A model generated the notes under the pieces. It saw nothing but the letters and a program-made list of their open reading frames with translations, did no database searches and was not told where the DNA came from. A stretch of DNA of 64,000 nt from Serratia silvae (GTDB lineage: Bacteria > Pseudomonadota > Gammaproteobacteria > Enterobacterales > Enterobacteriaceae). This document shows positions 1 to 64,000 of the stretch, piece by piece (position 1 is the stretch's first letter; each line of letters starts with the position of its first letter). The translations under genes were made by a program, and so were the position numbers. The stretch spans positions 124,001-188,000 of the forward strand of contig NZ_JAGQDC010000008.1 in assembly GCF_023282985.1 (NCBI RefSeq). The letters run 5' to 3'.

Positions 1-15
1 TACCAACCGCAGAAG

Positions 16-1440
16 TTACTTCTTCTTGGCTTTCGGGTTTGGCAGATCGGTGATGCTGCCTTCGTAGATCTCTGCTGCCAGGCCTACGGATTCGTGCAGG
101 GTTGGGTGAGCGTGGATAGTCAACGCGATATCTTCTGCGTCACAACCCATCTCAATAGCCAGACCGATTTCACCCAACAGTTCGCCGCCGTTGGTGCCAA
201 CAATCGCGCCACCGATGATACGGTGCGTTTCTTTGTCGAAGATCAGTTTGGTCATACCGTCAGCACAGTCAGAAGCGATAGCACGGCCTGAAGCTGCCCA
301 CGGGAAGGTGGAAGTTTCGTAGCTGATGCCTTTCTCTTTGGCTTCTTTCTCGGTCATCCCTACCCATGCCACTTCTGGCTCGGTGTAAGCGATCGATGGG
401 ATCACTTTCGGGTCGAAGTAGTGCTTCATACCAGCGATAACTTCAGCAGCTACGTGGCCTTCATGCACGCCTTTGTGCGCCAGCATCGGTTGACCGACGA
501 TGTCACCAATCGCGAAGATGTGCGGCACATTGGTACGCAGCTGTTTGTCGACGTGGATAAAGCCACGTTCGTCAACTTCGACACCGGCTTGGCCAGCGTC
601 CAGCAGTTTACCATTCGGCACACGGCCGATCGCTACCAGCACCGCGTCGTAACGCTGTGGTTCCGCAGGCGCTTTTTTACCTTCCATCGTAACGTAGATG
701 CCGTCTTCTTTGGCTTCTACCGCAGTCACTTTGGTTTCCAGCATCAGGTTAAACTGCTTGCTGATACGCTTGGTAAAGACTTTTACCACGTCTTTATCTG
801 CAGCCGGGATCACCTGATCGAACATTTCAACCACGTCGATCTGTGAGCCCAGCGCATGGTATACGGTGCCCATTTCCAGGCCGATGATACCGCCGCCCAT
901 GACCAGCAGGCGCTCTGGAACGGTTTTCAGCGCCAGTGCATCGGTGGAATCCCACACGCGTGGATCTTCATGAGGAATAAATGGCAGTTGGATCGGACGG
1001 GAGCCTGCGGCGATGATGGCATTGTCGAAGTTGATGGTGGTAGCACCATTCTCGCCTTCAACCACTAGCGTGTTGGCGCCGGTGAATTTACCCAGGCCGT
1101 TGACCACTTTCACTTTGCGGCCTTTAGCCATGCCAGCCAGACCACCGGTCAGCTGATTGATGACTTTCTCTTTCCAGACGCGCACTTTGTCGATGTCGGT
1201 TTTCGGCTCGCCGAAAACGATGCCGTGTTCGGCCAACGCTTTGGCTTCTTCGATCACTTTGGCAACGTGCAGCAGTGCTTTGGAAGGAATACAGCCCACG
1301 TTCAGGCAAACACCGCCCAGAGTGGAGTAACGCTCAACCAGAATGGTTTCAAGACCTAAGTCAGCGCAACGAAAAGCAGCAGAGTAACCTGCAGGGCCCG
1401 CCCCAAGTACCACGACCTGAGTTTTAATTTCAGTACTCAT
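16..1440 (-). CDS. lpd: Dihydrolipoamide dehydrogenase (E3)
   Basis: Flavoprotein that reoxidises dihydrolipoyl groups with NAD+, serving as E3 of the pyruvate and 2-oxoglutarate dehydrogenase complexes and the glycine cleavage system in the cytosol. An FAD-binding GAGPAG lies near residue 13, the redox disulfide GGVCLNVGCIPSK gives C45 and C50, and the His-Glu catalytic pair is in HAHPTLHES near residues 443-450. From the second of two adjacent ATGs the length is 474 aa, as in E. coli. That start is preferred because AGAGGTC sits about 5 nt before it but only 2 nt before the first ATG (1443). It is last in the aceE-aceF-lpd series, separated from aceF by about 360 nt with its own likely promoter. 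Confidence 0.97.
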   Translation of the reverse strand: MSTEIKTQVVVLGAGPAGYSAAFRCADLGLETILVERYSTLGGVCLNVGCIPSKALLHVAKVIEEAKALAEHGIVFGEPKTDIDKVRVWKEKVINQLTGGLAGMAKGRKVKVVNGLGKFTGANTLVVEGENGATTINFDNAIIAAGSRPIQLPFIPHEDPRVWDSTDALALKTVPERLLVMGGGIIGLEMGTVYHALGSQIDVVEMFDQVIPAADKDVVKVFTKRISKQFNLMLETKVTAVEAKEDGIYVTMEGKKAPAEPQRYDAVLVAIGRVPNGKLLDAGQAGVEVDERGFIHVDKQLRTNVPHIFAIGDIVGQPMLAHKGVHEGHVAAEVIAGMKHYFDPKVIPSIAYTEPEVAWVGMTEKEAKEKGISYETSTFPWAASGRAIASDCADGMTKLIFDKETHRIIGGAIVGTNGGELLGEIGLAIEMGCDAEDIALTIHAHPTLHESVGLAAEIYEGSITDLPNPKAKKK

Positions 1441-1482
1441 CATGACCTCTTAATTAGTTGTCCGGCGGGTCAGACGTCATTT

Positions 1483-1610
1483 TATACCCGTCATCCTTGA
1501 AGCTGCCTCGGCGTTGGCTGCGTTCGTTCACCTGAATCACTTACTGAAAGTAAGCTCATCAGGATTCACGAACTTGCCGCCTTGATGCAGCTCCAATTAT
1601 TTTGGGTATG
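1483..1610. repeat. ERIC-like imperfect palindrome (128 bp)
   Basis: The element begins TATACCC and ends GGGTATG. Its core CACTTACTGAAAGTAAGCTC matches the centre of the enterobacterial ERIC/IRU consensus, with GGATTCAC following as in ERIC. It lies in the transcribed spacer between aceF and lpd, so it would fold into a long hairpin in the read-through mRNA. Family assignment is from memory of the consensus. Confidence 0.75.
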
Positions 1611-1664
1611 TTATTAATCAATCTCATAACGCCCTTCATCCACCGGGACGCATACACCGCGAGC

Positions 1665-1692
1665 AGTTTACAGAATTGTTAATAATCTGCAA
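1665..1692 (-). promoter_or_regulatory. Candidate lpd promoter
   Basis: On the minus strand TTGCAG (1692-1687) and TAAACT (1670-1665) are separated by 16 nt and lie about 225 nt upstream of the lpd start. Other Enterobacterales have an independent lpd promoter in this spacer, which supports the placement, but the hexamers are only fair matches to sigma-70. Confidence 0.35.
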
Positions 1693-1770
1693 AGCGTGTT
1701 CGAGTGACCCGTGTCCCAACAATTCTGTCGAGTCATGCAAAACCCGACAAAACTGCTACTGAATTACTAA

Positions 1771-1790
1771 GGGCGCAGCATACTGCGCCC
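1771..1790. terminator. Hairpin just after aceF
   Basis: Perfect 8-bp arms GGGCGCAG / CTGCGCCC with a CATA loop, extended by flanking AA/TT, lie 8 nt past the aceF stop. The T6 run follows on the plus strand. In the aceF (minus) direction the tail is only TTAGTAATTC, so it is more likely an attenuator or mRNA 3'-end stabiliser than a full stop between aceF and lpd. Confidence 0.5.
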
Positions 1791-1798
1791 TTTTTTCA

Positions 1799-3688
1799 TT
1801 ACATCACCAGACGGCGAATGTCGGCCAGCATGTTGTTGATGATGGTGATAAAGCGTGCACCATCAGCACCGTCAATCACACGGTGGTCGAAGGAGAGTGA
1901 CATCGGCATCATCAGACGCGGCGTGAACTCTTTACCGTTCCAGACCGGCTCCATCGCAGACTTGGAGACGCCCAGGATAGCCACTTCCGGCGCGTTAACA
2001 ATCGGCGCGAAGTGAGTAGTCCCGATACCGCCCAGGCTGGAGATGGTGAAGCAACCGCCCTGCATTTCGCCTGCGGTCAACTTACCGTCACGCGCTTTTT
2101 TGGAGATCGCCATCAGTTCACGGGACAGCTCAGTGATGCTCTTCTTGTTCACATCCTTGAATACCGGAACCACCAGGCCATTTGGCGTATCTACCGCCAC
2201 GCCGATGTTGATGTATTTCTTCAGCGTCAGCTTCTGGCCATCTTCGGACAGTGAGCTGTTGAAGCGTGGCATCTGCTCCAGGGCAGCGGCAACGGCCTTC
2301 ATGATGAACACCACCGGGGTGAACTTCACGTCCAGCTTACGCTTGGCAGCTTCGTCGTTCTGCTGCTTACGGAACGCTTCCAGATCGGTGATATCGGTCT
2401 TGTCGAAGTGAGTCACGTGCGGGATCATTACCCAGTTGCGGCTCAGGTTGGCACCAGAGATTTTCTGGATGCGGCCCAGTTCAACTTCTTCGATCTCACC
2501 AAACTTGCTGAAGTCCACTTTCGGCCACGGCAGCATGCCTGGCAGGCCACCACCGGTAGCGGCAGGAGCGGCTTCGGCGCGTTTGACCGCGTCTTTCACG
2601 TAAGCCTGAACGTCTTCGCGCAGGATACGGCCTTTACGACCGGTGCCCTTCACTTTCGCCAGGTTAACACCGAACTCACGCGCCAAGCGGCGGATGACCG
2701 GGGTAGCGTGAACGTAGGCATCGTTCTCAGTGAACTCGCCTTTACCAGCGGCAGGTGCAGGTGCAGCTTGTTTGGTTGGAGCAGAATTTGAAGCCGATGC
2801 CGTTTGTGAAGTTTGAGTTTTAGCAGCGGCAGGTGCTGGTGCAGCGCCTTCCACTTCGCTATTTACTTCAAATATCATGATCAGAGAACCGGTTTTCACT
2901 TTGTCGCCGGTAGCGATTTTAATTTCTTTCACGGTACCCGCGAACGGAGCCGGAACTTCCATAGAAGCCTTGTCACCTTCAACGGTGATCAGTGACTGCT
3001 CAGCGGCAACTTTATCGCCCACTTTCACCATCACTTCGGTCACTTCTACTTCGTCGCCGCCAATGTCTGGCACTTCGACGTTTTTCGCCGCGCTTGCCGC
3101 AGGGGCAGCAGCCGGAGCCGCCTGGGTAGCCGCAGCAGCAGGGGCAGCAGAAGCTGCGCCAGCCACTTCGAAGACCATAATCAGGGAACCGGTTTTCACT
3201 TTGTCACCGGTGTTGATTTTGATCTCTTTCACGGTACCAGCGAATGGCGCAGGCACTTCCATAGAGGCCTTGTCGCCTTCTACGGTGATCAGAGACTGCT
3301 CGGCAGTCACGGTATCGCCAACTTTCACCAGGATCTCGGTGACTTCAACTTCATCAGCCCCGATGTCTGGCACTTCAACATCTTTGGCTGCGGCAGTTGC
3401 AGGAGCTGCGGCCGGTTTTTCTTCAGCCTTGGCGGCTGGTGCGGCAGCGGCCGCACCTTCTGCTTCAAAGATCATCAGCAGTTTGCCCGTCTCGGTTTTA
3501 TCACCGACGGCCACTTTGATCTCTTTCACCACGCCAGCCTGCGGCGAAGGCACTTCCATGGAGGCTTTGTCGCCTTCCACGGTGATCAGCGATTGTTCAA
3601 CTTCAACCTTATCGCCAACCTTCACCAGGATCTCGGTGATTTCAACTTCATCTGCACCGATGTCCGGCACTTTGATTTCGATAGACAT
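1799..3688 (-). CDS. aceF: Dihydrolipoyl acetyltransferase (E2) of pyruvate dehydrogenase
   Basis: Core of the pyruvate dehydrogenase complex, transferring acetyl groups from lipoyl arms to CoA. Three tandem lipoyl domains each carry GDKASMEVP (first lipoyl lysine K41) and are joined by Ala/Pro-rich linkers. They are followed by a peripheral subunit-binding domain ([16 protein letters not shown], about residues 328-365) and the catalytic domain, whose active-site HRVIDG places H602 and D606. Length 629 aa against 630 in E. coli, so it is complete. The start lies 13 nt after the aceE stop with an AGAGGT ribosome site, so the two genes form one transcript. Confidence 0.97.
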
Positions 3689-3701
3689 TGTTCAGTACCT
3701 C

Positions 3702-6365
3702 TTATGCCAGACGCGGGTTAACTTTTTCTGGGTTGATGTCGAATTTCTTAATCGCATCAGCGACCACAGAAGCTTCAATTTCACCGCGTTTAGCCAGTTC
3801 ACCCAGAGCAGCAACCACCACGTAGGAAGCATCAACTTCGAAGTGGTGACGCAGGTTTTCGCGGCTGTCTGAACGACCGAAGCCGTCAGTACCCAGTACG
3901 CGATAATCGCTGGCTGGTACGAAAGTACGAACCTGCTCTGCGAACAACTTCATGTAGTCGGTAGAAGCTACCGCTGGCGCCTCGTTCATCACCTGAGCGA
4001 TGTAAGGCACACGTGGGGTTTCGGTTGGGTGCAGCATGTTCCAACGCTCACAGTCCTGACCATCACGCGCCAATTCGGTGAAGGAAGTTACGCTGTAGGT
4101 GTCGGAACCCACGCCGTAGTCTTTCGCCAGGATCTGCGCAGCTTCACGCACATGGCGCAGGATTGAGCCGGAGCCCAGCAGCTGTACTTTACCTTTGCTA
4201 CCTTCCAGAGTTTCCAGCTTGTAGATACCTTTACGGATACCCTCTTCTGCGCCCTTCGGCATGGCTGGCATGTGGTAGTTTTCGTTCAGCGTAGTCAGGT
4301 AGTAGTAGACGTTTTCTTGCGCGTCACCGTACATACGTACCAGACCATCATGCATGATCACCGCCACTTCATACGCGTAAGCCGGATCGTAAGAGATGCA
4401 GTTAGGGATGGTCAGAGACTGAATGTGGCTGTGGCCATCTTCGTGCTGCAGACCTTCGCCGTTCAGGGTAGTACGCCCTGAAGTCCCGCCGATCAGGAAG
4501 CCACGCGCCTGTTGGTCACCCGCTGCCCAGCACAGGTCGCCGATACGTTGGAAACCGAACATGGAGTAGTAGATGTAGAACGGGATCATTGGCAGATTGT
4601 TGGTGCTGTAAGAAGTCGCTGCGGCCAACCAGGAAGAGGCTGCGCCCAGTTCGTTGATACCTTCTTGCAGGATCTGGCCTTTCTCGTCTTCTTTGTAGTA
4701 TGCAACCTGCTCACGGTCCTGCGGAGTGTACTGCTGGCCGTTCGGGCTGTAGATACCGATCTGACGGAACAGACCTTCCATACCGAAGGTACGGGCTTCG
4801 TCGGCGATGATTGGCACCAGGCGATCTTTGATCGACTTGTTCTTCAGCATCACGTTCAGGGCACGCACAAAGGCGATGGTGGTAGAAATCTCTTTGTTCT
4901 GCTCTTCCAGCAAGGAGCTGAAATCTTCCAGAGCTGGCATTTCCAGCTTCTCGGTGAATTTCGGCATGCGGGTTGGCACGTAGCCTTCCAGCGCCTGACG
5001 ACGTTCGTGCAGATACTTGTACTCTTCGGAGTCTTTCTCGAAGGTGATGTATGGCAGTTTTTCGATGTCAGCATCGGCCACTGGCACGTTGAAACGATCG
5101 CGGAAGTGGTGAACCCCTTCCATGTTCATTTTCTTCACCTGGTGAGCGATGTTTTTACCTTCCGCGGTTTCACCCATGCCGTAACCTTTGATGGTATGGG
5201 CCAGGATCACGGTTGGTTTACCTTGGGTATCCTGCGCTTTTTTCAGTGCAGCAAAGACTTTCTTCGGATCGTGACCACCACGGTTCAGCGACCAGATTTC
5301 GTCGTCGGTCATATCTTTGACCAGTGCGGCGGTTTCTGGGAAGCGGCCGAAGAAGTGCTCACGCACGTAAGCGCCGTCTTTGGATTTGAAGGTCTGGTAG
5401 TCACCGTCCAGGGTTTCGTTCATCAGTTGGATCAGCTTGCCGCTGGTGTCTTTACGCAGCAGTTCATCCCAACGACCACCCCAGATCACTTTCAGTACCT
5501 GCCAGCCAGCACCTGCGAAGATGCCTTCCAGCTCGTTGATGATCTTGCCGTTACCGGTGACCGGGCCATCCAGACGTTGCAGGTTACAGTTGATGACGAA
5601 TACCAGGTTGTCCAGCTTCTCACGGGTTGCGATGGTGATCGCACCTTTGGATTCCGGTTCGTCCATCTCGCCGTCGCCCAGGAAGGCATAAACGGTCTGG
5701 CCAGAGGTGTCTTTCAGACCACGGTGTTCCAGATACTTGAGGAACTTGGCCTGATAGATGGCGCTGATTGGGCCCAGACCCATGGAGACGGTCGGGAACT
5801 GCCAGAATTCAGGCATCAGTTTTGGATGCGGGTAAGAGGACAGGCCTTTACCGTGCACTTCCTGACGGAAGTTGTTCATTTGATCTTCGGTCAGGCGGCC
5901 TTCAAGGAAGGCACGTGCATAAACGCCCGGAGAGATGTGGCCCTGGAAGTAAACCAGATCGCCGCCGTCTTTTTCGTTGCGAGCACGGAAGAAGTGGTTA
6001 AAGCAGACTTCATAGAAGGTCGCGGAAGATTGGAAGGAAGCCATGTGGCCGCCCAGATCCAGATCTTTCTTGGAAGCACGCAACACGGTCATCACGGCAT
6101 TCCAACGGATAGCAGAACGAATACGACGCTCCAGATCCAGGTTGCCCGGGTATGCCGGTTCGTCTTCTACCGCGATGGTGTTGACGTAGTTGTTAGCCGC
6201 AGCACCAGCTGCAACGCTAACACCGCCCTTGCGGGCTTCTCCCAGAACCTGATCAATCAGGAACTGAGCGCGTTCAACACCCTCTTCACGGATGACCGAT
6301 TCGATCGCCTGCAGCCAGTCGCGGGTTTCGATCGGATCCACGTCATTGTTTAAACGTTCTGACAT
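3702..6365 (-). CDS. aceE: Pyruvate dehydrogenase E1 component
   Basis: Homodimeric thiamine-diphosphate enzyme that decarboxylates pyruvate and reductively acetylates AceF. The ThDP/Mg motif GDGEMDEPESKG is near residue 230, with GHISPGVYAR and the C-terminal transketolase region intact. I use the internal ATG that begins MSERLNNDVDP: it gives 887 aa, the E. coli length, whereas the open frame runs 23 codons further upstream without homology. It lies upstream of aceF in the same operon and follows pdhR, with about 165 nt between. Residue agreement with E. coli AceE is very high throughout. Confidence 0.97.
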   Translation of the reverse strand: MSERLNNDVDPIETRDWLQAIESVIREEGVERAQFLIDQVLGEARKGGVSVAAGAAANNYVNTIAVEDEPAYPGNLDLERRIRSAIRWNAVMTVLRASKKDLDLGGHMASFQSSATFYEVCFNHFFRARNEKDGGDLVYFQGHISPGVYARAFLEGRLTEDQMNNFRQEVHGKGLSSYPHPKLMPEFWQFPTVSMGLGPISAIYQAKFLKYLEHRGLKDTSGQTVYAFLGDGEMDEPESKGAITIATREKLDNLVFVINCNLQRLDGPVTGNGKIINELEGIFAGAGWQVLKVIWGGRWDELLRKDTSGKLIQLMNETLDGDYQTFKSKDGAYVREHFFGRFPETAALVKDMTDDEIWSLNRGGHDPKKVFAALKKAQDTQGKPTVILAHTIKGYGMGETAEGKNIAHQVKKMNMEGVHHFRDRFNVPVADADIEKLPYITFEKDSEEYKYLHERRQALEGYVPTRMPKFTEKLEMPALEDFSSLLEEQNKEISTTIAFVRALNVMLKNKSIKDRLVPIIADEARTFGMEGLFRQIGIYSPNGQQYTPQDREQVAYYKEDEKGQILQEGINELGAASSWLAAATSYSTNNLPMIPFYIYYSMFGFQRIGDLCWAAGDQQARGFLIGGTSGRTTLNGEGLQHEDGHSHIQSLTIPNCISYDPAYAYEVAVIMHDGLVRMYGDAQENVYYYLTTLNENYHMPAMPKGAEEGIRKGIYKLETLEGSKGKVQLLGSGSILRHVREAAQILAKDYGVGSDTYSVTSFTELARDGQDCERWNMLHPTETPRVPYIAQVMNEAPAVASTDYMKLFAEQVRTFVPASDYRVLGTDGFGRSDSRENLRHHFEVDASYVVVAALGELAKRGEIEASVVADAIKKFDINPEKVNPRLA

Positions 6366-6530
6366 GGTGGTATTCCTTATCTGTCTAATGGTTTGTTTGG
6401 AGCCTGTCTTCCTGCGCTCTATCGTAAAACGCACGAAGACAGGCTCATCAGTTTGGTTGCCGCTTAAGTACTTAACTAAGCACTCCGAGCTTTATCTCTA
6501 CAAGCTGGTGTGCCTTGAAGAGAACCACTC

Positions 6531-7295
6531 TTAATCCTTGCGTTGCTGGAGACGCCGCAGCGATCGATCACGCCGGGTGTGTTCCCTGCTGAGATCCAGC
6601 AAAATTTCCTCGATAAACGCCAAATGGCGGTGCGAGGCTTCACGGGCCTTTTCAGGTTCGCGTGCCACAATCGCCTCAAAAATCCCGGCGCGATGGCTAC
6701 TCACTGTTGCCAACATCTCACGGCGCGAGTAGAGCAATTCAAAGTTCTGACGAACGTTCTGTTCCAACATCGGGCCCATACAGCGCAGCAGATGGAGTAA
6801 CACAACGTTGTGGGCAGCCTCGGTCACGGCAATTTGATACTGCATGACCGCGTCGGCTTCGGCGTCTAGATCGCCGCTGTCCTGAGCTTGCTGGATCACA
6901 TGATGGCAGTCGCGGATGCGCGCCAGATCTTCGTCAGTCCCACGCAACGCCGCATAATAGGCAGCGATACCTTCAAGAGCATGACGGGTTTCGAGCAGAT
7001 CGAATTGTGATTCAGGATGATCGGCCAGCAGTTCAGCCAGCGGATCGCTGAAGCTCTGCCACAGATTAGTTTGTACAAAGGTGCCGCCTCCCTGGCGACG
7101 CAGGAGCAGCCCTTTAGCTTCCAGACGCTGAATTGCCTCTCTCAGAGAGGGACGGGAAACATCAAACTGTTTCGCCAGCTCGCGCTCTGGAGGCAGCTTT
7201 TCGCCTGGACGCAGCGTACCCTCGAGGATCAGGTATTCGAGTTGCTGCTCGATAACATCTGACAACTTGGGTTGGCGGATTTTGCTGTAGGCCAT
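6531..7295 (-). CDS. pdhR: GntR/FadR-type repressor of the pyruvate dehydrogenase operon
   Basis: Pyruvate-responsive repressor that binds its own promoter and others when pyruvate is low. The N-terminal winged helix ([20 protein letters not shown], about residues 38-57) is followed by an all-helical FCD effector domain. The start is [13 protein letters not shown], 254 aa as in E. coli; the frame extends 18 codons upstream, but those residues have no match to the family. Two PdhR-box palindromes lie upstream, so autoregulation of the pdhR-aceEF unit is expected. Confidence 0.96.
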
Positions 7296-7328
7296 GGGTG
7301 ATTTCTTCTCTGCGAAGTGCCCGGAGTC

Positions 7329-7345
7329 AATTGGTAATACCAATT
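7329..7345. promoter_or_regulatory. PdhR operator
   Basis: AATTGGTAATACCAATT is a near-perfect palindrome matching the E. coli pdhR operator (AATTGGTnnnACCAATT). It lies 34 nt upstream of the pdhR start codon, the position expected for autorepression. Confidence 0.85.
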
Positions 7346-7468
7346 TCAAAAACGTGACGGTAAAGTAACAAAGTATTCACCTCCTGTCCATATGGGCCTT
7401 GATCGAAATCATGAATGCCGTACATTTTAACACTTCAATCCATAAGCCTTTGCAAACCGGCAACTCAG

Positions 7469-7485
7469 CGTTGGTAATACCATTT
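7469..7485. promoter_or_regulatory. Second PdhR-box-like site
   Basis: CGTTGGTAATACCATTT matches the downstream operator at 14 of 17 positions, including the whole TTGGTAATACCA core. Its centre is 140 bp from the first box, between pdhR and aroP, which would allow DNA looping or an effect on aroP. Confidence 0.55.
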
Positions 7486-7823
7486 ACGAGGTAGCCGCCC
7501 AATTTAACTTTTGTGAAACCTCTGGTTAGAAGAATGCCCGGGTTATATGGCAAGGAGATTAAGGGTTATTTTCGCTTTATTACCGCTTACCCAGCCCCGC
7601 CCGTTAACAAAAAAACAACAATAATGGCGATTATTTTTGCCAATTCTGTGAGTTATTGCTTATTTCGTGCACGCAATCCTCCCGCTCGTCACACAACCCG
7701 CATTTTGTTGCCTAAACTGCTGCAATCTTCATCATTCGAACAACAAAGCAGGTGCAAACTTTCGCACATACCATTATTCTCTGCCAAACGGTAGCGACGC
7801 CGTGGAATTTATAGCTATAACGT

Positions 7824-7864
7824 CGTAAACAAAAAACAACACACATCGTAATCATTACTTTACT
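7824..7864 (+). promoter_or_regulatory. Candidate TyrR box pair upstream of aroP
   Basis: CGTAATCATTACTTTACT (7847-7864) fits the TyrR consensus TGTAAA-N6-TTTACA at most positions. CGTAAACAAAAAACAACA (7824-7841) is a weaker partner exactly 23 bp upstream, the usual spacing of paired TyrR boxes. E. coli aroP is TyrR-repressed. The rest of the 605-nt pdhR-aroP gap holds no gene that I can support. Confidence 0.45.
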
Positions 7865-7900
7865 GTAATGAACATTATGTCAGCACAGAGGGTTTCATTA

Positions 7901-9277
7901 ATGGATGGTCAACAGCATGGCGACCAGTTGAAGCGCGGCCTAAAAAACCGCCATATCCAGCTGATCGCCTTAGGTGGCGCTATAGGTACCGGCCTGTTCC
8001 TCGGTATCGCTCAAACAATAAAAATGGCCGGCCCGTCGGTCATCCTTGGTTATGCAATTGGCGGTTTTATTGCCTTCCTGATCATGCGTCAACTGGGTGA
8101 AATGGTGGTAGAGGAGCCGGTGGCCGGTTCCTTCAGCCACTTCGCCTATAAATACTGGGGGAACTTCGCCGGTTTTGCGTCCGGCTGGAACTACTGGGTG
8201 CTGTACGTGCTGGTTGCCATGGCGGAACTGACCGCGGTGGGCATTTATGTGCAGTACTGGTGGCCGGATATCCCAACCTGGATCTCCGCCGCCGTGTTCT
8301 TCCTGGCAATCAACGCCATCAACCTGTCGAGTGTGAAGGTCTATGGTGAAATGGAGTTTTGGTTCGCCATCATCAAAGTGGTCGCTATCATTGGCATGAT
8401 CGCCTTTGGTGCCTACCTGCTGTTCAGCGGCCTGGGCGGCCCGGAAGCCAGCGTCACCAACCTGTGGGCCCAGGGCGGTTTCTTCCCGAACGGCACCATG
8501 GGGCTGCTCATGGCGATGGCAGTGATCATGTTCTCCTTCGGTGGATTGGAGCTGGTGGGCATTACCGCCGCCGAAGCCGATAACCCTGAGAAGAGCATTC
8601 CTAAAGCGACCAACCAGGTGATCTACCGCATCCTGCTGTTCTATATCGGCTCGCTGACTATTCTGCTGTCACTCTATCCGTGGGGCAAAGTGGTCGAAGG
8701 CGGCAGCCCGTTCGTACTGATCTTCCATGCGCTGAACAGTAATATGGTCGCAACGGTGCTCAATATCGTGGTGCTGACGGCCGCGCTGTCGGTCTACAAC
8801 AGCTGCGTCTATTGCAACAGCCGCATGCTGTACGGTTTGGCCAAACAGGGCAATGGCCCGAAAGCCCTGCTGAAAGTAGATAGCCGCGGTGTGCCGGTAG
8901 TTGCCATTGGTTTCTCCGCGTTGGCAACCGCGCTGTGCGTGCTGATTAACTACCTGATCCCAGGCCGCGCCTTTGAGCTACTGATGGCGCTGGTGGTGTC
9001 TGCCCTGGTGATCAACTGGGCGATGATCAGCCTGGCACACCTGAAATTCCGCAAAGCTAAAAATCATGAAGGCGTCGAGCCGAAGTTCAAGGCCTTCTGG
9101 TATCCGTTCAGTAACTATCTGTGCCTGGCCTTTTTGGCTGGCATTCTGGTGATCATGTATCTGACTCCGGGGATTCAGATTTCCGTGCTACTGATCCCGG
9201 TGTGGCTCGCTATTCTCGGTATCGGTTACTTCATCAAGCAACGTGGCCAACAACCGGCCAGTGCCGCAAGCCGTTAA
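7901..9277 (+). CDS. aroP: Aromatic amino acid permease AroP
   Basis: Inner-membrane APC-family transporter for Phe, Tyr and Trp with about 12 helices. The N-terminus contains QLKRGLKNRHIQLIALGG and GTGLFLG, then GEMVVEEPVAGSFSHFA, as in E. coli AroP. The chosen ATG (MDGQQHGDQ) gives 458 aa against 457 in E. coli and has an AGAGGG ribosome site. An earlier ATG at 7868 would add 11 residues and overlap the candidate TyrR region. It is divergent from pdhR, the same arrangement as in E. coli. Confidence 0.95.
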   Translation: MDGQQHGDQLKRGLKNRHIQLIALGGAIGTGLFLGIAQTIKMAGPSVILGYAIGGFIAFLIMRQLGEMVVEEPVAGSFSHFAYKYWGNFAGFASGWNYWVLYVLVAMAELTAVGIYVQYWWPDIPTWISAAVFFLAINAINLSSVKVYGEMEFWFAIIKVVAIIGMIAFGAYLLFSGLGGPEASVTNLWAQGGFFPNGTMGLLMAMAVIMFSFGGLELVGITAAEADNPEKSIPKATNQVIYRILLFYIGSLTILLSLYPWGKVVEGGSPFVLIFHALNSNMVATVLNIVVLTAALSVYNSCVYCNSRMLYGLAKQGNGPKALLKVDSRGVPVVAIGFSALATALCVLINYLIPGRAFELLMALVVSALVINWAMISLAHLKFRKAKNHEGVEPKFKAFWYPFSNYLCLAFLAGILVIMYLTPGIQISVLLIPVWLAILGIGYFIKQRGQQPASAASR

Positions 9278-9295
9278 TTTTTTAAAGTGATTATC

Positions 9296-9320
9296 AAGCC
9301 CGCCAACGCGGGCTTTTTTT
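9296..9320 (+). terminator. Rho-independent terminator of aroP
   Basis: Stem AAGCCCGC / GCGGGCTT with a 4-nt loop is followed by a run of T, 19 nt after the aroP stop. Confidence 0.9.
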
Positions 9321-9414
9321 ACCCTACGCATTTCGCAAACTGCCTCACACTTCTTCCCGCCACGGCACAGGATCAGAACTCGTTGTAAAGCTGTACTTGA
9401 CCACTGCGGTGTAC

Positions 9415-9437
9415 CAGCCCCCTTCCTATGGGGGCTG
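9415..9437 (-). terminator. Hairpin after the cytochrome c gene
   Basis: Arms CAGCCCCC and GGGGGCTG with a 7-nt loop lie 9 nt beyond the stop of the minus-strand cytochrome gene. There is no T tract, so termination is uncertain. Confidence 0.4.
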
Positions 9438-9445
9438 CAACCTTG

Positions 9446-10687
9446 TTAATGAGCTTTGCGCAGTGCCTTCACCTGCTCGGCGGTGATATCCGCTGGCAAC
9501 CCACCCCAGGTGACTCGCAGATAATTCACCAGCTCGGCAATTTGCGCATCATCCAGACGATCGGCAAAGCCCGGCATGCTCTGCATACTTTCGTTGCCGG
9601 GGAATTGCTGGGCTGGTAACCCATCCAGCACCGACACGATCAGGTTCTTGCCGTCTGGTTGGCGCAGCGTGGCATTATCACGCATCGCCACCGCCACGTG
9701 CGGTTTACCCGCGCCATCACGCTCATGGCAGGCGGAACACTGATCGAGATAGGTGATACGCCCGGCATCGCTGCCCTGTCCGATTTTAGCGGCAACCGGC
9801 TGTGGTGGTTTATCTCCCATCAGGTAAGTTACCAACGCCCGATGATCTTGCGGCGTCAAATGGCGAGTGCTGAGATCGACCACCATGTGCATTTCGCTAA
9901 ACGCCGAGCCCTGTGGCGCTAACCCGGTGCTGAGGAAACGGCTCAGATCCTCTGGCGTCCAGCCACGCTGTGCCAAAGCTTGTGGCGTGATATCCGGTGC
10001 GATAAACCGCCCCAGATCGCCGCCCTGCATTGGCTTGCTCAGTTCCATCTGCCCCAGCATGCCCCGTGGCGTATGGCATTCACCACAGTGCCCAAGCACG
10101 TCGGACAGGTAACGGCCACGCTGCCATTCGGCGGAGTTCCCCTGAGAACTGGCTGGTAATGGATCGCTGTTGCGGAACAGCAAATTCCAACCGATCAGCG
10201 CCATCCGTTGGTTGAACGGGAATGGCATATCGTTGGCAGGAATGGCCACATCCACCGCCGGGCGCGACATCAGATAGGAATAAATAGCATCCGCATCCTC
10301 ACGCGAAATGCCTTTGTAGGAGGTATAAGGCATCGCCGGGTACAGATGGCGGCCACCCGGAGCAACCCCCTGTGTCAACGCCAGGAAGAAATCATCCTTG
10401 GTCCAGCGGCCAATACCCTGGTCGGCGGAAGGCGTCAGGTTGCTGCCATAAATGGTGCCGAACGGGGTATCCAGCGGATAACCTCCCGCCAGCGGTGCCC
10501 CACCAGCGGCGGTATGGCAGGCGGCGCAGTCGGCAGCCTGCGTCAGGTAACGCCCACGAGCAATCTGTTCGCTGCTGGCGGTCACCTGCTGGACTGGGCC
10601 GTCGTAGCTGCGGTTTTCCCGCCACCACAGCACGGCGATAACAATCGCCGCAATCAGCACAATCAACAATGCGAGACGTTTTTTCAT
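9446..10687 (-). CDS. Membrane-anchored tri-haem cytochrome c, electron acceptor of the Mo oxidase
   Basis: 413-aa periplasmic cytochrome with an N-terminal membrane anchor (residues 5-21) and three CxxCH haem sites: CAACH (C54-H58), CGECH and CSACH. This is the architecture of alcohol and aldehyde dehydrogenase cytochrome subunits. Its ATG overlaps the stop of the preceding 2Fe-2S gene by one base (TAATG), so it is translationally coupled. It would pass electrons from the Mo subunit to quinones or to terminal oxidase cytochromes. The family is clear, the substrate of the complex is not. No FAD subunit is present, which fits a respiratory rather than an NAD-linked enzyme. Confidence 0.85.
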   Translation of the reverse strand: MKKRLALLIVLIAAIVIAVLWWRENRSYDGPVQQVTASSEQIARGRYLTQAADCAACHTAAGGAPLAGGYPLDTPFGTIYGSNLTPSADQGIGRWTKDDFFLALTQGVAPGGRHLYPAMPYTSYKGISREDADAIYSYLMSRPAVDVAIPANDMPFPFNQRMALIGWNLLFRNSDPLPASSQGNSAEWQRGRYLSDVLGHCGECHTPRGMLGQMELSKPMQGGDLGRFIAPDITPQALAQRGWTPEDLSRFLSTGLAPQGSAFSEMHMVVDLSTRHLTPQDHRALVTYLMGDKPPQPVAAKIGQGSDAGRITYLDQCSACHERDGAGKPHVAVAMRDNATLRQPDGKNLIVSVLDGLPAQQFPGNESMQSMPGFADRLDDAQIAELVNYLRVTWGGLPADITAEQVKALRKAH

Positions 10688-11238
10688 TACACCGTCTCCT
10701 TCAGCAAGCCAGGGGTTTTCAACACCACGTCACGCACCGCTTCGTAATAACGGACATAACCGGTGCAACGGCAGATATGGTTTTCCAACGCCTGCTCAAT
10801 CGCGCCTTCCAACTGGTCACGCAAGATTGGCTCACGCTGGAGCTTCTCGACAAAGATGGTGGCCGCATTGACAAAGCCCGGCGTGCAATAGCCGCACTGG
10901 AAGCTGTAATGATCGAGGAACGACTGCTGGATCGGCGAGAGTTCGACCACTTCGCCCTGATTATCCACCTCCGCATGGCCCTCAATGGTACGCACCTGTT
11001 TACCATTGAAAAAGTGAGCGCCGGTGATACAGGTACGGATTTCTTCGCTGGTGCCGCTTGGATGGTCGAGGATCGCCACGCAGGCGTGGCAGATGCCCTG
11101 GCCGCAGCCAAGGCGTGAGCCGGTCAGATCGAGATATTCATGCAGAAAATCGATCATCATCAGCCCTTCCGGTACCTCGACGGGGCCATATTGTTTGCCG
11201 TTAACGGTCAGGGTAATGGGTTGGGTTTTAATGCTCAT
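10687..11238 (-). CDS. 2Fe-2S subunit of a xanthine dehydrogenase-family hydroxylase
   Basis: 183-aa small subunit with two iron-sulfur centres. The N-terminal plant-ferredoxin-type domain has C45, C50 and C53 (CGQGICHAC) plus C70. The C-terminal helical domain has CGYC and CRC in the order usual for this family. There is no signal peptide, so it is probably carried through the Tat system with the large subunit. It overlaps the large-subunit stop by 4 nt and the cytochrome start by 1 nt, forming a compact three-gene operon. It resembles isoquinoline 1-oxidoreductase and aldehyde oxidoreductase small subunits. Confidence 0.88.
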   Translation of the reverse strand: MSIKTQPITLTVNGKQYGPVEVPEGLMMIDFLHEYLDLTGSRLGCGQGICHACVAILDHPSGTSEEIRTCITGAHFFNGKQVRTIEGHAEVDNQGEVVELSPIQQSFLDHYSFQCGYCTPGFVNAATIFVEKLQREPILRDQLEGAIEQALENHICRCTGYVRYYEAVRDVVLKTPGLLKETV

Positions 11239-14024
11239 GGTAACACCTCAAGAATATTTTCGGCACGGACAGGCAAATCACGGAAACGATGACCGGTGGC
11301 GTGGGCAATGGCGTTAACCAATGCGGCGACCACTGGGATCATGACTACTTCCGCCATTCCTTTCGGCGGATCGGTTTCCGACAACGCTGGCAGGATGTCA
11401 CCGGTCTGTTTCCAGACCGCCACATCGCTGGCGCGCGGCAAATGGTAACGGTTAAAGTTCCAGGTGCCGTTACCCGGCCCATCTTCGTACAGCGGTAAAT
11501 ACTCATGCAGCGCATGGCCAATACCCATCGCCAAACCACCCTGCAACTGGCCAGAAACCAGCTCAGGCACGATCAGGTTGCCGCACTCCATAATCGAATG
11601 ATGATTCAGCAGTTCAACCTTACCGGTAGCGATATCCACCGCTATTTCCGTCAGCGTACCCACGGCGCTGTAATAGGTCACAGCGGCATTATTACGTTGG
11701 GTTGGCGGGTAATAAACCTGCTCACGTGCCAGAGTGCTGAATTCGCCGTTGCCAATGCGTACCGACAAACCGTCAACAGGCAGGCGCTCACTGTGATTAT
11801 TCAGCTTGAAGTCCGCTTCAGCCCACTGCCAGCGATTGAAGACGTGCACGACTGCGCCAGTCAGGTTGCCCATCTGATAGGCTTTCTTAGCCAACAGCTC
11901 AAACGGCAATATCTGCATACCGGCCGCCGTCAGGCCACCTTCGACCCAGCGAGCATCTTCTTTACGCACCACCAGCGGTGCCGCCTGGCCACCACCAATA
12001 CCAGACTGCCAGATAGACAGCGCGGCAGGCCACAGCCCTTGTTCAAACACCAACCGGGCCGCTTCACGCGTGCTGTGCGAGAAATAGTAAGCGGAGTTAC
12101 TGGCGCTGGAAGGTGAACAGTAGCTTGGCGTCCAGTTCGGATTGGTTTGCAGCTTGTCCTGCTCATCCTGCGACATCGTGTAGGGATCGCCACTGGTCAC
12201 CATCGGTAACAGCGCCCAATCGGTCACCGAGAAATGAGCTTCATCCGCCGGTTTCCCCAGCCATTGCGCACATAGTACCGACTGCGACGTCGACATACCG
12301 GTGCCCATTTCGGCCCCGCTGTGATACAGCGAGATACGCCCGTCCTCGCTGAACTCCACGCGAGCAAAGGAGGTTTCGGCCCCGGTACCAAAATCTTTCT
12401 GCACACAGCCAAAGCCTACGCCATAGCGTTTGCCGGGATTCTGGCTTTCAAACTCCACCTTGCGTTCGGCGCGTTTGCGCCACATCTCATGCTGTGAGGC
12501 TTTCACCAGTACTTCATCGGCGCGAATAGCCCCTGCCGGGATCGCCCCCTGGGTGTTTTTCATGCCGGACTTAAGCACGTTGCGCAAACGGAACTCGATT
12601 GGATCGAGCTTCAGCTCCTGTGCCAATTCGTCCATCATCATCTCGGTGGCGGCCATGCTTTGCAACGTGCCGTAACCGCGTGCGGAGCCAGCATCGATGG
12701 CACGAGAGGCCAGCCCGACCGAGGAAAGATCGCTTTTCGGGAAGTAGTAAATCGACTGGGCTGCCGTCGCGCCAACCATCACCACCGATGGCGTAAAGTT
12801 ACAGCGCCCGCCACCGTCGGCGGTCATCGCCCCTTGGAAGGCCTGCAATACGCCGGTCTGCTTGTCTACCGCAATGCGGTAATCCATATCGAAGGCATGG
12901 CGCTTGATCGAGGTCTGGAACTGCTCATAGCGGTCATTAGCCAGCCGCACCGGTAGCCCGTCACCGTACAGCGCGGCAACCGCACCGTAATACGGGAAGT
13001 TATAGTGATCTTTCGAGCCGTAGCCCACGGTGTAACAAGGGTGCAGGATCAGCTGTTTGACCGGCTGATGACGTTTGGCCAACATGCGTGGCATTTCGTC
13101 CGCCACCTCCTGCGGGGACTGGGTCGGGATCACCAGATGCAGGGTCTGGCTGGCAGTATCAAACCAGCCATTGGCGTTGTCCGGCTCCAGGGCCGAAGTA
13201 TCAACGGATTGCGTGGTATAACGGCGTGACATTACCAACCAGTCCTGCGGTGGGGTTTGCAGTTGATCGGCTATCATCCCGGCGTAATACATGCCTTCCT
13301 GATCCAGCTTGCCGCCCTCACGCCCTTCTGGCCATACCGGCAGATGTCTACGCATCGACAGCGGGAAGATCGGCGTATCTTTCAGGCTGGAGAAGCGATC
13401 GTCATCGAATGGCTGTTCGCCCCCGACGCGCACGTAGCGGAAGCTGCCCCAAGGATCGCGCTGTAACGGGCCGGTTTCATTACCATACTGGATCACTTCG
13501 TCGTGGAATTTCAGCTTGTCTTTAGCAAAGCGGAAACGAGCAAAATCATGATAGATCAGGATTGCCACCGCATGGCCGAGATAGGCTGGGGTTTTCCCCG
13601 TAGGCAGCAGCATGTCATCGCCATAAAACGCCGGGAAGGCCAAACCGTCTCGCTCAAGATCTTCCGCCGTCACTAAACGATCCGGTTGCAGATCGTCACC
13701 TAGCAGGGAGAGATCGATACCGGTAAACAGACGATCAGCTTTAGTCGCGCGCAGAATAAAGGCATGAGCCTGCTGCTGCGGCCAGTGCGGCATATCAACG
13801 GCGCGAATATCGCGGGCAAACACTTTCTGACCCATGACCTTGGAACGGCCATCAATACGGTAGCGTATACGTTTGGTCTGCGCATCCCAGTTCGGTGATT
13901 GCAGGATCTTCTGCTCAAACAGAGCAGCATAGGCGCGGCTGTAGAGGGGGGCGAGGTAGACGGACACCCCCGCTATCACGGCCCCCTTGATAAAGCGGCG
14001 TCGCGACGGGTTGAAATTGCTCAT
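11235..14024 (-). CDS. Tat-exported molybdopterin-binding large subunit, aldehyde/isoquinoline oxidoreductase type
   Basis: 929-aa catalytic subunit binding molybdenum cofactor (cytosine dinucleotide form expected). It starts with a Tat signal, SRRRFIKG at residues 7-14, followed by a hydrophobic stretch ending in AYA near residue 33. The body has the two-part molybdopterin-binding fold. The likely catalytic Glu is E892 in GMAEVVMIP, aligned by eye with the GEPP loop of xanthine dehydrogenases, and the C-terminus VRAENILEVLP is typical. It is first gene of the operon with the 2Fe-2S subunit and cytochrome. IorB- and nicotinate-dehydrogenase-like enzymes share this set, so the substrate is open: aldehyde, N-heterocycle or similar. 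Confidence 0.87.
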   Translation of the reverse strand: MSNFNPSRRRFIKGAVIAGVSVYLAPLYSRAYAALFEQKILQSPNWDAQTKRIRYRIDGRSKVMGQKVFARDIRAVDMPHWPQQQAHAFILRATKADRLFTGIDLSLLGDDLQPDRLVTAEDLERDGLAFPAFYGDDMLLPTGKTPAYLGHAVAILIYHDFARFRFAKDKLKFHDEVIQYGNETGPLQRDPWGSFRYVRVGGEQPFDDDRFSSLKDTPIFPLSMRRHLPVWPEGREGGKLDQEGMYYAGMIADQLQTPPQDWLVMSRRYTTQSVDTSALEPDNANGWFDTASQTLHLVIPTQSPQEVADEMPRMLAKRHQPVKQLILHPCYTVGYGSKDHYNFPYYGAVAALYGDGLPVRLANDRYEQFQTSIKRHAFDMDYRIAVDKQTGVLQAFQGAMTADGGGRCNFTPSVVMVGATAAQSIYYFPKSDLSSVGLASRAIDAGSARGYGTLQSMAATEMMMDELAQELKLDPIEFRLRNVLKSGMKNTQGAIPAGAIRADEVLVKASQHEMWRKRAERKVEFESQNPGKRYGVGFGCVQKDFGTGAETSFARVEFSEDGRISLYHSGAEMGTGMSTSQSVLCAQWLGKPADEAHFSVTDWALLPMVTSGDPYTMSQDEQDKLQTNPNWTPSYCSPSSASNSAYYFSHSTREAARLVFEQGLWPAALSIWQSGIGGGQAAPLVVRKEDARWVEGGLTAAGMQILPFELLAKKAYQMGNLTGAVVHVFNRWQWAEADFKLNNHSERLPVDGLSVRIGNGEFSTLAREQVYYPPTQRNNAAVTYYSAVGTLTEIAVDIATGKVELLNHHSIMECGNLIVPELVSGQLQGGLAMGIGHALHEYLPLYEDGPGNGTWNFNRYHLPRASDVAVWKQTGDILPALSETDPPKGMAEVVMIPVVAALVNAIAHATGHRFRDLPVRAENILEVLP

Positions 14025-14244
14025 AAAATATCCTTTACGTTCTTATCTACCCTTAGCATCCAGATGCGGGCATTAACGCCGTCACCCGAAGACTGTAGGT
14101 AAGTCGTTTTTTTTATCGGTTCTGTTGCGCAAGCGCTGGTAACCTTGCCGGAAACATTATAATCATATGCTTATAACCAAAATAATGTGAGCATTAACAT
14201 TTAGTTTTCATAAAATGATTTTATAGTGTGGTTGATTTGCGCAA

Positions 14245-14841
14245 ATGCAGGCAGACAAGATGACGACAGGTATCGTGATTACCGCCGCCGGACGGGGTGA
14301 ACGCTTCATTCAGGCCGGTGGCAATGGTAATAAGCTTAACGCCCTATTGCAGGGCAAGACGGTGTTCGAACATACGCTGCAACAGGCGCTGGCCTCCGGC
14401 TTACCAGTGCAGGTCGTCACCCGGCCAGAAAATCTACTGGTGCAACAGGTTTGTGCTGCGCATCAGGTTCCCTGTACCTTACTGGCCAGCGGTGGGCTGG
14501 GTGAGTCTATTGCCACGGGCGTTGCCGCAACCGCAAACTGGGACGGCTGGCTGATCCATTTAGCGGATATGCCTTTTGTCTCGCCGCAGATCTTTGTGCA
14601 AGTTGCCGCCGCCCTGCGCCAACATAGCATCGTACGTCCCAGCTTCCAGGAACAACCCGGCCACCCGGTGGGGTTCACCGCCATTTTGCGCAAACAACTG
14701 TGTGTATTGCGTGGCGATAATGGCGCGCGGGAACTGCTACGCAGTCACGGGCAGGTTTACCTGCTCCATCTCGACCAACCGGGCATCGTGCAAGATATCG
14801 ATCTCCCCTCTCAGCTAGTGGCCAGCGAGTCCAAAAATTAA
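14245..14841 (+). CDS. MocA-like nucleotidyltransferase for molybdenum cofactor
   Basis: 198-aa MobA/MocA-family protein. It has the N-terminal nucleotide-binding loop TAAGRGERF and the acidic metal-site motif HLADMPFVSP. The family adds CMP to molybdopterin to make the MCD cofactor used by xanthine dehydrogenase-family enzymes. Placement divergent from the Mo hydroxylase operon and 4-nt overlap (ATGA-type) with the XdhC-like gene support a role as its dedicated maturation factor. The start could also be the ATG at 14260 (MTTGIVITAAG), which is closer to the conserved fold; neither has a strong ribosome site. Confidence 0.8.
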   Translation: MQADKMTTGIVITAAGRGERFIQAGGNGNKLNALLQGKTVFEHTLQQALASGLPVQVVTRPENLLVQQVCAAHQVPCTLLASGGLGESIATGVAATANWDGWLIHLADMPFVSPQIFVQVAAALRQHSIVRPSFQEQPGHPVGFTAILRKQLCVLRGDNGARELLRSHGQVYLLHLDQPGIVQDIDLPSQLVASESKN

Positions 14842-15815
14842 TGCAACACCTTGATATCACCGTAGTCGGCCAGGCAATAAACTGGCTGGAACAGCAGTCG
14901 GTATGGCTATGTACCGTATTGAACACTTATGGCTCATCACCACGTTCTCCTGGCGCTTTGATGGTGGCCACCCGTGACGGACACTATTGTGGATCGTTAT
15001 CCGGGGGCTGCGTGGAAGAGGACTTTTTGCGCCGTCTGGCAGAAGGGGAATATCAAGCGGCCAGCCAGGTGATCCGCTACGGTGCTGGCGGGCTAACCCC
15101 CAGCGTGGCGCTGCCCTGTGGTGGCGTACTAGACGTGCTGATCGAACATCTGCCCGCAGGCCCTGCCAGCATTAGCTACCTACGCAATATCGCTGAGGCA
15201 CTGGCTGGCCATCATGCCCTGGTCAAACACCTGACCTTGCCCAATGCCTGTAGCGCGCTGGAAACCACCAGCTTTGCCAGCGCCACCCAAGTCGTGCGCA
15301 ACCAACAGGAGATCCAGTTGCACATCGCCGCCGCTCCTCGGTTGCTGATTGCCGGGCTTTCCAGCGTGGCGCTGTATTGCGCCGACTTTGCCAGCGCACT
15401 CGGCTTTGAAGTGCTGGTTTGCGAAAGCCGCCCGGAAGCATTGGAAAACTTCGCTACGCAGCTCAAGCCACATATCACCTTGCTGCGCCAGTTCCCGGCC
15501 AAATTCATTGAGAAAGGCGGCTGCCACGCCAACACCGCGATTGTGGCACTGACACACGATCCGCGCATGGATGACTTAACCCTGATGGAGGCGATCCACA
15601 CCCCGGCGTTTTACATCGGCGCGATGGGTTCCCAACGGAACAGCGATCGCCGCCGCCAACGGCTGCAACAGATCGCCGAATTCAGCCCGCAAGAGCTTGA
15701 CCGTATCCACGCGCCGATCGGCCTGCCGCTTGGCAGTAAAACTCCGGCGGAGATCGCTCTGGCCGTGATGGCCGATATCGTGCAGCAGAAGAATCACGTT
15801 CGTCAGTTAGCGTGA
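14841..15815 (+). CDS. XdhC/CoxI-family Mo-cofactor sulfuration and insertion chaperone
   Basis: 324-aa protein. The N-terminal XdhC/CoxI domain (GSSPRSPGALMV, then GSLSGGCVEEDFL) is followed by a C-terminal Rossmann-like XdhC domain with YIGAMGSQRN and PIGLPLGSKTPAEIA. The family binds sulfurated Mo cofactor and inserts it into the apo large subunit. It is co-transcribed with the MocA-like gene. Its 3' end overlaps the convergent AraC-type gene by 9 nt. Confidence 0.85.
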   Translation: MQHLDITVVGQAINWLEQQSVWLCTVLNTYGSSPRSPGALMVATRDGHYCGSLSGGCVEEDFLRRLAEGEYQAASQVIRYGAGGLTPSVALPCGGVLDVLIEHLPAGPASISYLRNIAEALAGHHALVKHLTLPNACSALETTSFASATQVVRNQQEIQLHIAAAPRLLIAGLSSVALYCADFASALGFEVLVCESRPEALENFATQLKPHITLLRQFPAKFIEKGGCHANTAIVALTHDPRMDDLTLMEAIHTPAFYIGAMGSQRNSDRRRQRLQQIAEFSPQELDRIHAPIGLPLGSKTPAEIALAVMADIVQQKNHVRQLA

Positions 15816-16694
15816 GCCAGCCTTCTCTGCGAAGGCTTTGTCTGGCACTATCGGGATTAGATACTCATATTCCAGGTACAGCTCTTCACCGCCATCAAGC
15901 GAGTAGCTATGCTGCGCGATATCGTACCCTTCCCGGCGTACCAGATTAAACTGCGGCAGAAGTTTGGTATAAACGCTGGCGATATACTCGTGAAGGGCCA
16001 CCGGCTTGCCAGCATAGCGAAAGCGGCAATAATCGCCGCTGATTTCCGGTAGTTCCTGCAACGATTTACCTTTGGCGATCGCTTTATCTACCGCAACAAA
16101 ATAGTCGACCTTCACCCGCGCACCATCCGGCGTAAAATTGGTTAGCGCATAAAGTTTGTCTGGATGTAAATGAAACTCATCACAAAAACGCTCCCTTATT
16201 TCATTACGAATTGCCGCGTGAGATTTGCCCAACTGTTCAATATCGATGTGATAAGAATAATACTGACCGACCAGCGAGTAGCTGTCTGGTTTAACCTCAA
16301 CATAGTCAATAGAGATATCGCTAGGTTGATTCAGCGACAGCGATTGTACCAAATGGCTGAAATCACAATTCCGTGCCTTGCGATAGCTGCTGGGCGTTTG
16401 GGAAAAATGTTTTTTGAAACAGCGTGAGAATGTCTGTTGGGAATCGAACTGATACTCCAACGAAATATCCAGGATGCTTTTCTGCGTAAAGCGTAACGAG
16501 AAGGCCGCCAGATAGAGGCGACGGGCGCGGATATAAGCAGCAAGTGGCAGGTTGGTCTGTTGGCGGAACATACGCTGCAGATACCATTTGGAATAGCCGG
16601 ATTTATCGCAAACAATATCCAGTGATAGTGGGTTGCGTAGGTTGTTTTCTATCCAGACCAGTAATTCTTTGATATGCGTTTCCTGCGTCACCAT
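15807..16694 (-). CDS. Rob/SoxS/MarA-type AraC regulator with GyrI-like domain
   Basis: 295-aa transcription factor. The N-terminal double helix-turn-helix contains GYSKWYLQRMFRQQT and FDSQQTFSRCFKKHF, very like Rob. The C-terminal half (about residues 110-295) has the GyrI-like effector-binding fold. The ATG at 16694 has GGGAAAAG upstream and gives the Rob length; an upstream TTG would add 20 residues. It sits beside the Mo hydroxylase locus but points the other way. Control of that locus is possible, yet broad stress regulation as for Rob is equally likely. It is not the canonical rob by context. Confidence 0.8.
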   Translation of the reverse strand: MVTQETHIKELLVWIENNLRNPLSLDIVCDKSGYSKWYLQRMFRQQTNLPLAAYIRARRLYLAAFSLRFTQKSILDISLEYQFDSQQTFSRCFKKHFSQTPSSYRKARNCDFSHLVQSLSLNQPSDISIDYVEVKPDSYSLVGQYYSYHIDIEQLGKSHAAIRNEIRERFCDEFHLHPDKLYALTNFTPDGARVKVDYFVAVDKAIAKGKSLQELPEISGDYCRFRYAGKPVALHEYIASVYTKLLPQFNLVRREGYDIAQHSYSLDGGEELYLEYEYLIPIVPDKAFAEKAGSR

Positions 16695-16843
16695 TACTTT
16701 TCCCAGCCAAAATTGTCCACGGTAATGGTATACAGATTTATTTATAGCGTCCAAAGCGACGACACTATTTTACAAAGGCTAACGAATTCATCACAAACAT
16801 CACAGATTGTTACTCAAAGTAAAAACCGCCCACCAGGCGTAAT

Positions 16844-16979
16844 GCCCGTCAGTTAAGCACTTTTATGAATATAAATTCATATTTTTGCTTAACAGGATAA
16901 CGAAGGAATCAGGCTTGCAGCCCTGTTTTCCTTCATCGAGGCCCTGATTTAACGGACTTCGATTCCTTAACTGACCGGC
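16844..16979. repeat. Nested inverted repeats between the AraC-type gene and fumA
   Basis: GCCCGTCAGTTAAG at the left pairs imperfectly with CTTAACTGACCGGC at the right, 136 bp overall. Inside are TTAAGCA/TGCTTAA with an ATGAAT/ATTCAT inner stem (16853-16892), and AATCAGG/CCTGATT (16907-16949). It may include the fumA terminator or be an intergenic palindromic element. Nothing coding is seen in the 305-nt gap. Confidence 0.55.
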
Positions 16980-16999
16980 ATGAGCGGCTATCAATCAGC

Positions 17000-18646
17000 T
17001 TACTTCACACAGCGCGTACATTGAGATTCCTGGATCTTCTGGAAGAAATCATTACCTTTGTCGTCCACCAGAATAAAGGCCGGGAAATCTTCCACTTCGA
17101 TTTTCCAGATCGCTTCCATACCCAGTTCAGGATATTCCACGCACTCCAGGCTCTTGATGCTCTGCTGTGCCAGCACCGCCGCCGGGCCGCCAATGCTGCC
17201 AAGATAGAATCCGCCGTGCTTGTGGCAAGCATCCGTCACCTGTTGGCTGCGGTTACCTTTGGCCAGCATGATCATGCTGCCGCCGTGTGACTGCAACAGA
17301 TCGACATAGGAGTCCATACGCCCTGCCGTGGTCGGCCCCAGAGAACCTGAAGCATAGCCTTCTGGCGTTTTGGCCGGCCCCGCATAATAGATCGGGTGAT
17401 CTTTCACGTACTGCGGCAAACCTTCCCCACGATCCAGACGCTCTTTCAGCTTCGCGTGGGCAATATCACGCCCAACGATGATGGTACCGCTCAGGGAAAG
17501 ACGGGTAGAAACCGGATATTGCGACAGCTGTTTGAGGATATCGCTCATCGGGCGGTTCAGATCCACCTTGATCGCTTCCCCTTCACCCGCGCGGCGCAGT
17601 TCCTGCGGAATAAATTTACCTGGATTATGCTCCAGTTTCTCCAGCCAGATCCCCTCACGGTTGATCTTGCCTTTGATATTACGGTCTGCGGAGCAAGAAA
17701 CCCCCATCCCCACCGGGCAAGAAGCGCCATGGCGTGGCAAACGCACTACGCGCACGTCGTGAGCAAAGTATTTGCCACCAAACTGTGCACCCAGGCCCAA
17801 ATTCTGGGCTTCTTTCAGCAGTTCCTGTTCCAGCGCCACATCGCGGAATGCCTGGCCATGCTCGTTGCCTTCGGTCGGCAGCGCATCATAGTATTTGGTT
17901 GAAGCCAGCTTCACGGTTTTCAGCGTGGCTTCCGCCGAGGTGCCGCCAATCACGAAGGCCACGTGGTACGGTGGGCAAGCCGCGGTACCCAAAGTACGCA
18001 TCTTGTCGACCAGATAGTCTTTCAGCTTACCCGGTGACAGCAGTGCCTTGGTTTCCTGATACAGATAGGTTTTGTTGGCCGAACCACCGCCCTTGGCGAT
18101 GCACAGGAATTTATACTCGTCACCATCTACGCTGTAGAGGTCGATCTGCGCAGGCAGGTTGCTGCCGGTATTGACCTCTTGGTACATATCCAACGCAGCG
18201 TTTTGCGAATAGCGTAGGTTGTCTTCGATAAAGGTGTTGTACACCCCACGCGACAGGGCTTCTTCGTCCCCGCCACCGGTCCAGACGCGCTGACCCTTTT
18301 TACCCATGATGATCGCCGTGCCGGTATCCTGGCAGGTCGGCAAAATACCCTTGGCGGCGATTTCTGAGTTACGCAAAAATTGCAGCGCAACGTACTTGTC
18401 GTTCTCACTGGCATCTGGGTCATTGAGGATATCCGCCACCTGCTGCTGATGCGCTGGGCGCAGCATGAACGAGGCATCGTGGAAAGCGTGCTGGGCTAGC
18501 AGGGTCAGGGCTTGCGGGTCAACCTTGAGCACTTCCTGACCGGCAAATTCGCCGACGGAAACGTGGTCACGGCTTAGCAGATAGTATTCGGTATCGTCTT
18601 TCTTCAGCGGGAACGGATCTTGATAATGGAACGGTTTATTCGACAT
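17000..18646 (-). CDS. fumA: Class I (4Fe-4S) fumarate hydratase
   Basis: Interconverts fumarate and malate in the TCA cycle using an oxygen-sensitive 4Fe-4S cluster. Conserved [11 protein letters not shown] and [17 protein letters not shown] contain likely cluster cysteines, and the C-terminus QCTRCVK is typical. The ATG giving MSNKPFHYQ yields 548 aa, identical in length to E. coli FumA/FumB; the 61 codons open upstream are not conserved. FumA and FumB cannot be told apart without alignment, so the symbol is by best resemblance. Confidence 0.92.
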
Positions 18647-19013
18647 TGATCTCTCACTTGCAACATCAGCTGCGTTAAATTCACACTTACCCAGCGTGCT
18701 CGGGGCGCGCTGCGTCAAAAAAACTCCCCACACCTTACGTATTTTTAGGTAGTCAGTTATTGCGCCAAATCGCAAATTAACCTCTATTAACGTAGGGATA
18801 TAGTGCTGGCGATGTTTTTCTGACCTCATCCGGTGAGAACTGCGGGTACAGACTCATCATGCACGGATTATTATCCCGCAGTTAACACAATGATTACAAT
18901 CTATGTGAGTCGATCAGCTTATCATTGTGGGAAAATAGCTGCGCCGCCCCAGAAACGATTTCCTTGCCGCTCCCGTTGCCAGCCGTCGCATCATTGCTTA
19001 AGCTAGCGCCACT
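18647..19013. other. fumA-sprT divergent intergenic region
   Basis: 367 nt with no gene I can support. It contains an inverted repeat AACTGCGGG (18838-18846) / CCCGCAGTT (18875-18883) with a 28-nt spacer, which could be a regulatory structure. Promoters for both genes should lie here, but no strong sigma-70 match stands out. Confidence 0.4.
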
Positions 19014-19514
19014 ATGAACAGAGTAAGAATCCCTATAGCGCTGCAACAGGCGGTAATGCGCTGCCTGCGAGACAAGTTGCAGCTGGCGCAGCAGCATTTT
19101 GCCGTCGAGTTCCCAGAACCAAAGATCCTGTATCAACAACGCGGCACCAGCGCGGGTACCGCCTGGCTGCAAGCCTGGGAAATCCGCCTCAATCCGGTGC
19201 TGCTGATGGAAAACCAACAGCCGTTTATCGACGAAGTGGTCCCCCATGAGTTGGCTCATCTGCTGGTCTTCCGCCAGTTTGGCCGTGTGCCACCGCATGG
19301 CCGGGAATGGCGCTGGATGATGGAAAGCGTATTACAGGTTCCCGCCAGCCGTACCCACCAGTTTGAAACCCGTTCGGTACAGAGCAAAACCTTTCCCTAC
19401 CGCTGCCATTGCCAGCAACATCAACTAACCCTGCGCCGCCATAATCGAGTGATGCGCGGTGAGAGCGAATACCGCTGCCGCCAGTGCGGTGAAAAACTGA
19501 CATTTTCCGGTTAG
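19014..19514 (+). CDS. sprT: SprT-family zinc metalloprotein
   Basis: 166-aa protein, 165 in E. coli. It has the HELAH zinc-protease motif in [11 protein letters not shown] and a C-terminal zinc-ribbon with CHCQQH and CRQCGE. It is the bacterial SprT-like family, related to Spartan proteases; its physiological role in bacteria is poorly defined. It lies upstream of endA, the conserved enterobacterial order sprT-endA-rsmE-gshB-yqgE-ruvX. Confidence 0.93.
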
Positions 19515-19628
19515 TCAAAGCCGTTAAAAAAAATATTTATAAGAAAAAACAATCTACTACCTACAGTTGCTACCGCCGGAGACTTCCGTTACCCTGCCTG
19601 CCTTTCCAATTTTGAGCTGTTTTGGAAT

Positions 19629-20327
19629 ATGCATCGCAAAATTTTATTCATGGTCGTATTAACGGCCTCCAGCGGCACGCTAGCCAAAGGAATTAATAAC
19701 TTTACCCAGGCCAAGGCTGCCGCTGCCAAAATCAACCAGGGTGCCCCCGGCAGCTTTTACTGTGGCTGCAAGATCGACTGGCAAGGTAAGAAAGGCATTC
19801 CCGATCTCAATAGTTGCGGCTATCAGGTACGTAAAAATGCCCAACGCGCCGGGCGTATCGAGTGGGAGCATGTGGTTCCGGCTTGGCAGTTCGGCCATCA
19901 GTTGCAGTGCTGGCAGCATGGTGGACGTAAAAACTGCAATAAAGATCCGGTTTATCGCCAGATGGAGATCGATATGCACAACCTGCAACCCGCTATCGGC
20001 GAAGTCAACGGTGATCGCAATAACTTTATGTACAGCCAGTGGCGTGGCGGTGAAGGGCAATACGGACAGTGCCAGATGAAGGTAGACTTCAAGAACAAGC
20101 AGGCTGAGCCACCGGCCCGTGCGCGAGGCGCAATCGCCCGCACCTACTTCTACATGCGCGATCGCTACCAACTGCCGCTTTCACGCCAGCAAACCCAGCT
20201 GTTTGAAGCCTGGAACAGGCTGTATCCGGTCAGCGCCTGGGAATGTCAACGTGAAGAACGCATCGCCACGGTGCAAAGGAATCACAACCCTTATATTCAA
20301 CAAGCTTGTCAGCAGCAAAAAGGCTGA
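19629..20327 (+). CDS. endA: Periplasmic DNA-specific endonuclease I
   Basis: 232-aa nuclease cleaving double-stranded DNA in the periplasm. A signal peptide ends near ASSGTLAKG, and the body has the His-Me finger signature EWEHVVPAW and [17 protein letters not shown]. Length is close to the 235 aa of E. coli EndA. It is separated from sprT by about 115 nt and overlaps the open frame upstream of rsmE, but not the true rsmE start. Confidence 0.95.
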
Positions 20328-20395
20328 CCTACTATAGTGTTTTCGCGTTGCCCTCTGGCAGCGCCGTTTCATTGAGCCAGGATCTGACAATCATT

Positions 20396-21127
20396 ATGCG
20401 TAAACCCCGCATTTACCATCCAGAGCCCTTGAGCGCCAGTGCAGAAATTGCATTGAGCGAGGATGCCGCCAATCATGTCGGCCGCGTGCTGCGGATGAGC
20501 GCCGGGCAGGCACTACAACTGTTCGATGGCAGCAACCAGGTATTTGAGGCAGAAATCACCCGGGTGGACAAAAAGAACGTGCTGGTTCAGGTCAACGCCG
20601 GGCAACAGGAAGATCGCGAATCACCGCTCAATTTACATCTTGGCCAGGTGATCTCCCGTGGCGAAAAGATGGAATTCACCATCCAGAAATCCATTGAGTT
20701 GGGGGTGAACGTAATCACTCCGCTATTTTCCGAACGCTGCGGCGTTAAACTCGACGGTGAACGCCTGGAGAAAAAGCGCCAGCAGTGGCAAAAAATCGCC
20801 ATTGCGGCCTGCGAGCAATGTGGCCGCAATCGCATTCCGGAAATTCGCCCAGCAATGTCTCTGGAACACTGGTGCGCCGAGCAGGACGAAAGCCTCAAGC
20901 TGAACCTGCACCCACGCGCCAGCCAAAGTATCAATACCCTGCCGTTGCCGGTAGTGAGCGTGCGTCTGCTCATTGGGCCGGAGGGCGGATTATCCACCGA
21001 AGAAATTGCCATGACCACAGACTATGGATTTACTGATATCCTGCTGGGGCCACGCGTTTTGCGTACAGAAACCACCGCGCTCACCGCAATTACCGCTTTG
21101 CAGGTCCGTTTCGGCGACCTGGGCTAA
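20396..21127 (+). CDS. rsmE: 16S rRNA m3U1498 methyltransferase
   Basis: SPOUT-class methyltransferase that methylates N3 of U1498 in the decoding centre of 16S rRNA. The C-terminal knot has [14 protein letters not shown] and [13 protein letters not shown]. The chosen ATG gives [12 protein letters not shown] and 243 aa as in E. coli. The frame is open 30 codons upstream into the end of endA, without homology. It is followed after 32 nt by gshB. Confidence 0.96.
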
Positions 21128-21159
21128 GGACCTGTCTCACAGGTTCGTAAGGAGAAGAG

Positions 21160-22110
21160 ATGATCAAGCTCGGCATCGTGATGGACCCTATCGCATCCAT
21201 CAATATCAAAAAAGACACCAGCTTTGCCATGCTGCTCGAAGCGCAGCGCCGCGGCTGGGAACTGCATTATATGGAGATGAACGATCTCTATCTGCATGCC
21301 GGTGATGGCCGTGCCCACACGCGCCTGCTGAACGTGAAAGAAGATAAAGAGAGCTGGTTCAGCTTTGGCAATGAGCAGGATCTGGCGTTGCAGGATCTGG
21401 ATGTGATCCTGATGCGCAAGGATCCGCCGTTCGATACTGAATACATCTATGCGACCTACATCCTGGAACGGGCCGAAGTGAAAGGTACGCTGGTGGTCAA
21501 CAAGCCACAAAGCCTGCGTGACTGTAATGAAAAGCTGTTCACCGCCTGGTTCCCGGAGCTGACGCCAGACACCCTGGTCAGCCGCAGCGCCGCCCATATT
21601 CGCAAATTCCACCAGCAGCATGGCGACATCATCCTCAAACCGCTGGACGGCATGGGCGGAGCTTCTATCTTCCGCGTGAAACAGGACGATCCCAACCTGT
21701 CGGTGATTATCGAAACCCTGACCGAACACGGCAGCCGTTTCTGCATGGCGCAAAACTTCCTGCCAGCCATCAAGGATGGGGACAAACGCATTCTGGTGGT
21801 GGATGGCGAACCGGTGCCTTACTGCCTGGCGCGCATCCCTGCCCAAGGCGAAACCCGTGGGAATCTGGCCGCCGGTGGCCGTGGTGAAGCGCGTCCACTG
21901 AGCGAAAGCGACTGGAAAATTGCCCGCGCGGTTGCCCCAACGCTAAAAGAGAAAGGGCTGATCTTTGTTGGCCTGGACGTGATCGGCGATCGCCTTACCG
22001 AGATCAACGTCACCAGCCCAACCTGCGCCCGTGAGATCGAAGCCGCATTCCCGGTTTCCGTCACCGGTATGCTGATGGACGCCATTGAAAAACGTCTGGC
22101 CGCGAAGTAG
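21160..22110 (+). CDS. gshB: Glutathione synthetase
   Basis: 316-aa ATP-grasp enzyme joining gamma-glutamylcysteine and glycine, the last step of glutathione synthesis. N-terminal MDPIASINIKKDTSFAML, central KPLDGMGGASIFR (ATP-grasp loop) and C-terminal EINVTSPTCAREIE are all present. A strong AAGGAGAAGAG ribosome site precedes the ATG. Full length and conserved position between rsmE and yqgE. Confidence 0.97.
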   Translation: MIKLGIVMDPIASINIKKDTSFAMLLEAQRRGWELHYMEMNDLYLHAGDGRAHTRLLNVKEDKESWFSFGNEQDLALQDLDVILMRKDPPFDTEYIYATYILERAEVKGTLVVNKPQSLRDCNEKLFTAWFPELTPDTLVSRSAAHIRKFHQQHGDIILKPLDGMGGASIFRVKQDDPNLSVIIETLTEHGSRFCMAQNFLPAIKDGDKRILVVDGEPVPYCLARIPAQGETRGNLAAGGRGEARPLSESDWKIARAVAPTLKEKGLIFVGLDVIGDRLTEINVTSPTCAREIEAAFPVSVTGMLMDAIEKRLAAK

Positions 22111-22121
22111 GCAGACGACGC

Positions 22122-22144
22122 GCCCTCTCTCATTGGGAGAGGGC
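22122..22144 (+). terminator. Hairpin between gshB and yqgE
   Basis: Arms GCCCTCTC / GAGAGGGC with a 7-nt loop start 12 nt after the gshB stop. The downstream tail ATGTATTTTACTT is only partly T-rich, so it may be a weak terminator or processing signal. Confidence 0.5.
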
Positions 22145-22175
22145 ATGTATTTTACTTCCCAATTGAATTAACGCC

Positions 22176-22739
22176 ATGAATTTACAGCACCATTTCCTGA
22201 TTGCCATGCCCGCGATGCAAGATCCGCGCTTCAAACGTTCGGTGATATACGTTTGCGAACACAATGACGATGGAGCCATGGGATTAGTGATCAACAAGCC
22301 CGTGGAACATTTCACCGTGGAGACGGTGCTGGATAAACTCGACATCAAGCCTTCACCGCGCGATCCGGCGATCAGCCTGGATAAGCCAGTGTTCGCTGGT
22401 GGCCCGCTGGCCGACGATCGCGGTTTTATTCTGCATACCCCGCGCAAAGGTTTTGGCTCCAGCATTCAGATCTCACCGGCCACCATGATCACCACCTCAA
22501 AAGACGTGCTGGAAACGCTCGGCACGCCGGATCAACCCGCCGATGTACTGGTGGCTCTTGGCTATGCGGGCTGGGAAAAGGGTCAGTTGGAACAGGAACT
22601 GCTGGAAAATGCCTGGCTAACTGCCGAGGCCGATACCGACATTCTGTTCCACACGCCAATCGCCAACCGCTGGCGCGAGGCAGCCAACCGCCTGGGCATC
22701 GATATTCGCAGTATTGCCAGCCACGCAGGACACGCCTGA
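22176..22739 (+). CDS. yqgE: YqgE/AlgH family protein
   Basis: 187-aa UPF0301 protein, same length as E. coli. It has the typical N-terminus [19 protein letters not shown] and the motifs [17 protein letters not shown] and [13 protein letters not shown]. The molecular function is not established. Its stop overlaps the ruvX start by one base, and the pair is almost always adjacent in this order. Confidence 0.94.
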
Positions 22740-23161
22740 TGACTAACCGCACCATTATCGCCTTCGACTTCGGCACCAAAAGCATCGGCGCAGCTATTGG
22801 CCAGGAAATTACCGGCACCGCTCGGGCACTGGCGGCCTTTAAAGCTCAGGACGGTGTACCTGACTGGCAGAAGATCGAACGCCTGCTGAAAGAGTGGCAG
22901 CCAGACCTGGTGGTGGTTGGTTTACCGCTGAATATGGATGGCACCGAACAGCCACTGACCGAACGAGCGCGTAAATTTGCCAACCGCCTGCATGGCCGCT
23001 TTGGTGTGCAGATTGCCCTGCATGATGAGCGCCTGAGCACCGTTGAGGCACGGGCAAATCTGTTTGACCATGGGGGGTTCCGCGCATTGGATAAAGGCAG
23101 CGTCGATTCCGCCTCTGCCGTCATTATTCTGGAAAGCTGGTTTGAGCAACAGCCGGGCTGA
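22739..23161 (+). CDS. ruvX: YqgF/RuvX, Holliday junction resolvase-like nuclease
   Basis: 140-aa RNase H-fold protein with [23 protein letters not shown] and [11 protein letters not shown], the conserved acidic catalytic positions of the family. Linked to 16S rRNA 5'-end processing and proposed to resolve recombination intermediates. Translationally coupled to yqgE. The last 38 nt overlap the convergent, truncated usher gene. Confidence 0.94.
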
Positions 23162-25292
23162 TTTTCCGTGCCGGGGCAAAGCGGCTGAACATGATCGCGC
23201 CAGCCGTCGGCACCATATCCTGCTCAGATTCAGGCAACTCAAGCGTATCCGGTAGCTCAAAGCTGTCCAACGTGAGGCTGTTTATGCGGTACGGCGTCAG
23301 ATTACTTATCAGCGCATAGCCCCGCCAATCGGTAGTTACACCATACTGATTATCAACCCCGATCCCCGGCGTACCCGGTACGCTGACGATAGCTATCGTA
23401 TCTCCTAACGTCTGCCCCAGCGTGATCCCTTCCTGATGCGCCATCAGGCTACCGGAAAGCTCCAGATTCTGCTGGCGATACCCTTTACCTTGAGAATAGC
23501 CGCCCCGCAACTCGCCAGCGTTATATTGATAATTGGCGCTCACATCCTGGCTGTTGCCGTATCGCTGGCTCTGACTGGTGCTGACGTTGTAGCTCAGGCT
23601 ATAGTCGGAAAGCATGGTTCCGCTGACGCCAATCCTCCTGCTGTCGGTCTGCTCGTTAGCCAGCGTATGATCGTAGTTAAGCTTCATGCGGGGTGCGCCC
23701 AGTGCGCTCAACGGCAGCGAGAGAGAAAGCCCCAACTGTGCCTGCTCTTTACCATAAGAGGGGCGGTTATATTCCGCATACAGCGCAACATCTACCTTAC
23801 CCAGGCTGGCGCTGAAGCCCATCTCGACGCTGGTCTCACCTCTTTGATTACCCCGCGTGGCCTCTCGAACCAACGTCAGGTAAAGGCTGTCTGAATCGGG
23901 CAGATACTGGTTATAGCGCGCCTCCAAGCGATACTTTTTTTCCTCGTCAAAGTCACCGACAAAAATGCCGTCTTCCCAGTCCCACCAATAGGTGCTCTGC
24001 TGCTCTATCGCCTCGCCAAACGTACGATAACGCTGCCGCGGATAGTATTGCGCCATCAGGCTGAGGGAAGACTCCCAGGCTGGGAAAGCCTTCGCGTAGC
24101 GGACACGCGCCATACCACCGGTATCCGGTGTTAAGCGCCTTGGCTGCTGAGCGACAGAGAACGTGTAATCCACCGAGATCGCTCCCCACTGATTTAGGCT
24201 CTTGCCAATCCCGGCCGCCACACTGCGATAAATATCAGCCCCTTGCAAACCACCATACAGCGTAACCTTTCCCGGTAACCCGTAGCTGAGTGACGCCTGC
24301 GCAAAGCTCGGCTGCTCCTCTTCCATGCCGTAATAGGGTTGGTATTTACCCACCGTGGCGTCGTAGCGCCACTGACCGGCGTAAACCAGGTTGGGCATAG
24401 AGGAGTAAGGTATTTTTCGTTCAGTTTCGGTGCTATCGCTTTCCCGTATTGTGACGGTAAGATCCCCCTCCAGCGCGGGCGGATAGACATCTTTCAACAC
24501 AAAAGCACCAGGGGAAACAAACGTTTGGTAGATCACTTCACCGTTCTGCCGCACTCTCACTTCCGCGTTGCTGCGGGCGAAACCTCGGACCCAGGGCGAG
24601 AATTGCCGTAGGCCATCAGGTAGCATCCGGCTATCTGACACCAGGCTCATGCCACGGAAGCGGACGTTGTCGAACAAAGCCGACGGCGTTTCGCTGTCGC
24701 CTACGGTCAGTGTGGCGCGCCAGGCTTTGATATCGCGATAAGCCAACGCCTTTTCAGTGTGCCAGGTCGGCTCCCCCCAGGTATCTTTCTGATAAACGGG
24801 TTGATAACGCAGTCGCCAGGGGCCGATGTTGGCCCCGGCGGTAACATCGGCATACAGGCTGTCGTGGCGTTGCGCAGCGCGATAGTTTTCACCTGCATAA
24901 TGGCCATAATTAAGCTGGTAGTTAACAAATGCCGCATTGATACCATCATCCCAGCGACCTGCCAGCTTGCTGTCACCTAATATCCCAGCCGGGATATCCA
25001 CCGTCAGCAGTTGCGCTATAGGCTCGTAAAATACTTTTATTTTTCGCGCACTCAATACGTCGGGCAGAATACAGCCCTCAGGGGTCGTTTCCATCACCAT
25101 CGCGGCTTCACGTATCCCCCACTCACGTAGCAATGGGGCATTAATACACGGCTGCTCATCCCGCCCCAAATTAACGGCTACCTCGCCCTTAAAGTTATCG
25201 TTAATAATGAGATAAACGTTATTTATTTCAGCCCTGGCACCGTTAACCAACAGGCCTAACGACATAATGGCAATATGAAAAGTGGGTTTCAT
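23124..25292 (-). pseudogene. Orphan fimbrial outer-membrane usher, C-terminally truncated
   Basis: 722 aa from an ATG with AGGGAA upstream; an upstream TTG would add 8 residues. A signal peptide (to about NGARA) is followed by a short periplasmic N-domain with a cysteine pair (QPCINAP, EGCILPD), and then the beta-barrel with its plug (RGMSLVSDSRMLPDG, GGMARVRYAKAFP). The frame stops about 15 residues after PTAGAIMF, where ushers normally continue into two C-terminal domains (full proteins are usually about 800-850 aa). No chaperone, pilin or adhesin gene is nearby. I infer a decayed chaperone-usher locus; the end overlaps ruvX. Confidence 0.75.
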
Positions 25293-25330
25293 TCGTTCCC
25301 TGAGTACTAACCACAATATTTACTCAACAC

Positions 25331-25352
25331 AAAAAGAGGCGCATCTGCGCCC
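25331..25352 (-). terminator. Terminator of the DUF1090 gene
   Basis: On the minus strand, stem GGCGCA/TGCGCC with a 2-nt loop is followed by TCTTTTTGT, 24 nt past the stop. It separates the DUF1090 gene from the usher gene. Confidence 0.85.
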
Positions 25353-25375
25353 CTTAAATACCAAATCATGGCTGC

Positions 25376-25816
25376 TTATTTCTGTGCTGCCGCCAGTTCA
25401 GCACGAGCCTGCTTCAGCTCTTGTTTGATTTCTTTTACGTCAGCCTGCTTTTCTTGCAGTTTTTTCTGGTACTTAGCCACTTTCTTGGCGTCGCCTTTAG
25501 CCTGAGCTTCGCGCAGGTCGGCTTTAATTTCCTGAACGTCTTGCTGCTTGTCAGCCAGTTTCTGTTCCAGCTTGGTGACTTTCTTCTGAGCGTCCTGCAG
25601 CACGCTGCCGTTGGTGCAATGGGCATTCACTTCGCTCAGCGCGCGCTTCAGACCCGCTACGCGGTTGTAGTTACCATACTTCTCAGCCTGCTGGATCTGA
25701 TATTCGATCGCAGCACGTTTTGCGTTACAGTCATAAGCCGCATTAGCCATGGTAGAGAAGCTGGCACCCAGAACCAAAACCAGTGGCAGAACCGCTAATT
25801 TAGTTATTTTTTTCAT
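25376..25816 (-). CDS. DUF1090 periplasmic coiled-coil protein (YqjC-like)
   Basis: 146-aa exported protein. The start MKKITKLAVLPLVL has AGGATAACATT upstream, and the signal peptide ends near TMANAA. The mature part has two cysteines (YDCNAKRAA, NAHCTNGS), then a Lys/Glu/Gln-rich coiled coil from about residue 75 to the end. This matches the YqjC/DUF1090 family of unknown function. It has its own terminator; the upstream neighbour is the sensor kinase, 125 nt away. Confidence 0.85.
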   Translation of the reverse strand: MKKITKLAVLPLVLVLGASFSTMANAAYDCNAKRAAIEYQIQQAEKYGNYNRVAGLKRALSEVNAHCTNGSVLQDAQKKVTKLEQKLADKQQDVQEIKADLREAQAKGDAKKVAKYQKKLQEKQADVKEIKQELKQARAELAAAQK

Positions 25817-25940
25817 AATGTTATCCTTAAACGTCACTACACATGGGGAACACCGCGCCCCCCTTCCTGTGCGGCAAAGAATAAGATGAAACGGATTACC
25901 TTAAAATCTACAGAAGCCTTAATCACTCTGTAGGAAGGGA

Positions 25941-28900
25941 CTATTCTCCTGTAGTCCGTTGTACTTTCCTTAGGGTATTGAGCATCCGTTGCGCTTCTCC
26001 CAGCACCGCCGTTGCGGTTGCCTGCGCGGGGTTGTCATGCAATGCCTGACAAGCTTGATTCAGACTTTTAGCATTCACCAACCGGGCCGCGCCGGCCAAT
26101 TTATGGGCCAATGCCCGTATGCTTATCAGATCCATCGGTTGCTGCTGAATGTCTACGGCAAGCTGCGTGTAGTCTTCATGCAAGCAATCCAGCAAGGTTT
26201 GGATGAACTCTTGCAATACCTTTGGCTGGCGCAATTCCACTGGCAACTCTTCCACGGCAAATGCGGGTTCCTCTTCACTTTGCCCCGCCTCAGTCAGTGG
26301 CAGCGTAGACAATTTCGCTTTTAATATGCTCAGGTTAACCGGCTTAAACAGGCAGTCATCCATTCCGGCCTGCAGACAAGCCTCACGTGCACTTTCTTGC
26401 GCATTGGCCGTCAGCCCCCAGATCACCGTAGGAACGGACTGCTGTTCACGCTCGCTATGTCTGATTTGACGGCTCAGGCTGTACCCATCACGTTCAGGCA
26501 TCTGGCAGTCGGTGATGATCAGGTTGAAGCTCTCCCGCGCCAACAACTGCAGAGCCTGCTCCCCGTCCCCAACCGCAATGGACCGATGGCCAAGAAAATG
26601 TAACTGTTGGGTCAATAACATTCTGCCCGCAGGATGATCTTCAACGATCAGTACCCGCAGTTGGGATGCAGCCACCGGGGTTGGTTCCTCCAGAGGTGTT
26701 TGAGAGGAGAATTTCAGCAATCTCGGCACCGAAAGTAGCACGGTGACGTCGCTGCCAATACCCACCTCGCTGTTCAATACGATGGTCCCCCCCATCATCT
26801 CCACCAGCTTGCGGCAAATATACAGCCCAAGCCCCGTCCCGCCAGTCTCCCCATTGCTCTGAGTAAAGGGCTGGAAAAGGCGCTCTTGAGTGACAGCATC
26901 AATCCCCTTGCCAGTATCAGAAACCCGTAGCCGCAGATCCGCTCGTTCTTCGCTAATTTGATCGACCGCGACGCTGAGCGTGACCTGCCCTTGCTCGGTA
27001 AATTTGATGGCATTACTCACCAGGTTGGATAGCACCTGCTTAAAACGCATGGGATCAATTAACACATCGCCGGTGATCTCCGCATCAATATCCAGCCTGA
27101 ACGCTAAACCTTTTTGTCGTGCCACACCGTCAAATAGCATCGCCACGGCTTCAATCAGGCGACGGATATCTGCACGTTGTGGATGCAGGATCAGACGATC
27201 CGCCTCAATGCGTGAGATATCAAGAATGTCACCAATCAAGGCAAGCAGAGAATGTGCGGACTCATGTGCAACACTCAGCAATTCTCGATCTAAAGTTTCC
27301 TCCCGTTGCGGGCAGTTCAGCAACAGTTCCAACATGCCGATAATGGCATTGAGCGGGGTGCGGATCTCATGGCTCATGGTGGCCAGGAAGGTGGTTTTAG
27401 CCCGGTTGGCACTGTCAGCACGCTCTTTCGCCTGCTGTAACTGCGTAATCAGGCGATCGCGTTCGGTCACGTCGAACCACCCTCCGATTTTACCTTCGGC
27501 ACGCTGATCTTCAGTAATCAGCAATTGGCCCCACTGCTGCAAAGTGCGCGACTGACCTCCCAACTGCATAACAGATAAAACCTGTTCCTGTTCACCGCCC
27601 CGACCAATATCCATCGTAACAGGCAGTTGCAGTGGGTAGTTTTCCAGTGAGCTACCGATCACCGTCTCTGCGGGAACATTGATGGCATCAAAAAACGGTG
27701 TGTTCGCCATCACTATCTGGTCTTTCAGATTGGTGATGTAAATCGGCAAGGGCACGCTATCGATTACCGCCTGACAACGCTGTACCAGGCGGCGCTTACT
27801 TCGCAACCGGCTGATAAACAAGGCTATCACCAACACGGTCAGCAACAGAGCGATCGGTAACCACGTTGTGGAATAACCGTCGGCAGGCAATGTTCCATCA
27901 CCCTGGCTCCCTTCAAGCAAGTAGGTATTGTTATACCAATTGCTGGTCATCGCATGGATATCCTCTGGGGGTATATTCAGCAATGCCTTATCGAGGATGG
28001 TGGCCAGCGGGTATTCATTACCAGATACCCCAATGACAAAACGGGCGGGTTCAGCATCCAGAGCACTCAGAATACTCAGTCCTGAGGAGGGATTTCGGGC
28101 CAGAAAATAATCGGCGCTGATCATCGGCAATACCAGAGCCTCCACCTTCCCTGATCTTAACGCCGCAATACCAACCTGTGGCGAGCTTACGCCAATCACC
28201 CGGCTAGCGGGATACTGTTCCTGTAGCTGAGCCCGTAAAGGATGCCCTGCAACCAGAGCAATCAACTGTGGAGGATCATGCTTGATTTGCTGCGGGATGC
28301 CCACCAACACCCAGGAATTAAATAAATAGGAACGCGTCGTCAACAAACCGTTAGGCCAGATTGCATCCAGCGTTACACCAGCCACAATGTCGGCTTTGCC
28401 CGCCTTGATGGCATTCAACGAGTCTTGTAACGAGTCTGCGCGAATAATCTCGAACTTCAGACCGGTACGGCTGGAGATAGCATCCATCACATCTGCAGTC
28501 AGACCACGGAACTCGCCCTGCACATCGAAGAAACCTAAAGGAGCAAAATCACCGTTGACCACCACCCGCACGCTGGGGTGCTCCTCAACCCACTTTCTTT
28601 CCAGAGAGGTTAGCAACAGGTGTTCATCCCCTTGAGACATGGGAATGCCCCCATTCCAACGGCTTTGGATCTCCGCGTGTGTACTTTCGGGGATCGTGGC
28701 CAGCACGGCATTCAACACCCGCTGTAAACGCACATTGTTTGGCGCCAGACCAAAAGAAAAACCCTTGATATCCTGCGGTGGTAGCAGTTGCATACGCAGA
28801 TTATTCAGATTGCCCTGGTTGATAAGATAACGGGCGACTTTGGCATCTCCGATAAAAGCATCCAGCTTTTTAAATGACAACGCCTCCAGCGCCCGGCGAG

Positions 28901-29465
28901 GGATGTCAAAAACTTGATACTCCTCAGCCGCGAAACGTTCAGTCAGCTTCTGGTTGCCACTATAAAGGCGCTCAATAGCGATGCTTTTTAAAGGATGCTG
29001 TTGCAGCAGGCTGTCGGTGCGCATGATCAGCGCCGGGGAGGCAAGCACATAGGGAGCAGAAAGCAGCAAGCCAGGATCGTCATGGCTTTTTACCGCAATA
29101 TTGCCGATAAGATCCACCGTCCCTGCAGCCAGATCGTGACGTAAGGTTGCGCTATCCTCGTAATAACGCACTTTTATCTGCACATTCAGGTTATAACCGA
29201 CAGCGCCCAGATAGTCAGCATTGATGCCGCCATAATCCCGCGAACCATTGGTGATATCAAAAGGAGGGTAATTCGGTGCCGCAATGCCGAAAACCAGCAC
29301 ACGTTTGCGGCGCAGCCATTGCCAATCCTCGCTGGTTAAATCAGGCTCAGATAATTGGATCTGGCTGCGGCTAAGCAGGTTAATTTCGCGGAATGCCTGA
29401 ACTTCTTGTGCAGAAACACCAAAGCAAAAAAACAGCAGCAGGATAAAGAGTTTATTTACCATCAT
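25941..29465 (-). CDS. BvgS/EvgS-type unorthodox hybrid sensor kinase
   Basis: 1174-aa phosphorelay sensor. Order: signal peptide, two tandem Venus-flytrap periplasmic domains (about 50-280 and 285-515), one transmembrane helix near 538-558, a PAS-like region, HisKA with [12 protein letters not shown] (His near 698), HATPase, receiver with [13 protein letters not shown] (Asp near 985) and a C-terminal HPt domain with [12 protein letters not shown] (His near 1120). All four phosphotransfer modules look intact. Start at the first of two ATGs placed 8 nt after AGGA; a further ATG at 29474 has no usable ribosome site. It overlaps the response regulator gene by 14 nt. Signal and targets unknown. 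Confidence 0.9.
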
Positions 29466-30081
29466 AACACTCATCCTGATGATAAAAATTAACCAACTCC
29501 TCAGGATGGCTAACTTTTAATTTTTCCATCAGACGTGTCTTATAAGTGCTAATCGTTTTATTGCTTAGGATCAGGCGATCCGCAATTTCTTTATTGCTAA
29601 GCCCCTCGGATAAGTAACGTAACACCGTCAATTCACGATCGGAAAGGCGAGCCAGTATATTCTTATTTTGTAGCGGGGCATTCAACAATGGCAACAGAGT
29701 GGTCTGCGGAAAACAAGCATAGCCTTGCAGTACCAATTGGCACAACGGAGCCAATTGACTAATGTCCCGATCTTTGTTGAAGAAGCCAAGAGCGCCGGCC
29801 CGCAGCGCTCTTTCTGCATAGCTATCTGCGGGCAGGCTCGTGTAGACAACCACTTTGATGTCACTATCCACTTGGCGAATATGCTGTAGAATCTGCAGCC
29901 CATCCATTTTGTTCAGCATGATATCCAGGATCACCAACTGCGGCGTATTTTCCTTTATTCGCGCTAGCGCGTCCAAGCCGTTGGTGGCGGTAAGAATTGA
30001 ATTATCGCCTAATGGAGATAAAATTGCTTTCACAGCGAAACAAATTGCGGGGTGATCATCAACAATCAACCAGGCACCCAT
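29452..30081 (-). CDS. LuxR/NarL-family response regulator (BvgA/EvgA-like)
   Basis: 209-aa regulator paired with the overlapping hybrid kinase. The receiver domain starts [13 protein letters not shown] and has its phospho-acceptor Asp in [13 protein letters not shown] near residue 52. The C-terminal LuxR helix-turn-helix contains [34 protein letters not shown] precedes the ATG. It is first gene of a two-gene operon. Proximity to a decayed usher suggests an old fimbrial regulon, as with EvgA/BvgA relatives, but this is inference. Confidence 0.92.
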
Positions 30082-30247
30082 AAGAATATCCTTATCCTAT
30101 ACCTAAAAACAACATCCCAAAGATTGCTGCTTATACTGCAACACGGTTCGCTCTTGAGTTACTAATATACTTCGTTCTCGCACGCAACCACAGCGCTATT
30201 GACTACAATTAAAAAATAAGGGGGAAAATAGTTAATCGATTGTGGCA

Positions 30248-31240
30248 TTATAATATTCCCTGCGCAACACGCTGTTGCAGACCCTGCTCAAAAGTTTGCA
30301 TGCCGGACTGCGCACCGGTTTGCAATACGCTGGCCAACTGATGGGTTTTGCCTTCGCGGATCATGCAGCTTACCGCCGCCGTGGCCGTGAGGATCTCGTA
30401 AATGGCAACACGCCCTCCACCGGGCTTGCTCAGCAGCTTTTGCGCGATCACCGCCTGCAGGCTGTTGGCCAACTGGGCCCGAACATAGGCTTTCTCTTCC
30501 GCCGGGAATACATCCACCAACCGTTCCACCGCCTGCGCCGCGCCGCGGGTATGCAGGGTAGCCAGGACTAAATGACCGGTTTCTGCCGCGGTCAACGCCA
30601 GCCGAACGGTGGTAGTATCACGCAGCTCCCCCAGCAGAATCACGTCTGGATCTTCACGCAGTGCGGCCCGCAGCGCATCGTCAAAACTGTGGGTATCCCG
30701 CCCTAACTCCCGTTGCTGGATTAAGGAACGCTGGCTACGATGGATGAATTCGATAGGATCTTCCAGCGTAAGGATGTGGCGGCGTTGATGCTGATTAATA
30801 AAGTCGATCATCGCCGCCAACGTGGTCGACTTGCCGCTGCCGGTAGCGCCGGTGACGAGTATCAAACCATCTTCACGCTGCAGCAACGCCGGAATAATTT
30901 CCGGGGTGGTCAGCTCGGCCAACGTTGGGCACTGGCTGGCGATCCTGCGTAGCGCTACGGAGACCCCGGCGTTCTGCAAAAAGAAATTGGCACGCAGCCG
31001 GGCACCACCAACCAGGGATAACGCCAGATCGAGCTGCCCCACCTGCTGTAGTTGCTGCCACATCGTCTGCGACAACTGCGTTTGGCACCATGCCGCCATC
31101 TGCTGTTGGGTGAGGATTTCCCCACTTTCCACGGCCTGGAGTTCACCATCAATACGTAACATTGGCAGATGGCCGGTACAAAGGTGCAGATCGGAGGCAT
31201 TATGCTTTACACTAAGAGCCACAAATTCATCGATATCCAT
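30248..31240 (-). CDS. PilT-family retraction ATPase (YggR)
   Basis: 330-aa secretion-superfamily ATPase with Walker A GATGSGKST near residue 131, the Asp box region, Walker B-like DPDVILLGELRD near 197 and a His box TGHLVLATLHT. In type IV pilus systems PilT depolymerises the pilus. In enterobacteria this gene (yggR) sits upstream of and divergent to yggS without a full pilus operon, and its role is unclear. Divergent from yggS with only 20 nt between the starts. Confidence 0.9.
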   Translation of the reverse strand: MDIDEFVALSVKHNASDLHLCTGHLPMLRIDGELQAVESGEILTQQQMAAWCQTQLSQTMWQQLQQVGQLDLALSLVGGARLRANFFLQNAGVSVALRRIASQCPTLAELTTPEIIPALLQREDGLILVTGATGSGKSTTLAAMIDFINQHQRRHILTLEDPIEFIHRSQRSLIQQRELGRDTHSFDDALRAALREDPDVILLGELRDTTTVRLALTAAETGHLVLATLHTRGAAQAVERLVDVFPAEEKAYVRAQLANSLQAVIAQKLLSKPGGGRVAIYEILTATAAVSCMIREGKTHQLASVLQTGAQSGMQTFEQGLQQRVAQGIL

Positions 31241-31260
31241 ATCAATCTCCCGGGTTAATC

Positions 31261-31974
31261 ATGAGCACTATCCAACAGAATCTGCAGGATGTCAGGAGCC
31301 GCATCGCAGCGGTCGCTCAAGACTGCGCACGCATTCCAGAAGAAGTGACCTTGCTTGCAGTCAGCAAAACCAAACCTGCGGAGGCGATCGCACAAGCCAT
31401 CGCCGCAGGCCAGCACGCGTTCGGCGAAAACTACGTGCAGGAAGGGGTGGACAAGATCCAGTATTTTGCCCAGCGGCCGGAAGGGGCTGGATTGGAATGG
31501 CACTTTATCGGCCCGCTGCAATCCAATAAAAGCAGGCTGGTGGCAGAGCACTTTGCCTGGTGCCACACCGTTGACCGTTTGCGTATTGCCCTGCGCCTGA
31601 GCGATCAGCGCCCCGCAGAAATGCCGCCGTTAAACGTGCTGATCCAGATAAATATCAGTGACGAACAGAGTAAATCTGGCATTGTATTGAGTGAGTTGCC
31701 TGCGCTGGCTGAGGCAGTCGCCTCATTGCCTAACCTGTGCCTGCGTGGGCTGATGGCCATCCCGGCCCCGGAACATGACTATCAGCGCCAGTTAGCGATA
31801 TTTGGCCAGATGAACGACGCTTTCCAACAGCTCAAGCAGCGCTATCCGCAGGTGGATACGTTGTCGATGGGCATGACAGATGATATGCAGGCCGCGATTG
31901 CCGCTGGCAGCACGATGGTGCGTATCGGCACCGCAATTTTTGGCGCCCGTGACTACTCGCACACCACCGTATAA
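31261..31974 (+). CDS. yggS: PLP homeostasis protein YggS
   Basis: 237-aa pyridoxal-phosphate-binding TIM-barrel protein of the PLPBP family, involved in B6 and amino acid homeostasis. The PLP lysine lies in LLAVSKTKPAEAI, and the phosphate-binding part in LSMGMTDDMQAAI and GSTMVRIGTAIFG. Length similar to E. coli (234 aa). Followed after 10 nt by proC in a conserved cluster. Confidence 0.95.
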   Translation: MSTIQQNLQDVRSRIAAVAQDCARIPEEVTLLAVSKTKPAEAIAQAIAAGQHAFGENYVQEGVDKIQYFAQRPEGAGLEWHFIGPLQSNKSRLVAEHFAWCHTVDRLRIALRLSDQRPAEMPPLNVLIQINISDEQSKSGIVLSELPALAEAVASLPNLCLRGLMAIPAPEHDYQRQLAIFGQMNDAFQQLKQRYPQVDTLSMGMTDDMQAAIAAGSTMVRIGTAIFGARDYSHTTV

Positions 31975-31984
31975 CGAGGATTTG

Positions 31985-32806
31985 ATGCAACATCGCAAAA
32001 TTACCTTTATTGGGGCCGGAAATATGGCCCGCGCCATCATTGCTGGCCTGGTCGCCGGTGGCTATCCGGCAGCCGCCATCAGCATTTGCGCGCCATCAGC
32101 AAAAAACCGTGACGCCCTGGCCGCCGAATATGGCATCAACAGCAGCGCAGACAACATCAGCTGTGCAAAACAGGCCGACGTCGTGGTCCTGGCGGTGAAA
32201 CCGCAAATGATGGCGCAGGTTTGCTTACCTTTACAGGAACAGGTCGATTTCTCCGGTAAACTGGTGCTGTCGATCGCCGCCGGTATTCTGGTGAGCCGTT
32301 TCTATCAAATGCTCGGCGAAGGCTTGAATATCGTGCGCATCATGCCCAATACCCCTTCACTGGTCGGTAAAGGCATGAGCGGGCTGTATGCTCCCGAGCA
32401 GGTTAGCCAACAGGATCGTGATTACACTCGCGACCTGATGAGCTCGGTGGGTAAAGTCTGCTGGGTCGATGACGAAAACGGCATCAATGGCGTGATCGCC
32501 GCCGCAGGCAGCGCACCGGCCTATTTCTTCCTGTTTATGGATGCTATGCAACAGGAAGCCGAACGTATGGGATTCAGCAGCCAGGCGGCACGCGATCTGG
32601 TGCAACAGGCCGCTATTGGTGCTGCGGCATTGGCAGCCGCCAACCCGGAGATCTCGCTAGCCACGCTGCGTGAACAAGTGACCTCCAAAGGGGGCACTAC
32701 CGCCGAGGCGTTGCGGGTATTCAACGAACAACGGTTGCCAGAAACCGTTGCTAAAGCCATGCAGGCAGCCGTTTCCCGTGCGCAAGAAATGGAAAAATCA
32801 TTTTAA
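31985..32806 (+). CDS. proC: Pyrroline-5-carboxylate reductase
   Basis: Last enzyme of proline biosynthesis, reducing pyrroline-5-carboxylate with NADPH. The N-terminal Rossmann loop is ITFIGAGNMARAI. The conserved RIMPNTPSLVGKGMSGLY and the C-terminal TSKGGTTAEALRVF signature are present. The ATG at 31985 follows AACGAGGATTTG and gives 273 aa; the frame is open 35 codons further into yggS without homology. Confidence 0.95.
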   Translation: MQHRKITFIGAGNMARAIIAGLVAGGYPAAAISICAPSAKNRDALAAEYGINSSADNISCAKQADVVVLAVKPQMMAQVCLPLQEQVDFSGKLVLSIAAGILVSRFYQMLGEGLNIVRIMPNTPSLVGKGMSGLYAPEQVSQQDRDYTRDLMSSVGKVCWVDDENGINGVIAAAGSAPAYFFLFMDAMQQEAERMGFSSQAARDLVQQAAIGAAALAAANPEISLATLREQVTSKGGTTAEALRVFNEQRLPETVAKAMQAAVSRAQEMEKSF

Positions 32807-32888
32807 CTATGCCCGATGAGTTTCAGGCCGCCACGGTGGTCTGCAAACCAAGGGGATAACCCAGAAGTTAAGGAGAAGGGTAACTTAC

Positions 32889-33443
32889 ATGCTAACGCTG
32901 ACTTTCCTGGTCAAGACCGTCGTTGATATTTACGTGATGGTGCTGCTGTTGCGCATCTGGATGCAACTGACGCGCACCGACTTTTATAACCCGTTTTCGC
33001 AGTTTGTGGTGAAAATCACCCAGCCGATCGTCGGCCCACTGCGCCGCATTGTTCCTTCGATGGGGCCGGTAGATAGCGCCTCATTGCTGTTGGCGTTCCT
33101 GCTGATGACCGTCAAATATCCGCTACTGCTGCTGATCCAGAGTGGAACCTTGTCACTCAGCCTGTATAACTTGCTGTTTGGCCTGATTTCTCTGATCAAA
33201 TCCGTCGGCTACCTGATCTTCTGGGTGATGATCATTCGCGCCTTGATGAGTTGGATCAGCCAGGGCCGCAGCCCGATTGATTATGTGATGTTCCAGCTTA
33301 CCGAGCCGTTGATGGCCCCTATCCGCCGCGTGATCCCGGCGATGGGTGGGATTGATTTCTCCGCGATGGTAGTGATCCTGATCCTGTATTTGATCAACTA
33401 CCTGGGAATGGATCTGTTTGGCGAGCTCTGGTTCCTGCTGTGA
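32889..33443 (+). CDS. yggT: YggT family inner-membrane protein
   Basis: 184-aa membrane protein with two YggT repeats, each with paired helices and a re-entrant motif ([16 protein letters not shown], and [16 protein letters not shown]). An AAGGAGAAGGG ribosome site lies upstream. E. coli YggT is implicated in osmotic and potassium tolerance. The stop overlaps the yggU start. Confidence 0.92.
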
Positions 33444-33730
33444 GTGCAGTTACCCCGCAGCTGGACGGGCTGGTGGTCAGGCTTTATATTCAGCCCAAAG
33501 CCAGCCGCGACCAGATTATTGGCCTGCATGGCGACGAGATAAAAGTCGCCATCACCGCACCGCCGGTTGATGGCCAGGCCAATACCCATCTCATCAAGTT
33601 TATCGCCAAGCAGTTTAAGGTGGCGAAGAGCAACGTGATCATCGAGAAAGGCGAACTGGGGCGGCACAAGCAATTGCGCATCCACAACCCGCAACAGATC
33701 CCTGACGTCATCGCGGCGCTGATCGAATAA
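33440..33730 (+). CDS. yggU: UPF0235/DUF167 protein YggU
   Basis: 96-aa small protein starting at GTG, which overlaps the yggT stop (GTGA), so it is translationally coupled. It contains [17 protein letters not shown] and [15 protein letters not shown], hallmarks of the family. Function unknown. Same length as E. coli YggU. Confidence 0.93.
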
Positions 33731-33747
33731 TTTTCAAGGTATCTAAT

Positions 33748-34344
33748 ATGCAAAAAATCGTTCTTGCCACCGGCAACCCCGGCAAAGTGCGTGAACTCGC
33801 CGAGCTGCTGGCCGATTTCGGCTTTGACGTGGTGGCACAAACCGAGCTTGGCGTAGACTCTGCCGAAGAAACCGGCCTGACGTTTATTGAAAACGCCATT
33901 CTCAAAGCCCGCCATGCCGCACAGATCACCGGCCTGCCGGCGATTGCCGACGATTCAGGTCTGGCGGTCGATGCCTTGGGCGGCGCTCCGGGTATTTACT
34001 CTGCCCGCTACGCCGGTTTAGAGGCCAGTGACCAACAAAATCTGGACAAGCTGCTGGTGACGTTGAAAGACGTACCTGAAGGCAAGCGCAGTGCTCAATT
34101 CCATTGTGTGCTGGTGTATATGCGTCATGCAGAAGATCCTACCCCGCTGGTATTCCACGGTTGCTGGAACGGTGAGATCACTTTTGAAGCGGCCGGCGTT
34201 GGCGGCTTTGGTTACGATCCGATCTTCTATGTGCCAGAGTTGGGCTGCACAGCAGCAGAGCTGACGCGGGAAGAGAAAATTGCCATTTCCCACCGTGGCA
34301 AGGCGTTGAAGTTGATGTTGGAAGCGATGCGTAATGCCAGCTAA
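33748..34344 (+). CDS. rdgB: RdgB, dITP/XTP pyrophosphatase
   Basis: 198-aa housecleaning nucleotidase that removes non-canonical purine triphosphates. The N-terminal [13 protein letters not shown], central [18 protein letters not shown] and C-terminal ISHRGKALK are all present. It overlaps the hemW start by 11 nt in the conserved yggSTU-rdgB-hemW block. Confidence 0.96.
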
Positions 34345-35485
34345 CAGCGTACAACTGCCACCACTCAGCTTGTACATCCATATTCCCTGGTGCGTACAAA
34401 AGTGCCCATACTGCGATTTCAACTCGCATGCCTTAAAGGGCGAAGTGCCGCACCAGGAATATGTCGATCATCTGCTGGCGGATCTGGATGCCGATTTGCC
34501 ACTCGCCAGCGGTCGTTCAATCAGCACCATCTTTATCGGCGGCGGTACGCCGAGCCTGTTGAGTGCCGAAGCCATGCAAGCACTGCTGGATGGCGTGCGG
34601 GCGCGTATTCACGTCGCTGATGACGCCGAAATCACCATGGAAGCCAACCCAGGCACCGTGGAGGCCGATCGCTTCAGCGGCTACCAACGCGCCGGGGTGA
34701 ACCGCATCTCGATTGGCGTACAAAGCTTTAGTGCCGAGAAGTTAACCCGTCTGGGGCGTATTCATGGCCCGGATGAGGCCAAACGCGCGGCGCATCTGGC
34801 AACCGGCCTTGGCCTACGCAGTTTCAATCTGGACCTGATGCATGGCCTGCCGGATCAGTCACTGGAAGAAGCGCTGGACGATCTGCGCCAGGCTATCGCC
34901 CTTAATCCGCCACATCTGTCATGGTATCAGCTCACCATCGAGCCAAATACCCTGTTCAGCTCACGCCCGCCAGTATTGCCGGATGATGACGCGCTGTGGA
35001 ATATCTTTGAACAAGGGCATGAACTGCTGAGCGCCGCCGGCTATCAGCAGTACGAAACCTCGGCCTACGCCAAACCGGGTTATCAGTGTCAGCACAACCT
35101 CAACTACTGGCGCTTTGGCGACTATCTGGGGATTGGTTGTGGCGCACACGGCAAGCTGACCTTTGCCGATGGCCGCATACTGCGCACCGCCAAAACCAAG
35201 CATCCGCGCGGCTTTATGCGGGGTGACTATCGGGACAAGTTGCATGAAGTCGAGGCGCACGATCGGCCATTCGAGTTCTTTATGAACCGTTTCCGTCTGC
35301 TAGAAGCGGCACCACGCGCCGAGTTCACCCACTACACCGGGCTGGACGAGAGCGTGATCCGTGCGCCATTGGACGAAGCATTGGCTAAAGGCTATCTGCT
35401 GGAAACGCCAGAGTATTGGCAAATCACCGAGCATGGCAAACTGTTCCTTAATTCGCTGTTGGAACTGTTCTTGCCGGAGGAATAG
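34334..35485 (+). CDS. hemW: HemW, radical SAM haem chaperone
   Basis: 383-aa radical SAM protein with the cluster motif CVQKCPYC in [16 protein letters not shown] and [12 protein letters not shown]. Related to coproporphyrinogen dehydrogenase HemN but functioning in haem delivery in the relatives studied. The C-terminal HemW domain ends [13 protein letters not shown]. coli HemW is 378 aa, so the alternative start [11 protein letters not shown] is plausible as used here. Confidence 0.95.
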
Positions 35486-35536
35486 TTTAAGCAGAATTGC
35501 GGGCTCATGTAGGAGCGCCCATGCTGCCCAGGCAGC

Positions 35537-35589
35537 AAAAAAGGTTCCGTCGGGTTAGGAGTGCAACTCTTAAAGCAACGGAACCCTTT
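35537..35589 (-). terminator. Terminator of the YggN-like gene
   Basis: On the minus strand GGTTCCGT pairs with ACGGAACC across a 27-nt loop and is followed by TTTTTT, 12 nt past the yggN stop. It is positioned between convergent hemW and yggN. Confidence 0.8.
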
Positions 35590-35600
35590 AACATCAGGCT

Positions 35601-36317
35601 TTAATTCAACGCCTTAACCAGATCCTTGCGCTGGGTTTCCAGCGCAGTGACGCGGTTGCACACGTCGCGACCAAAGTTCTGGAAGTCCTGCTCCTGATTG
35701 TTCCATTCGTTCTTGATAGCCTGCTGTAGCCCCCCCAGGTTGCCCATGATCGCCTGCAACGGGTTGCCATTGCTGTTGGCGACCTGCTTGACGCCCATTT
35801 CATTCAGGCTGTCCTGCAATACGCCGCCCATGCTCTGCTGCACGATATTGCGGCCATCCTGCTCCACCTGAGCGATCGCCTTGTGGTGGAACGTGAGGCC
35901 GTCGCTGCGGTGTTCAATGATACGGTTCATCTGTTGCTTCAACTGATCGTTGAGCGTGGTCAAGCGGTTGCGTACATTGCTGTCTGTGCCCAACTGCTGA
36001 ACAATGACTTTATCCAGCGCTACCCGCGCCTTTTCCAGATGCTGCTGCGCGCCCTGATCGATCCAGGGCAAATCTTTACGCAATGCGTTCTGGTAGCTGA
36101 ACGCCTTCTGGCGCTGGCTATCGTTCAGGCTCAGCGCTTTGCCATCACGAGTGACATCGCCATCGGCGGTGATTTGCAGATTACCGCTGGCACCTACCAC
36201 CTGTACGGTCTGCGGGCTGATAATCACGTCGTCCTGTGGTCTGACGCTGCACTGATACTCGGCATGCGCTTGTGAAGCCGTTAACAACAGCAAGGCCAAT
36301 CCGGTTCTCTTTAACAT
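35601..36317 (-). CDS. yggN: DUF2884 periplasmic protein YggN
   Basis: 238-aa exported protein with signal peptide MLKRTGLALLLLTASQAHA. The mature part has YQCSVRPQDDVIISPQTVQV and a long helical, Gln-rich body, as in the YggN/DUF2884 family of unknown function. A single cysteine near the N-terminus may pair with the one near the C-terminus (DVCNRVTALE). It follows glsB on the minus strand with a 40-nt gap. Confidence 0.88.
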   Translation of the reverse strand: MLKRTGLALLLLTASQAHAEYQCSVRPQDDVIISPQTVQVVGASGNLQITADGDVTRDGKALSLNDSQRQKAFSYQNALRKDLPWIDQGAQQHLEKARVALDKVIVQQLGTDSNVRNRLTTLNDQLKQQMNRIIEHRSDGLTFHHKAIAQVEQDGRNIVQQSMGGVLQDSLNEMGVKQVANSNGNPLQAIMGNLGGLQQAIKNEWNNQEQDFQNFGRDVCNRVTALETQRKDLVKALN

Positions 36318-36357
36318 AGTTTCTCCTGACTCCCTTCCAACCGCATCCGCGATGGAA

Positions 36358-37290
36358 TTAAAAAATCGAACGGCTAATGCGTTGAGACAACAGTTCTAGC
36401 GCCGCAGTTCCCGCCAATGAGTTACCGGACGCATCCAATTCCGGCGACCAGACGACAATCGACAGTTCATCAGGGACGATGGCGATGATACCGCCGCCCA
36501 CTCCAGACTTGCCCGGCATGCCAACACGATAGGCAAACTCGCCTGCGCCATCATACATGCCGCTGGTCATCATCAAGGCGTTAATTTGCCGGGCCTGCAA
36601 GGGGCTGATCACCTCTTCACCACTCAGCGCTCGCCCTTGATTGGCCAGGTAGACAAAGCTGCGTGCCAGCTCAACGCAGCTCATACGTAACGCGCAGTAG
36701 TGAAAATAGGTTTGCAGCACGGTCAGCACGTCATTGTCGAAGTTACCGAACGACTTCATCAGATAGGCGATGGCGGCATTGCGGTCGGAATGCTCAAATT
36801 CGGAGCGCGCCACGCGAATGTCATACGACAGGTCATCAACGCCTGCCAGTTGGCGCACCACTTCCAGCATCCGCTGCTTGGGAGCACTAAGCCGGGTTTG
36901 CAGCATATCGCATACCACCAGCGCTCCGGGGTTGATAAACGGATTGCGCGGTTTACCCTGCTCCATCTCCAACTGCAGCAACGAATTAAACGGCAGGCCA
37001 GAGGGCTCTTTCCCCACCCGCTGCCAGATTTCACCTTCCTGATAACGCGTTAGCGCCAGCGTCAGGCTCAATACCTTGGAGATCGACTGGATCGAAAAGC
37101 GCTCCGTCGCGTCCCCGGCCTGAAACAGCTCACCGTCAACGGTACAGACGGCGATCGCCAGCCGATCGGCGGCGACTTCTGCCAAAGCGGGAATATAGTC
37201 TGCAACCTTGCCTTGCCCAATCAACGGGCGTACCTGTTGCAGGATCTCTTCCAGCAACGCGTTATCTAATGTTGTTACCACCGCGCTCAC
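36358..37290 (-). CDS. glsB: Glutaminase B
   Basis: 310-aa serine-dependent beta-lactamase-fold glutaminase converting glutamine to glutamate and ammonia. The catalytic Ser-x-x-Lys is in [12 protein letters not shown] near residue 68, with [10 protein letters not shown] and [12 protein letters not shown] also conserved. The start codon is GTG with GGAG close upstream; E. coli GlsB is 308 aa. It lies downstream of yggL by about 70 nt. Confidence 0.92.
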
Positions 37291-37361
37291 TACTCCAGAA
37301 AGGACACCAGATAAAACAAAGGTGCCATTAAGGCACCTTCGACAATGCTAATCGGACGGGA

Positions 37362-37688
37362 TCAATCCCACCAGATGTCGAACAGATCGCTGGTTTTCAC
37401 ATCGCTCAACTTGCGTGCTTCCAGCCAGTTTTTGATCAGCTCACGGTGTTCTTCGGTACAATGACCAATCTTCTGCAGGCAGATCAAACCTTCCCACTGC
37501 AGATAGCCACTGCCGTCAAACGCCAGGCCGTTCGGCTCGATCACTTCATCGATAAACGCGTCCAGAGTGCTGTCGATATCTTCAACGGCAGTCCCTTCAG
37601 CAAAACGCCAGGCGACGGAAAAGCCCAGTTCCTGAAACTCTTCGATATGTAACTTTTTACGTAAACGACGACTACGGTTCTTAGCCAT
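37362..37688 (-). CDS. yggL: YggL, DUF469 50S-associated protein
   Basis: 108-aa protein, same length as E. coli. It starts MAKNRSRRLRKKLHIEEF and contains the family stretch LGFSVAWRFAEGT and the end SDLFDIWWD. Proteins of this family associate with the large ribosomal subunit. Its Shine-Dalgarno AGGA and first codons lie inside a 19-bp sequence repeated at the far end of the 4.1-kb insertion, so the gene kept its translation signal but lost direct coupling to trmB. Confidence 0.93.
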   Translation of the reverse strand: MAKNRSRRLRKKLHIEEFQELGFSVAWRFAEGTAVEDIDSTLDAFIDEVIEPNGLAFDGSGYLQWEGLICLQKIGHCTEEHRELIKNWLEARKLSDVKTSDLFDIWWD

Positions 37689-37699
37689 TATTCCATCCT
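37681..37699. repeat. Left 19-bp direct repeat (candidate att site)
   Basis: TTAGCCATTATTCCATCCT is repeated exactly at 41803-41821. On the minus strand it reads from the AGGA ribosome site of yggL through its start codon and includes the trmB stop codon sequence (TAATG). It marks the left edge of the inserted island. Confidence 0.85.
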
Positions 37700-38138
37700 A
37701 TTTGATTTTTATGGTATTTTTAAGCGCTATGACTAAAATCTCAATTTTAACCTACATTTAATTAACCATATGAATTTACGGTATTTTTCTGTTATGAGTA
37801 CCAACCTCAATCATTCTATCCATTTTACCCTCTCCGGCCTCAGCTTGCCACTGCTAGGACGCGCTTAGACCATTAGCATAATTTCACCTAGCTTAGTGGC
37901 ATCAATGGCAACACCTCTCACTCAAACCAACACCGCCTTACATTCAAAGCCGCTGGTGAAACTCAGATCGTTGTTGATGCGTTGATAACCAACGGCCTAT
38001 CCGCCGATTGCTCAAGGAATGTCATCCTGATAGCTGTCATACCTTGCGGTATTGCTTAACGCTATGTTAAAAATAGCAATTAAATGTAATGCCAGTAATA
38101 ATTAGGAGCCATGACTATGACATTTATTGCTATAGACC
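37700..38138. other. Left noncoding arm of the trmB-yggL island
   Basis: 439 nt of AT-rich sequence with no supported gene. One 24-codon frame (37795-37869, MSTNLNHSIHFTLSGL) and a stretch around 37900-38060 read like decayed coding DNA on the plus strand, but I cannot assign a family. Confidence 0.35.
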
Positions 38139-38573
38139 GGCTTTGTTGAATAAATAGGATTTAGATAACAGATCCTCCTGTCAGTCATTTTCTCAGACAA
38201 TCCGTACACTTTCTGGCATGCCTCCATGCGTCATTCAATGCACGGATCATGGCCATAGCCTCACCGACCTGCGCATCATAGTCACGCAGCGTGAGGCGAA
38301 AGACGCGTTTGAGCATCAGTACGGTGGAAATAGCTAACGTAGAATAACGTTGTGGACGCCCTCGTGAAGCGGTTTTTGGCTCGTCGTACCAGGCCAGGAT
38401 GACAGACTCATCAAGCCAGAATGTCAACGAACCCCGATTGACGAGAGCCTTGTTGTCGGTTGCCCAGTTAGTGATCTTGAGCTTTTGCTTTGCCACGGGA
38501 TACCGCTATAGGATCAGGAATGTGGTGATCTGATCCTGATTGCAGTCAGAAGTTCGATTTATTCAACAAAGCC
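38139..38573 (-). mobile_element. Internally deleted IS903-type (IS5 family) element, 435 bp
   Basis: Terminal inverted repeats GGCTTTGTTGAATAAAT are intact at both ends. Inside, 38185-38496 encodes the transposase N-terminus (MAKQKLKITNWATDNKALVN ...) running to KRVFRLTLR. It then jumps directly to the C-terminal DYDAQVGEAMAM, so about 200 codons are missing, apparently across an LTLR-coding microhomology. The final residues are also frameshifted relative to the usual MPESVRI ending. No 9-bp target duplication flanks it. It cannot encode transposase and resembles a MITE. Confidence 0.85.
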
Positions 38574-38575
38574 TG

Positions 38576-39700
38576 TCAACGGACGCACTTCAAACCTAGC
38601 GTCAAGTGTTTGCTTATTTTCCACTGCGGAGATATCGCAAACAGCACGAGTGGAATACCAATCCAAATCAGAGAGTCGGCCACACCAATTCTTCTGGCTA
38701 GTTCAACGATAAGGGCGGATACCAACAAATTTATAAAGGTCAACAATGAGGTATTCCGACGGGAGGCAAATAAGTTGCTAGACAACACTTTAGCTGCTGT
38801 TTGGGACTGATACACGCCAGCAATGAAATATACGATCCCCAGCATAAGAAACTCAACCCACCGACTAGAGGTGTAATGGCAAAAGGTGAATGTAATGATC
38901 AACCCGAAGCATAAGGCAGCTCCGGCAGCTGTCTTGACTCTGTGTTTGAGTAAGCCTCCTAAGCGATAAAAAATGGCACTTGTTGCGAGGCCAGCGCAGA
39001 TCATCCATTCAGGATGTGAAGTATTATTACCGAACAATGTCGGGATAAGAGACAGGGTGAAATACAGCATTGCTGACCAGGACATCATGGAGAAGACGTT
39101 GTAAATAAAGTGGGTGCGAGTGAGCCCCCCCTTCTTCTCCACAATACCTCTGTTTTTTAGTGGCTTCCTGACAAACCCTGTCATCAGAAGAAAACAAACC
39201 ACACCATAAGCGAGCTGCAGTTTGACCAGAAGCGTAAAAGATGCAAGGGTGATCACCGCTGCGGATAAAAAAGGGATCAACGTCGCAACATATAGCAGCG
39301 TCTGATTTCTTAGCCGATAACTTTCTGCAATTTCCTCTTCATTTTCTGAGTTCGCGACCAGCAGCATACAGAATAGATAGATGATCCCGGCGCTAAAACC
39401 GGTGACAAAACGTGAAATCAGGAACGACTGTAGACTGGTACTTGAACCGGCTAAGAGAGATCCAGCGCAAAATATTATGCAAAATAAAAGCGCAAAGAGG
39501 ACATTTTTCCTGCCATTAAGCAAAAAAGCGCCAATGAACTGACCTGCGGCAAGTCCGATCAGATAAGTTGAAAAAAAAACCTGCCCATCTAAGGCAGGTA
39601 AACTGAGCTGAAAATAGGGTATTGCAGGCGCTAACAAGTCCATACTTACCGGATTAATTGCAGCCAGTATGACCACTGACATGCGGTAAAAAAACGACAT
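38576..39700 (-). CDS. MFS transporter, drug-efflux-like
   Basis: 374-aa major facilitator protein with about 12 hydrophobic helices. The N-terminal SMDLLAPAIPYFQ and a loop GFSAGIIYLFCML resemble Bcr/CflA-type exporters. The canonical MFS loop after helix 2 is degenerate (LLNGRKN). The ATG has AGGTACCCT upstream. It is the last gene of a DegT-Nudix-MFS run, 10 nt after the Nudix gene. Its stop codon lies 2 nt outside the mini-IS boundary, so its native 3' end may have been trimmed. Substrate unknown. Confidence 0.75.
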   Translation of the reverse strand: MSFFYRMSVVILAAINPVSMDLLAPAIPYFQLSLPALDGQVFFSTYLIGLAAGQFIGAFLLNGRKNVLFALLFCIIFCAGSLLAGSSTSLQSFLISRFVTGFSAGIIYLFCMLLVANSENEEEIAESYRLRNQTLLYVATLIPFLSAAVITLASFTLLVKLQLAYGVVCFLLMTGFVRKPLKNRGIVEKKGGLTRTHFIYNVFSMMSWSAMLYFTLSLIPTLFGNNTSHPEWMICAGLATSAIFYRLGGLLKHRVKTAAGAALCFGLIITFTFCHYTSSRWVEFLMLGIVYFIAGVYQSQTAAKVLSSNLFASRRNTSLLTFINLLVSALIVELARRIGVADSLIWIGIPLVLFAISPQWKISKHLTLGLKCVR

Positions 39701-39710
39701 AGGGTACCTG

Positions 39711-40208
39711 CTAAATATTTGAATAGGATTTCTTCACCAAAATAGCCCTTCTTATCAATGACGGGAATTCACGCGGTGTCGGTAACGCTTCGATTTCAGA
39801 GACTGTCAGCCATTTAAACTCGCCCTCAACTTTAATAAGATCGGCCGGCAGCATGCAGAGATAGATCATATCCATGTGCCAGTGGCATCCACCCGTTTTT
39901 TCCGGGATTTTCTCGCAAAGTAGGGTGAGCGGTACAGGAAGTTCAGCTACGCTGGCAGGATCTAGGTCCAAAGACTTATGTCCCTGAATCTGGCACGATA
40001 TAATAGTCGGCGTCACGCCGACCTCCTCGAACACCTCGCGTAACAGTGCCTCCTGTGGCTCCTCATTCTCCTCGATATGCCCCCCGGGATAGAGCCATAT
40101 CTGCAATTTCTTATGAAAATGCATCAGAATACGATCATGTTCATCCAGAATAATCGCCGAAGCGGTGAAATGCTTAACGCCCTCACGAAGCATAGGATTA
40201 AATCTCAT
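39711..40208 (-). CDS. Nudix hydrolase
   Basis: 165-aa protein with a complete Nudix box, GGHIEENEEPQEALLREV followed by FEEVGV, matching G-x5-E-x7-REUxEExGU, near residues 42-64. It would hydrolyse a nucleoside diphosphate linked to some moiety. It overlaps the DegT fragment by 11 nt and precedes the MFS gene, so it is part of one cargo operon. Substrate cannot be inferred. Confidence 0.8.
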   Translation of the reverse strand: MRFNPMLREGVKHFTASAIILDEHDRILMHFHKKLQIWLYPGGHIEENEEPQEALLREVFEEVGVTPTIISCQIQGHKSLDLDPASVAELPVPLTLLCEKIPEKTGGCHWHMDMIYLCMLPADLIKVEGEFKWLTVSEIEALPTPREFPSLIRRAILVKKSYSNI

Positions 40209-40890
40209 TCAGAATGTTGGTTATTTGTTCAATATCCTGTTCTTTAATTCCAGGATGTACAGGGATCTGGATAAGGCGCTGAATCATGTTTTCTGAATTA
40301 GGGCAGTGAGCTGAAATATGGCTGTAAACCTCGCGCTTGTAAAACACGTTATAACCATATTTGACTTGATCAATAACGATACCAGCATTGTTCACTCTAC
40401 GAAGCACAGTTTCTGGATCGGAAACGTCACTGTTCAACTTAAACACTAGATTGTAGTAATTAGGACGCCCATCGCCAAAGCTGAGCTCGTCAAACGGTTG
40501 GCCTGACTTCAGTCGTGACTTAACTGCGCCAGCATTGGCCTTGCGAATTGAGACCTGCTCCTCGATATCCGGCAATCGAGCAATACCCAGTGAGGCCTGT
40601 AGAGCACCTAACTTGTAGTTCACGCCGGACTTCTTACCTGAAAGGTTTCCCAGCCGGGTAAACATCGTCAGGTTTTGAGCGGTTTCCGGACAGTCTGTAA
40701 GTACGAATCCACCTTCTCCGGTCGCTAGGATCTTGCGATCGTGCGTTGAGAAACAACTCATTTCACCAAAAGTGCCGGTAAACTTGTTGCCGAATTTGGT
40801 GCCGTGGGCATGCGCACAGTCTTCAATCAAGGGAATACCATGTTCTGCCAGGATATTGCGAGTTTGGTCCTGATTGAAGGGATAACCCCA
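40198..40890 (-). pseudogene. DegT/DnrJ/EryC1/StrS aminotransferase, N-terminally truncated
   Basis: About 230 codons remain of a family normally near 370 aa. Visible are GYPFNQDQTRNILAEHG, then IEDCAHAHGTKFG, the PLP lysine in HDRKILATGEGG, and the C-terminal substrate region to the stop. The first third is absent; the reading frame abuts the N-terminus of an oxidoreductase in another frame near 40888. The nearest start codon in frame is a TTG at 40830. The family makes amino sugars on nucleotide carriers. Without the N-terminal part it is unlikely to be active. Confidence 0.75.
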
Positions 40891-41032
40891 TATTAATCGT
40901 GCTTACTTCAGTTCCTGTACTGACTAAAGAGTAAACACTGATGATGTGAACACTGGATCTATTCATTGCTTTTAACGTAGATTTTTCCAGAACCACTTTT
41001 TGTTTTTGCACTGCCCTTGCCAGTAATACCAT
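40888..41032 (-). pseudogene. N-terminal remnant of a zinc-dehydrogenase-like oxidoreductase
   Basis: From an ATG with AAGGAATGAAATA upstream, about 48 residues are preserved, including VYSLVSTGTEVSTIN, the start of medium-chain dehydrogenase-like bi-domain oxidoreductases found in polysaccharide and sugar clusters. The frame then runs 20 out-of-frame codons into the DegT fragment and stops at 40823. This is a deletion scar joining two genes. Confidence 0.5.
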
Positions 41033-41112
41033 TATTTCATTCCTTTTTTATAGCAGACTCGGTATTAATGCATTTTTTTATGAAGAAAATATTTCAGATT
41101 TAATATTCCTAC

Positions 41113-41359
41113 GGCTTTGTTGAATAAATCGAACTTCTGACTGCAATCAGGATCAGATCACCACATTCCTGATCCTATAGCGGTATCCCGTGGCAAAGCA
41201 AAAATTCAAGATCACTAACTGGGCAACCGACAACAAGGCTCTCGTCAATCGGGGTTCGTTGACATTCTGGCTTGATGAGTCTGTCATTCAGGCCTGGTAC
41301 AACGAGCCGAAAACGTCTTCACGAGGGCGTCCACAACATCCTATTTATTCAACAAAGCC
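41113..41359 (+). mobile_element. Second internally deleted IS903-type element, 247 bp, inverted relative to the first
   Basis: It begins GGCTTTGTTGAATAAATCG and ends with the inverted terminal repeat ATTCAACAAAGCC. From 41190 it encodes about 50 transposase residues (MAKQKFKITNWATDNKALVN ..., to GRPQ), then joins directly to the 3' terminal repeat. The shared leader up to the transposase start is nearly identical to the element at 38139-38573, so both derive from one IS type. No target duplication is visible. Confidence 0.85.
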
Positions 41360-41538
41360 CGTTTGTAGTTCAACGCGAGCCTGCGCCAGAGAGATATTGG
41401 GGAAGTGACCGACCTTAACTTGGGTGAGTTTGTGAGTAAGGGGACTGGTGTATCGGTAGAAGAAAGTTTTAACTCCGGTAGCGCCACAAGTGGTCCGTAA
41501 TGTTCGATTTTCGCCTGTGTCAGCTTTGTCTTTGTCAC
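41360..41538 (-). pseudogene. N-terminal remnant of a P4-type tyrosine integrase
   Basis: Two frames together give an arm-binding (DUF4102-like) domain. One frame has KTKLTQAKIEHYGPLVAL; after a shift near 41475 the other has FFYRYTSPLTHKLTQVKVGH and FPNISLAQARVELQ. The mini-IS cuts it off after about 60 residues, so the catalytic domain is lost. It starts about 265 nt from the right direct repeat and reads away from it, the layout of an integrase next to its att site. Confidence 0.65.
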
Positions 41539-41585
41539 CAGGTGACATCTTTGGTTGACAGTGGTTTTTTCTCTAGTTTTTCCAC

Positions 41586-41637
41586 CTAGTTAGCTCCATG
41601 AGTGTCACTGTTACATGGTACTCATGGAGCTAACTAG
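41586..41637. repeat. 18-bp perfect inverted repeat inside the island
   Basis: CTAGTTAGCTCCATGAGT (41586-41603) is exactly complemented by ACTCATGGAGCTAACTAG (41620-41637) with a 16-nt spacer. It lies between the integrase remnant and the right att-like repeat. The rest of 41549-41802 holds no gene I can support. It may be a recombination accessory site, a regulator site or a terminator stem. Confidence 0.7.
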
Positions 41638-41802
41638 CAAGCTACTTTTTTACCTACAGTAAAATGTAGGATTCCGTGGTTTTTAGTGAGATCTAATGGG
41701 ACAACAAGAAATTATAGCCCCCATAAAAATCACTTTTAAATCAACTTAATGAAGCTAAATCCCTGTTGATTCCATTACTAAAAAATGGGTTAGCTACAAT
41801 AA

Positions 41803-41821
41803 TTAGCCATTATTCCATCCT
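41803..41821. repeat. Right 19-bp direct repeat (candidate att site)
   Basis: Exact copy of TTAGCCATTATTCCATCCT at 37681-37699. It contains the trmB stop and a stranded copy of the yggL ribosome site and start (ATGGCTAATTATTGT, then a stop after six codons). Confidence 0.85.
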
Positions 41822-42529
41822 CTCAAACATCAAATCCCAAACGCCATGTCCCAGACGCTGGCCACGTAATTCAAATTTTGTCAGCGGACGCGAGTCCGGG
41901 CGCGGTACGTAATCATTGCTCTCGGAGAGATTACGGTATCCTACGCTGCTGTTCATAACTTCCAGCATATGTTCCGCGTAAGGTTGCCAGTCGGTGGCCA
42001 TATGGAATACACCACCGACTTTTAATTTGCGCAGCACCAGTTCAACAAACGGCGTCTGTACGATACGGCGTTTGTTGTGGCGCGCTTTGTGCCACGGATC
42101 CGGGAAGAACAGCTGCACCATATCCAGTGAAGCATCCGGGATCATATTCTGCAAAACTTCTACCGCATCGTGGCACATCACCCGCAGATTGGCCAACTCC
42201 GCCTCATGGGCATCGGCCAGACAGGCACCCACCCCCGGCGAATGCACCTCGATCCCCAGGAAGTTCTGCTGTGGGTTGTTGCCCGCCATGGTGACCAGCG
42301 AAGCCCCCATGCCAAAACCAATCTCCAGCACGGTTGGCGCTTCACGGCCAAACAGCGCGGCGATATCGACAGGTTCAGCCTGATATTCCACGCCCATCAC
42401 CGGCCAATAGTTGTCCAGCGCCTGCTGCTGGCCTTTGGTCAACCGCCCTTGGCGGCGAACAAAACTGCGGATACGGCGCATCGCGCGGCCGTTCTCATCA
42501 AATTCTGGGGAGATGACGTCATTAATCAT
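41810..42529 (-). CDS. trmB: tRNA (guanine-N7)-methyltransferase
   Basis: 239-aa SAM-dependent enzyme that methylates G46 in tRNA, same length as E. coli. SAM motif [12 protein letters not shown], then [34 protein letters not shown] and the C-terminal [13 protein letters not shown]. The stop codon is retained within the 19-bp repeat, so the island insertion did not change the protein. In relatives it overlaps yggL directly. Confidence 0.96.
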
Positions 42530-42712
42530 AGTGCTTTCTGTCTATTTGGCTGCCAATTAGGGGAACGCGCATTATGCAAAGATACTTTGCTTTAGCAAGC
42601 GTTCATCATCATACCTGATGTGCTACTGCGGAAAGTTCCGGTTTACAGCACCATCACTCTATGCTGCAATCGCGCATCATTATTTATCTGCCGGATAGCG
42701 AACTCGCTCATG

Positions 42713-43810
42713 ATGCAAGCGCAACAGTTCTCGCACGTCGTGCTTGACTGGTACCAACGCTATGGCCGCAAAACGCTGCCGTGGCAACTCGATAAAACGC
42801 CTTATCAAGTATGGCTCTCTGAGGTAATGCTGCAACAAACTCAGGTCGCCACCGTTATTCCTTATTTTCAGCGCTTTATGGCACGTTTTCCCAACGTGCG
42901 TGCCTTGGCTGAAGCACCGCAGGATGAAGTGCTGCACCTGTGGACCGGGCTTGGCTATTATGCCCGAGCCAGAAACCTGCATAAAGCGGCGCAGACCATT
43001 GTCGCACAGCACGGCGGTGAGTTCCCGACAACCTTTGAAGAAATCGTCGCTCTGCCTGGCGTAGGCCGTTCAACCGCCGGCGCCATTCTCTCTCTGGCCC
43101 AAGGGCAGCACTTCCCGATCCTCGACGGTAACGTCAAGCGCGTACTGGCCCGTTGCTATGCCATAGCTGGCTGGCCGGGCAAAAAAGAGGTGGAAAATCG
43201 CCTGTGGGAAATCAGCGAAGAGGTCACGCCGGCAAAAGGGGTTGGCCAGTTCAACCAGGCAATGATGGATCTGGGAGCGATGGTCTGCACCCGTAGCAAA
43301 CCCAAATGTGAGCTATGCCCGCTCAATATCGGTTGTATTGCCAACGGCAACAGCAGTTGGGCCAACTACCCTGGCAAAAAACCCAAGCAAACCCTGCCGG
43401 AAAAAACCGCCTACTTCCTGATGCTGCAACAGGGTGATGACGTCTGGCTGGAACAGCGCCCAAGTGCCGGGCTGTGGGGCGGGCTATTCTGCTTCCCGCA
43501 GTTCAGCGCGCGGATCGATCTTGAACTCTGGCTGCAACAACGCGGCCTGCAAGGTAGCCGTTTAGAGCAAATGACCGCCTTCCGCCACACCTTCAGCCAT
43601 TTCCATCTGGATATTGTGCCTATGTGGCTGAACATCGACAAAGCGGGTAGCGCCATGGATGAGGGTGCCGGTCTCTGGTATAACTTAACGCAGCCACCTT
43701 CGGTCGGGCTGGCCACGCCGGTTGAGCGCCTGCTACAGCAGTTGGCCAAACAGTCCCCGACCCAACCCGGTTTATTTGGCAACAGCGCCATTGACGAGGA
43801 ATTAGCATGA
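42713..43810 (+). CDS. mutY: A/G-specific adenine DNA glycosylase
   Basis: 365-aa base-excision enzyme removing adenine opposite 8-oxoguanine. The catalytic Glu is in [19 protein letters not shown]; the helix-hairpin-helix [13 protein letters not shown] carries the following catalytic Asp in [11 protein letters not shown]. The 4Fe-4S loop [10 protein letters not shown] is present, with a C-terminal NUDIX-like recognition domain ([14 protein letters not shown]). The start [10 protein letters not shown] matches E. coli; the preceding ATG and 31 open codons upstream are not conserved. The C-terminus is about 15 aa longer than in E. coli. Coupled to yggX by ATGA. Confidence 0.95.
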
Positions 43811-44079
43811 GCAGAACCATTTTTTGTACCTTCCTGCAGCGTGACGCCGATGGGCAAGACTTCCAGCTCTATCCAGGGGAAGTCGGCAAGCGCATCTACA
43901 ACGAAATCTCCAAGGAAGCCTGGGGAGAATGGATGAAGAAGCAGACCATGTTGATCAACGAGAAGAAGCTCAACATGATGAACGTGGATGACCGTAAACT
44001 GCTGGAACAAGAGATGGTCCGTTTCCTGTTCGAAGGACATGAGGTCCACATCGAAGGCTATACGCCGCCGAGCGAATAA
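43807..44079 (+). CDS. yggX: Fe(2+)-trafficking protein YggX
   Basis: 90-aa protein with [19 protein letters not shown] at the N-terminus and the conserved Cys7. The family protects Fe-S enzymes from oxidation and is induced by SoxRS in E. coli. Its start overlaps the mutY stop. Confidence 0.95.
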
Positions 44080-44145
44080 TGTTTTCCGGGCCAGGCGCTG
44101 GCCCTTTCCCCCTGTTTAATTCTTCGCGTATACGGCTTTAACAAG

Positions 44146-45222
44146 ATGAAGAAAATTTTAGCTTTGCTAGTGATAGCGCCTTTGCTGATCTCCTGTTCCG
44201 GCAAAAAAAACGACGTGGTCAGTGAAGCCTATGTCAAAGACACCAACGCCTTTGATATTCTGATGGGCCAATTTGCCCACAATATCGAGAACATCTGGGG
44301 GCTGAGCGAAGTTCTGATCGCCGGGCCAAAGGACTACGTCAAATATACCGACCAATATCAGACCCGTAGCCACATCAACTTTGAGTCGGGCACCATCACC
44401 ATCGAAACCATCGCCACCACCGATCCTGCGGCTCATCTGCGCCAGGCGGTGATCAGCACCCTGTTGATGGGTGACGATCCAGGCTCGATCGACCTCTATT
44501 CCGACGCCAATGATATCCAGATCAGCAAAGAGCCGTTCCTGTACGGCCAGGTGCTGGATAACAAGGGCCAACCCATCCGCTGGGAATGGCGGGCAGCGCA
44601 CTTCGCCGACTATCTGCTGCAAAACAAATTAAAAAGGCGCACCTCGGGCCTGCATGTGATCTACTCGGTGACTATGCAACTGGTGCCTAACCACCTGGAT
44701 AAACGTGCACACAAATATCTGCCTATGGTTCGCCAGGCGTCTGAGAAATACGGCGTCGAAGAGTCGCTGATCCTGGCGATTATGCAGACAGAATCCAGCT
44801 TTAACCCGTATGCGGTAAGCGGTTCCGATGCGCTGGGCCTGATGCAGGTGGTGCAGCATACCGCCGGTAAAGACGTGTTCCAGAGCAAAGGTAAATGGGG
44901 TACGCCAAGCCGCAGCTATCTGTTCGATCCGGAGAACAACATTGATACCGGTACCGCCTATCTGGCCATCTTGCAGAACAACTACCTGGGTGGCATTCAG
45001 AACCCGACCTCACGCCGTTATGCGGTGATCACCGCTTACAACGGTGGGGCTGGCAGCGTGCTGCGGGTGTTCAATAGTGACAAGGCCAAGGCGGTAAACA
45101 TCATCAACAGCATGCAGCCTGGTGATATTTATCAGACTCTGACCACCAAGCATCCGGCGGGTGAATCGCGCCGTTATCTGGTGAAGGTTAACAACGCGCA
45201 GAAAAACTACCGGCGGAAGTAA
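44146..45222 (+). CDS. mltC: Membrane-bound lytic murein transglycosylase C
   Basis: 358-aa lipoprotein with lipobox LLISC at residues 12-16. The N-terminal DUF3393 domain is followed by the SLT domain with catalytic Glu in [17 protein letters not shown] and the GLMQV and [13 protein letters not shown] motifs. It cleaves peptidoglycan from the outer membrane. Follows yggX by 66 nt, the conserved enterobacterial order. Confidence 0.95.
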
Positions 45223-45257
45223 TCGTTGGTGGGGAAATACGGGGCTGGGGAGATATG

Positions 45258-46394
45258 CTATTCCTCCCCAGCCAACGTATAGCCGTTGCGTCCATTAGCC
45301 TTGGTTTGATACAGAGCCTTGTCGGCCATCTCTACCAGTTGCTCACGCCCCACGCCTGCTCGCCATAATGCAATCCCCTGGCTCACCGTGACCCATTGCC
45401 CAATATCGGAGCCTTCGTGCGGGATCGCGATCGCCGCAACCTGGGTCTTGATCCTTTCGGCCACCGCTATCGCCTCGGCACGATTGGATTTTGGCAGCAG
45501 AATGATAAATTCCTCACCACCGTAACGTGCCACCAGATCCTGTGAACGACGCACGCAGTTTTCAAAGCATTCGGCCAAGCGGATCAGGCAATCATCCCCC
45601 ATCTGGTGGCCGTAATGGTCGTTATATTTTTTAAAGAAATCCACGTCCAGCAGGATGATGACGAAAGGCTCCCGACTCTCCGCCTCCCGAGAAAACACCG
45701 AGTCGAAGTAGTTGCTGAAATAGCGCCGATTAGCCAGCCCGGTCAGCGGATCGCGGTTAGCCAATTTCCCCAGGCGGTCAATCAGCTGCTTGTTCTCCCT
45801 TTCCCGCTCTATGGCCAACATAAACCATTTCTCCAACATGCGTTTGGCCGAGTAGATCAGAAACAGCATCAGTAAATAAGAGAACACATTCGCCAGTGAG
45901 GCCGCACCGCGCAGGATGATATTCTCGCTGATGGACATTGTCAGTATCGGTACCGTAAACAGGCACAGCAGCAAGGGAGAAAGATAAAACGGGATCAGTG
46001 AGGCAAACACCAAACCAATCAGCAAGGGGTAGACCAGGGTAACGTTGCCCATGACAATCAGATGATGAAAGGCGACACACCAACATAGCGACAAAACCGT
46101 CACACTGGCGATCAGCCCGCACCAACGGGCATTTTCGCCGTATGGCCGTAACAATCTCAATACCATATAGGTGACGATAGCGACCAGCATCACGCCAGTG
46201 ATTGCCGGAGCTGAACGTAGAAAATGGCTTAACGACTGGTAAAGTCCTGACCCCAGACGCTGTAGGCACAGGTAGAAAGAGAACAAGGCGTTAACCAGCA
46301 AAAACCAGTCAAAACTGTGAAACGTGGACTTTCTTTTTTCTTTGTCGACCCAGGCGGCGTATTTACTCTCTTTCATCGTTGGACTCGTTGTCAT
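45258..46394 (-). CDS. Membrane-bound diguanylate cyclase
   Basis: 378-aa protein with about six N-terminal transmembrane helices (residues 28-205), a linker helix rich in Glu/Arg and a GGDEF domain. The active-site motif is GGEEF in VARYGGEEFIILLP, with DPLTGLANRRYF and LLDVDFFKKYNDHYGH also present. It should make cyclic di-GMP. No RxxD inhibitory site is obvious five residues before GGEEF. Convergent with mltC; an inverted repeat GGCTGGGGAG/CTCCCCAGCC (45243-45273) covers its stop. Confidence 0.9.
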   Translation of the reverse strand: MTTSPTMKESKYAAWVDKEKRKSTFHSFDWFLLVNALFSFYLCLQRLGSGLYQSLSHFLRSAPAITGVMLVAIVTYMVLRLLRPYGENARWCGLIASVTVLSLCWCVAFHHLIVMGNVTLVYPLLIGLVFASLIPFYLSPLLLCLFTVPILTMSISENIILRGAASLANVFSYLLMLFLIYSAKRMLEKWFMLAIERERENKQLIDRLGKLANRDPLTGLANRRYFSNYFDSVFSREAESREPFVIILLDVDFFKKYNDHYGHQMGDDCLIRLAECFENCVRRSQDLVARYGGEEFIILLPKSNRAEAIAVAERIKTQVAAIAIPHEGSDIGQWVTVSQGIALWRAGVGREQLVEMADKALYQTKANGRNGYTLAGEE

Positions 46395-46476
46395 ACCACT
46401 CTACTCAATGTAGTGGTGACATCCGCCTTTGTCATGCAAGATAGACAGTTGCAACATACGGATAGATGATCGCAGT

Positions 46477-46496
46477 GGGCGCAGCATGCGGCGCCC
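46477..46496. repeat. GC-rich hairpin downstream of speC
   Basis: GGGCGCAGCATGCGGCGCCC folds into a stem and shares its left half with the hairpin at 1771-1790. Neither side has a T tract. It is probably a short dispersed palindrome that also caps the speC transcript. Confidence 0.4.
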
Positions 46497-46523
46497 CTAC
46501 AATTCGGCTAGTCGGATGAGGTT

Positions 46524-48689
46524 TTACGACTTGATCATATAGCCAAAAATACGTTTCCAGCCGTGATCTTTCTTCTCGATATACACGCCCTGTAACTCCG
46601 GTGAGAAGCCAGGCAAGCGGTTGATGCCTTCCTCTAGCGCCAGGAAGTAACGCTGTACCGCACCGCCCCACACTTCCCCCGGAACCACACACAGCACGCC
46701 CGGTGGATAAGGTAAGGCACCTTCTGCCGCGATACGCCCGGCGGCCTGAGCGATCGGCACCAGCTCCACGTTGTCACGAATAAATTCGACGTTGGCATCC
46801 TGCGGATTCATCATCACCGGCGGGAAATGATCCTGGCGGAACATCTCTTTTTGCAATTGCTTCACGTCGAAGCTGACGTACAGATCGTGCATCTCCTGGC
46901 ACAGCTGACGAATGGTGTAGCCTGCATAACGCTGCTGATTCTTGCGATAGACCGTCGGCAAGACTTCACTCAGTGGCGCATCTGACTCGACGTAACGCTC
47001 AAACTGCACCAGCATATCCACCAGACGATCCAATTTCGCCGGGTTCTCCGCCGGGGTGAGCAGGAACAGGATCGAATTGAGATCGCACTTCTCCGGCACG
47101 ATGCCGTTCTCGCGCAGGAAGTTGGCCAGAATGGTGGCCGGGATACCGAACTCGGTGTACTGACCAGTGGCCGCATCAATCCCCGGCGTGGTCAACAGCA
47201 GCTTGCAAGGATCGACCAGATACTGCCCTTGCGCATAGCCTGCAAAGCCGTGCCATTGCTCGCCCGGTACAAAGTTGAAGAAGCGTGCATCGTTGGCGAT
47301 CAGGTCGGTATCGTAGTCCTGCCAGTCCTTGCCTGCCACCTGCGGCGGAATAAAAGGCCGCATCTGCGAGCAGCGTGCCAGCAGCTGTTTACGTGTGTCG
47401 ATCCCCAGTTTGACGCACTCCATCCACATGCGGCGGCCAGCGGCACCGGCATGCATCTTGGCGTTGACGTCCAGCGCGGCAAATAGCGGATAAAATGGGC
47501 TGGTTGAGGCATGTAGCATAAACGCATTGTTGAGATGCTTATGGTTGCAGTGGCGTTTCTGGCCTTTGATGTGATCGTCTTTCTTATGGATCTGCGAAGT
47601 CTGCGAGAAACCGGCCTGCTGCTTATGCACCGATTGTGTGACAAAAATACCCGGATCGTGCTCATCCAGTTCCAGCAGCAGCGGCGAGCACTCTTTCAGC
47701 ATCGGGATGAAACCTTCATACCCTACCCAGGCAGAATCAAACAGGATGTAATCGCACAGATGGCCGATGGTATCGATCACCTGACGGGCGTTGTAAATCG
47801 TGCCGTCATAGGTGCCGAGCTGAATGATCGCCAGGCGGAAAGGTCGTGTCGCAGTGGCTTTTTCCGGGGCAACATGGCGGATCTGCTCGCGTAGGTAGCC
47901 CTCATCAAAGCATTGGGAATCGATGCCGCCGATAAAACCAAACGGGTTGCGCGCGGTTTCCAGATACACCGGCGTCGCTCCGGCCTGGATCAATGCGCCG
48001 TGGTGATTGGATTTATGGTTATTGCGATCAAACAGCACCAGATCGCCACACGTCAGCAGCGCGTTGGTCACCACTTTATTGGATGCAGAAGTGCCGTTCA
48101 GTACAAAGTAGGTTTTATCAGCGTTGAACACTTTCGCCGCGTGTTTTTGCGCATCCTTGGCCGAACCTTCGTGGATCAGCAGATCGCCCAGCTTCACATC
48201 GGCATTACACATGTCCGAACGAAAAATCGTTTCACCATAAAACTCGAAAAACTTGCGCCCTGCCGGGTGTTTGCGGAAAAACTCGCCGCCCTGATGGCCC
48301 GGGCAGGCAAAGGTTGAGTTCTCCATCTCCACGTAGGTTTTCAGCGTTTTGAAGAACGGCGGTAACAGCGCCTGCTCGTAGGCATCGGCGGCGGCCTCCA
48401 ACTGCGCCATGTAAAACGCGTTGGTCGCGGCAGCCAAGGCAAATACGCCAGTAATCAACGGCAAGTGCTCCGGTGAAAGCGGTTCATCCCCCTCAACGGC
48501 AACAAACGTCGGGATCTCAAAGCCGGTCGCTTTGAGCGTTGCCAGAATACCAGCATCCACATCGCTAACGGAGACCACGGCCGCCGCCACATCGGTATAG
48601 TCAGTCTGCCCCACACGCACGATTTCGCGCAGGGTTTCAATGCTGGCTACCAGGCTGGCGCTGGTTGCTATCTTCAATTCTTTCATCAT
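46524..48689 (-). CDS. speC: Ornithine decarboxylase
   Basis: 721-aa PLP enzyme converting ornithine to putrescine. An N-terminal wing domain (to about 110) is followed by the aminotransferase-fold core with NSTFACPGHQGG, DRNNHKSNHHGAL and the PLP lysine in TQSVHKQQAGFSQT near residue 355, and then the C-terminal domain GVLCVVPGEVWGGAVQRYF. Length fits SpeC (711) and SpeF (732); the neighbourhood of mltC and tRNA-Phe matches E. coli speC. The ATG at 48689 or 48686 is likely; the upstream TTG is not needed. A possible leader peptide lies about 230 nt upstream. Confidence 0.92.
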   Translation of the reverse strand: MMKELKIATSASLVASIETLREIVRVGQTDYTDVAAAVVSVSDVDAGILATLKATGFEIPTFVAVEGDEPLSPEHLPLITGVFALAAATNAFYMAQLEAAADAYEQALLPPFFKTLKTYVEMENSTFACPGHQGGEFFRKHPAGRKFFEFYGETIFRSDMCNADVKLGDLLIHEGSAKDAQKHAAKVFNADKTYFVLNGTSASNKVVTNALLTCGDLVLFDRNNHKSNHHGALIQAGATPVYLETARNPFGFIGGIDSQCFDEGYLREQIRHVAPEKATATRPFRLAIIQLGTYDGTIYNARQVIDTIGHLCDYILFDSAWVGYEGFIPMLKECSPLLLELDEHDPGIFVTQSVHKQQAGFSQTSQIHKKDDHIKGQKRHCNHKHLNNAFMLHASTSPFYPLFAALDVNAKMHAGAAGRRMWMECVKLGIDTRKQLLARCSQMRPFIPPQVAGKDWQDYDTDLIANDARFFNFVPGEQWHGFAGYAQGQYLVDPCKLLLTTPGIDAATGQYTEFGIPATILANFLRENGIVPEKCDLNSILFLLTPAENPAKLDRLVDMLVQFERYVESDAPLSEVLPTVYRKNQQRYAGYTIRQLCQEMHDLYVSFDVKQLQKEMFRQDHFPPVMMNPQDANVEFIRDNVELVPIAQAAGRIAAEGALPYPPGVLCVVPGEVWGGAVQRYFLALEEGINRLPGFSPELQGVYIEKKDHGWKRIFGYMIKS

Positions 48690-48915
48690 GCTGAGTCTCA
48701 AACGGTTAAGGATGAGGGTATGCCATTGGGCACATAATGAGATAACCCAGGTTATCCCGGCAAAGTGATGAGCCAGGGCGCAACCATGACTGGCCGATGC
48801 AGATGGGCATCAGACTACTATCGGGGACTGGGATCGGCAGCGTCCGATAGACATCAGTAAAATCAGAACCGCAGCTCTATTTTTAATCATGCCTAACAGC
48901 GAGCATTGGCTAGCT

Positions 48916-49026
48916 TTACCGCATAAGGGGCAGCGGTATTCGCATAAATGGTGTCAGGAAAGCATGGAGTGAGGATATCATCAGACATTTGGAGCGCAGC
49001 TGCGCTGAGGTGGTTAATCCAGTCAT
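48916..49026 (-). CDS. Possible 36-aa leader peptide upstream of speC
   Basis: A short frame starting ATG with a strong site AGAGGAG 8 nt upstream encodes MTGLTTSAQLRSKCLMISSL and continues to FMRIPLPLMR. It lies in the 479-nt speC leader, same strand, ending 227 nt before the speC start. Ornithine decarboxylase genes of other gammaproteobacteria are controlled by an ornithine-sensing stall peptide (SpeFL), but this sequence does not resemble SpeFL. An overlapping 66-codon frame (48893-49093) lacks a ribosome site. Confidence 0.3.
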   Translation of the reverse strand: MTGLTTSAQLRSKCLMISSLHAFLTPFMRIPLPLMR

Positions 49027-49130
49027 GCCTGTACTCCTCTGTGATGAAGTGGGGAATTTGCGCAATGATTACACGTTTTTTTCGAGGGTTCAAGCCGGTT
49101 AATAGTTACTATTAATGCATAATTATTGAT

Positions 49131-49154
49131 GCCGTGTGGGTTTCCCCACACGGC
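49131..49154 (-). terminator. Hairpin after the porin gene
   Basis: Arms GCCGTGTGGG / CCCACACGGC with a 4-nt loop start 15 nt past the porin stop. The tail lacks a T run, so termination efficiency is uncertain. Confidence 0.6.
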
Positions 49155-49168
49155 CAGGAAGGCTTTGA

Positions 49169-50515
49169 TTAGAACAGGTTGAACTTGTAATCCACCTGGA
49201 ACTCAATCGAGTGGTTCTGAGCGCGCATCGGCTTGCCATCCGAGGTCAGCTTCGGCTGGTTGCTCTGGCTCTGGTAGTTCCAAGATGGGCCACCGGACAG
49301 CTGGAACGCCAGATTTTTCAGCGCAGGCTGTGACGGCGTCCAACGGGAGTAGACCAGGGTTTCACCACGCTCGATGCTATGGCCACGATACTTCATCCCC
49401 CAGCCATAGTTGGTGACCATCCCCAACTCAACCTCTGGCGTAACAGCATAGCCGAAGGTCCAGGCCAGCATCTTTTCCTTATCGCCCACATAGTCGTTAC
49501 CCCAACTATCGGCCATCGAGTTAAAGGTACCGCGGCTGTGTTTGGCCAAGTGCCACTCAAAGCGCCCTAACCCGTTGCCATTATCGAGTGAGGCCCGGGT
49601 GTATGAAGCCCCAACCTTGTGCTTCCAACGCTCGGCGCGCCATTCGGCATACATCGCATAATGGTAGGCATCATCATCGAACGTCTTGTGACGGGTGGAC
49701 ATGCGGGTCCAGTCTTGCAAACCATGGTTGTAATACACCTGGCTGGCAAACTTGAGGCGATTTTCTGCCCAGGACGCCGGTTGCCAACCCAGTTCTACCC
49801 CGTGGCGTTGCATATAGTTATGGCTTTCACCCAGAAAATAAAGCGCGCTATAACCGTGATCGCTATAGCTCAGTTCACCGGTCGCAATGCTACTGATCTC
49901 CTTTTTATCCGCAGTGCGGAAATGGATCTTATCTGGAGAGTCCCTGTCGCTGTAACGAGTGACATAGGCACCGCGCACCCGTACTGGCCCGGTGGCAGCT
50001 TCACCACGTAAACCCAGATAGGTACTTGGAATGGCGCGCGTGGAGTTATTGAGTGCGCCCCATTTTTTAATCTGCTGCCAACCGGAATAAAGGTGAAGAT
50101 AGGTATCATCATCACCCAAACGCCCTTTCAGGTAGAGCTGACCAATCTTGTTGAAGCCTTTAGCCTGACCGTTGTCGTTATACAACACACTACGGCCCCA
50201 GAAATCATCGCTAGCGGCCAGCTTGATAACGCCATAATAAGAAGCGTCTACTCCCAACATATCCGCAAAATAGCCGGATTGATAATCAAGAGTGATCCCC
50301 TGCCCCCAAGCCGTTTGGATAGAACGCTCCCCATAATCCTCGGTGCTTAAGTTTTTAAACACATTACGGAAAGAGAGATCCGCATGGCTGTCATTCAGAA
50401 AGCTGGAGAAAAGATGATTGTTTAGCTTAACTTCTTCAGCCGCGAGCGGTAAAGAGAACATCAGTGCAAACAGTGCCAGAGGTTTATTTATTTTTAATTG
50501 CCTTAATTTATTCAT
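49169..50515 (-). CDS. OprD-family outer-membrane porin (ChiP-like)
   Basis: 448-aa protein starting MNKLRQLKINKPLALFALMF, with a signal peptide ending near LPLAA, and an AGGACTTTTCT ribosome site. Repeated amphipathic strands and a C-terminal VDYKFNLF with terminal Phe indicate a beta-barrel. Motifs SFLNDSHADLSFRNVFKN and QTAWGQGITLDYQSGYF are typical of OprD/ChiP porins, which pass oligosaccharides or amino acids. It follows pdp on the same strand after a hairpin, so it may be separately expressed. Substrate unknown; chitobiose would be a guess. Confidence 0.85.
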   Translation of the reverse strand: MNKLRQLKINKPLALFALMFSLPLAAEEVKLNNHLFSSFLNDSHADLSFRNVFKNLSTEDYGERSIQTAWGQGITLDYQSGYFADMLGVDASYYGVIKLAASDDFWGRSVLYNDNGQAKGFNKIGQLYLKGRLGDDDTYLHLYSGWQQIKKWGALNNSTRAIPSTYLGLRGEAATGPVRVRGAYVTRYSDRDSPDKIHFRTADKKEISSIATGELSYSDHGYSALYFLGESHNYMQRHGVELGWQPASWAENRLKFASQVYYNHGLQDWTRMSTRHKTFDDDAYHYAMYAEWRAERWKHKVGASYTRASLDNGNGLGRFEWHLAKHSRGTFNSMADSWGNDYVGDKEKMLAWTFGYAVTPEVELGMVTNYGWGMKYRGHSIERGETLVYSRWTPSQPALKNLAFQLSGGPSWNYQSQSNQPKLTSDGKPMRAQNHSIEFQVDYKFNLF

Positions 50516-50644
50516 AGAAAAGTCCTGTTTTCTATTTACCCATCGTCTTTCAAGCCGCCGCAAGGAAATTTGAAATCCATAGAGTATTGACTAACCCAGA
50601 TATATTTTAATCCGAACAAATTATTTCTAGATAATGACGGAAAT

Positions 50645-50670
50645 GTTTCACCCTGCAACCAGGGTGAAAC
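50645..50670 (-). terminator. Hairpin after pdp
   Basis: Perfect 10-bp arms GTTTCACCCT / AGGGTGAAAC with a 6-nt loop start 14 nt past the pdp stop; the minus-strand tail ATTTCCGTCATT is only weakly T-rich. Confidence 0.65.
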
Positions 50671-50683
50671 ACAGCTAACTTAT

Positions 50684-51985
50684 TTATTCTGTAATAATGG
50701 TATGGATCAACTTTGGAGCTTCTGCCTTATCGGCAAGGGTGATGCTGTCATAGATTTTCGCCATGACGTTCGCCACATCCGGGCGGTTGGCATGGATCGT
50801 CACCAGTGAGTCACCAATGGCGACCCTATCGCCGACTTTTTTATGCATCATCAGGCCTACGGCCAGATCGATGTCATCTTCCTTGGTGGCGCGACCTGCA
50901 CCGAGCAGCATGGCTGCCACACCGATTTCGTCGGCCACAATGTTGGCGACTACACCGGCCTGCTTGGCGGGTACTTCAATCAGGTATTTAGCCTGCGGCA
51001 GCTTCTCCGGATGATCTACCATGGAGGCATCACCGCCCTGGTTGGCCAGGAAGTCACGGAACTTGGCCAGCGCCTTGCCGTTATCGATCACCTCTTGCAG
51101 CATGGCACGCGCAGCCGGTAACGAATCGGCCTTCTTCGCCAGCACCACCATTTGGCTACCCAACTGCATCACCAACTCGGTCAGATCTTCCGGGCCTTCG
51201 CCACGCAGCGTATCGATGGCTTCTTTCACTTCCAGCGCATTACCGATGGCGTAGCCCAAGGGCTGCGACATATCGGAAATCACCGCCATGGTGTTACGGC
51301 CCACGTGGTTACCAATACGCACCATCGCCGTTGCCAGCTCGACGGCATCTTCGGTGGTTTTCATAAACGCACCAGCACCGGTTTTTACGTCCAGTACGAT
51401 GGCGTCGGCACCCGCAGCGATCTTCTTGCTCATGATCGAACCTGCGATCAGCGGGATAGAGTTCACCGTACCTGTCACGTCACGCAGCGCATACAGTTTT
51501 TTATCCGCAGGGGTCAGGTTACCGGTCTGGCCAATCACCGCCACCTTGTCACGGTTAACCAGTTCGATAAACTGCTCGCTGGAGATTTCCACGTGGAAAC
51601 CGGCCACAGCTTCCAGCTTATCGATAGTGCCACCGGTATGGCCCAAACCACGACCCGACATCTTCGCTACCGGGATATCCAGCGCCGCGACCAGCGGTGC
51701 CAGCACCAGCGTGGTGGTATCACCTACGCCACCGGTGGAGTGCTTGTCGACCTTAACGCCTTCGATCGCCGAGAGATCGATCACGTCACCGGAGTTCACC
51801 ATCGACATCGTCAGATCGGCACGCTCGCGATCGTTCATATCCTGGAAGAAGATCGCCATCGCCAGCGCACTGGCCTGGTAATCCGGAATATCGCCCCGGG
51901 TATAGCCGTTAACAAAAAAGTCAATCTCTTGCGTAGTCAGCTCTTTTCCATCGCGCTTTTTGGCGATGATATCAACCATTCTCAT
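50684..51985 (-). CDS. pdp: Pyrimidine-nucleoside phosphorylase, Firmicutes-type
   Basis: 433-aa family II phosphorylase cleaving uridine, thymidine or deoxyuridine with phosphate. The signature [16 protein letters not shown] is present, with [13 protein letters not shown] and [17 protein letters not shown]. Residue by residue it resembles Bacillus Pdp (433 aa, MRMVDIIIKK start) far more than E. coli DeoA (440 aa, MFLAQEII), from memory of both. It is transcribed with cpdB-like and nupC-like genes upstream, making a nucleotide-to-base salvage path. It is probably a horizontally acquired or displaced paralogue of deoA. Confidence 0.9.
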
Positions 51986-52003
51986 TGTCTTTCCCCCGGC
52001 TCT

Positions 52004-53953
52004 TTATTTCTGCAAATCGATCTTATAAACGGCAAATCCGATGTCGTCTTTTCCTACCAGCGTCATTGGGTGCTGTGCGGACTGTTTAATGTAATCAGCC
52101 GCATTCTGGCTTGGTGAGGTTTCGATACGGATATCCAACGGCTTATCCGAAGTAATTTGCGCGATCCGCCAGCTGTTTTTTACCTCCGGCTTATATTCAC
52201 CATGCTGCTTGGTCTGCTCAGAGATATAGTTGGCCACGATAGTGCGTACTTCATCCGGCGAGGAGATAACGATATTTTTCTCACCCGTACCGGCGAACTT
52301 GCCGGTAAATGCCCGGTAGTTGTTCACAGCAACCAGGAATGGCGCGTCTGCTACCACCGGTTTACCTTTATAGGTCAGCGACTTGATACGTTGGGCCTGT
52401 GGATTGATCACGTTGCAATCAACGTCATAACGCGCAGGCTGGGTCACATCGATCTGATAGCTCAGATCGTCGAACATATCGAAGTTGTAGGCCCGGAAGC
52501 CGTTCCAGTTGAGCAGCGACTGTGGCTTATCGCTTTTCACGTCGATCTGGTTGTACATGCCCGCAGAGCACTCCAACCACTCTTTCAGATCGCTGCCTTT
52601 CACTTTCACTGCAGCCAGCGTGTTGGAATACTGGTAAAGATCGGCCGCGTTACGGAAGCTCAGAGGCCCTTTACGCATATCAACGAAGGCCGCCGGATCG
52701 TTCTTCCTGCCACCCGCTTTGAACGGTGCCGCAGCAGACAGTACCGGAATATCTGCCAGATCCGGGTCGCCCTGAATAAAGTGTTCGACGTAGGCTTTCT
52801 GCGCCGCACGGATGATCTGGATGGCCGAGGAGTCCTGCACTAATGACAGATAGGTGTTGGTATCTTCGGCAATGGTGCCAATCGGCTTGTTGACGAACTC
52901 ACGGGTGTCGTTATGCGCCTGCTCCAACGTTTTCACCAGCGAGGCTTTAGCATCGACCAGCGATTTGTCATTCTTCTTATCAAAGATTGGGCGAGCCTCT
53001 GCACGGCTGGAGACCACTTTCCAATTATTGGTTTCCCCCTCCAGCACCAGATCGATCACCCCCAGGTTATCCGCCCAGTGGCCTGGCATGACTGCTGGTA
53101 CACCATTGACCGTACCCTTTTCAAGATCTACCCCAGGAATAGCGGCGAAATCCTTACTTGGGAAAATACCGTGAGAGTGGCCAAAGGTAATGGCATCGAT
53201 GCCTGGAACCTGCGTGAGGTAGTAGACCGAGTTTTCTGCCAGCGCCTTGTAAGGATCGGCAGAGATACCGGAGTGGGCGATAGCAATTACGATATCAGCC
53301 CCTTCTTTACGCATCTGTGGCACTAACTCCTTGGCGGTTTCGGTAATATCTTTGGCGATCACCTTGCCCGACAGCTTGTCCTTATCCCACAGCACTACCT
53401 GTGGTGGTACAAAACCGATATAGCCGATACGCAGCTTATGTTCTTTACCCTCGGTATCTTTTACCGGTGTTTCCACAATCAGGTACTGTTTGAAGTAGGG
53501 CTTGTTGGTCTTGGCATCATAGACGTTAGCGTTGATGTACGGGAATTTGGCCCCGCTAATCGCCATTTTCAGGTAATCCAGCCCGTAGTTGAACTCGTGG
53601 TTACCGAGGCTGCCTACCGCATAATCCAGGGTGTTCATCGCCTGGTAAACCGGATGCACATCGCCCTTCTTCAGATTAGCTGCGGCATAATCCGCCATCG
53701 GGCTACCCTGGATGATATCGCCGTTATCTACCAGCACGCTGTTGGTCGCTTCCGCGCGGGCCGCATCAATCAGCGTAGCCGCTCTCACCAATCCGTACTG
53801 AGCGGTAGCTTTATCTTTGTAATAGTCATAATCCATCATGTTGCCGTGAACGTCGGTGGTTTCCATGATACGGAGATCCACCGTTGCGGCATGCGCAGCT
53901 CCTGCAACCAGCAGGGCCAATAACGATATCTTGAGCGGAGAAGTCACTTTCAT
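52004..53953 (-). CDS. cpdB: 2',3'-cyclic-nucleotide 2'-phosphodiesterase / 3'-nucleotidase
   Basis: 649-aa periplasmic bifunctional enzyme with a signal peptide ending AGAAHAA. The metallophosphoesterase half has [28 protein letters not shown] and TFGHSHGIF metal ligands; the 5'-nucleotidase C-terminal half has [20 protein letters not shown]. coli CpdB is 647 aa. The ATG follows AAGGGATATGTG; the frame could begin at GTG one codon earlier. Sitting between the nucleoside transporter and phosphorylase, it would produce nucleosides for uptake. It may be a second copy rather than the housekeeping cpdB. Confidence 0.92.
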
Positions 53954-54015
53954 CACATATCCCTTATTGTTATAGCGTTAGCAGGCCACAACCTCTCGGT
54001 GCGGCCTTTAGCTAA

Positions 54016-55197
54016 TTAAAAGAAGAAACCTACGACGGCGGCGTTCAGGAAGCTGACCAGCGTGGAGCCGTAAAGCAGCTTCAGGCCAAAGCGGGCGGCG
54101 GCGTTACCTTGCTTGGAATCCAACGCCTTAATAGCACCCACGATAATGCCGATAGAGGAGAAGTTGGCGAACGACACAAGGAACACCGAAATAATCGCCA
54201 TGGTACGTTCAGAGAAGTTGTAGTCACCCTGTGACAGATTGAGCATGGCAACAAATTCGTTGCTGACGATCTTGGTTGCCATCAAACCACCGGCCTGCAC
54301 GGCTTCGTGCCACGGCACCCCCACCAGGAAAGCCAGTGGAGAGAACACGTAACCCAACACCCCTTGGAAGGAAATGCCAAATGCAGCGGTGAATAGCGCG
54401 TTAGCCATGGTGATCAGCGCAATAAAACCGATCAGCATCGCGCCGACGATAATCGCCACCTTGAAGCCATCGAGAATGTATTCGCTCAGGACTTCGAAGA
54501 AGCTCTGCTTTTCCCCTTCAACGACATCCAAAATGTCTTCCTCAGGCTTGACCTGATAAGGGTTGATCAGCGACGCCATGATAAAACCACCAAACAGGTT
54601 CAGCACCAAGGCAGTCACTACATAGCGCGGATCGAGCATCACCATGTAAGCGCCAACGATCGCCATTGAGACCGTCGACATAGCCGAGGTACACAACGTA
54701 TATAGACGGTGCTCCGGCAACAGGCCGAGCTGTTTTTTAACCGAGATGAACACTTCAGACTGGCCGAGGATCGCCGAAGCCACCGCGTTATAGGACTCCA
54801 AGCGCCCCATGCCGTTGACCTTGCTCAGAGCCAGGCCGATGTACTTGATGATAAAACCCAGGATGCGCCAGTGTTGCAGAATGCCGATCAGCGCGGAGAT
54901 AAACACGATAGGCAGCAAAACGGACAGGAAGAAAGAGATCTCGCCGTGATTCACCAAACCACCAAAGACGAAGTTAACCCCTTCGTTGGCGTAGGAAAGT
55001 AAATTACCAAATACCTCGGCGATCACACCAATGACCTTATTGCCTACGTCGGTCTTAAGCAGCAGTGCGGTCATCAAAAACTGGCAGGCCAGCATGACGA
55101 AAATCGGACGATAGCGGATGTTTTTGCGATCGTTGCTCACTAAAAGTGCCAAAACACAGATAGCAAGGATACAAACTATCCCTATGATATATTTCAT
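54016..55197 (-). CDS. NupC-type concentrative nucleoside transporter
   Basis: 393-aa inner-membrane CNT-family symporter with about 8-10 helices. The family core has ASAILGQSEVFISVKK, CTSAMSTVSMAIVGAYM and the C-terminal GLMATKIVSNEFVAM, FANFSSIGIIVGAIKAL, the nucleoside- and cation-binding repeats. Length equals Bacillus NupC (393), shorter than E. coli NupC (400). It is first gene of the salvage group, with cpdB-like 62 nt downstream. Likely CRP-dependent, given the upstream site. Confidence 0.9.
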   Translation of the reverse strand: MKYIIGIVCILAICVLALLVSNDRKNIRYRPIFVMLACQFLMTALLLKTDVGNKVIGVIAEVFGNLLSYANEGVNFVFGGLVNHGEISFFLSVLLPIVFISALIGILQHWRILGFIIKYIGLALSKVNGMGRLESYNAVASAILGQSEVFISVKKQLGLLPEHRLYTLCTSAMSTVSMAIVGAYMVMLDPRYVVTALVLNLFGGFIMASLINPYQVKPEEDILDVVEGEKQSFFEVLSEYILDGFKVAIIVGAMLIGFIALITMANALFTAAFGISFQGVLGYVFSPLAFLVGVPWHEAVQAGGLMATKIVSNEFVAMLNLSQGDYNFSERTMAIISVFLVSFANFSSIGIIVGAIKALDSKQGNAAARFGLKLLYGSTLVSFLNAAVVGFFF

Positions 55198-55299
55198 TTT
55201 TTCCCCAAAATTATCTGTGAACTTTTACGTTCCGTTGCCGAGCCTTGTACCCTGGCGTATGCCGGGAACTAATGATGTTATTATCGAAACATAACACAG

Positions 55300-55376
55300 A
55301 CAACATGTTATTAAAGTTACACCGATCACATTTAAAAATTACAATCTCCTTAAAATACATATATGTAACATGTTGT
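55300..55376 (-). promoter_or_regulatory. Regulatory region of the nucleoside salvage operon
   Basis: An 11-bp element ACAACATGTTA (55300-55310) recurs inverted as TAACATGTTGT (55366-55376), each with an AACATGTT palindrome. Between them AAATGTGATCGGTGTAACTTT (minus strand, 55333-55313) resembles a CRP site with one good half. The remainder of the 395-nt gap up to tRNA-Phe is AT-rich and without a gene. Confidence 0.4.
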
Positions 55377-55552
55377 ACTTATCACTAACATTAAGTTGAT
55401 TATGGAATAGGCAGGAATGAACATTGTTGGGGTGAAATTTTTAATCTCTGGCATTGGACATTTTGGGGGAAAAGGGAGAATGCTGGCGCAGGAAGGCACC
55501 CACGCCCTTGCTTGAAATTAGAGCAATCGCTCGGCTTTGTGACAGAAACCCA

Positions 55553-55582
55553 TTGACGACACAGGACCAAATACGGTTTAAT
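55553..55582 (+). promoter_or_regulatory. Promoter of tRNA-Phe
   Basis: TTGACG and TTTAAT are separated by 18 nt and followed by the GC-rich discriminator GCGCCCC, ending 10 nt before the tRNA. This is the form of stringently controlled stable-RNA promoters. Confidence 0.65.
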
Positions 55583-55592
55583 GCGCCCCGTT

Positions 55593-55668
55593 GCCCGGAT
55601 AGCTCAGTCGGTAGAGCAGGGGATTGAAAATCCCCGTGTCCTTGGTTCGATTCCGAGTCCGGGCACCA
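55593..55668 (+). tRNA. tRNA-Phe (GAA)
   Basis: 76-nt cloverleaf: acceptor GCCCGGA/TCCGGGC, D loop AGCTCAGTCGGTAGAGC, anticodon stem GGGGA/TCCCC with GAA at 55626-55628, T loop GGTTCGATTCC and encoded CCA. Its position near speC corresponds to pheV, a well-known island integration site in E. coli. Confidence 0.97.
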
Positions 55669-55808
55669 TATTCAGAAGCGCTTGTCAAGATTTCAGGACG
55701 AAGACCTGACAGGTACGAAATGGGTCAGAACACGCAATAACCAAAGGGGCAGTCGAAAGGTTTCACTCAGTGATACCATTACCCGGTTGTTGTAAAAAGG
55801 CTCTTGAT

Positions 55809-55838
55809 AATCCCGCCTATTCGTGTAGGCGGGATTTT
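55809..55838 (+). terminator. Terminator downstream of tRNA-Phe
   Basis: Stem AATCCCGCCTA / TAGGCGGGATT with a short loop is followed by a T tract. It lies about 140 nt past the tRNA on the same strand. The 55669-55808 interval carries no gene that I can see. Confidence 0.85.
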
Positions 55839-55917
55839 TCGCTTACAATTTTTACAGACTTCGTATGCAAATGTCAAACTGTGTCAAGGAGATACCTTGC
55901 TCCTTTGTCTTGCTGAC

Positions 55918-56901
55918 CTAACGCTTAAACTCCTGCTCCATAATATCCCGCAAGCTCTCCACATCTTCATCAATGTACTCCAGCGTAGAACGCAAACTGG
56001 AATGCCCCAAGAGGCGCTTTACCGCCTGAATATTGCGATCCGGGGATTTCATCATGTTGGTGGCTACCGTATGCCTAAAACGGTGGGGGCTCACAACAAA
56101 CCGGCACTCTCGCGAGAGTCGCCGAAAAAAGGCCCGGATAGGGTAGATACCCATATCTGTCATGGCTCCCTTTTGTTTCACCCTGCGCCCTACATCAAAA
56201 CGATTCACATTGAACAACTGCTCTTCCAGTTCGGCACCGGCCTCCAGTGAGCGGGTCACCAGTATCTCCAAGCGGGGAAACAGTTCACTAATGATGGGAA
56301 TACGCAGCTCGCGATGGTTCTTCGCACCGGCGATAATCAAGTCCAACCAGCGCTCTTCAAGATTCACATCACAGATACGTATGTGACGAAGCTGGTTTTG
56401 ACGTATCGCGGTATAACTGAGGGTATCAAGCACCGTCAACCAGAACCAGGCTGGCTTACAGGCATGAACCCGCCAGTTCACTGCCAGGCTACTGGCCTGC
56501 AACCGCTCACGTTCCTCATACTGCACCATCAAACGGTACACGGCCTCCACCTGCCCCACAGTCAGGGTTTTCTTCTTTTTCCTCCCTGCCCGGACCACCG
56601 CTTTATTAAAGGGATTATCTTGATGCTGCAACAGCCCGCACTTCATCCCGAAATTAAACAGTGCCCTCATGTGCGTCACTTTGTTATTCCAGGTCGTCGC
56701 CTGTAATTGTTGTTCTTTCAGGACGTACCTGCGCCATTCGAGCACCAACCTGTTATCGACCTCATTCGGCGTTTTGGCGGTAAACCGTATAAAGGTCCTC
56801 ACCACCTTTCGATAACTCCACTCGGTGTCATTACGGACAGTATGACTGAAAAAATAATGGTCTAACAACTCATCAAATGTTAATAACCGTTCACAAGTCA
56901 C
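55918..56901 (-). CDS. Tyrosine site-specific recombinase (island integrase)
   Basis: 327 aa from a GTG with GGAG 8 nt upstream; an open TTG 12 codons earlier is less supported. An N-terminal SAM-like core-binding domain (FDELLDHYFFSHTVRND) is followed by the catalytic domain with Arg in SYTAIRQNQLRHIRI, HRFRHTVAT, LLGHSS and the nucleophile Tyr in STLEYIDED. All catalytic positions appear intact. It reads toward tRNA-Phe, 250 nt away. It is XerC/D-like rather than P4-like. It probably integrated the material that follows. Confidence 0.88.
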   Translation of the reverse strand: MTCERLLTFDELLDHYFFSHTVRNDTEWSYRKVVRTFIRFTAKTPNEVDNRLVLEWRRYVLKEQQLQATTWNNKVTHMRALFNFGMKCGLLQHQDNPFNKAVVRAGRKKKKTLTVGQVEAVYRLMVQYEERERLQASSLAVNWRVHACKPAWFWLTVLDTLSYTAIRQNQLRHIRICDVNLEERWLDLIIAGAKNHRELRIPIISELFPRLEILVTRSLEAGAELEEQLFNVNRFDVGRRVKQKGAMTDMGIYPIRAFFRRLSRECRFVVSPHRFRHTVATNMMKSPDRNIQAVKRLLGHSSLRSTLEYIDEDVESLRDIMEQEFKR

Positions 56902-57129
56902 CAGATGTTCTCCAGGATTTATCCATAAAATAATCAAAGAGCTAACTGCCAGAAATGAGAAATCATTTCAGCAATATCCATTTGCCAGACGGATGCTGGC
57001 TGCCTGTTTGGAACATAGACTGCATCGAGCGGTTGAGAAGCAAGACCGTATCCTTCAGAAGAGTACATAGTGTGGGGTATCCTGATAGTTAACAGGCGAT
57101 CCACTCTATGAAGGAAAATTACGGCCACA
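56902..57129. other. Gap upstream of the integrase
   Basis: No gene that I trust. A 93-codon open frame spans 56934-57215 on the minus strand but crosses a terminator hairpin and has no recognisable motif. Confidence 0.4.
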
Positions 57130-57207
57130 ACAAAAAACTCTATATGAATATTTAAAACTTTCTTCCATAGAAAACGCCCCATAACTGCCGGGGCGTTATA
57201 TTGAATT
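57130..57207. repeat. Imperfect direct repeat, copy 1 (contains a terminator)
   Basis: About 78 bp resembling 58902-58980: both have AACTCTA, an AT-rich middle with AATTTAAAA-like runs, a CCAT(A/G)(A)GAAAACGCCCC-type segment and TGCCGGGGCG at the end. Similarity seems to begin even earlier (CACTCTAT near 57102 and 58875). The two copies bracket the decayed gene pair. Confidence 0.65.
57166..57197 (-). terminator. Terminator of the PEP-hydrolase-like pseudogene
   Basis: On the minus strand AACGCCCC/GGGGCGTT arms are followed by TTTTCTATG, about 70 nt past the stop. Confidence 0.75.
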
Positions 57208-57264
57208 TCCTTCAAATTTTTTCTTTAACTCTCCACTCCATTGGCTGAGTTAATATATTAGGTA

Positions 57265-58009
57265 TTAATTCAGCCTTATTTTCTTAAATGCTTTAATGGT
57301 ATTTTTAATCGCTACTTCTGTCGGTAAACGCTCCATCGAACTGGCACCGTAAAACCCGTGGCAATCAGGACAATGCGACAAAATATAAGCTGCATCCTCC
57401 AGCTCGGCGATGGGCCCACCGTGACACAACACGATAACATCCTCACGCACGGCTTTTGCCGCTGCTGCACAGGCATTGACCACCGGGATACAAGACTCCA
57501 GATTGTGTGCAGTATCTGCACCAATATCGCCCCCAGTCGTCAATCCAAGATGTACCACTATGATATCCGCACCGGCTTCAGTCATCGCTACCGCATCTTC
57601 CGCGCTGAAGACATACGGTGTGGTCAGCATCCCTTTATCGTGCGCCTGGCGGATCATCTCCACTTCCAGGCCATAGCCCATCCCCGTTTCTTCCAGGAAC
57701 AGCGGAATATTGCAAAAGGGGGTCTGTTCCGCAAACACCGGCCAGCACTGGCGTCTCCTTTACCACCGGTAGCACTTCATTACCCATTTCACGCACTATC
57801 TGATTAGCGTTACCGTACGGCATCAACCCCGCCAGCGAGCCGCGCCCAGCCATTCTGAAGCGGCCACTGTTGTAAATCACAATCAAATCGACTCCGCCAG
57901 CTTCTTCACAACGTGCAGACAGACCCGTTCCTGCCCCGGCACCGATAATAGGTTCCTGGCGCAAGACTTTCTGTTGCAGCTTCTCTTTCACGATATTGTA
58001 ATTTTTCAT
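57265..58009 (-). pseudogene. PEP-hydrolase-family TIM-barrel protein, frameshifted and internally deleted
   Basis: Two frames together cover the family. From 58009 the first reads [39 protein letters not shown] and [12 protein letters not shown], then shifts. The second, to 57265, reads [35 protein letters not shown] and [14 protein letters not shown]. The shift coincides with a run of five G (plus strand 57718-57722); removing one restores [16 protein letters not shown]. Even then about 35 residues usual between those points are missing, apparently across repeated FLE(E/Q) coding sequence. It overlaps the preceding gene by 4 nt. The enzyme activity of the family is not well established. Confidence 0.75.
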
Positions 58010-58620
58010 AAAGGATTCCTTGGTGTTGAATCATGAGCGGTTCCCGGGTGTTGCATGACATTCTGGAACTGCGCAATCACAAGCGAGCAAAATTCAGGTG
58101 CGTTGATATGATGGGGCGCTTTTATAATCTGGCGTTGTGCCGTCTGGATGAGCGTTGACTCCAATCCTTCAGCAAAAGCCTGCCTTGCCTGTGGATCAAA
58201 GAACGGTTGCCCTGGTGCATCTAATGCCGAAAATCCGCCCTCTGGAATGATGAAACGTACCGGCCCTTCGCAGAGATTGAGCTTGTTGCCAATCCAAACG
58301 CCGAGCTGGTAGTTTTCCTCTGGTGTTGTGCGCATCAGCGTCACCTGAGCGTTATGCTCTACAAACTGCCGATGAGCATAACGCTCAGGTATGCTGTCCC
58401 GATCGCTGAAATTAACCATATCGAGAGCCCCGGCACTCCCTACCCATGGCGTCTGCAACCACTGCCCTCGCCGGGGTGTAGCCAACAGCTCACAGGCCGA
58501 TACCGGCGCATGATAGCCGTCTGGCACATGGAGTGACAATGACTGCGTCGCGGCAGCTTTTTCGTCGTTAAATGTCTTGACTGACGGAACGGGCAGATAC
58601 TTCAAGAGAGACTTCAGCAT
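58006..58620 (-). pseudogene. Tm-1-like (UPF0261) protein, C-terminal half only
   Basis: 204 codons. From about residue 60 the sequence matches the C-terminal half of Tm-1-like/UPF0261 proteins (normally about 400 aa): GALDMVNFSDRDSIPERYA, VTLMRTTPEENYQLGVW, GPVRFIIPEGGFSALDAPGQPFFDPQ and APHHINAPEF. The first about 60 residues are unlike the family, so the ATP-binding N-terminal half has been replaced or lost. In other bacteria it is paired with the PEP-hydrolase-like gene exactly as here; both partners are damaged. Confidence 0.7.
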
Positions 58621-58841
58621 AAGTTATCCTCTATGCCCTTTTTCCAAGGTTTTTCTACCCAATATTGATGTATCGCAGCTTCATTCTCCCCCATCATCCA
58701 GTACAAAGCATCGCCCACAATCATCTCCAAAGGCACCTGCAACAAGGCTGTAATCCGCTGCTGCTCTTGCATCTCCAAAGCCTCTTGTTCGGCGATATCA
58801 GTCTGAATAATCTGCGGGTTGAGTTCGAAAGGAAGTCGCAT
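58614..58841 (-). CDS. Hypothetical 75-aa protein
   Basis: Starts MRLPFELNPQIIQTDIAEQE with AGGACCATGCT upstream; the frame is open further but without a better start. It is acidic, probably helical (EQEALEMQEQQRITALL), with a Trp-rich tail (YWMMGENEA, HQYWVEKPWKKG). It overlaps the Tm-1-like fragment by 7 nt, so it is co-transcribed. I do not recognise a family. It could be the stranded start of a larger gene. Confidence 0.45.
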   Translation of the reverse strand: MRLPFELNPQIIQTDIAEQEALEMQEQQRITALLQVPLEMIVGDALYWMMGENEAAIHQYWVEKPWKKGIEDNLC

Positions 58842-58901
58842 AGCATGGTCCTGTTTCCCTGGGAAATAGGAGCCACACTCTATAAAGACAGAATACTGAA
58901 G

Positions 58902-58980
58902 CAACAAACAACTCTAATACGAAAATTTAAAATTAAACTCCATGAAAAACGCCCCAATGTTGCCGGGGCGCTGAATTCAG
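58902..58980. repeat. Imperfect direct repeat, copy 2 (contains a terminator)
   Basis: Partner of 57130-57207, 1.77 kb away, same orientation. It includes the aroG-proximal terminator. Confidence 0.65.
58945..58970 (-). terminator. Terminator downstream of the DAHP synthase operon
   Basis: On the minus strand CGCCCC/GGGGCG arms with a 9-nt loop are followed by TTTTTC. It is the first strong stop after the biosynthetic operon ending at 59275. Confidence 0.75.
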
Positions 58981-59274
58981 CATTATGCCACTGATTTTCT
59001 GTTACTTTCTAAACGTACTGACCAACAATGAAGATAGTAAGCAGGCGTTCGCAGACCCCGGCTATATTTCACCGTTAGCGAGTTACCGGTGATGGTTTCT
59101 GCCGGGATCTACGACAGATATAACTGCTGAAAACGGTCACTGAGCCTTGGCCAGAACGGAGGAGCCCACCCACAATTTGCAACTTGCGGTTATTCCCAGA
59201 AAATACCGAACACAACACTTACCGGAGGTAACCATCATAATGATTTGCCGATCATGCAGATATAACTGGTACGC
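58981..59274. other. Gap between terminator and DAHP synthase
   Basis: 294 nt. A stretch on the minus strand around 58985-59115 stays open in one frame (IPAETITGNSLTVKYSRG and onward) and may be the tail of a lost gene, but no start or family is recognisable. Confidence 0.3.
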
Positions 59275-60312
59275 TTAGAAACGGGTATCGACAGCATCAG
59301 CTAACATGGCAAGCAAGTGCTCACTATCTTCCCAGTTGAGACAAGGGTCCGTGATCGATTGCCCATAGGTCAACGCTTGACCCGAGGCTACTGGTTGTGT
59401 ACCTTCGACAAGAAAACTTTCCGCCATTATACCAGCCACAGTAGCCGATCCTGTGCGAATTTGCCGGCAAACATCTTCGGCGACAACCAATTGATTGCGC
59501 GCTATTTTCTGGCTGTTCCCATGACTAAAATCGACCACCAGATATTCAGGTAAACTGTATGCCCGCAGCTTGTCGTGCGCAGTTGCAATATCTGCCGCAT
59601 GGTAGTTCGGAGTTTTACCACCACGCAAAATGAGATGCCCGTAAGCGTTGCCTCTGGTTAGATAAACCGCCATCTGTTCATGTTTATCCTGAGAGAAAAA
59701 GGTATGGCTGGCACGAGCTGCACGAATTGCATCAATAGCAACGGCGATATTGCCATCGGTGCCATTTTTAAACCCTATTGGACAAGATAGTGCCGACGCC
59801 ATTTCCCGATGTACCTGACTTTCAGTAGTGCGCGCACCAATAGCACCCCAGCTAATTAAATCAGCAATATACCTTCCCACAACCACATCTAAATACTCTG
59901 TAGCAGTTGGCAACCCGAGTTGGTTAATATCCAACAGCAGTTTACGAGCCATTTCAAGGCCGCGGTTGACCTGACAACTTCCATCTAACGCAGGGTCGGA
60001 GATAAACCCTTTCCAGCCAACAACGGTACGTGGTTTTTCGAAATAGGTACGCATGACGATTTCCAACCTATCCTGATAGAGCTCCCGCTGCGCAGCCAGC
60101 AGCCTAGCATAATCCAGCGTAGCCCCCCGATCATGAATCGAACATGGGCCAATGACGACTAGTAAACGTTTATCTTTCCCGTAAAGAATGCGCTCGATCC
60201 GTTTACGCGCTGCAGTGACATTATCGATTACCTCTACAGGGGCTGGTAATCTAGCCGCTAGGCTACTTGGTGTCTCTAAACTGTCAATACACAACTCATC
60301 AATTTTGTACAT
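59275..60312 (-). CDS. DAHP synthase (AroF/G/H type), probably pathway-dedicated
   Basis: 345-aa class I 3-deoxy-7-phosphoheptulonate synthase, first step of the shikimate pathway (PEP plus erythrose-4-phosphate). Motifs: VVIGPCSIHD, IVMRTYFEKPRT, GAIGARTTESQVHRE, CPIGFKNGTDGN and VVDFSHGNS. The loop LDVVVGRY replaces the (T/S)PQY stretch of housekeeping AroG/F/H (from memory), near the feedback-sensing area, so altered inhibition is possible. The ATG at 60312 has AGGGAACATT upstream. Last gene of a four-gene minus-strand operon, 33 nt after the oxidoreductase. The chromosomal aroF/G/H copies should lie elsewhere. Confidence 0.85.
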   Translation of the reverse strand: MYKIDELCIDSLETPSSLAARLPAPVEVIDNVTAARKRIERILYGKDKRLLVVIGPCSIHDRGATLDYARLLAAQRELYQDRLEIVMRTYFEKPRTVVGWKGFISDPALDGSCQVNRGLEMARKLLLDINQLGLPTATEYLDVVVGRYIADLISWGAIGARTTESQVHREMASALSCPIGFKNGTDGNIAVAIDAIRAARASHTFFSQDKHEQMAVYLTRGNAYGHLILRGGKTPNYHAADIATAHDKLRAYSLPEYLVVDFSHGNSQKIARNQLVVAEDVCRQIRTGSATVAGIMAESFLVEGTQPVASGQALTYGQSITDPCLNWEDSEHLLAMLADAVDTRF

Positions 60313-60345
60313 AATGTTCCCTAATGCAAACACTGGTGTACATGT

Positions 60346-61758
60346 TTATACGATAAAGTCCTTAATAAACTTGTAAGAAAGGCTTTTATGAAGAGAGAAT
60401 TTTTTGGCTATGATAAATAATAGGCTAGCCAGCATATCTTTCACTCCCTCTCCGCGCGTTTTAACGCCCATAATATCTTTAGTCACTTTGAATTGAATAT
60501 ACGCCAACATATCATGCTTATAAGGGTAATAAGCACCTAACCGGTCGGCGATTACCATCCCAGAAACTACTGCCCCTTCATGCCCGCCCAAACTGGTATC
60601 TACGCCGCAAAACCACATGTTGTTGCCGCCTTGTATGTCTCCTAAACGGGTCTTATGCAAGAAATCATCGGGCTGCTGCTTAGACACACGCCAACGGCAG
60701 GTTCTTACCAGCTTTAGAGGATCGACGGGCACTTTAGGATCGAGAGTTACCAGCAGCGGTTCGATAATATTCCGGTACGGCGACAGCGCGTTAATCACCC
60801 GAGTGACGCTTCCGGCTGACGTTCCCGGTTGAGTGTCAGCAAACTGCCGGAAATTGAAGTAGTGTGGTACTACGTTCTCACCCAAGTAGCGAGTGTCATG
60901 GTGGGCAATGCTCTCTATATCGTGGTAGGCGAAATGGGAAAGAATTCCCTTTTGCTTTGTCGTCGCGTCATCCAATAGGGATAAGGTCACCTCTGCCGAA
61001 GTAGCGAAAATAACTGCATCGAACACTTCTTCTTTTCCTTTATAGTATACTGCAACACGTTTGCCATAGGGTTTCACCCGCTGCACAGGTGTATTCAGCT
61101 TTAAGCTCTCCCCTAACATGTCTGCCAGAGTTTGCAGGTAGCGACTCATGCCGCCATCCACTTTGCGCCAATAACCGGGCGAAAAAAACGAAACCAGATT
61201 AGCATTGAACGAAATCGCAAAAAACATCAGCGGATAGCTGCACAGATCGACATTGCAACCAGTAGAAATACTGATCATCGGGTAGAGCGCTTGGTAGATA
61301 AACCTTGACGAATAGCCGTTCTCATCCAGATAATCCGAAATCGACATTGTTTTATAACGTTCTTCGCCGGAACTCATAACCTCCGACATGCCCAGTTGAA
61401 AGCGACCAAACTCATCCTGCATGGCTTGGCGTAAAGGGCCATCCAAATGAACATTGCTCCAGTATTGCGCCTCCCCAGGAAAGCGAGCATGGAATGATGA
61501 AGGCGCCACGTAGTTTTCAATGCCTAAATACTTCAGCAAATTAAATACGTTTGGTGAAATCCGCTCGTTAAAATATTCCACCCCCATATCTACGGGGATG
61601 CGACCGTGTTCATTAGTATCAATATGGCAAGTATAAACATGTCCGCCGATATAATCGTTTGCCTCAAGCAACGTAATATGATGTTTATCACGCAATAACC
61701 AAGCCGCTACAGTCCCAGCCGCTCCGCCGCCGATAATGGCGATATTCTTTTTTTTCAT
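60346..61758 (-). CDS. FAD-dependent oxidoreductase, amine-oxidase-like
   Basis: 470-aa flavoprotein with N-terminal dinucleotide fold IAIIGGGAAGTVAAW (residues 6-20) and ITLLEANDYIGGHVYT, then the amine-oxidase-type substrate domain and a C-terminal FAD motif MWFCGVDTSLGGHEGAVVSG near 390. It belongs to the group of predicted NAD/FAD-binding proteins (COG2907-like). Its start overlaps the stop of the YhbP-like gene by 4 nt. In this operon it may oxidise an amine or carbon-carbon bond of the carrier-bound intermediate; that is inference. Confidence 0.8.
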   Translation of the reverse strand: MKKKNIAIIGGGAAGTVAAWLLRDKHHITLLEANDYIGGHVYTCHIDTNEHGRIPVDMGVEYFNERISPNVFNLLKYLGIENYVAPSSFHARFPGEAQYWSNVHLDGPLRQAMQDEFGRFQLGMSEVMSSGEERYKTMSISDYLDENGYSSRFIYQALYPMISISTGCNVDLCSYPLMFFAISFNANLVSFFSPGYWRKVDGGMSRYLQTLADMLGESLKLNTPVQRVKPYGKRVAVYYKGKEEVFDAVIFATSAEVTLSLLDDATTKQKGILSHFAYHDIESIAHHDTRYLGENVVPHYFNFRQFADTQPGTSAGSVTRVINALSPYRNIIEPLLVTLDPKVPVDPLKLVRTCRWRVSKQQPDDFLHKTRLGDIQGGNNMWFCGVDTSLGGHEGAVVSGMVIADRLGAYYPYKHDMLAYIQFKVTKDIMGVKTRGEGVKDMLASLLFIIAKKFSLHKSLSYKFIKDFIV

Positions 61759-62213
61759 TGAGAGAATACCTCAAGTCTCTGTGTACACATCCAATGCAGG
61801 CACCGCTTCACGCCCATACGTCTTTGTGTTAGCTTTACTTCTCTCAATTGCAACCTCCATATTTTAAAAGCCATAACGCGACTAATTGGATAGCGTTCGT
61901 AATAGAAGTTCCGTGCCTGTTCTTCATGTTCATCAGACAAAGGCGTAATGTGGGCTTGATATTGTACTCCCTTCATAGACATCATGGAACTCGCTGATGA
62001 AATAATAGTTCCAGAAACCATCGGTGCCTTTAACATTAACTGGGAGTGGCGTGAATTGATATCACTCATCAGATATAACGCCATCTGGTCTTTCTGAAAT
62101 TGATAAAAACAAGTTGCCGACCAGACTACACCCTCAGCAGCGACACTTAACGTTAATACTCGTTCCTGATTAATGAAGTGACATATTTCACGCAACTGTT
62201 TTTCGTTATTCAT
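61755..62213 (-). CDS. YhbP-like pyridoxamine-phosphate-oxidase-fold protein
   Basis: 152-aa split-barrel protein related to UPF0306 YhbP. It carries VLTLSVAAEGVVWSATCFYQ, LYLMSDINSRHSQLM, SGTIIS and KGVQYQAHITPL. The ATG has a strong AAGGAGGGGTG ribosome site; a GTG one codon earlier is possible. Such proteins bind FMN or act in flavin-linked reactions. It lies 62 nt after the NRPS gene and is coupled to the oxidoreductase, so it is probably a partner enzyme or flavin supplier. Confidence 0.75.
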   Translation of the reverse strand: MNNEKQLREICHFINQERVLTLSVAAEGVVWSATCFYQFQKDQMALYLMSDINSRHSQLMLKAPMVSGTIISSASSMMSMKGVQYQAHITPLSDEHEEQARNFYYERYPISRVMAFKIWRLQLREVKLTQRRMGVKRCLHWMCTQRLEVFSQ

Positions 62214-62275
62214 CACCCCTCCTTAGCATAATATTTGGATAGTGCTCTGGACGCATTGATATTAATTTTCCGCTA

Positions 62276-64000
62276 TTAGGTATGTTGCAATATTTGCTTC
62301 GCAATCGCATTGGGGTTTTCGCCACTTATAATCAACGATACCGGGATCTTTCTCTTCAACTTAGCACTGATGATGCCTGAAGAAATTAAGGCTAGTGCCG
62401 AGTTGCCGCCACGATCGAAAAAGCTCGATGTCTCATCAAACTCTTTGCAGCCTAACGCTGTGGCGAACACCTGGCAAATCGTCGCTGCAATAGCTTGAAG
62501 CTGAACATTACCCTGAGCGGATGTAGCGCTATCAGTATGATGGTGCAACGTGTTATTCCAGCTCGGGTCTGGCAAGGATTTTTTGTCAAACTTACCATTT
62601 GGCTGTAGAGAAAATTCAGGTAACACGACAAACAGATCCGGCACCATATAATCTGGCAACCTTTTACCCAACATATTTTCCAACGACGCTTTAGTCAACG
62701 GAGCCTGGCTAACGATGTATGCGGTAAGCATATCGTCCCCACGCCCTTCAAACCGCCTAGCCAGCACCACCGCACCAGCGATACCTGGGATATTTTCCAA
62801 CTCCGTTTCTATTTCGCTCACGCCAATACGATTGCCACGGATTTTAATCTCTCCGTTCCCGCGTCCTAGCCATTCAATTCTTCCCTGTTCGCGCAAGCGG
62901 ACGCGATCGCCTGAGCGATAAAGCTTCATGCCCGTTTTCGGATGAGTGATGAATACTTGTTCCGTTCCTTCGCGGTTGCCGTGATAACCTTGCGCCAAAC
63001 CATGCCCAGAAATGTAGAGTTCGCCATGCTCGCAAGGCTCAAGCGCCTCATTAAGCACATGCAATTGAGTATTCGCCAAAGGCTCGCCAATAGAAATGTA
63101 ATCCGCATCCCGCTCAACGCATTCGCACGAAGTCCATATCGTCGCCTCGGTCGGGCCATACAGATTCCATAACCGCCCACATGTCTGATTCAATTTTTTC
63201 GCCAGCCCTATCGGTAGCTCCTCTCCACCGGATAACAGCGTCACTGACGAATCAGGCCGCCAGTCTGTCGCCCACAAAATTTTCCATAAGCTGGGGGTAG
63301 CTTGAACAAAATGGCTTTTCTCGATCAGCGGGAGAATGCCTTCAATTGTGCTCACGTCGTCGTTACTCGCCAGCAAAACAGTCCCTCCAACGCTAAGCGG
63401 CAACAGCAACTCGAGAATGGAGATATCAAAAGCCACAGTCGTATGTGCCAGAAATACATGGGACGACTGAACCTCCAGCCGATCTGCAATAGCGATTAAG
63501 AAATTGTGCAATGCCTGATGGCTAATACTGACGCCCTTGGGTTGCCCAGTCGAGCCGCTGGTAAACAGAATATAAGCAACTTCATCGCACTGTCTTGCCA
63601 CACAAACCATCTTCCCTATCGTGGTAAGCGAGGGATAAATGACGTTATTATTCAATTTTTCCGCTAGAACACTTTCTTCAGGATGAGCGAGCAGCATTTT
63701 CGGTTTGGCTACATCAACGTAGCGCTCCAATCTGGACAGCGGATAAGCGGGATCAAGAGGGACAAACGTCGCCCCAAGAGCCAAGGTAGCGATCATTGCC
63801 GGAATCAGCCACCGATCGCGATGCAATAGTAGGCCAACGACATCATTACGCTCCACACCAGCTCGCGTTAGCTGTTGTTGTACGGCGACAACATGTCGTT
63901 CGAACTCTGCATAATCCATACGGATTTCGCCGTTGATTTGTGCTGTTTTCTCTGGATACTGAATAATCGATTGAAGAATCAACTCGGCCGCATTGCCGGT
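62276..64000 (-). CDS. NRPS adenylation-carrier protein, 5' end outside the window
   Basis: At least 574 codons, open to the window edge; a TTG at 63982 is not a convincing start. Adenylation motifs: A3 LFTSGSTGQPKGVS, A4 AFDISILELL, A5 NLYGPTEATIW, A7 YRSGDRVR, A8 GEIKIRGNRIGVSEIE, A10 PNGKFDKKSLPD. A peptidyl carrier domain follows with its phosphopantetheine serine in DRGGNSALAL, and the protein then ends. Reading the specificity positions by eye against GrsA gives D-I-L-Q-L-G-L-I-W-K, which I recall as a glycine code. There is no condensation or thioesterase domain in the visible part. It is upstream in the operon with the flavoenzymes and DAHP synthase. Confidence 0.85.
   Translation of the reverse strand, partial: TGNAAELILQSIIQYPEKTAQINGEIRMDYAEFERHVVAVQQQLTRAGVERNDVVGLLLHRDRWLIPAMIATLALGATFVPLDPAYPLSRLERYVDVAKPKMLLAHPEESVLAEKLNNNVIYPSLTTIGKMVCVARQCDEVAYILFTSGSTGQPKGVSISHQALHNFLIAIADRLEVQSSHVFLAHTTVAFDISILELLLPLSVGGTVLLASNDDVSTIEGILPLIEKSHFVQATPSLWKILWATDWRPDSSVTLLSGGEELPIGLAKKLNQTCGRLWNLYGPTEATIWTSCECVERDADYISIGEPLANTQLHVLNEALEPCEHGELYISGHGLAQGYHGNREGTEQVFITHPKTGMKLYRSGDRVRLREQGRIEWLGRGNGEIKIRGNRIGVSEIETELENIPGIAGAVVLARRFEGRGDDMLTAYIVSQAPLTKASLENMLGKRLPDYMVPDLFVVLPEFSLQPNGKFDKKSLPDPSWNNTLHHHTDSATSAQGNVQLQAIAATICQVFATALGCKEFDETSSFFDRGGNSALALISSGIISAKLKRKIPVSLIISGENPNAIAKQILQHT

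Follow-up and report, generated by a model that had tools for sequence, protein, structure and literature searches.

Phenazine clusters of a type found in gut E. coli, Proteus and Providencia (PMC11278526) are the closest described relatives of the locus analysed here. The best described example lies on ICEPm2 of Proteus mirabilis BL95, where the same genes stand in the same order; the cluster was classed as type 2 of six under a cited classification, and E. coli, Providencia stuartii and Serratia fonticola were named as carriers (PMC11278526). Insertion of an integrative and conjugative element in tRNA-Phe has been described for this cluster type (PMC11278526), and cluster genes served as markers in a study of colorectal-tumour E. 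coli (PMC12366417). The accessible literature reports no product for the type.

Two other systems bear on its tailoring genes. One is the D-alanylgriseoluteic acid (ehp) operon of Pantoea/Enterobacter agglomerans Eh1087, which we compared through the Pantoea plasmid pASB05p2. The other is the lankacidin pathway, in which the oxidase LkcE converts an amide to an iminium before the macrocycle is closed by a Mannich reaction (PMC6162330). In 2018 LkcE was described as only the second known amide oxidase; its activity is abolished by E64 substitutions and by R326L, though not by R326Q or Y182F, and Y182 is reported to be strictly conserved in LkcE cyclases (PMC6162330).

Four tandem minus-strand genes occupy the end of the window (the whole 64,000-nucleotide stretch of Serratia silvae DNA that was analysed), and both ORF positions and Pfam/NCBIfam profile models confirm their placement in the earlier note. 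They encode an AroH-type DAHP synthase that is the phzC equivalent and last gene of the operon (59275..60333), an LkcE-type FAD-dependent oxidase with a match to an amine oxidase family model (60346..61758), a small YhbP-like protein of the PNPOx family (61755..62216; 4-bp overlap with the oxidase gene) and a 595-aa A-PCP protein (62276..64000 and beyond the window). The true start of the last lies at about 64045-64063 in projected coordinates, some 45-63 bases outside the window, which places about 20 N-terminal residues beyond it. The A-PCP protein scores 330 bits against the amino-acid adenylation model TIGR01733, above cut-off, and has a PP-binding domain with the PCP serine within GGNSA. 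The YhbP-like protein reaches 148 bits against its family model, below the 176-bit equivalog cut-off; its E. coli DEF10 orthologue is a "PNPOx family protein" in RefSeq, and a second, separate YhbP-like gene on contig C14 of the same genome encodes a 39% identical protein. The arrangement of all four genes recurs in Serratia and E. coli, and that of the three other than the DAHP synthase gene in Pectobacterium; across these genera the proteins are 61-97% identical, and such conservation marks the ORFs as genuine genes rather than chance reading frames.

The DAHP synthase scores 503 bits against TIGR00034 (aroFGH) and 587 bits against NF009396 (AroH), and is 77-97% identical to counterparts at the same site in E. 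coli and Serratia phenazine operons; the host also has an AroH-like paralogue, which is 74% identical to it. The Val and Gly positions that we take to be the tryptophan feedback sites of AroH look retained. In the enzyme of the E. coli plasmid operon (L006:17130-18176), Trp occupies this Gly position of the chromosomal AroH-like enzyme.

The contig continues 11 kb past the window edge, and this continuation is covered by locus L005 (window position = L005 position + 56999). The phenazine genes identified there lie on the same strand as the four genes. The first is an EhpR-like VOC protein (L005 16284-16700), followed by an EhpK-like SDR (L005 15379-16200), PhzA/B (L005 14874-15332; PHZA_PHZB model, 248 bits), PhzD (L005 14163-14828; isochorismatase model, 134 bits) and PhzE (L005 12298-14205; chorismate-binding and GATase domains). 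After a 117-aa ORF related to NosA (L005 11948-12301) come PhzF (L005 11124-11999; PhzF model, 201 bits), PhzG (within L005 10475-11284), EhpF (L005 9401-10462), an EhpG-like aldehyde dehydrogenase (L005 8020-9399) and a 310-aa FabD-like acyltransferase (L005 7091-8023). PhzG scores 229 bits, under the 270-bit equivalog cut-off, yet this is the best model for that protein. EhpF matches the solved EhpF structure at 360 bits (E 9e-107), with no other PDB family at E 0.001. The EhpR assignment is weaker, since its match (E 8e-12) ranks third behind two other proteins.

Homologues of PhzA/B, PhzD, PhzE, PhzF and PhzG are thus encoded together, and these core genes directly precede the four genes with overlaps or short spacing. 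On gene content and layout, the four genes are almost certainly the last ones, distal to the promoter, of a phenazine biosynthesis operon. The earlier note was right to group them as one operon and to suggest that the DAHP synthase feeds an aromatic partner. It had, however, left the pathway unassigned and called the gene set undescribed. It had also proposed extending the sequence beyond position 64000 and had named upstream genes of a known pathway as the outcome that would overturn its reading; the family models and the EhpF match define exactly such a pathway, phenazine biosynthesis, and the identical gene order has been published (PMC11278526).

Comparison with P. mirabilis BL95 places the operon in the type 2 Enterobacterales group by gene set and order, and the order also agrees with three E. 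coli loci (L006, L010, L011). Shared with BL95 are the order from ehpR to the aroH-type phzC, a neighbouring DUF2461 gene, and the association with tRNA-Phe and an integrative element. The two differ in that a 4'-phosphopantetheinyl transferase gene, which follows phzC in BL95, is not seen here, and in the apparently degraded state of the element here. The transferase gene is likewise reported absent after phzC in S. fonticola and in the E. coli plasmid (PMC11278526), and we find five other PPTase-family genes in the genome studied here. The operon adds one more member to a phenazine type that is already catalogued, and the new point is its pairing of an LkcE-type oxidase with a glycine-coded adenylation domain.

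The oxidase is 47.6% identical to LkcE (PDB 6F32) over 429 aa (440 bits, E 1e-130), and LkcE is its sole strong structural relative, other MAO-family structures scoring about 40 bits or less. In a tree, the phenazine-cluster oxidases group with LkcE with support of 100/100. With LkcE residues numbered at a crystal chain offset of 4, set by matching E64-H65 and R326, the catalytically important E64 and R326 are kept as E61 and R320 here and as the same residues in three relatives, and 11 generic paralogues from the order carry Ile and Tyr at these positions. The equivalent of Y182 is Phe in all four phenazine-cluster oxidases, and the LkcE pocket residues H65, Y168 and T397 differ in the phenazine-cluster enzyme.

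The adenylation domain provides the second half of the pairing. Alignment to GrsA 1AMU (the GrsA fragment verified against the PDB) gives the pocket DILQLGLIW plus Lys at A10, the same code that the earlier note had read by hand as specific for glycine, and all five homologues compared have DILQLG(L/M)IW. The literature ties DILQLGMIWK to glycine in a survey (PMC12283262), and DILQLGVI in the nocamycin pathway is predicted to specify glycine (PMC5466765). LkcA, whose A domain partners LkcE in a lankacidin-type Streptomyces cluster, has DILQLGMIW, which is one Leu/Met change away. On this code, the A-PCP protein very probably loads glycine.

The operon shares with the lankacidin system, in which the nitrogen source is glycine, the FAD motif, E64 and R326 of LkcE and a glycine-coded A domain as the partner of the oxidase. 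The two systems differ in that the partner is a polyketide there and would be an aromatic phenazine here, and in that this operon encodes neither a PKS nor a condensation domain. Recent transfer of a tailoring block from a lankacidin cluster is ruled out: the A-PCP protein is only 33% identical to LkcA, which argues that the pairing was not copied as such a block, and the 310-aa acyltransferase has no blastp match to LkcD at E 1e-3. A glycine-coded A domain thus occurs with an LkcE-type oxidase in two otherwise unrelated pathways. In the article texts searched we found no link between LkcE and this phenazine cluster, and one of the two non-lankacidin LkcE relatives in the LkcE study (PMC6162330) may come from such a cluster. 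As a separate observation, a 1.5-Mb gammaproteobacterial genome contains a partial LkcE-like gene (L035, G777:C31; 49% identity over 227 aa) directly after a FabD-like acyltransferase and an apparent PKS end, possibly a lankacidin-type cluster in a very small genome.

These features can be assembled into a pathway in which glycine is loaded, joined to a phenazine and oxidized at its N-C bond, and as a whole we consider this account probable. The DAHP synthase would raise chorismate supply, and PhzE, PhzD, PhzF, PhzA/B and PhzG would make phenazine-1,6-dicarboxylic acid, as in established phenazine biochemistry. EhpF would activate one carboxyl and EhpG reduce toward the aldehyde or alcohol, as proposed for their homologues. 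The A-PCP protein would load glycine, and the glycyl group would be joined to the phenazine without a condensation domain, perhaps through the FabD-like acyltransferase. The LkcE-type oxidase would then oxidize the glycine at its N-C bond, giving an imine or iminium that a nucleophile traps as in lankacidin, and the EhpR-like protein, by analogy with EhpR, may bind the product in self-protection. The absence of a condensation domain from the operon, the Phe at the Y182 position and the changed pocket residues H65, Y168 and T397 count against this account.

The individual parts differ in strength. Action of the oxidase at the N-C bond of glycine is a tentative proposal, for which we see slightly less than an even chance; it agrees with the suggestion of the earlier note that carrier-bound glycine may be oxidized, a guess that looks well placed given an LkcE-like enzyme with both key LkcE residues. 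For the acyltransferase, the FabD-type Ser, His and Arg are intact and kept in all relatives (its predicted structure has a pLDDT of 40), and the conserved Arg suggests a substrate with a free carboxylate; speculatively, a half-activated phenazine dicarboxylate would carry one. In its most specific form the proposal has the operon make a new phenazine: carrier-bound glycine would be coupled to the phenazine, the LkcE-type amide oxidase would act on it, and a carbon nucleophile would trap the N-acyl iminium. We regard this outcome as possible, if on the doubtful side; if true, it would be a second natural pathway, beyond lankacidin-type polyketides, to employ flavin-dependent oxidation of an amide and perhaps a Mannich reaction under enzymatic control. 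The oxidase and the glycine-coded A domain in any case yield a concrete, testable prediction of unreported tailoring chemistry, and because LkcE was described in 2018 as only the second enzyme of its kind, a relative in a small, tractable operon would be useful.

An unlikely alternative is a pathway like that to D-alanylgriseoluteic acid (AGA), in which the A-PCP protein would attach glycine, and not D-alanine, to a hydroxymethyl-phenazine as an ester; the oxidase would then have another target, such as the phenazine ring or a side chain. AGA is a precedent for phenazines that carry an aminoacyl group (PMC3175449), and the Pantoea AGA-type cluster shares with this operon the core phz genes and homologues of EhpF (44% identity), EhpG (38%), the EhpK-like SDR (35%) and EhpR (29%). 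Against this, the Pantoea operon has its own separate A domain, ACP and KSIII-like genes, a methyltransferase and an MFS exporter; no O-methyltransferase, MFS exporter, separate ACP or KSIII-like gene is among the operon genes here, and the pASB05p2 cluster in turn yielded no gene for an LkcE-like oxidase, a YhbP-like protein or a FabD-like acyltransferase. The code of the Pantoea EhpM A domain, DFWSVCTVF, is not a glycine code, which means a different amino acid or at least a different pocket. The lack of the Pantoea tailoring genes here and the different code rule out an AGA cluster proper, and a simple ester would need no amide oxidase of the LkcE type.

A further alternative, in keeping with the NosA-related ORF, is that a phenazine-carbonyl-glycine is oxidized at the glycine alpha-carbon and that hydrolysis of the N-acyl imine, as in peptide amidation, releases glyoxylate and leaves a phenazine carboxamide. 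NosA forms the terminal amide in nosiheptide. The 117-aa ORF, which lies between phzE and phzF, matches the NosA profile at E 6e-8, and its predicted fold, a model of moderate confidence (pLDDT 65), has NosA as best match (E 9e-6) at about 26% identity. Oxidation of an amide to an iminium by LkcE (PMC6162330) would also suit this scheme. However, the ORF stands in the core part of the operon, and its relatives adjoin genes of the phzE or phzF type in several unrelated plasmids, from Burkholderia, Rhizobium and Rhodococcus; a link of the ORF to the glycine step is therefore improbable. Homologues were noted earlier to recur in phenazine systems (PMC11278526). EhpF and EhpG moreover point to carboxyl reduction and not to amidation, and we consider the carboxamide route quite improbable. 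We give next to no credence to the non-phenazine pathway first proposed, which fitted four genes standing alone in the window without a visible phenazine core and which we reject because core phz genes lie directly upstream and the whole set is kept together in Serratia, E. coli and Pectobacterium.

The glycine-loading phenazine operon that we favour sits in a mobile setting. A tRNA-Phe (55593..55668, plus strand; ARAGORN) adjoins the island, with a tyrosine integrase beside it (55918..56937, minus strand; Phage_integrase PF00589, E 4e-13). A minus-strand ORF at 58006..58620 is a chimeric remnant: it begins with a TraI-like stretch (residues 1-59, 90% identical to a cluster-adjacent protein in G004, a genome of the same genus; named by comparison with the annotated E. 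coli DEF10 element) and ends in a UPF0261 C-terminal fragment (UPF0261_C, 156 bits from residue 56), and it probably marks the site of a deletion in the integrative element. The two ORFs that follow it downstream (57265-58009) are pieces of a broken PEP-hydrolase-like gene. A 101-bp direct repeat brackets the operon, with one copy downstream (58942..59042) and an 86% identical copy beyond the window (L005 17883-17983); a 95% identical copy of the downstream repeat lies at the same place in G004 (L027 4362-4458). The presence of the tRNA-Phe, the integrase and the TraI remnant agrees with the published tRNA-Phe element and suggests that most of the element has been lost here.

All 15 proteins are found in order in an E. 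coli plasmid, the E. coli ECOR29 plasmid, the E. coli DEF10 chromosome, Serratia microhaemolytica and G004, where the operon proteins are 79-98% identical, and 14 of the 15 match in order in Pectobacterium betavasculorum. The tailoring end occurs in 11 of 5,426 complete E. coli genomes, and EhpF in two of 395 sampled genomes of the order, the genome studied here included. In the mouse E. coli DEF10, PhzE (L011:8862-10714) is annotated as two CDSs, which suggests an interrupted phzE gene.
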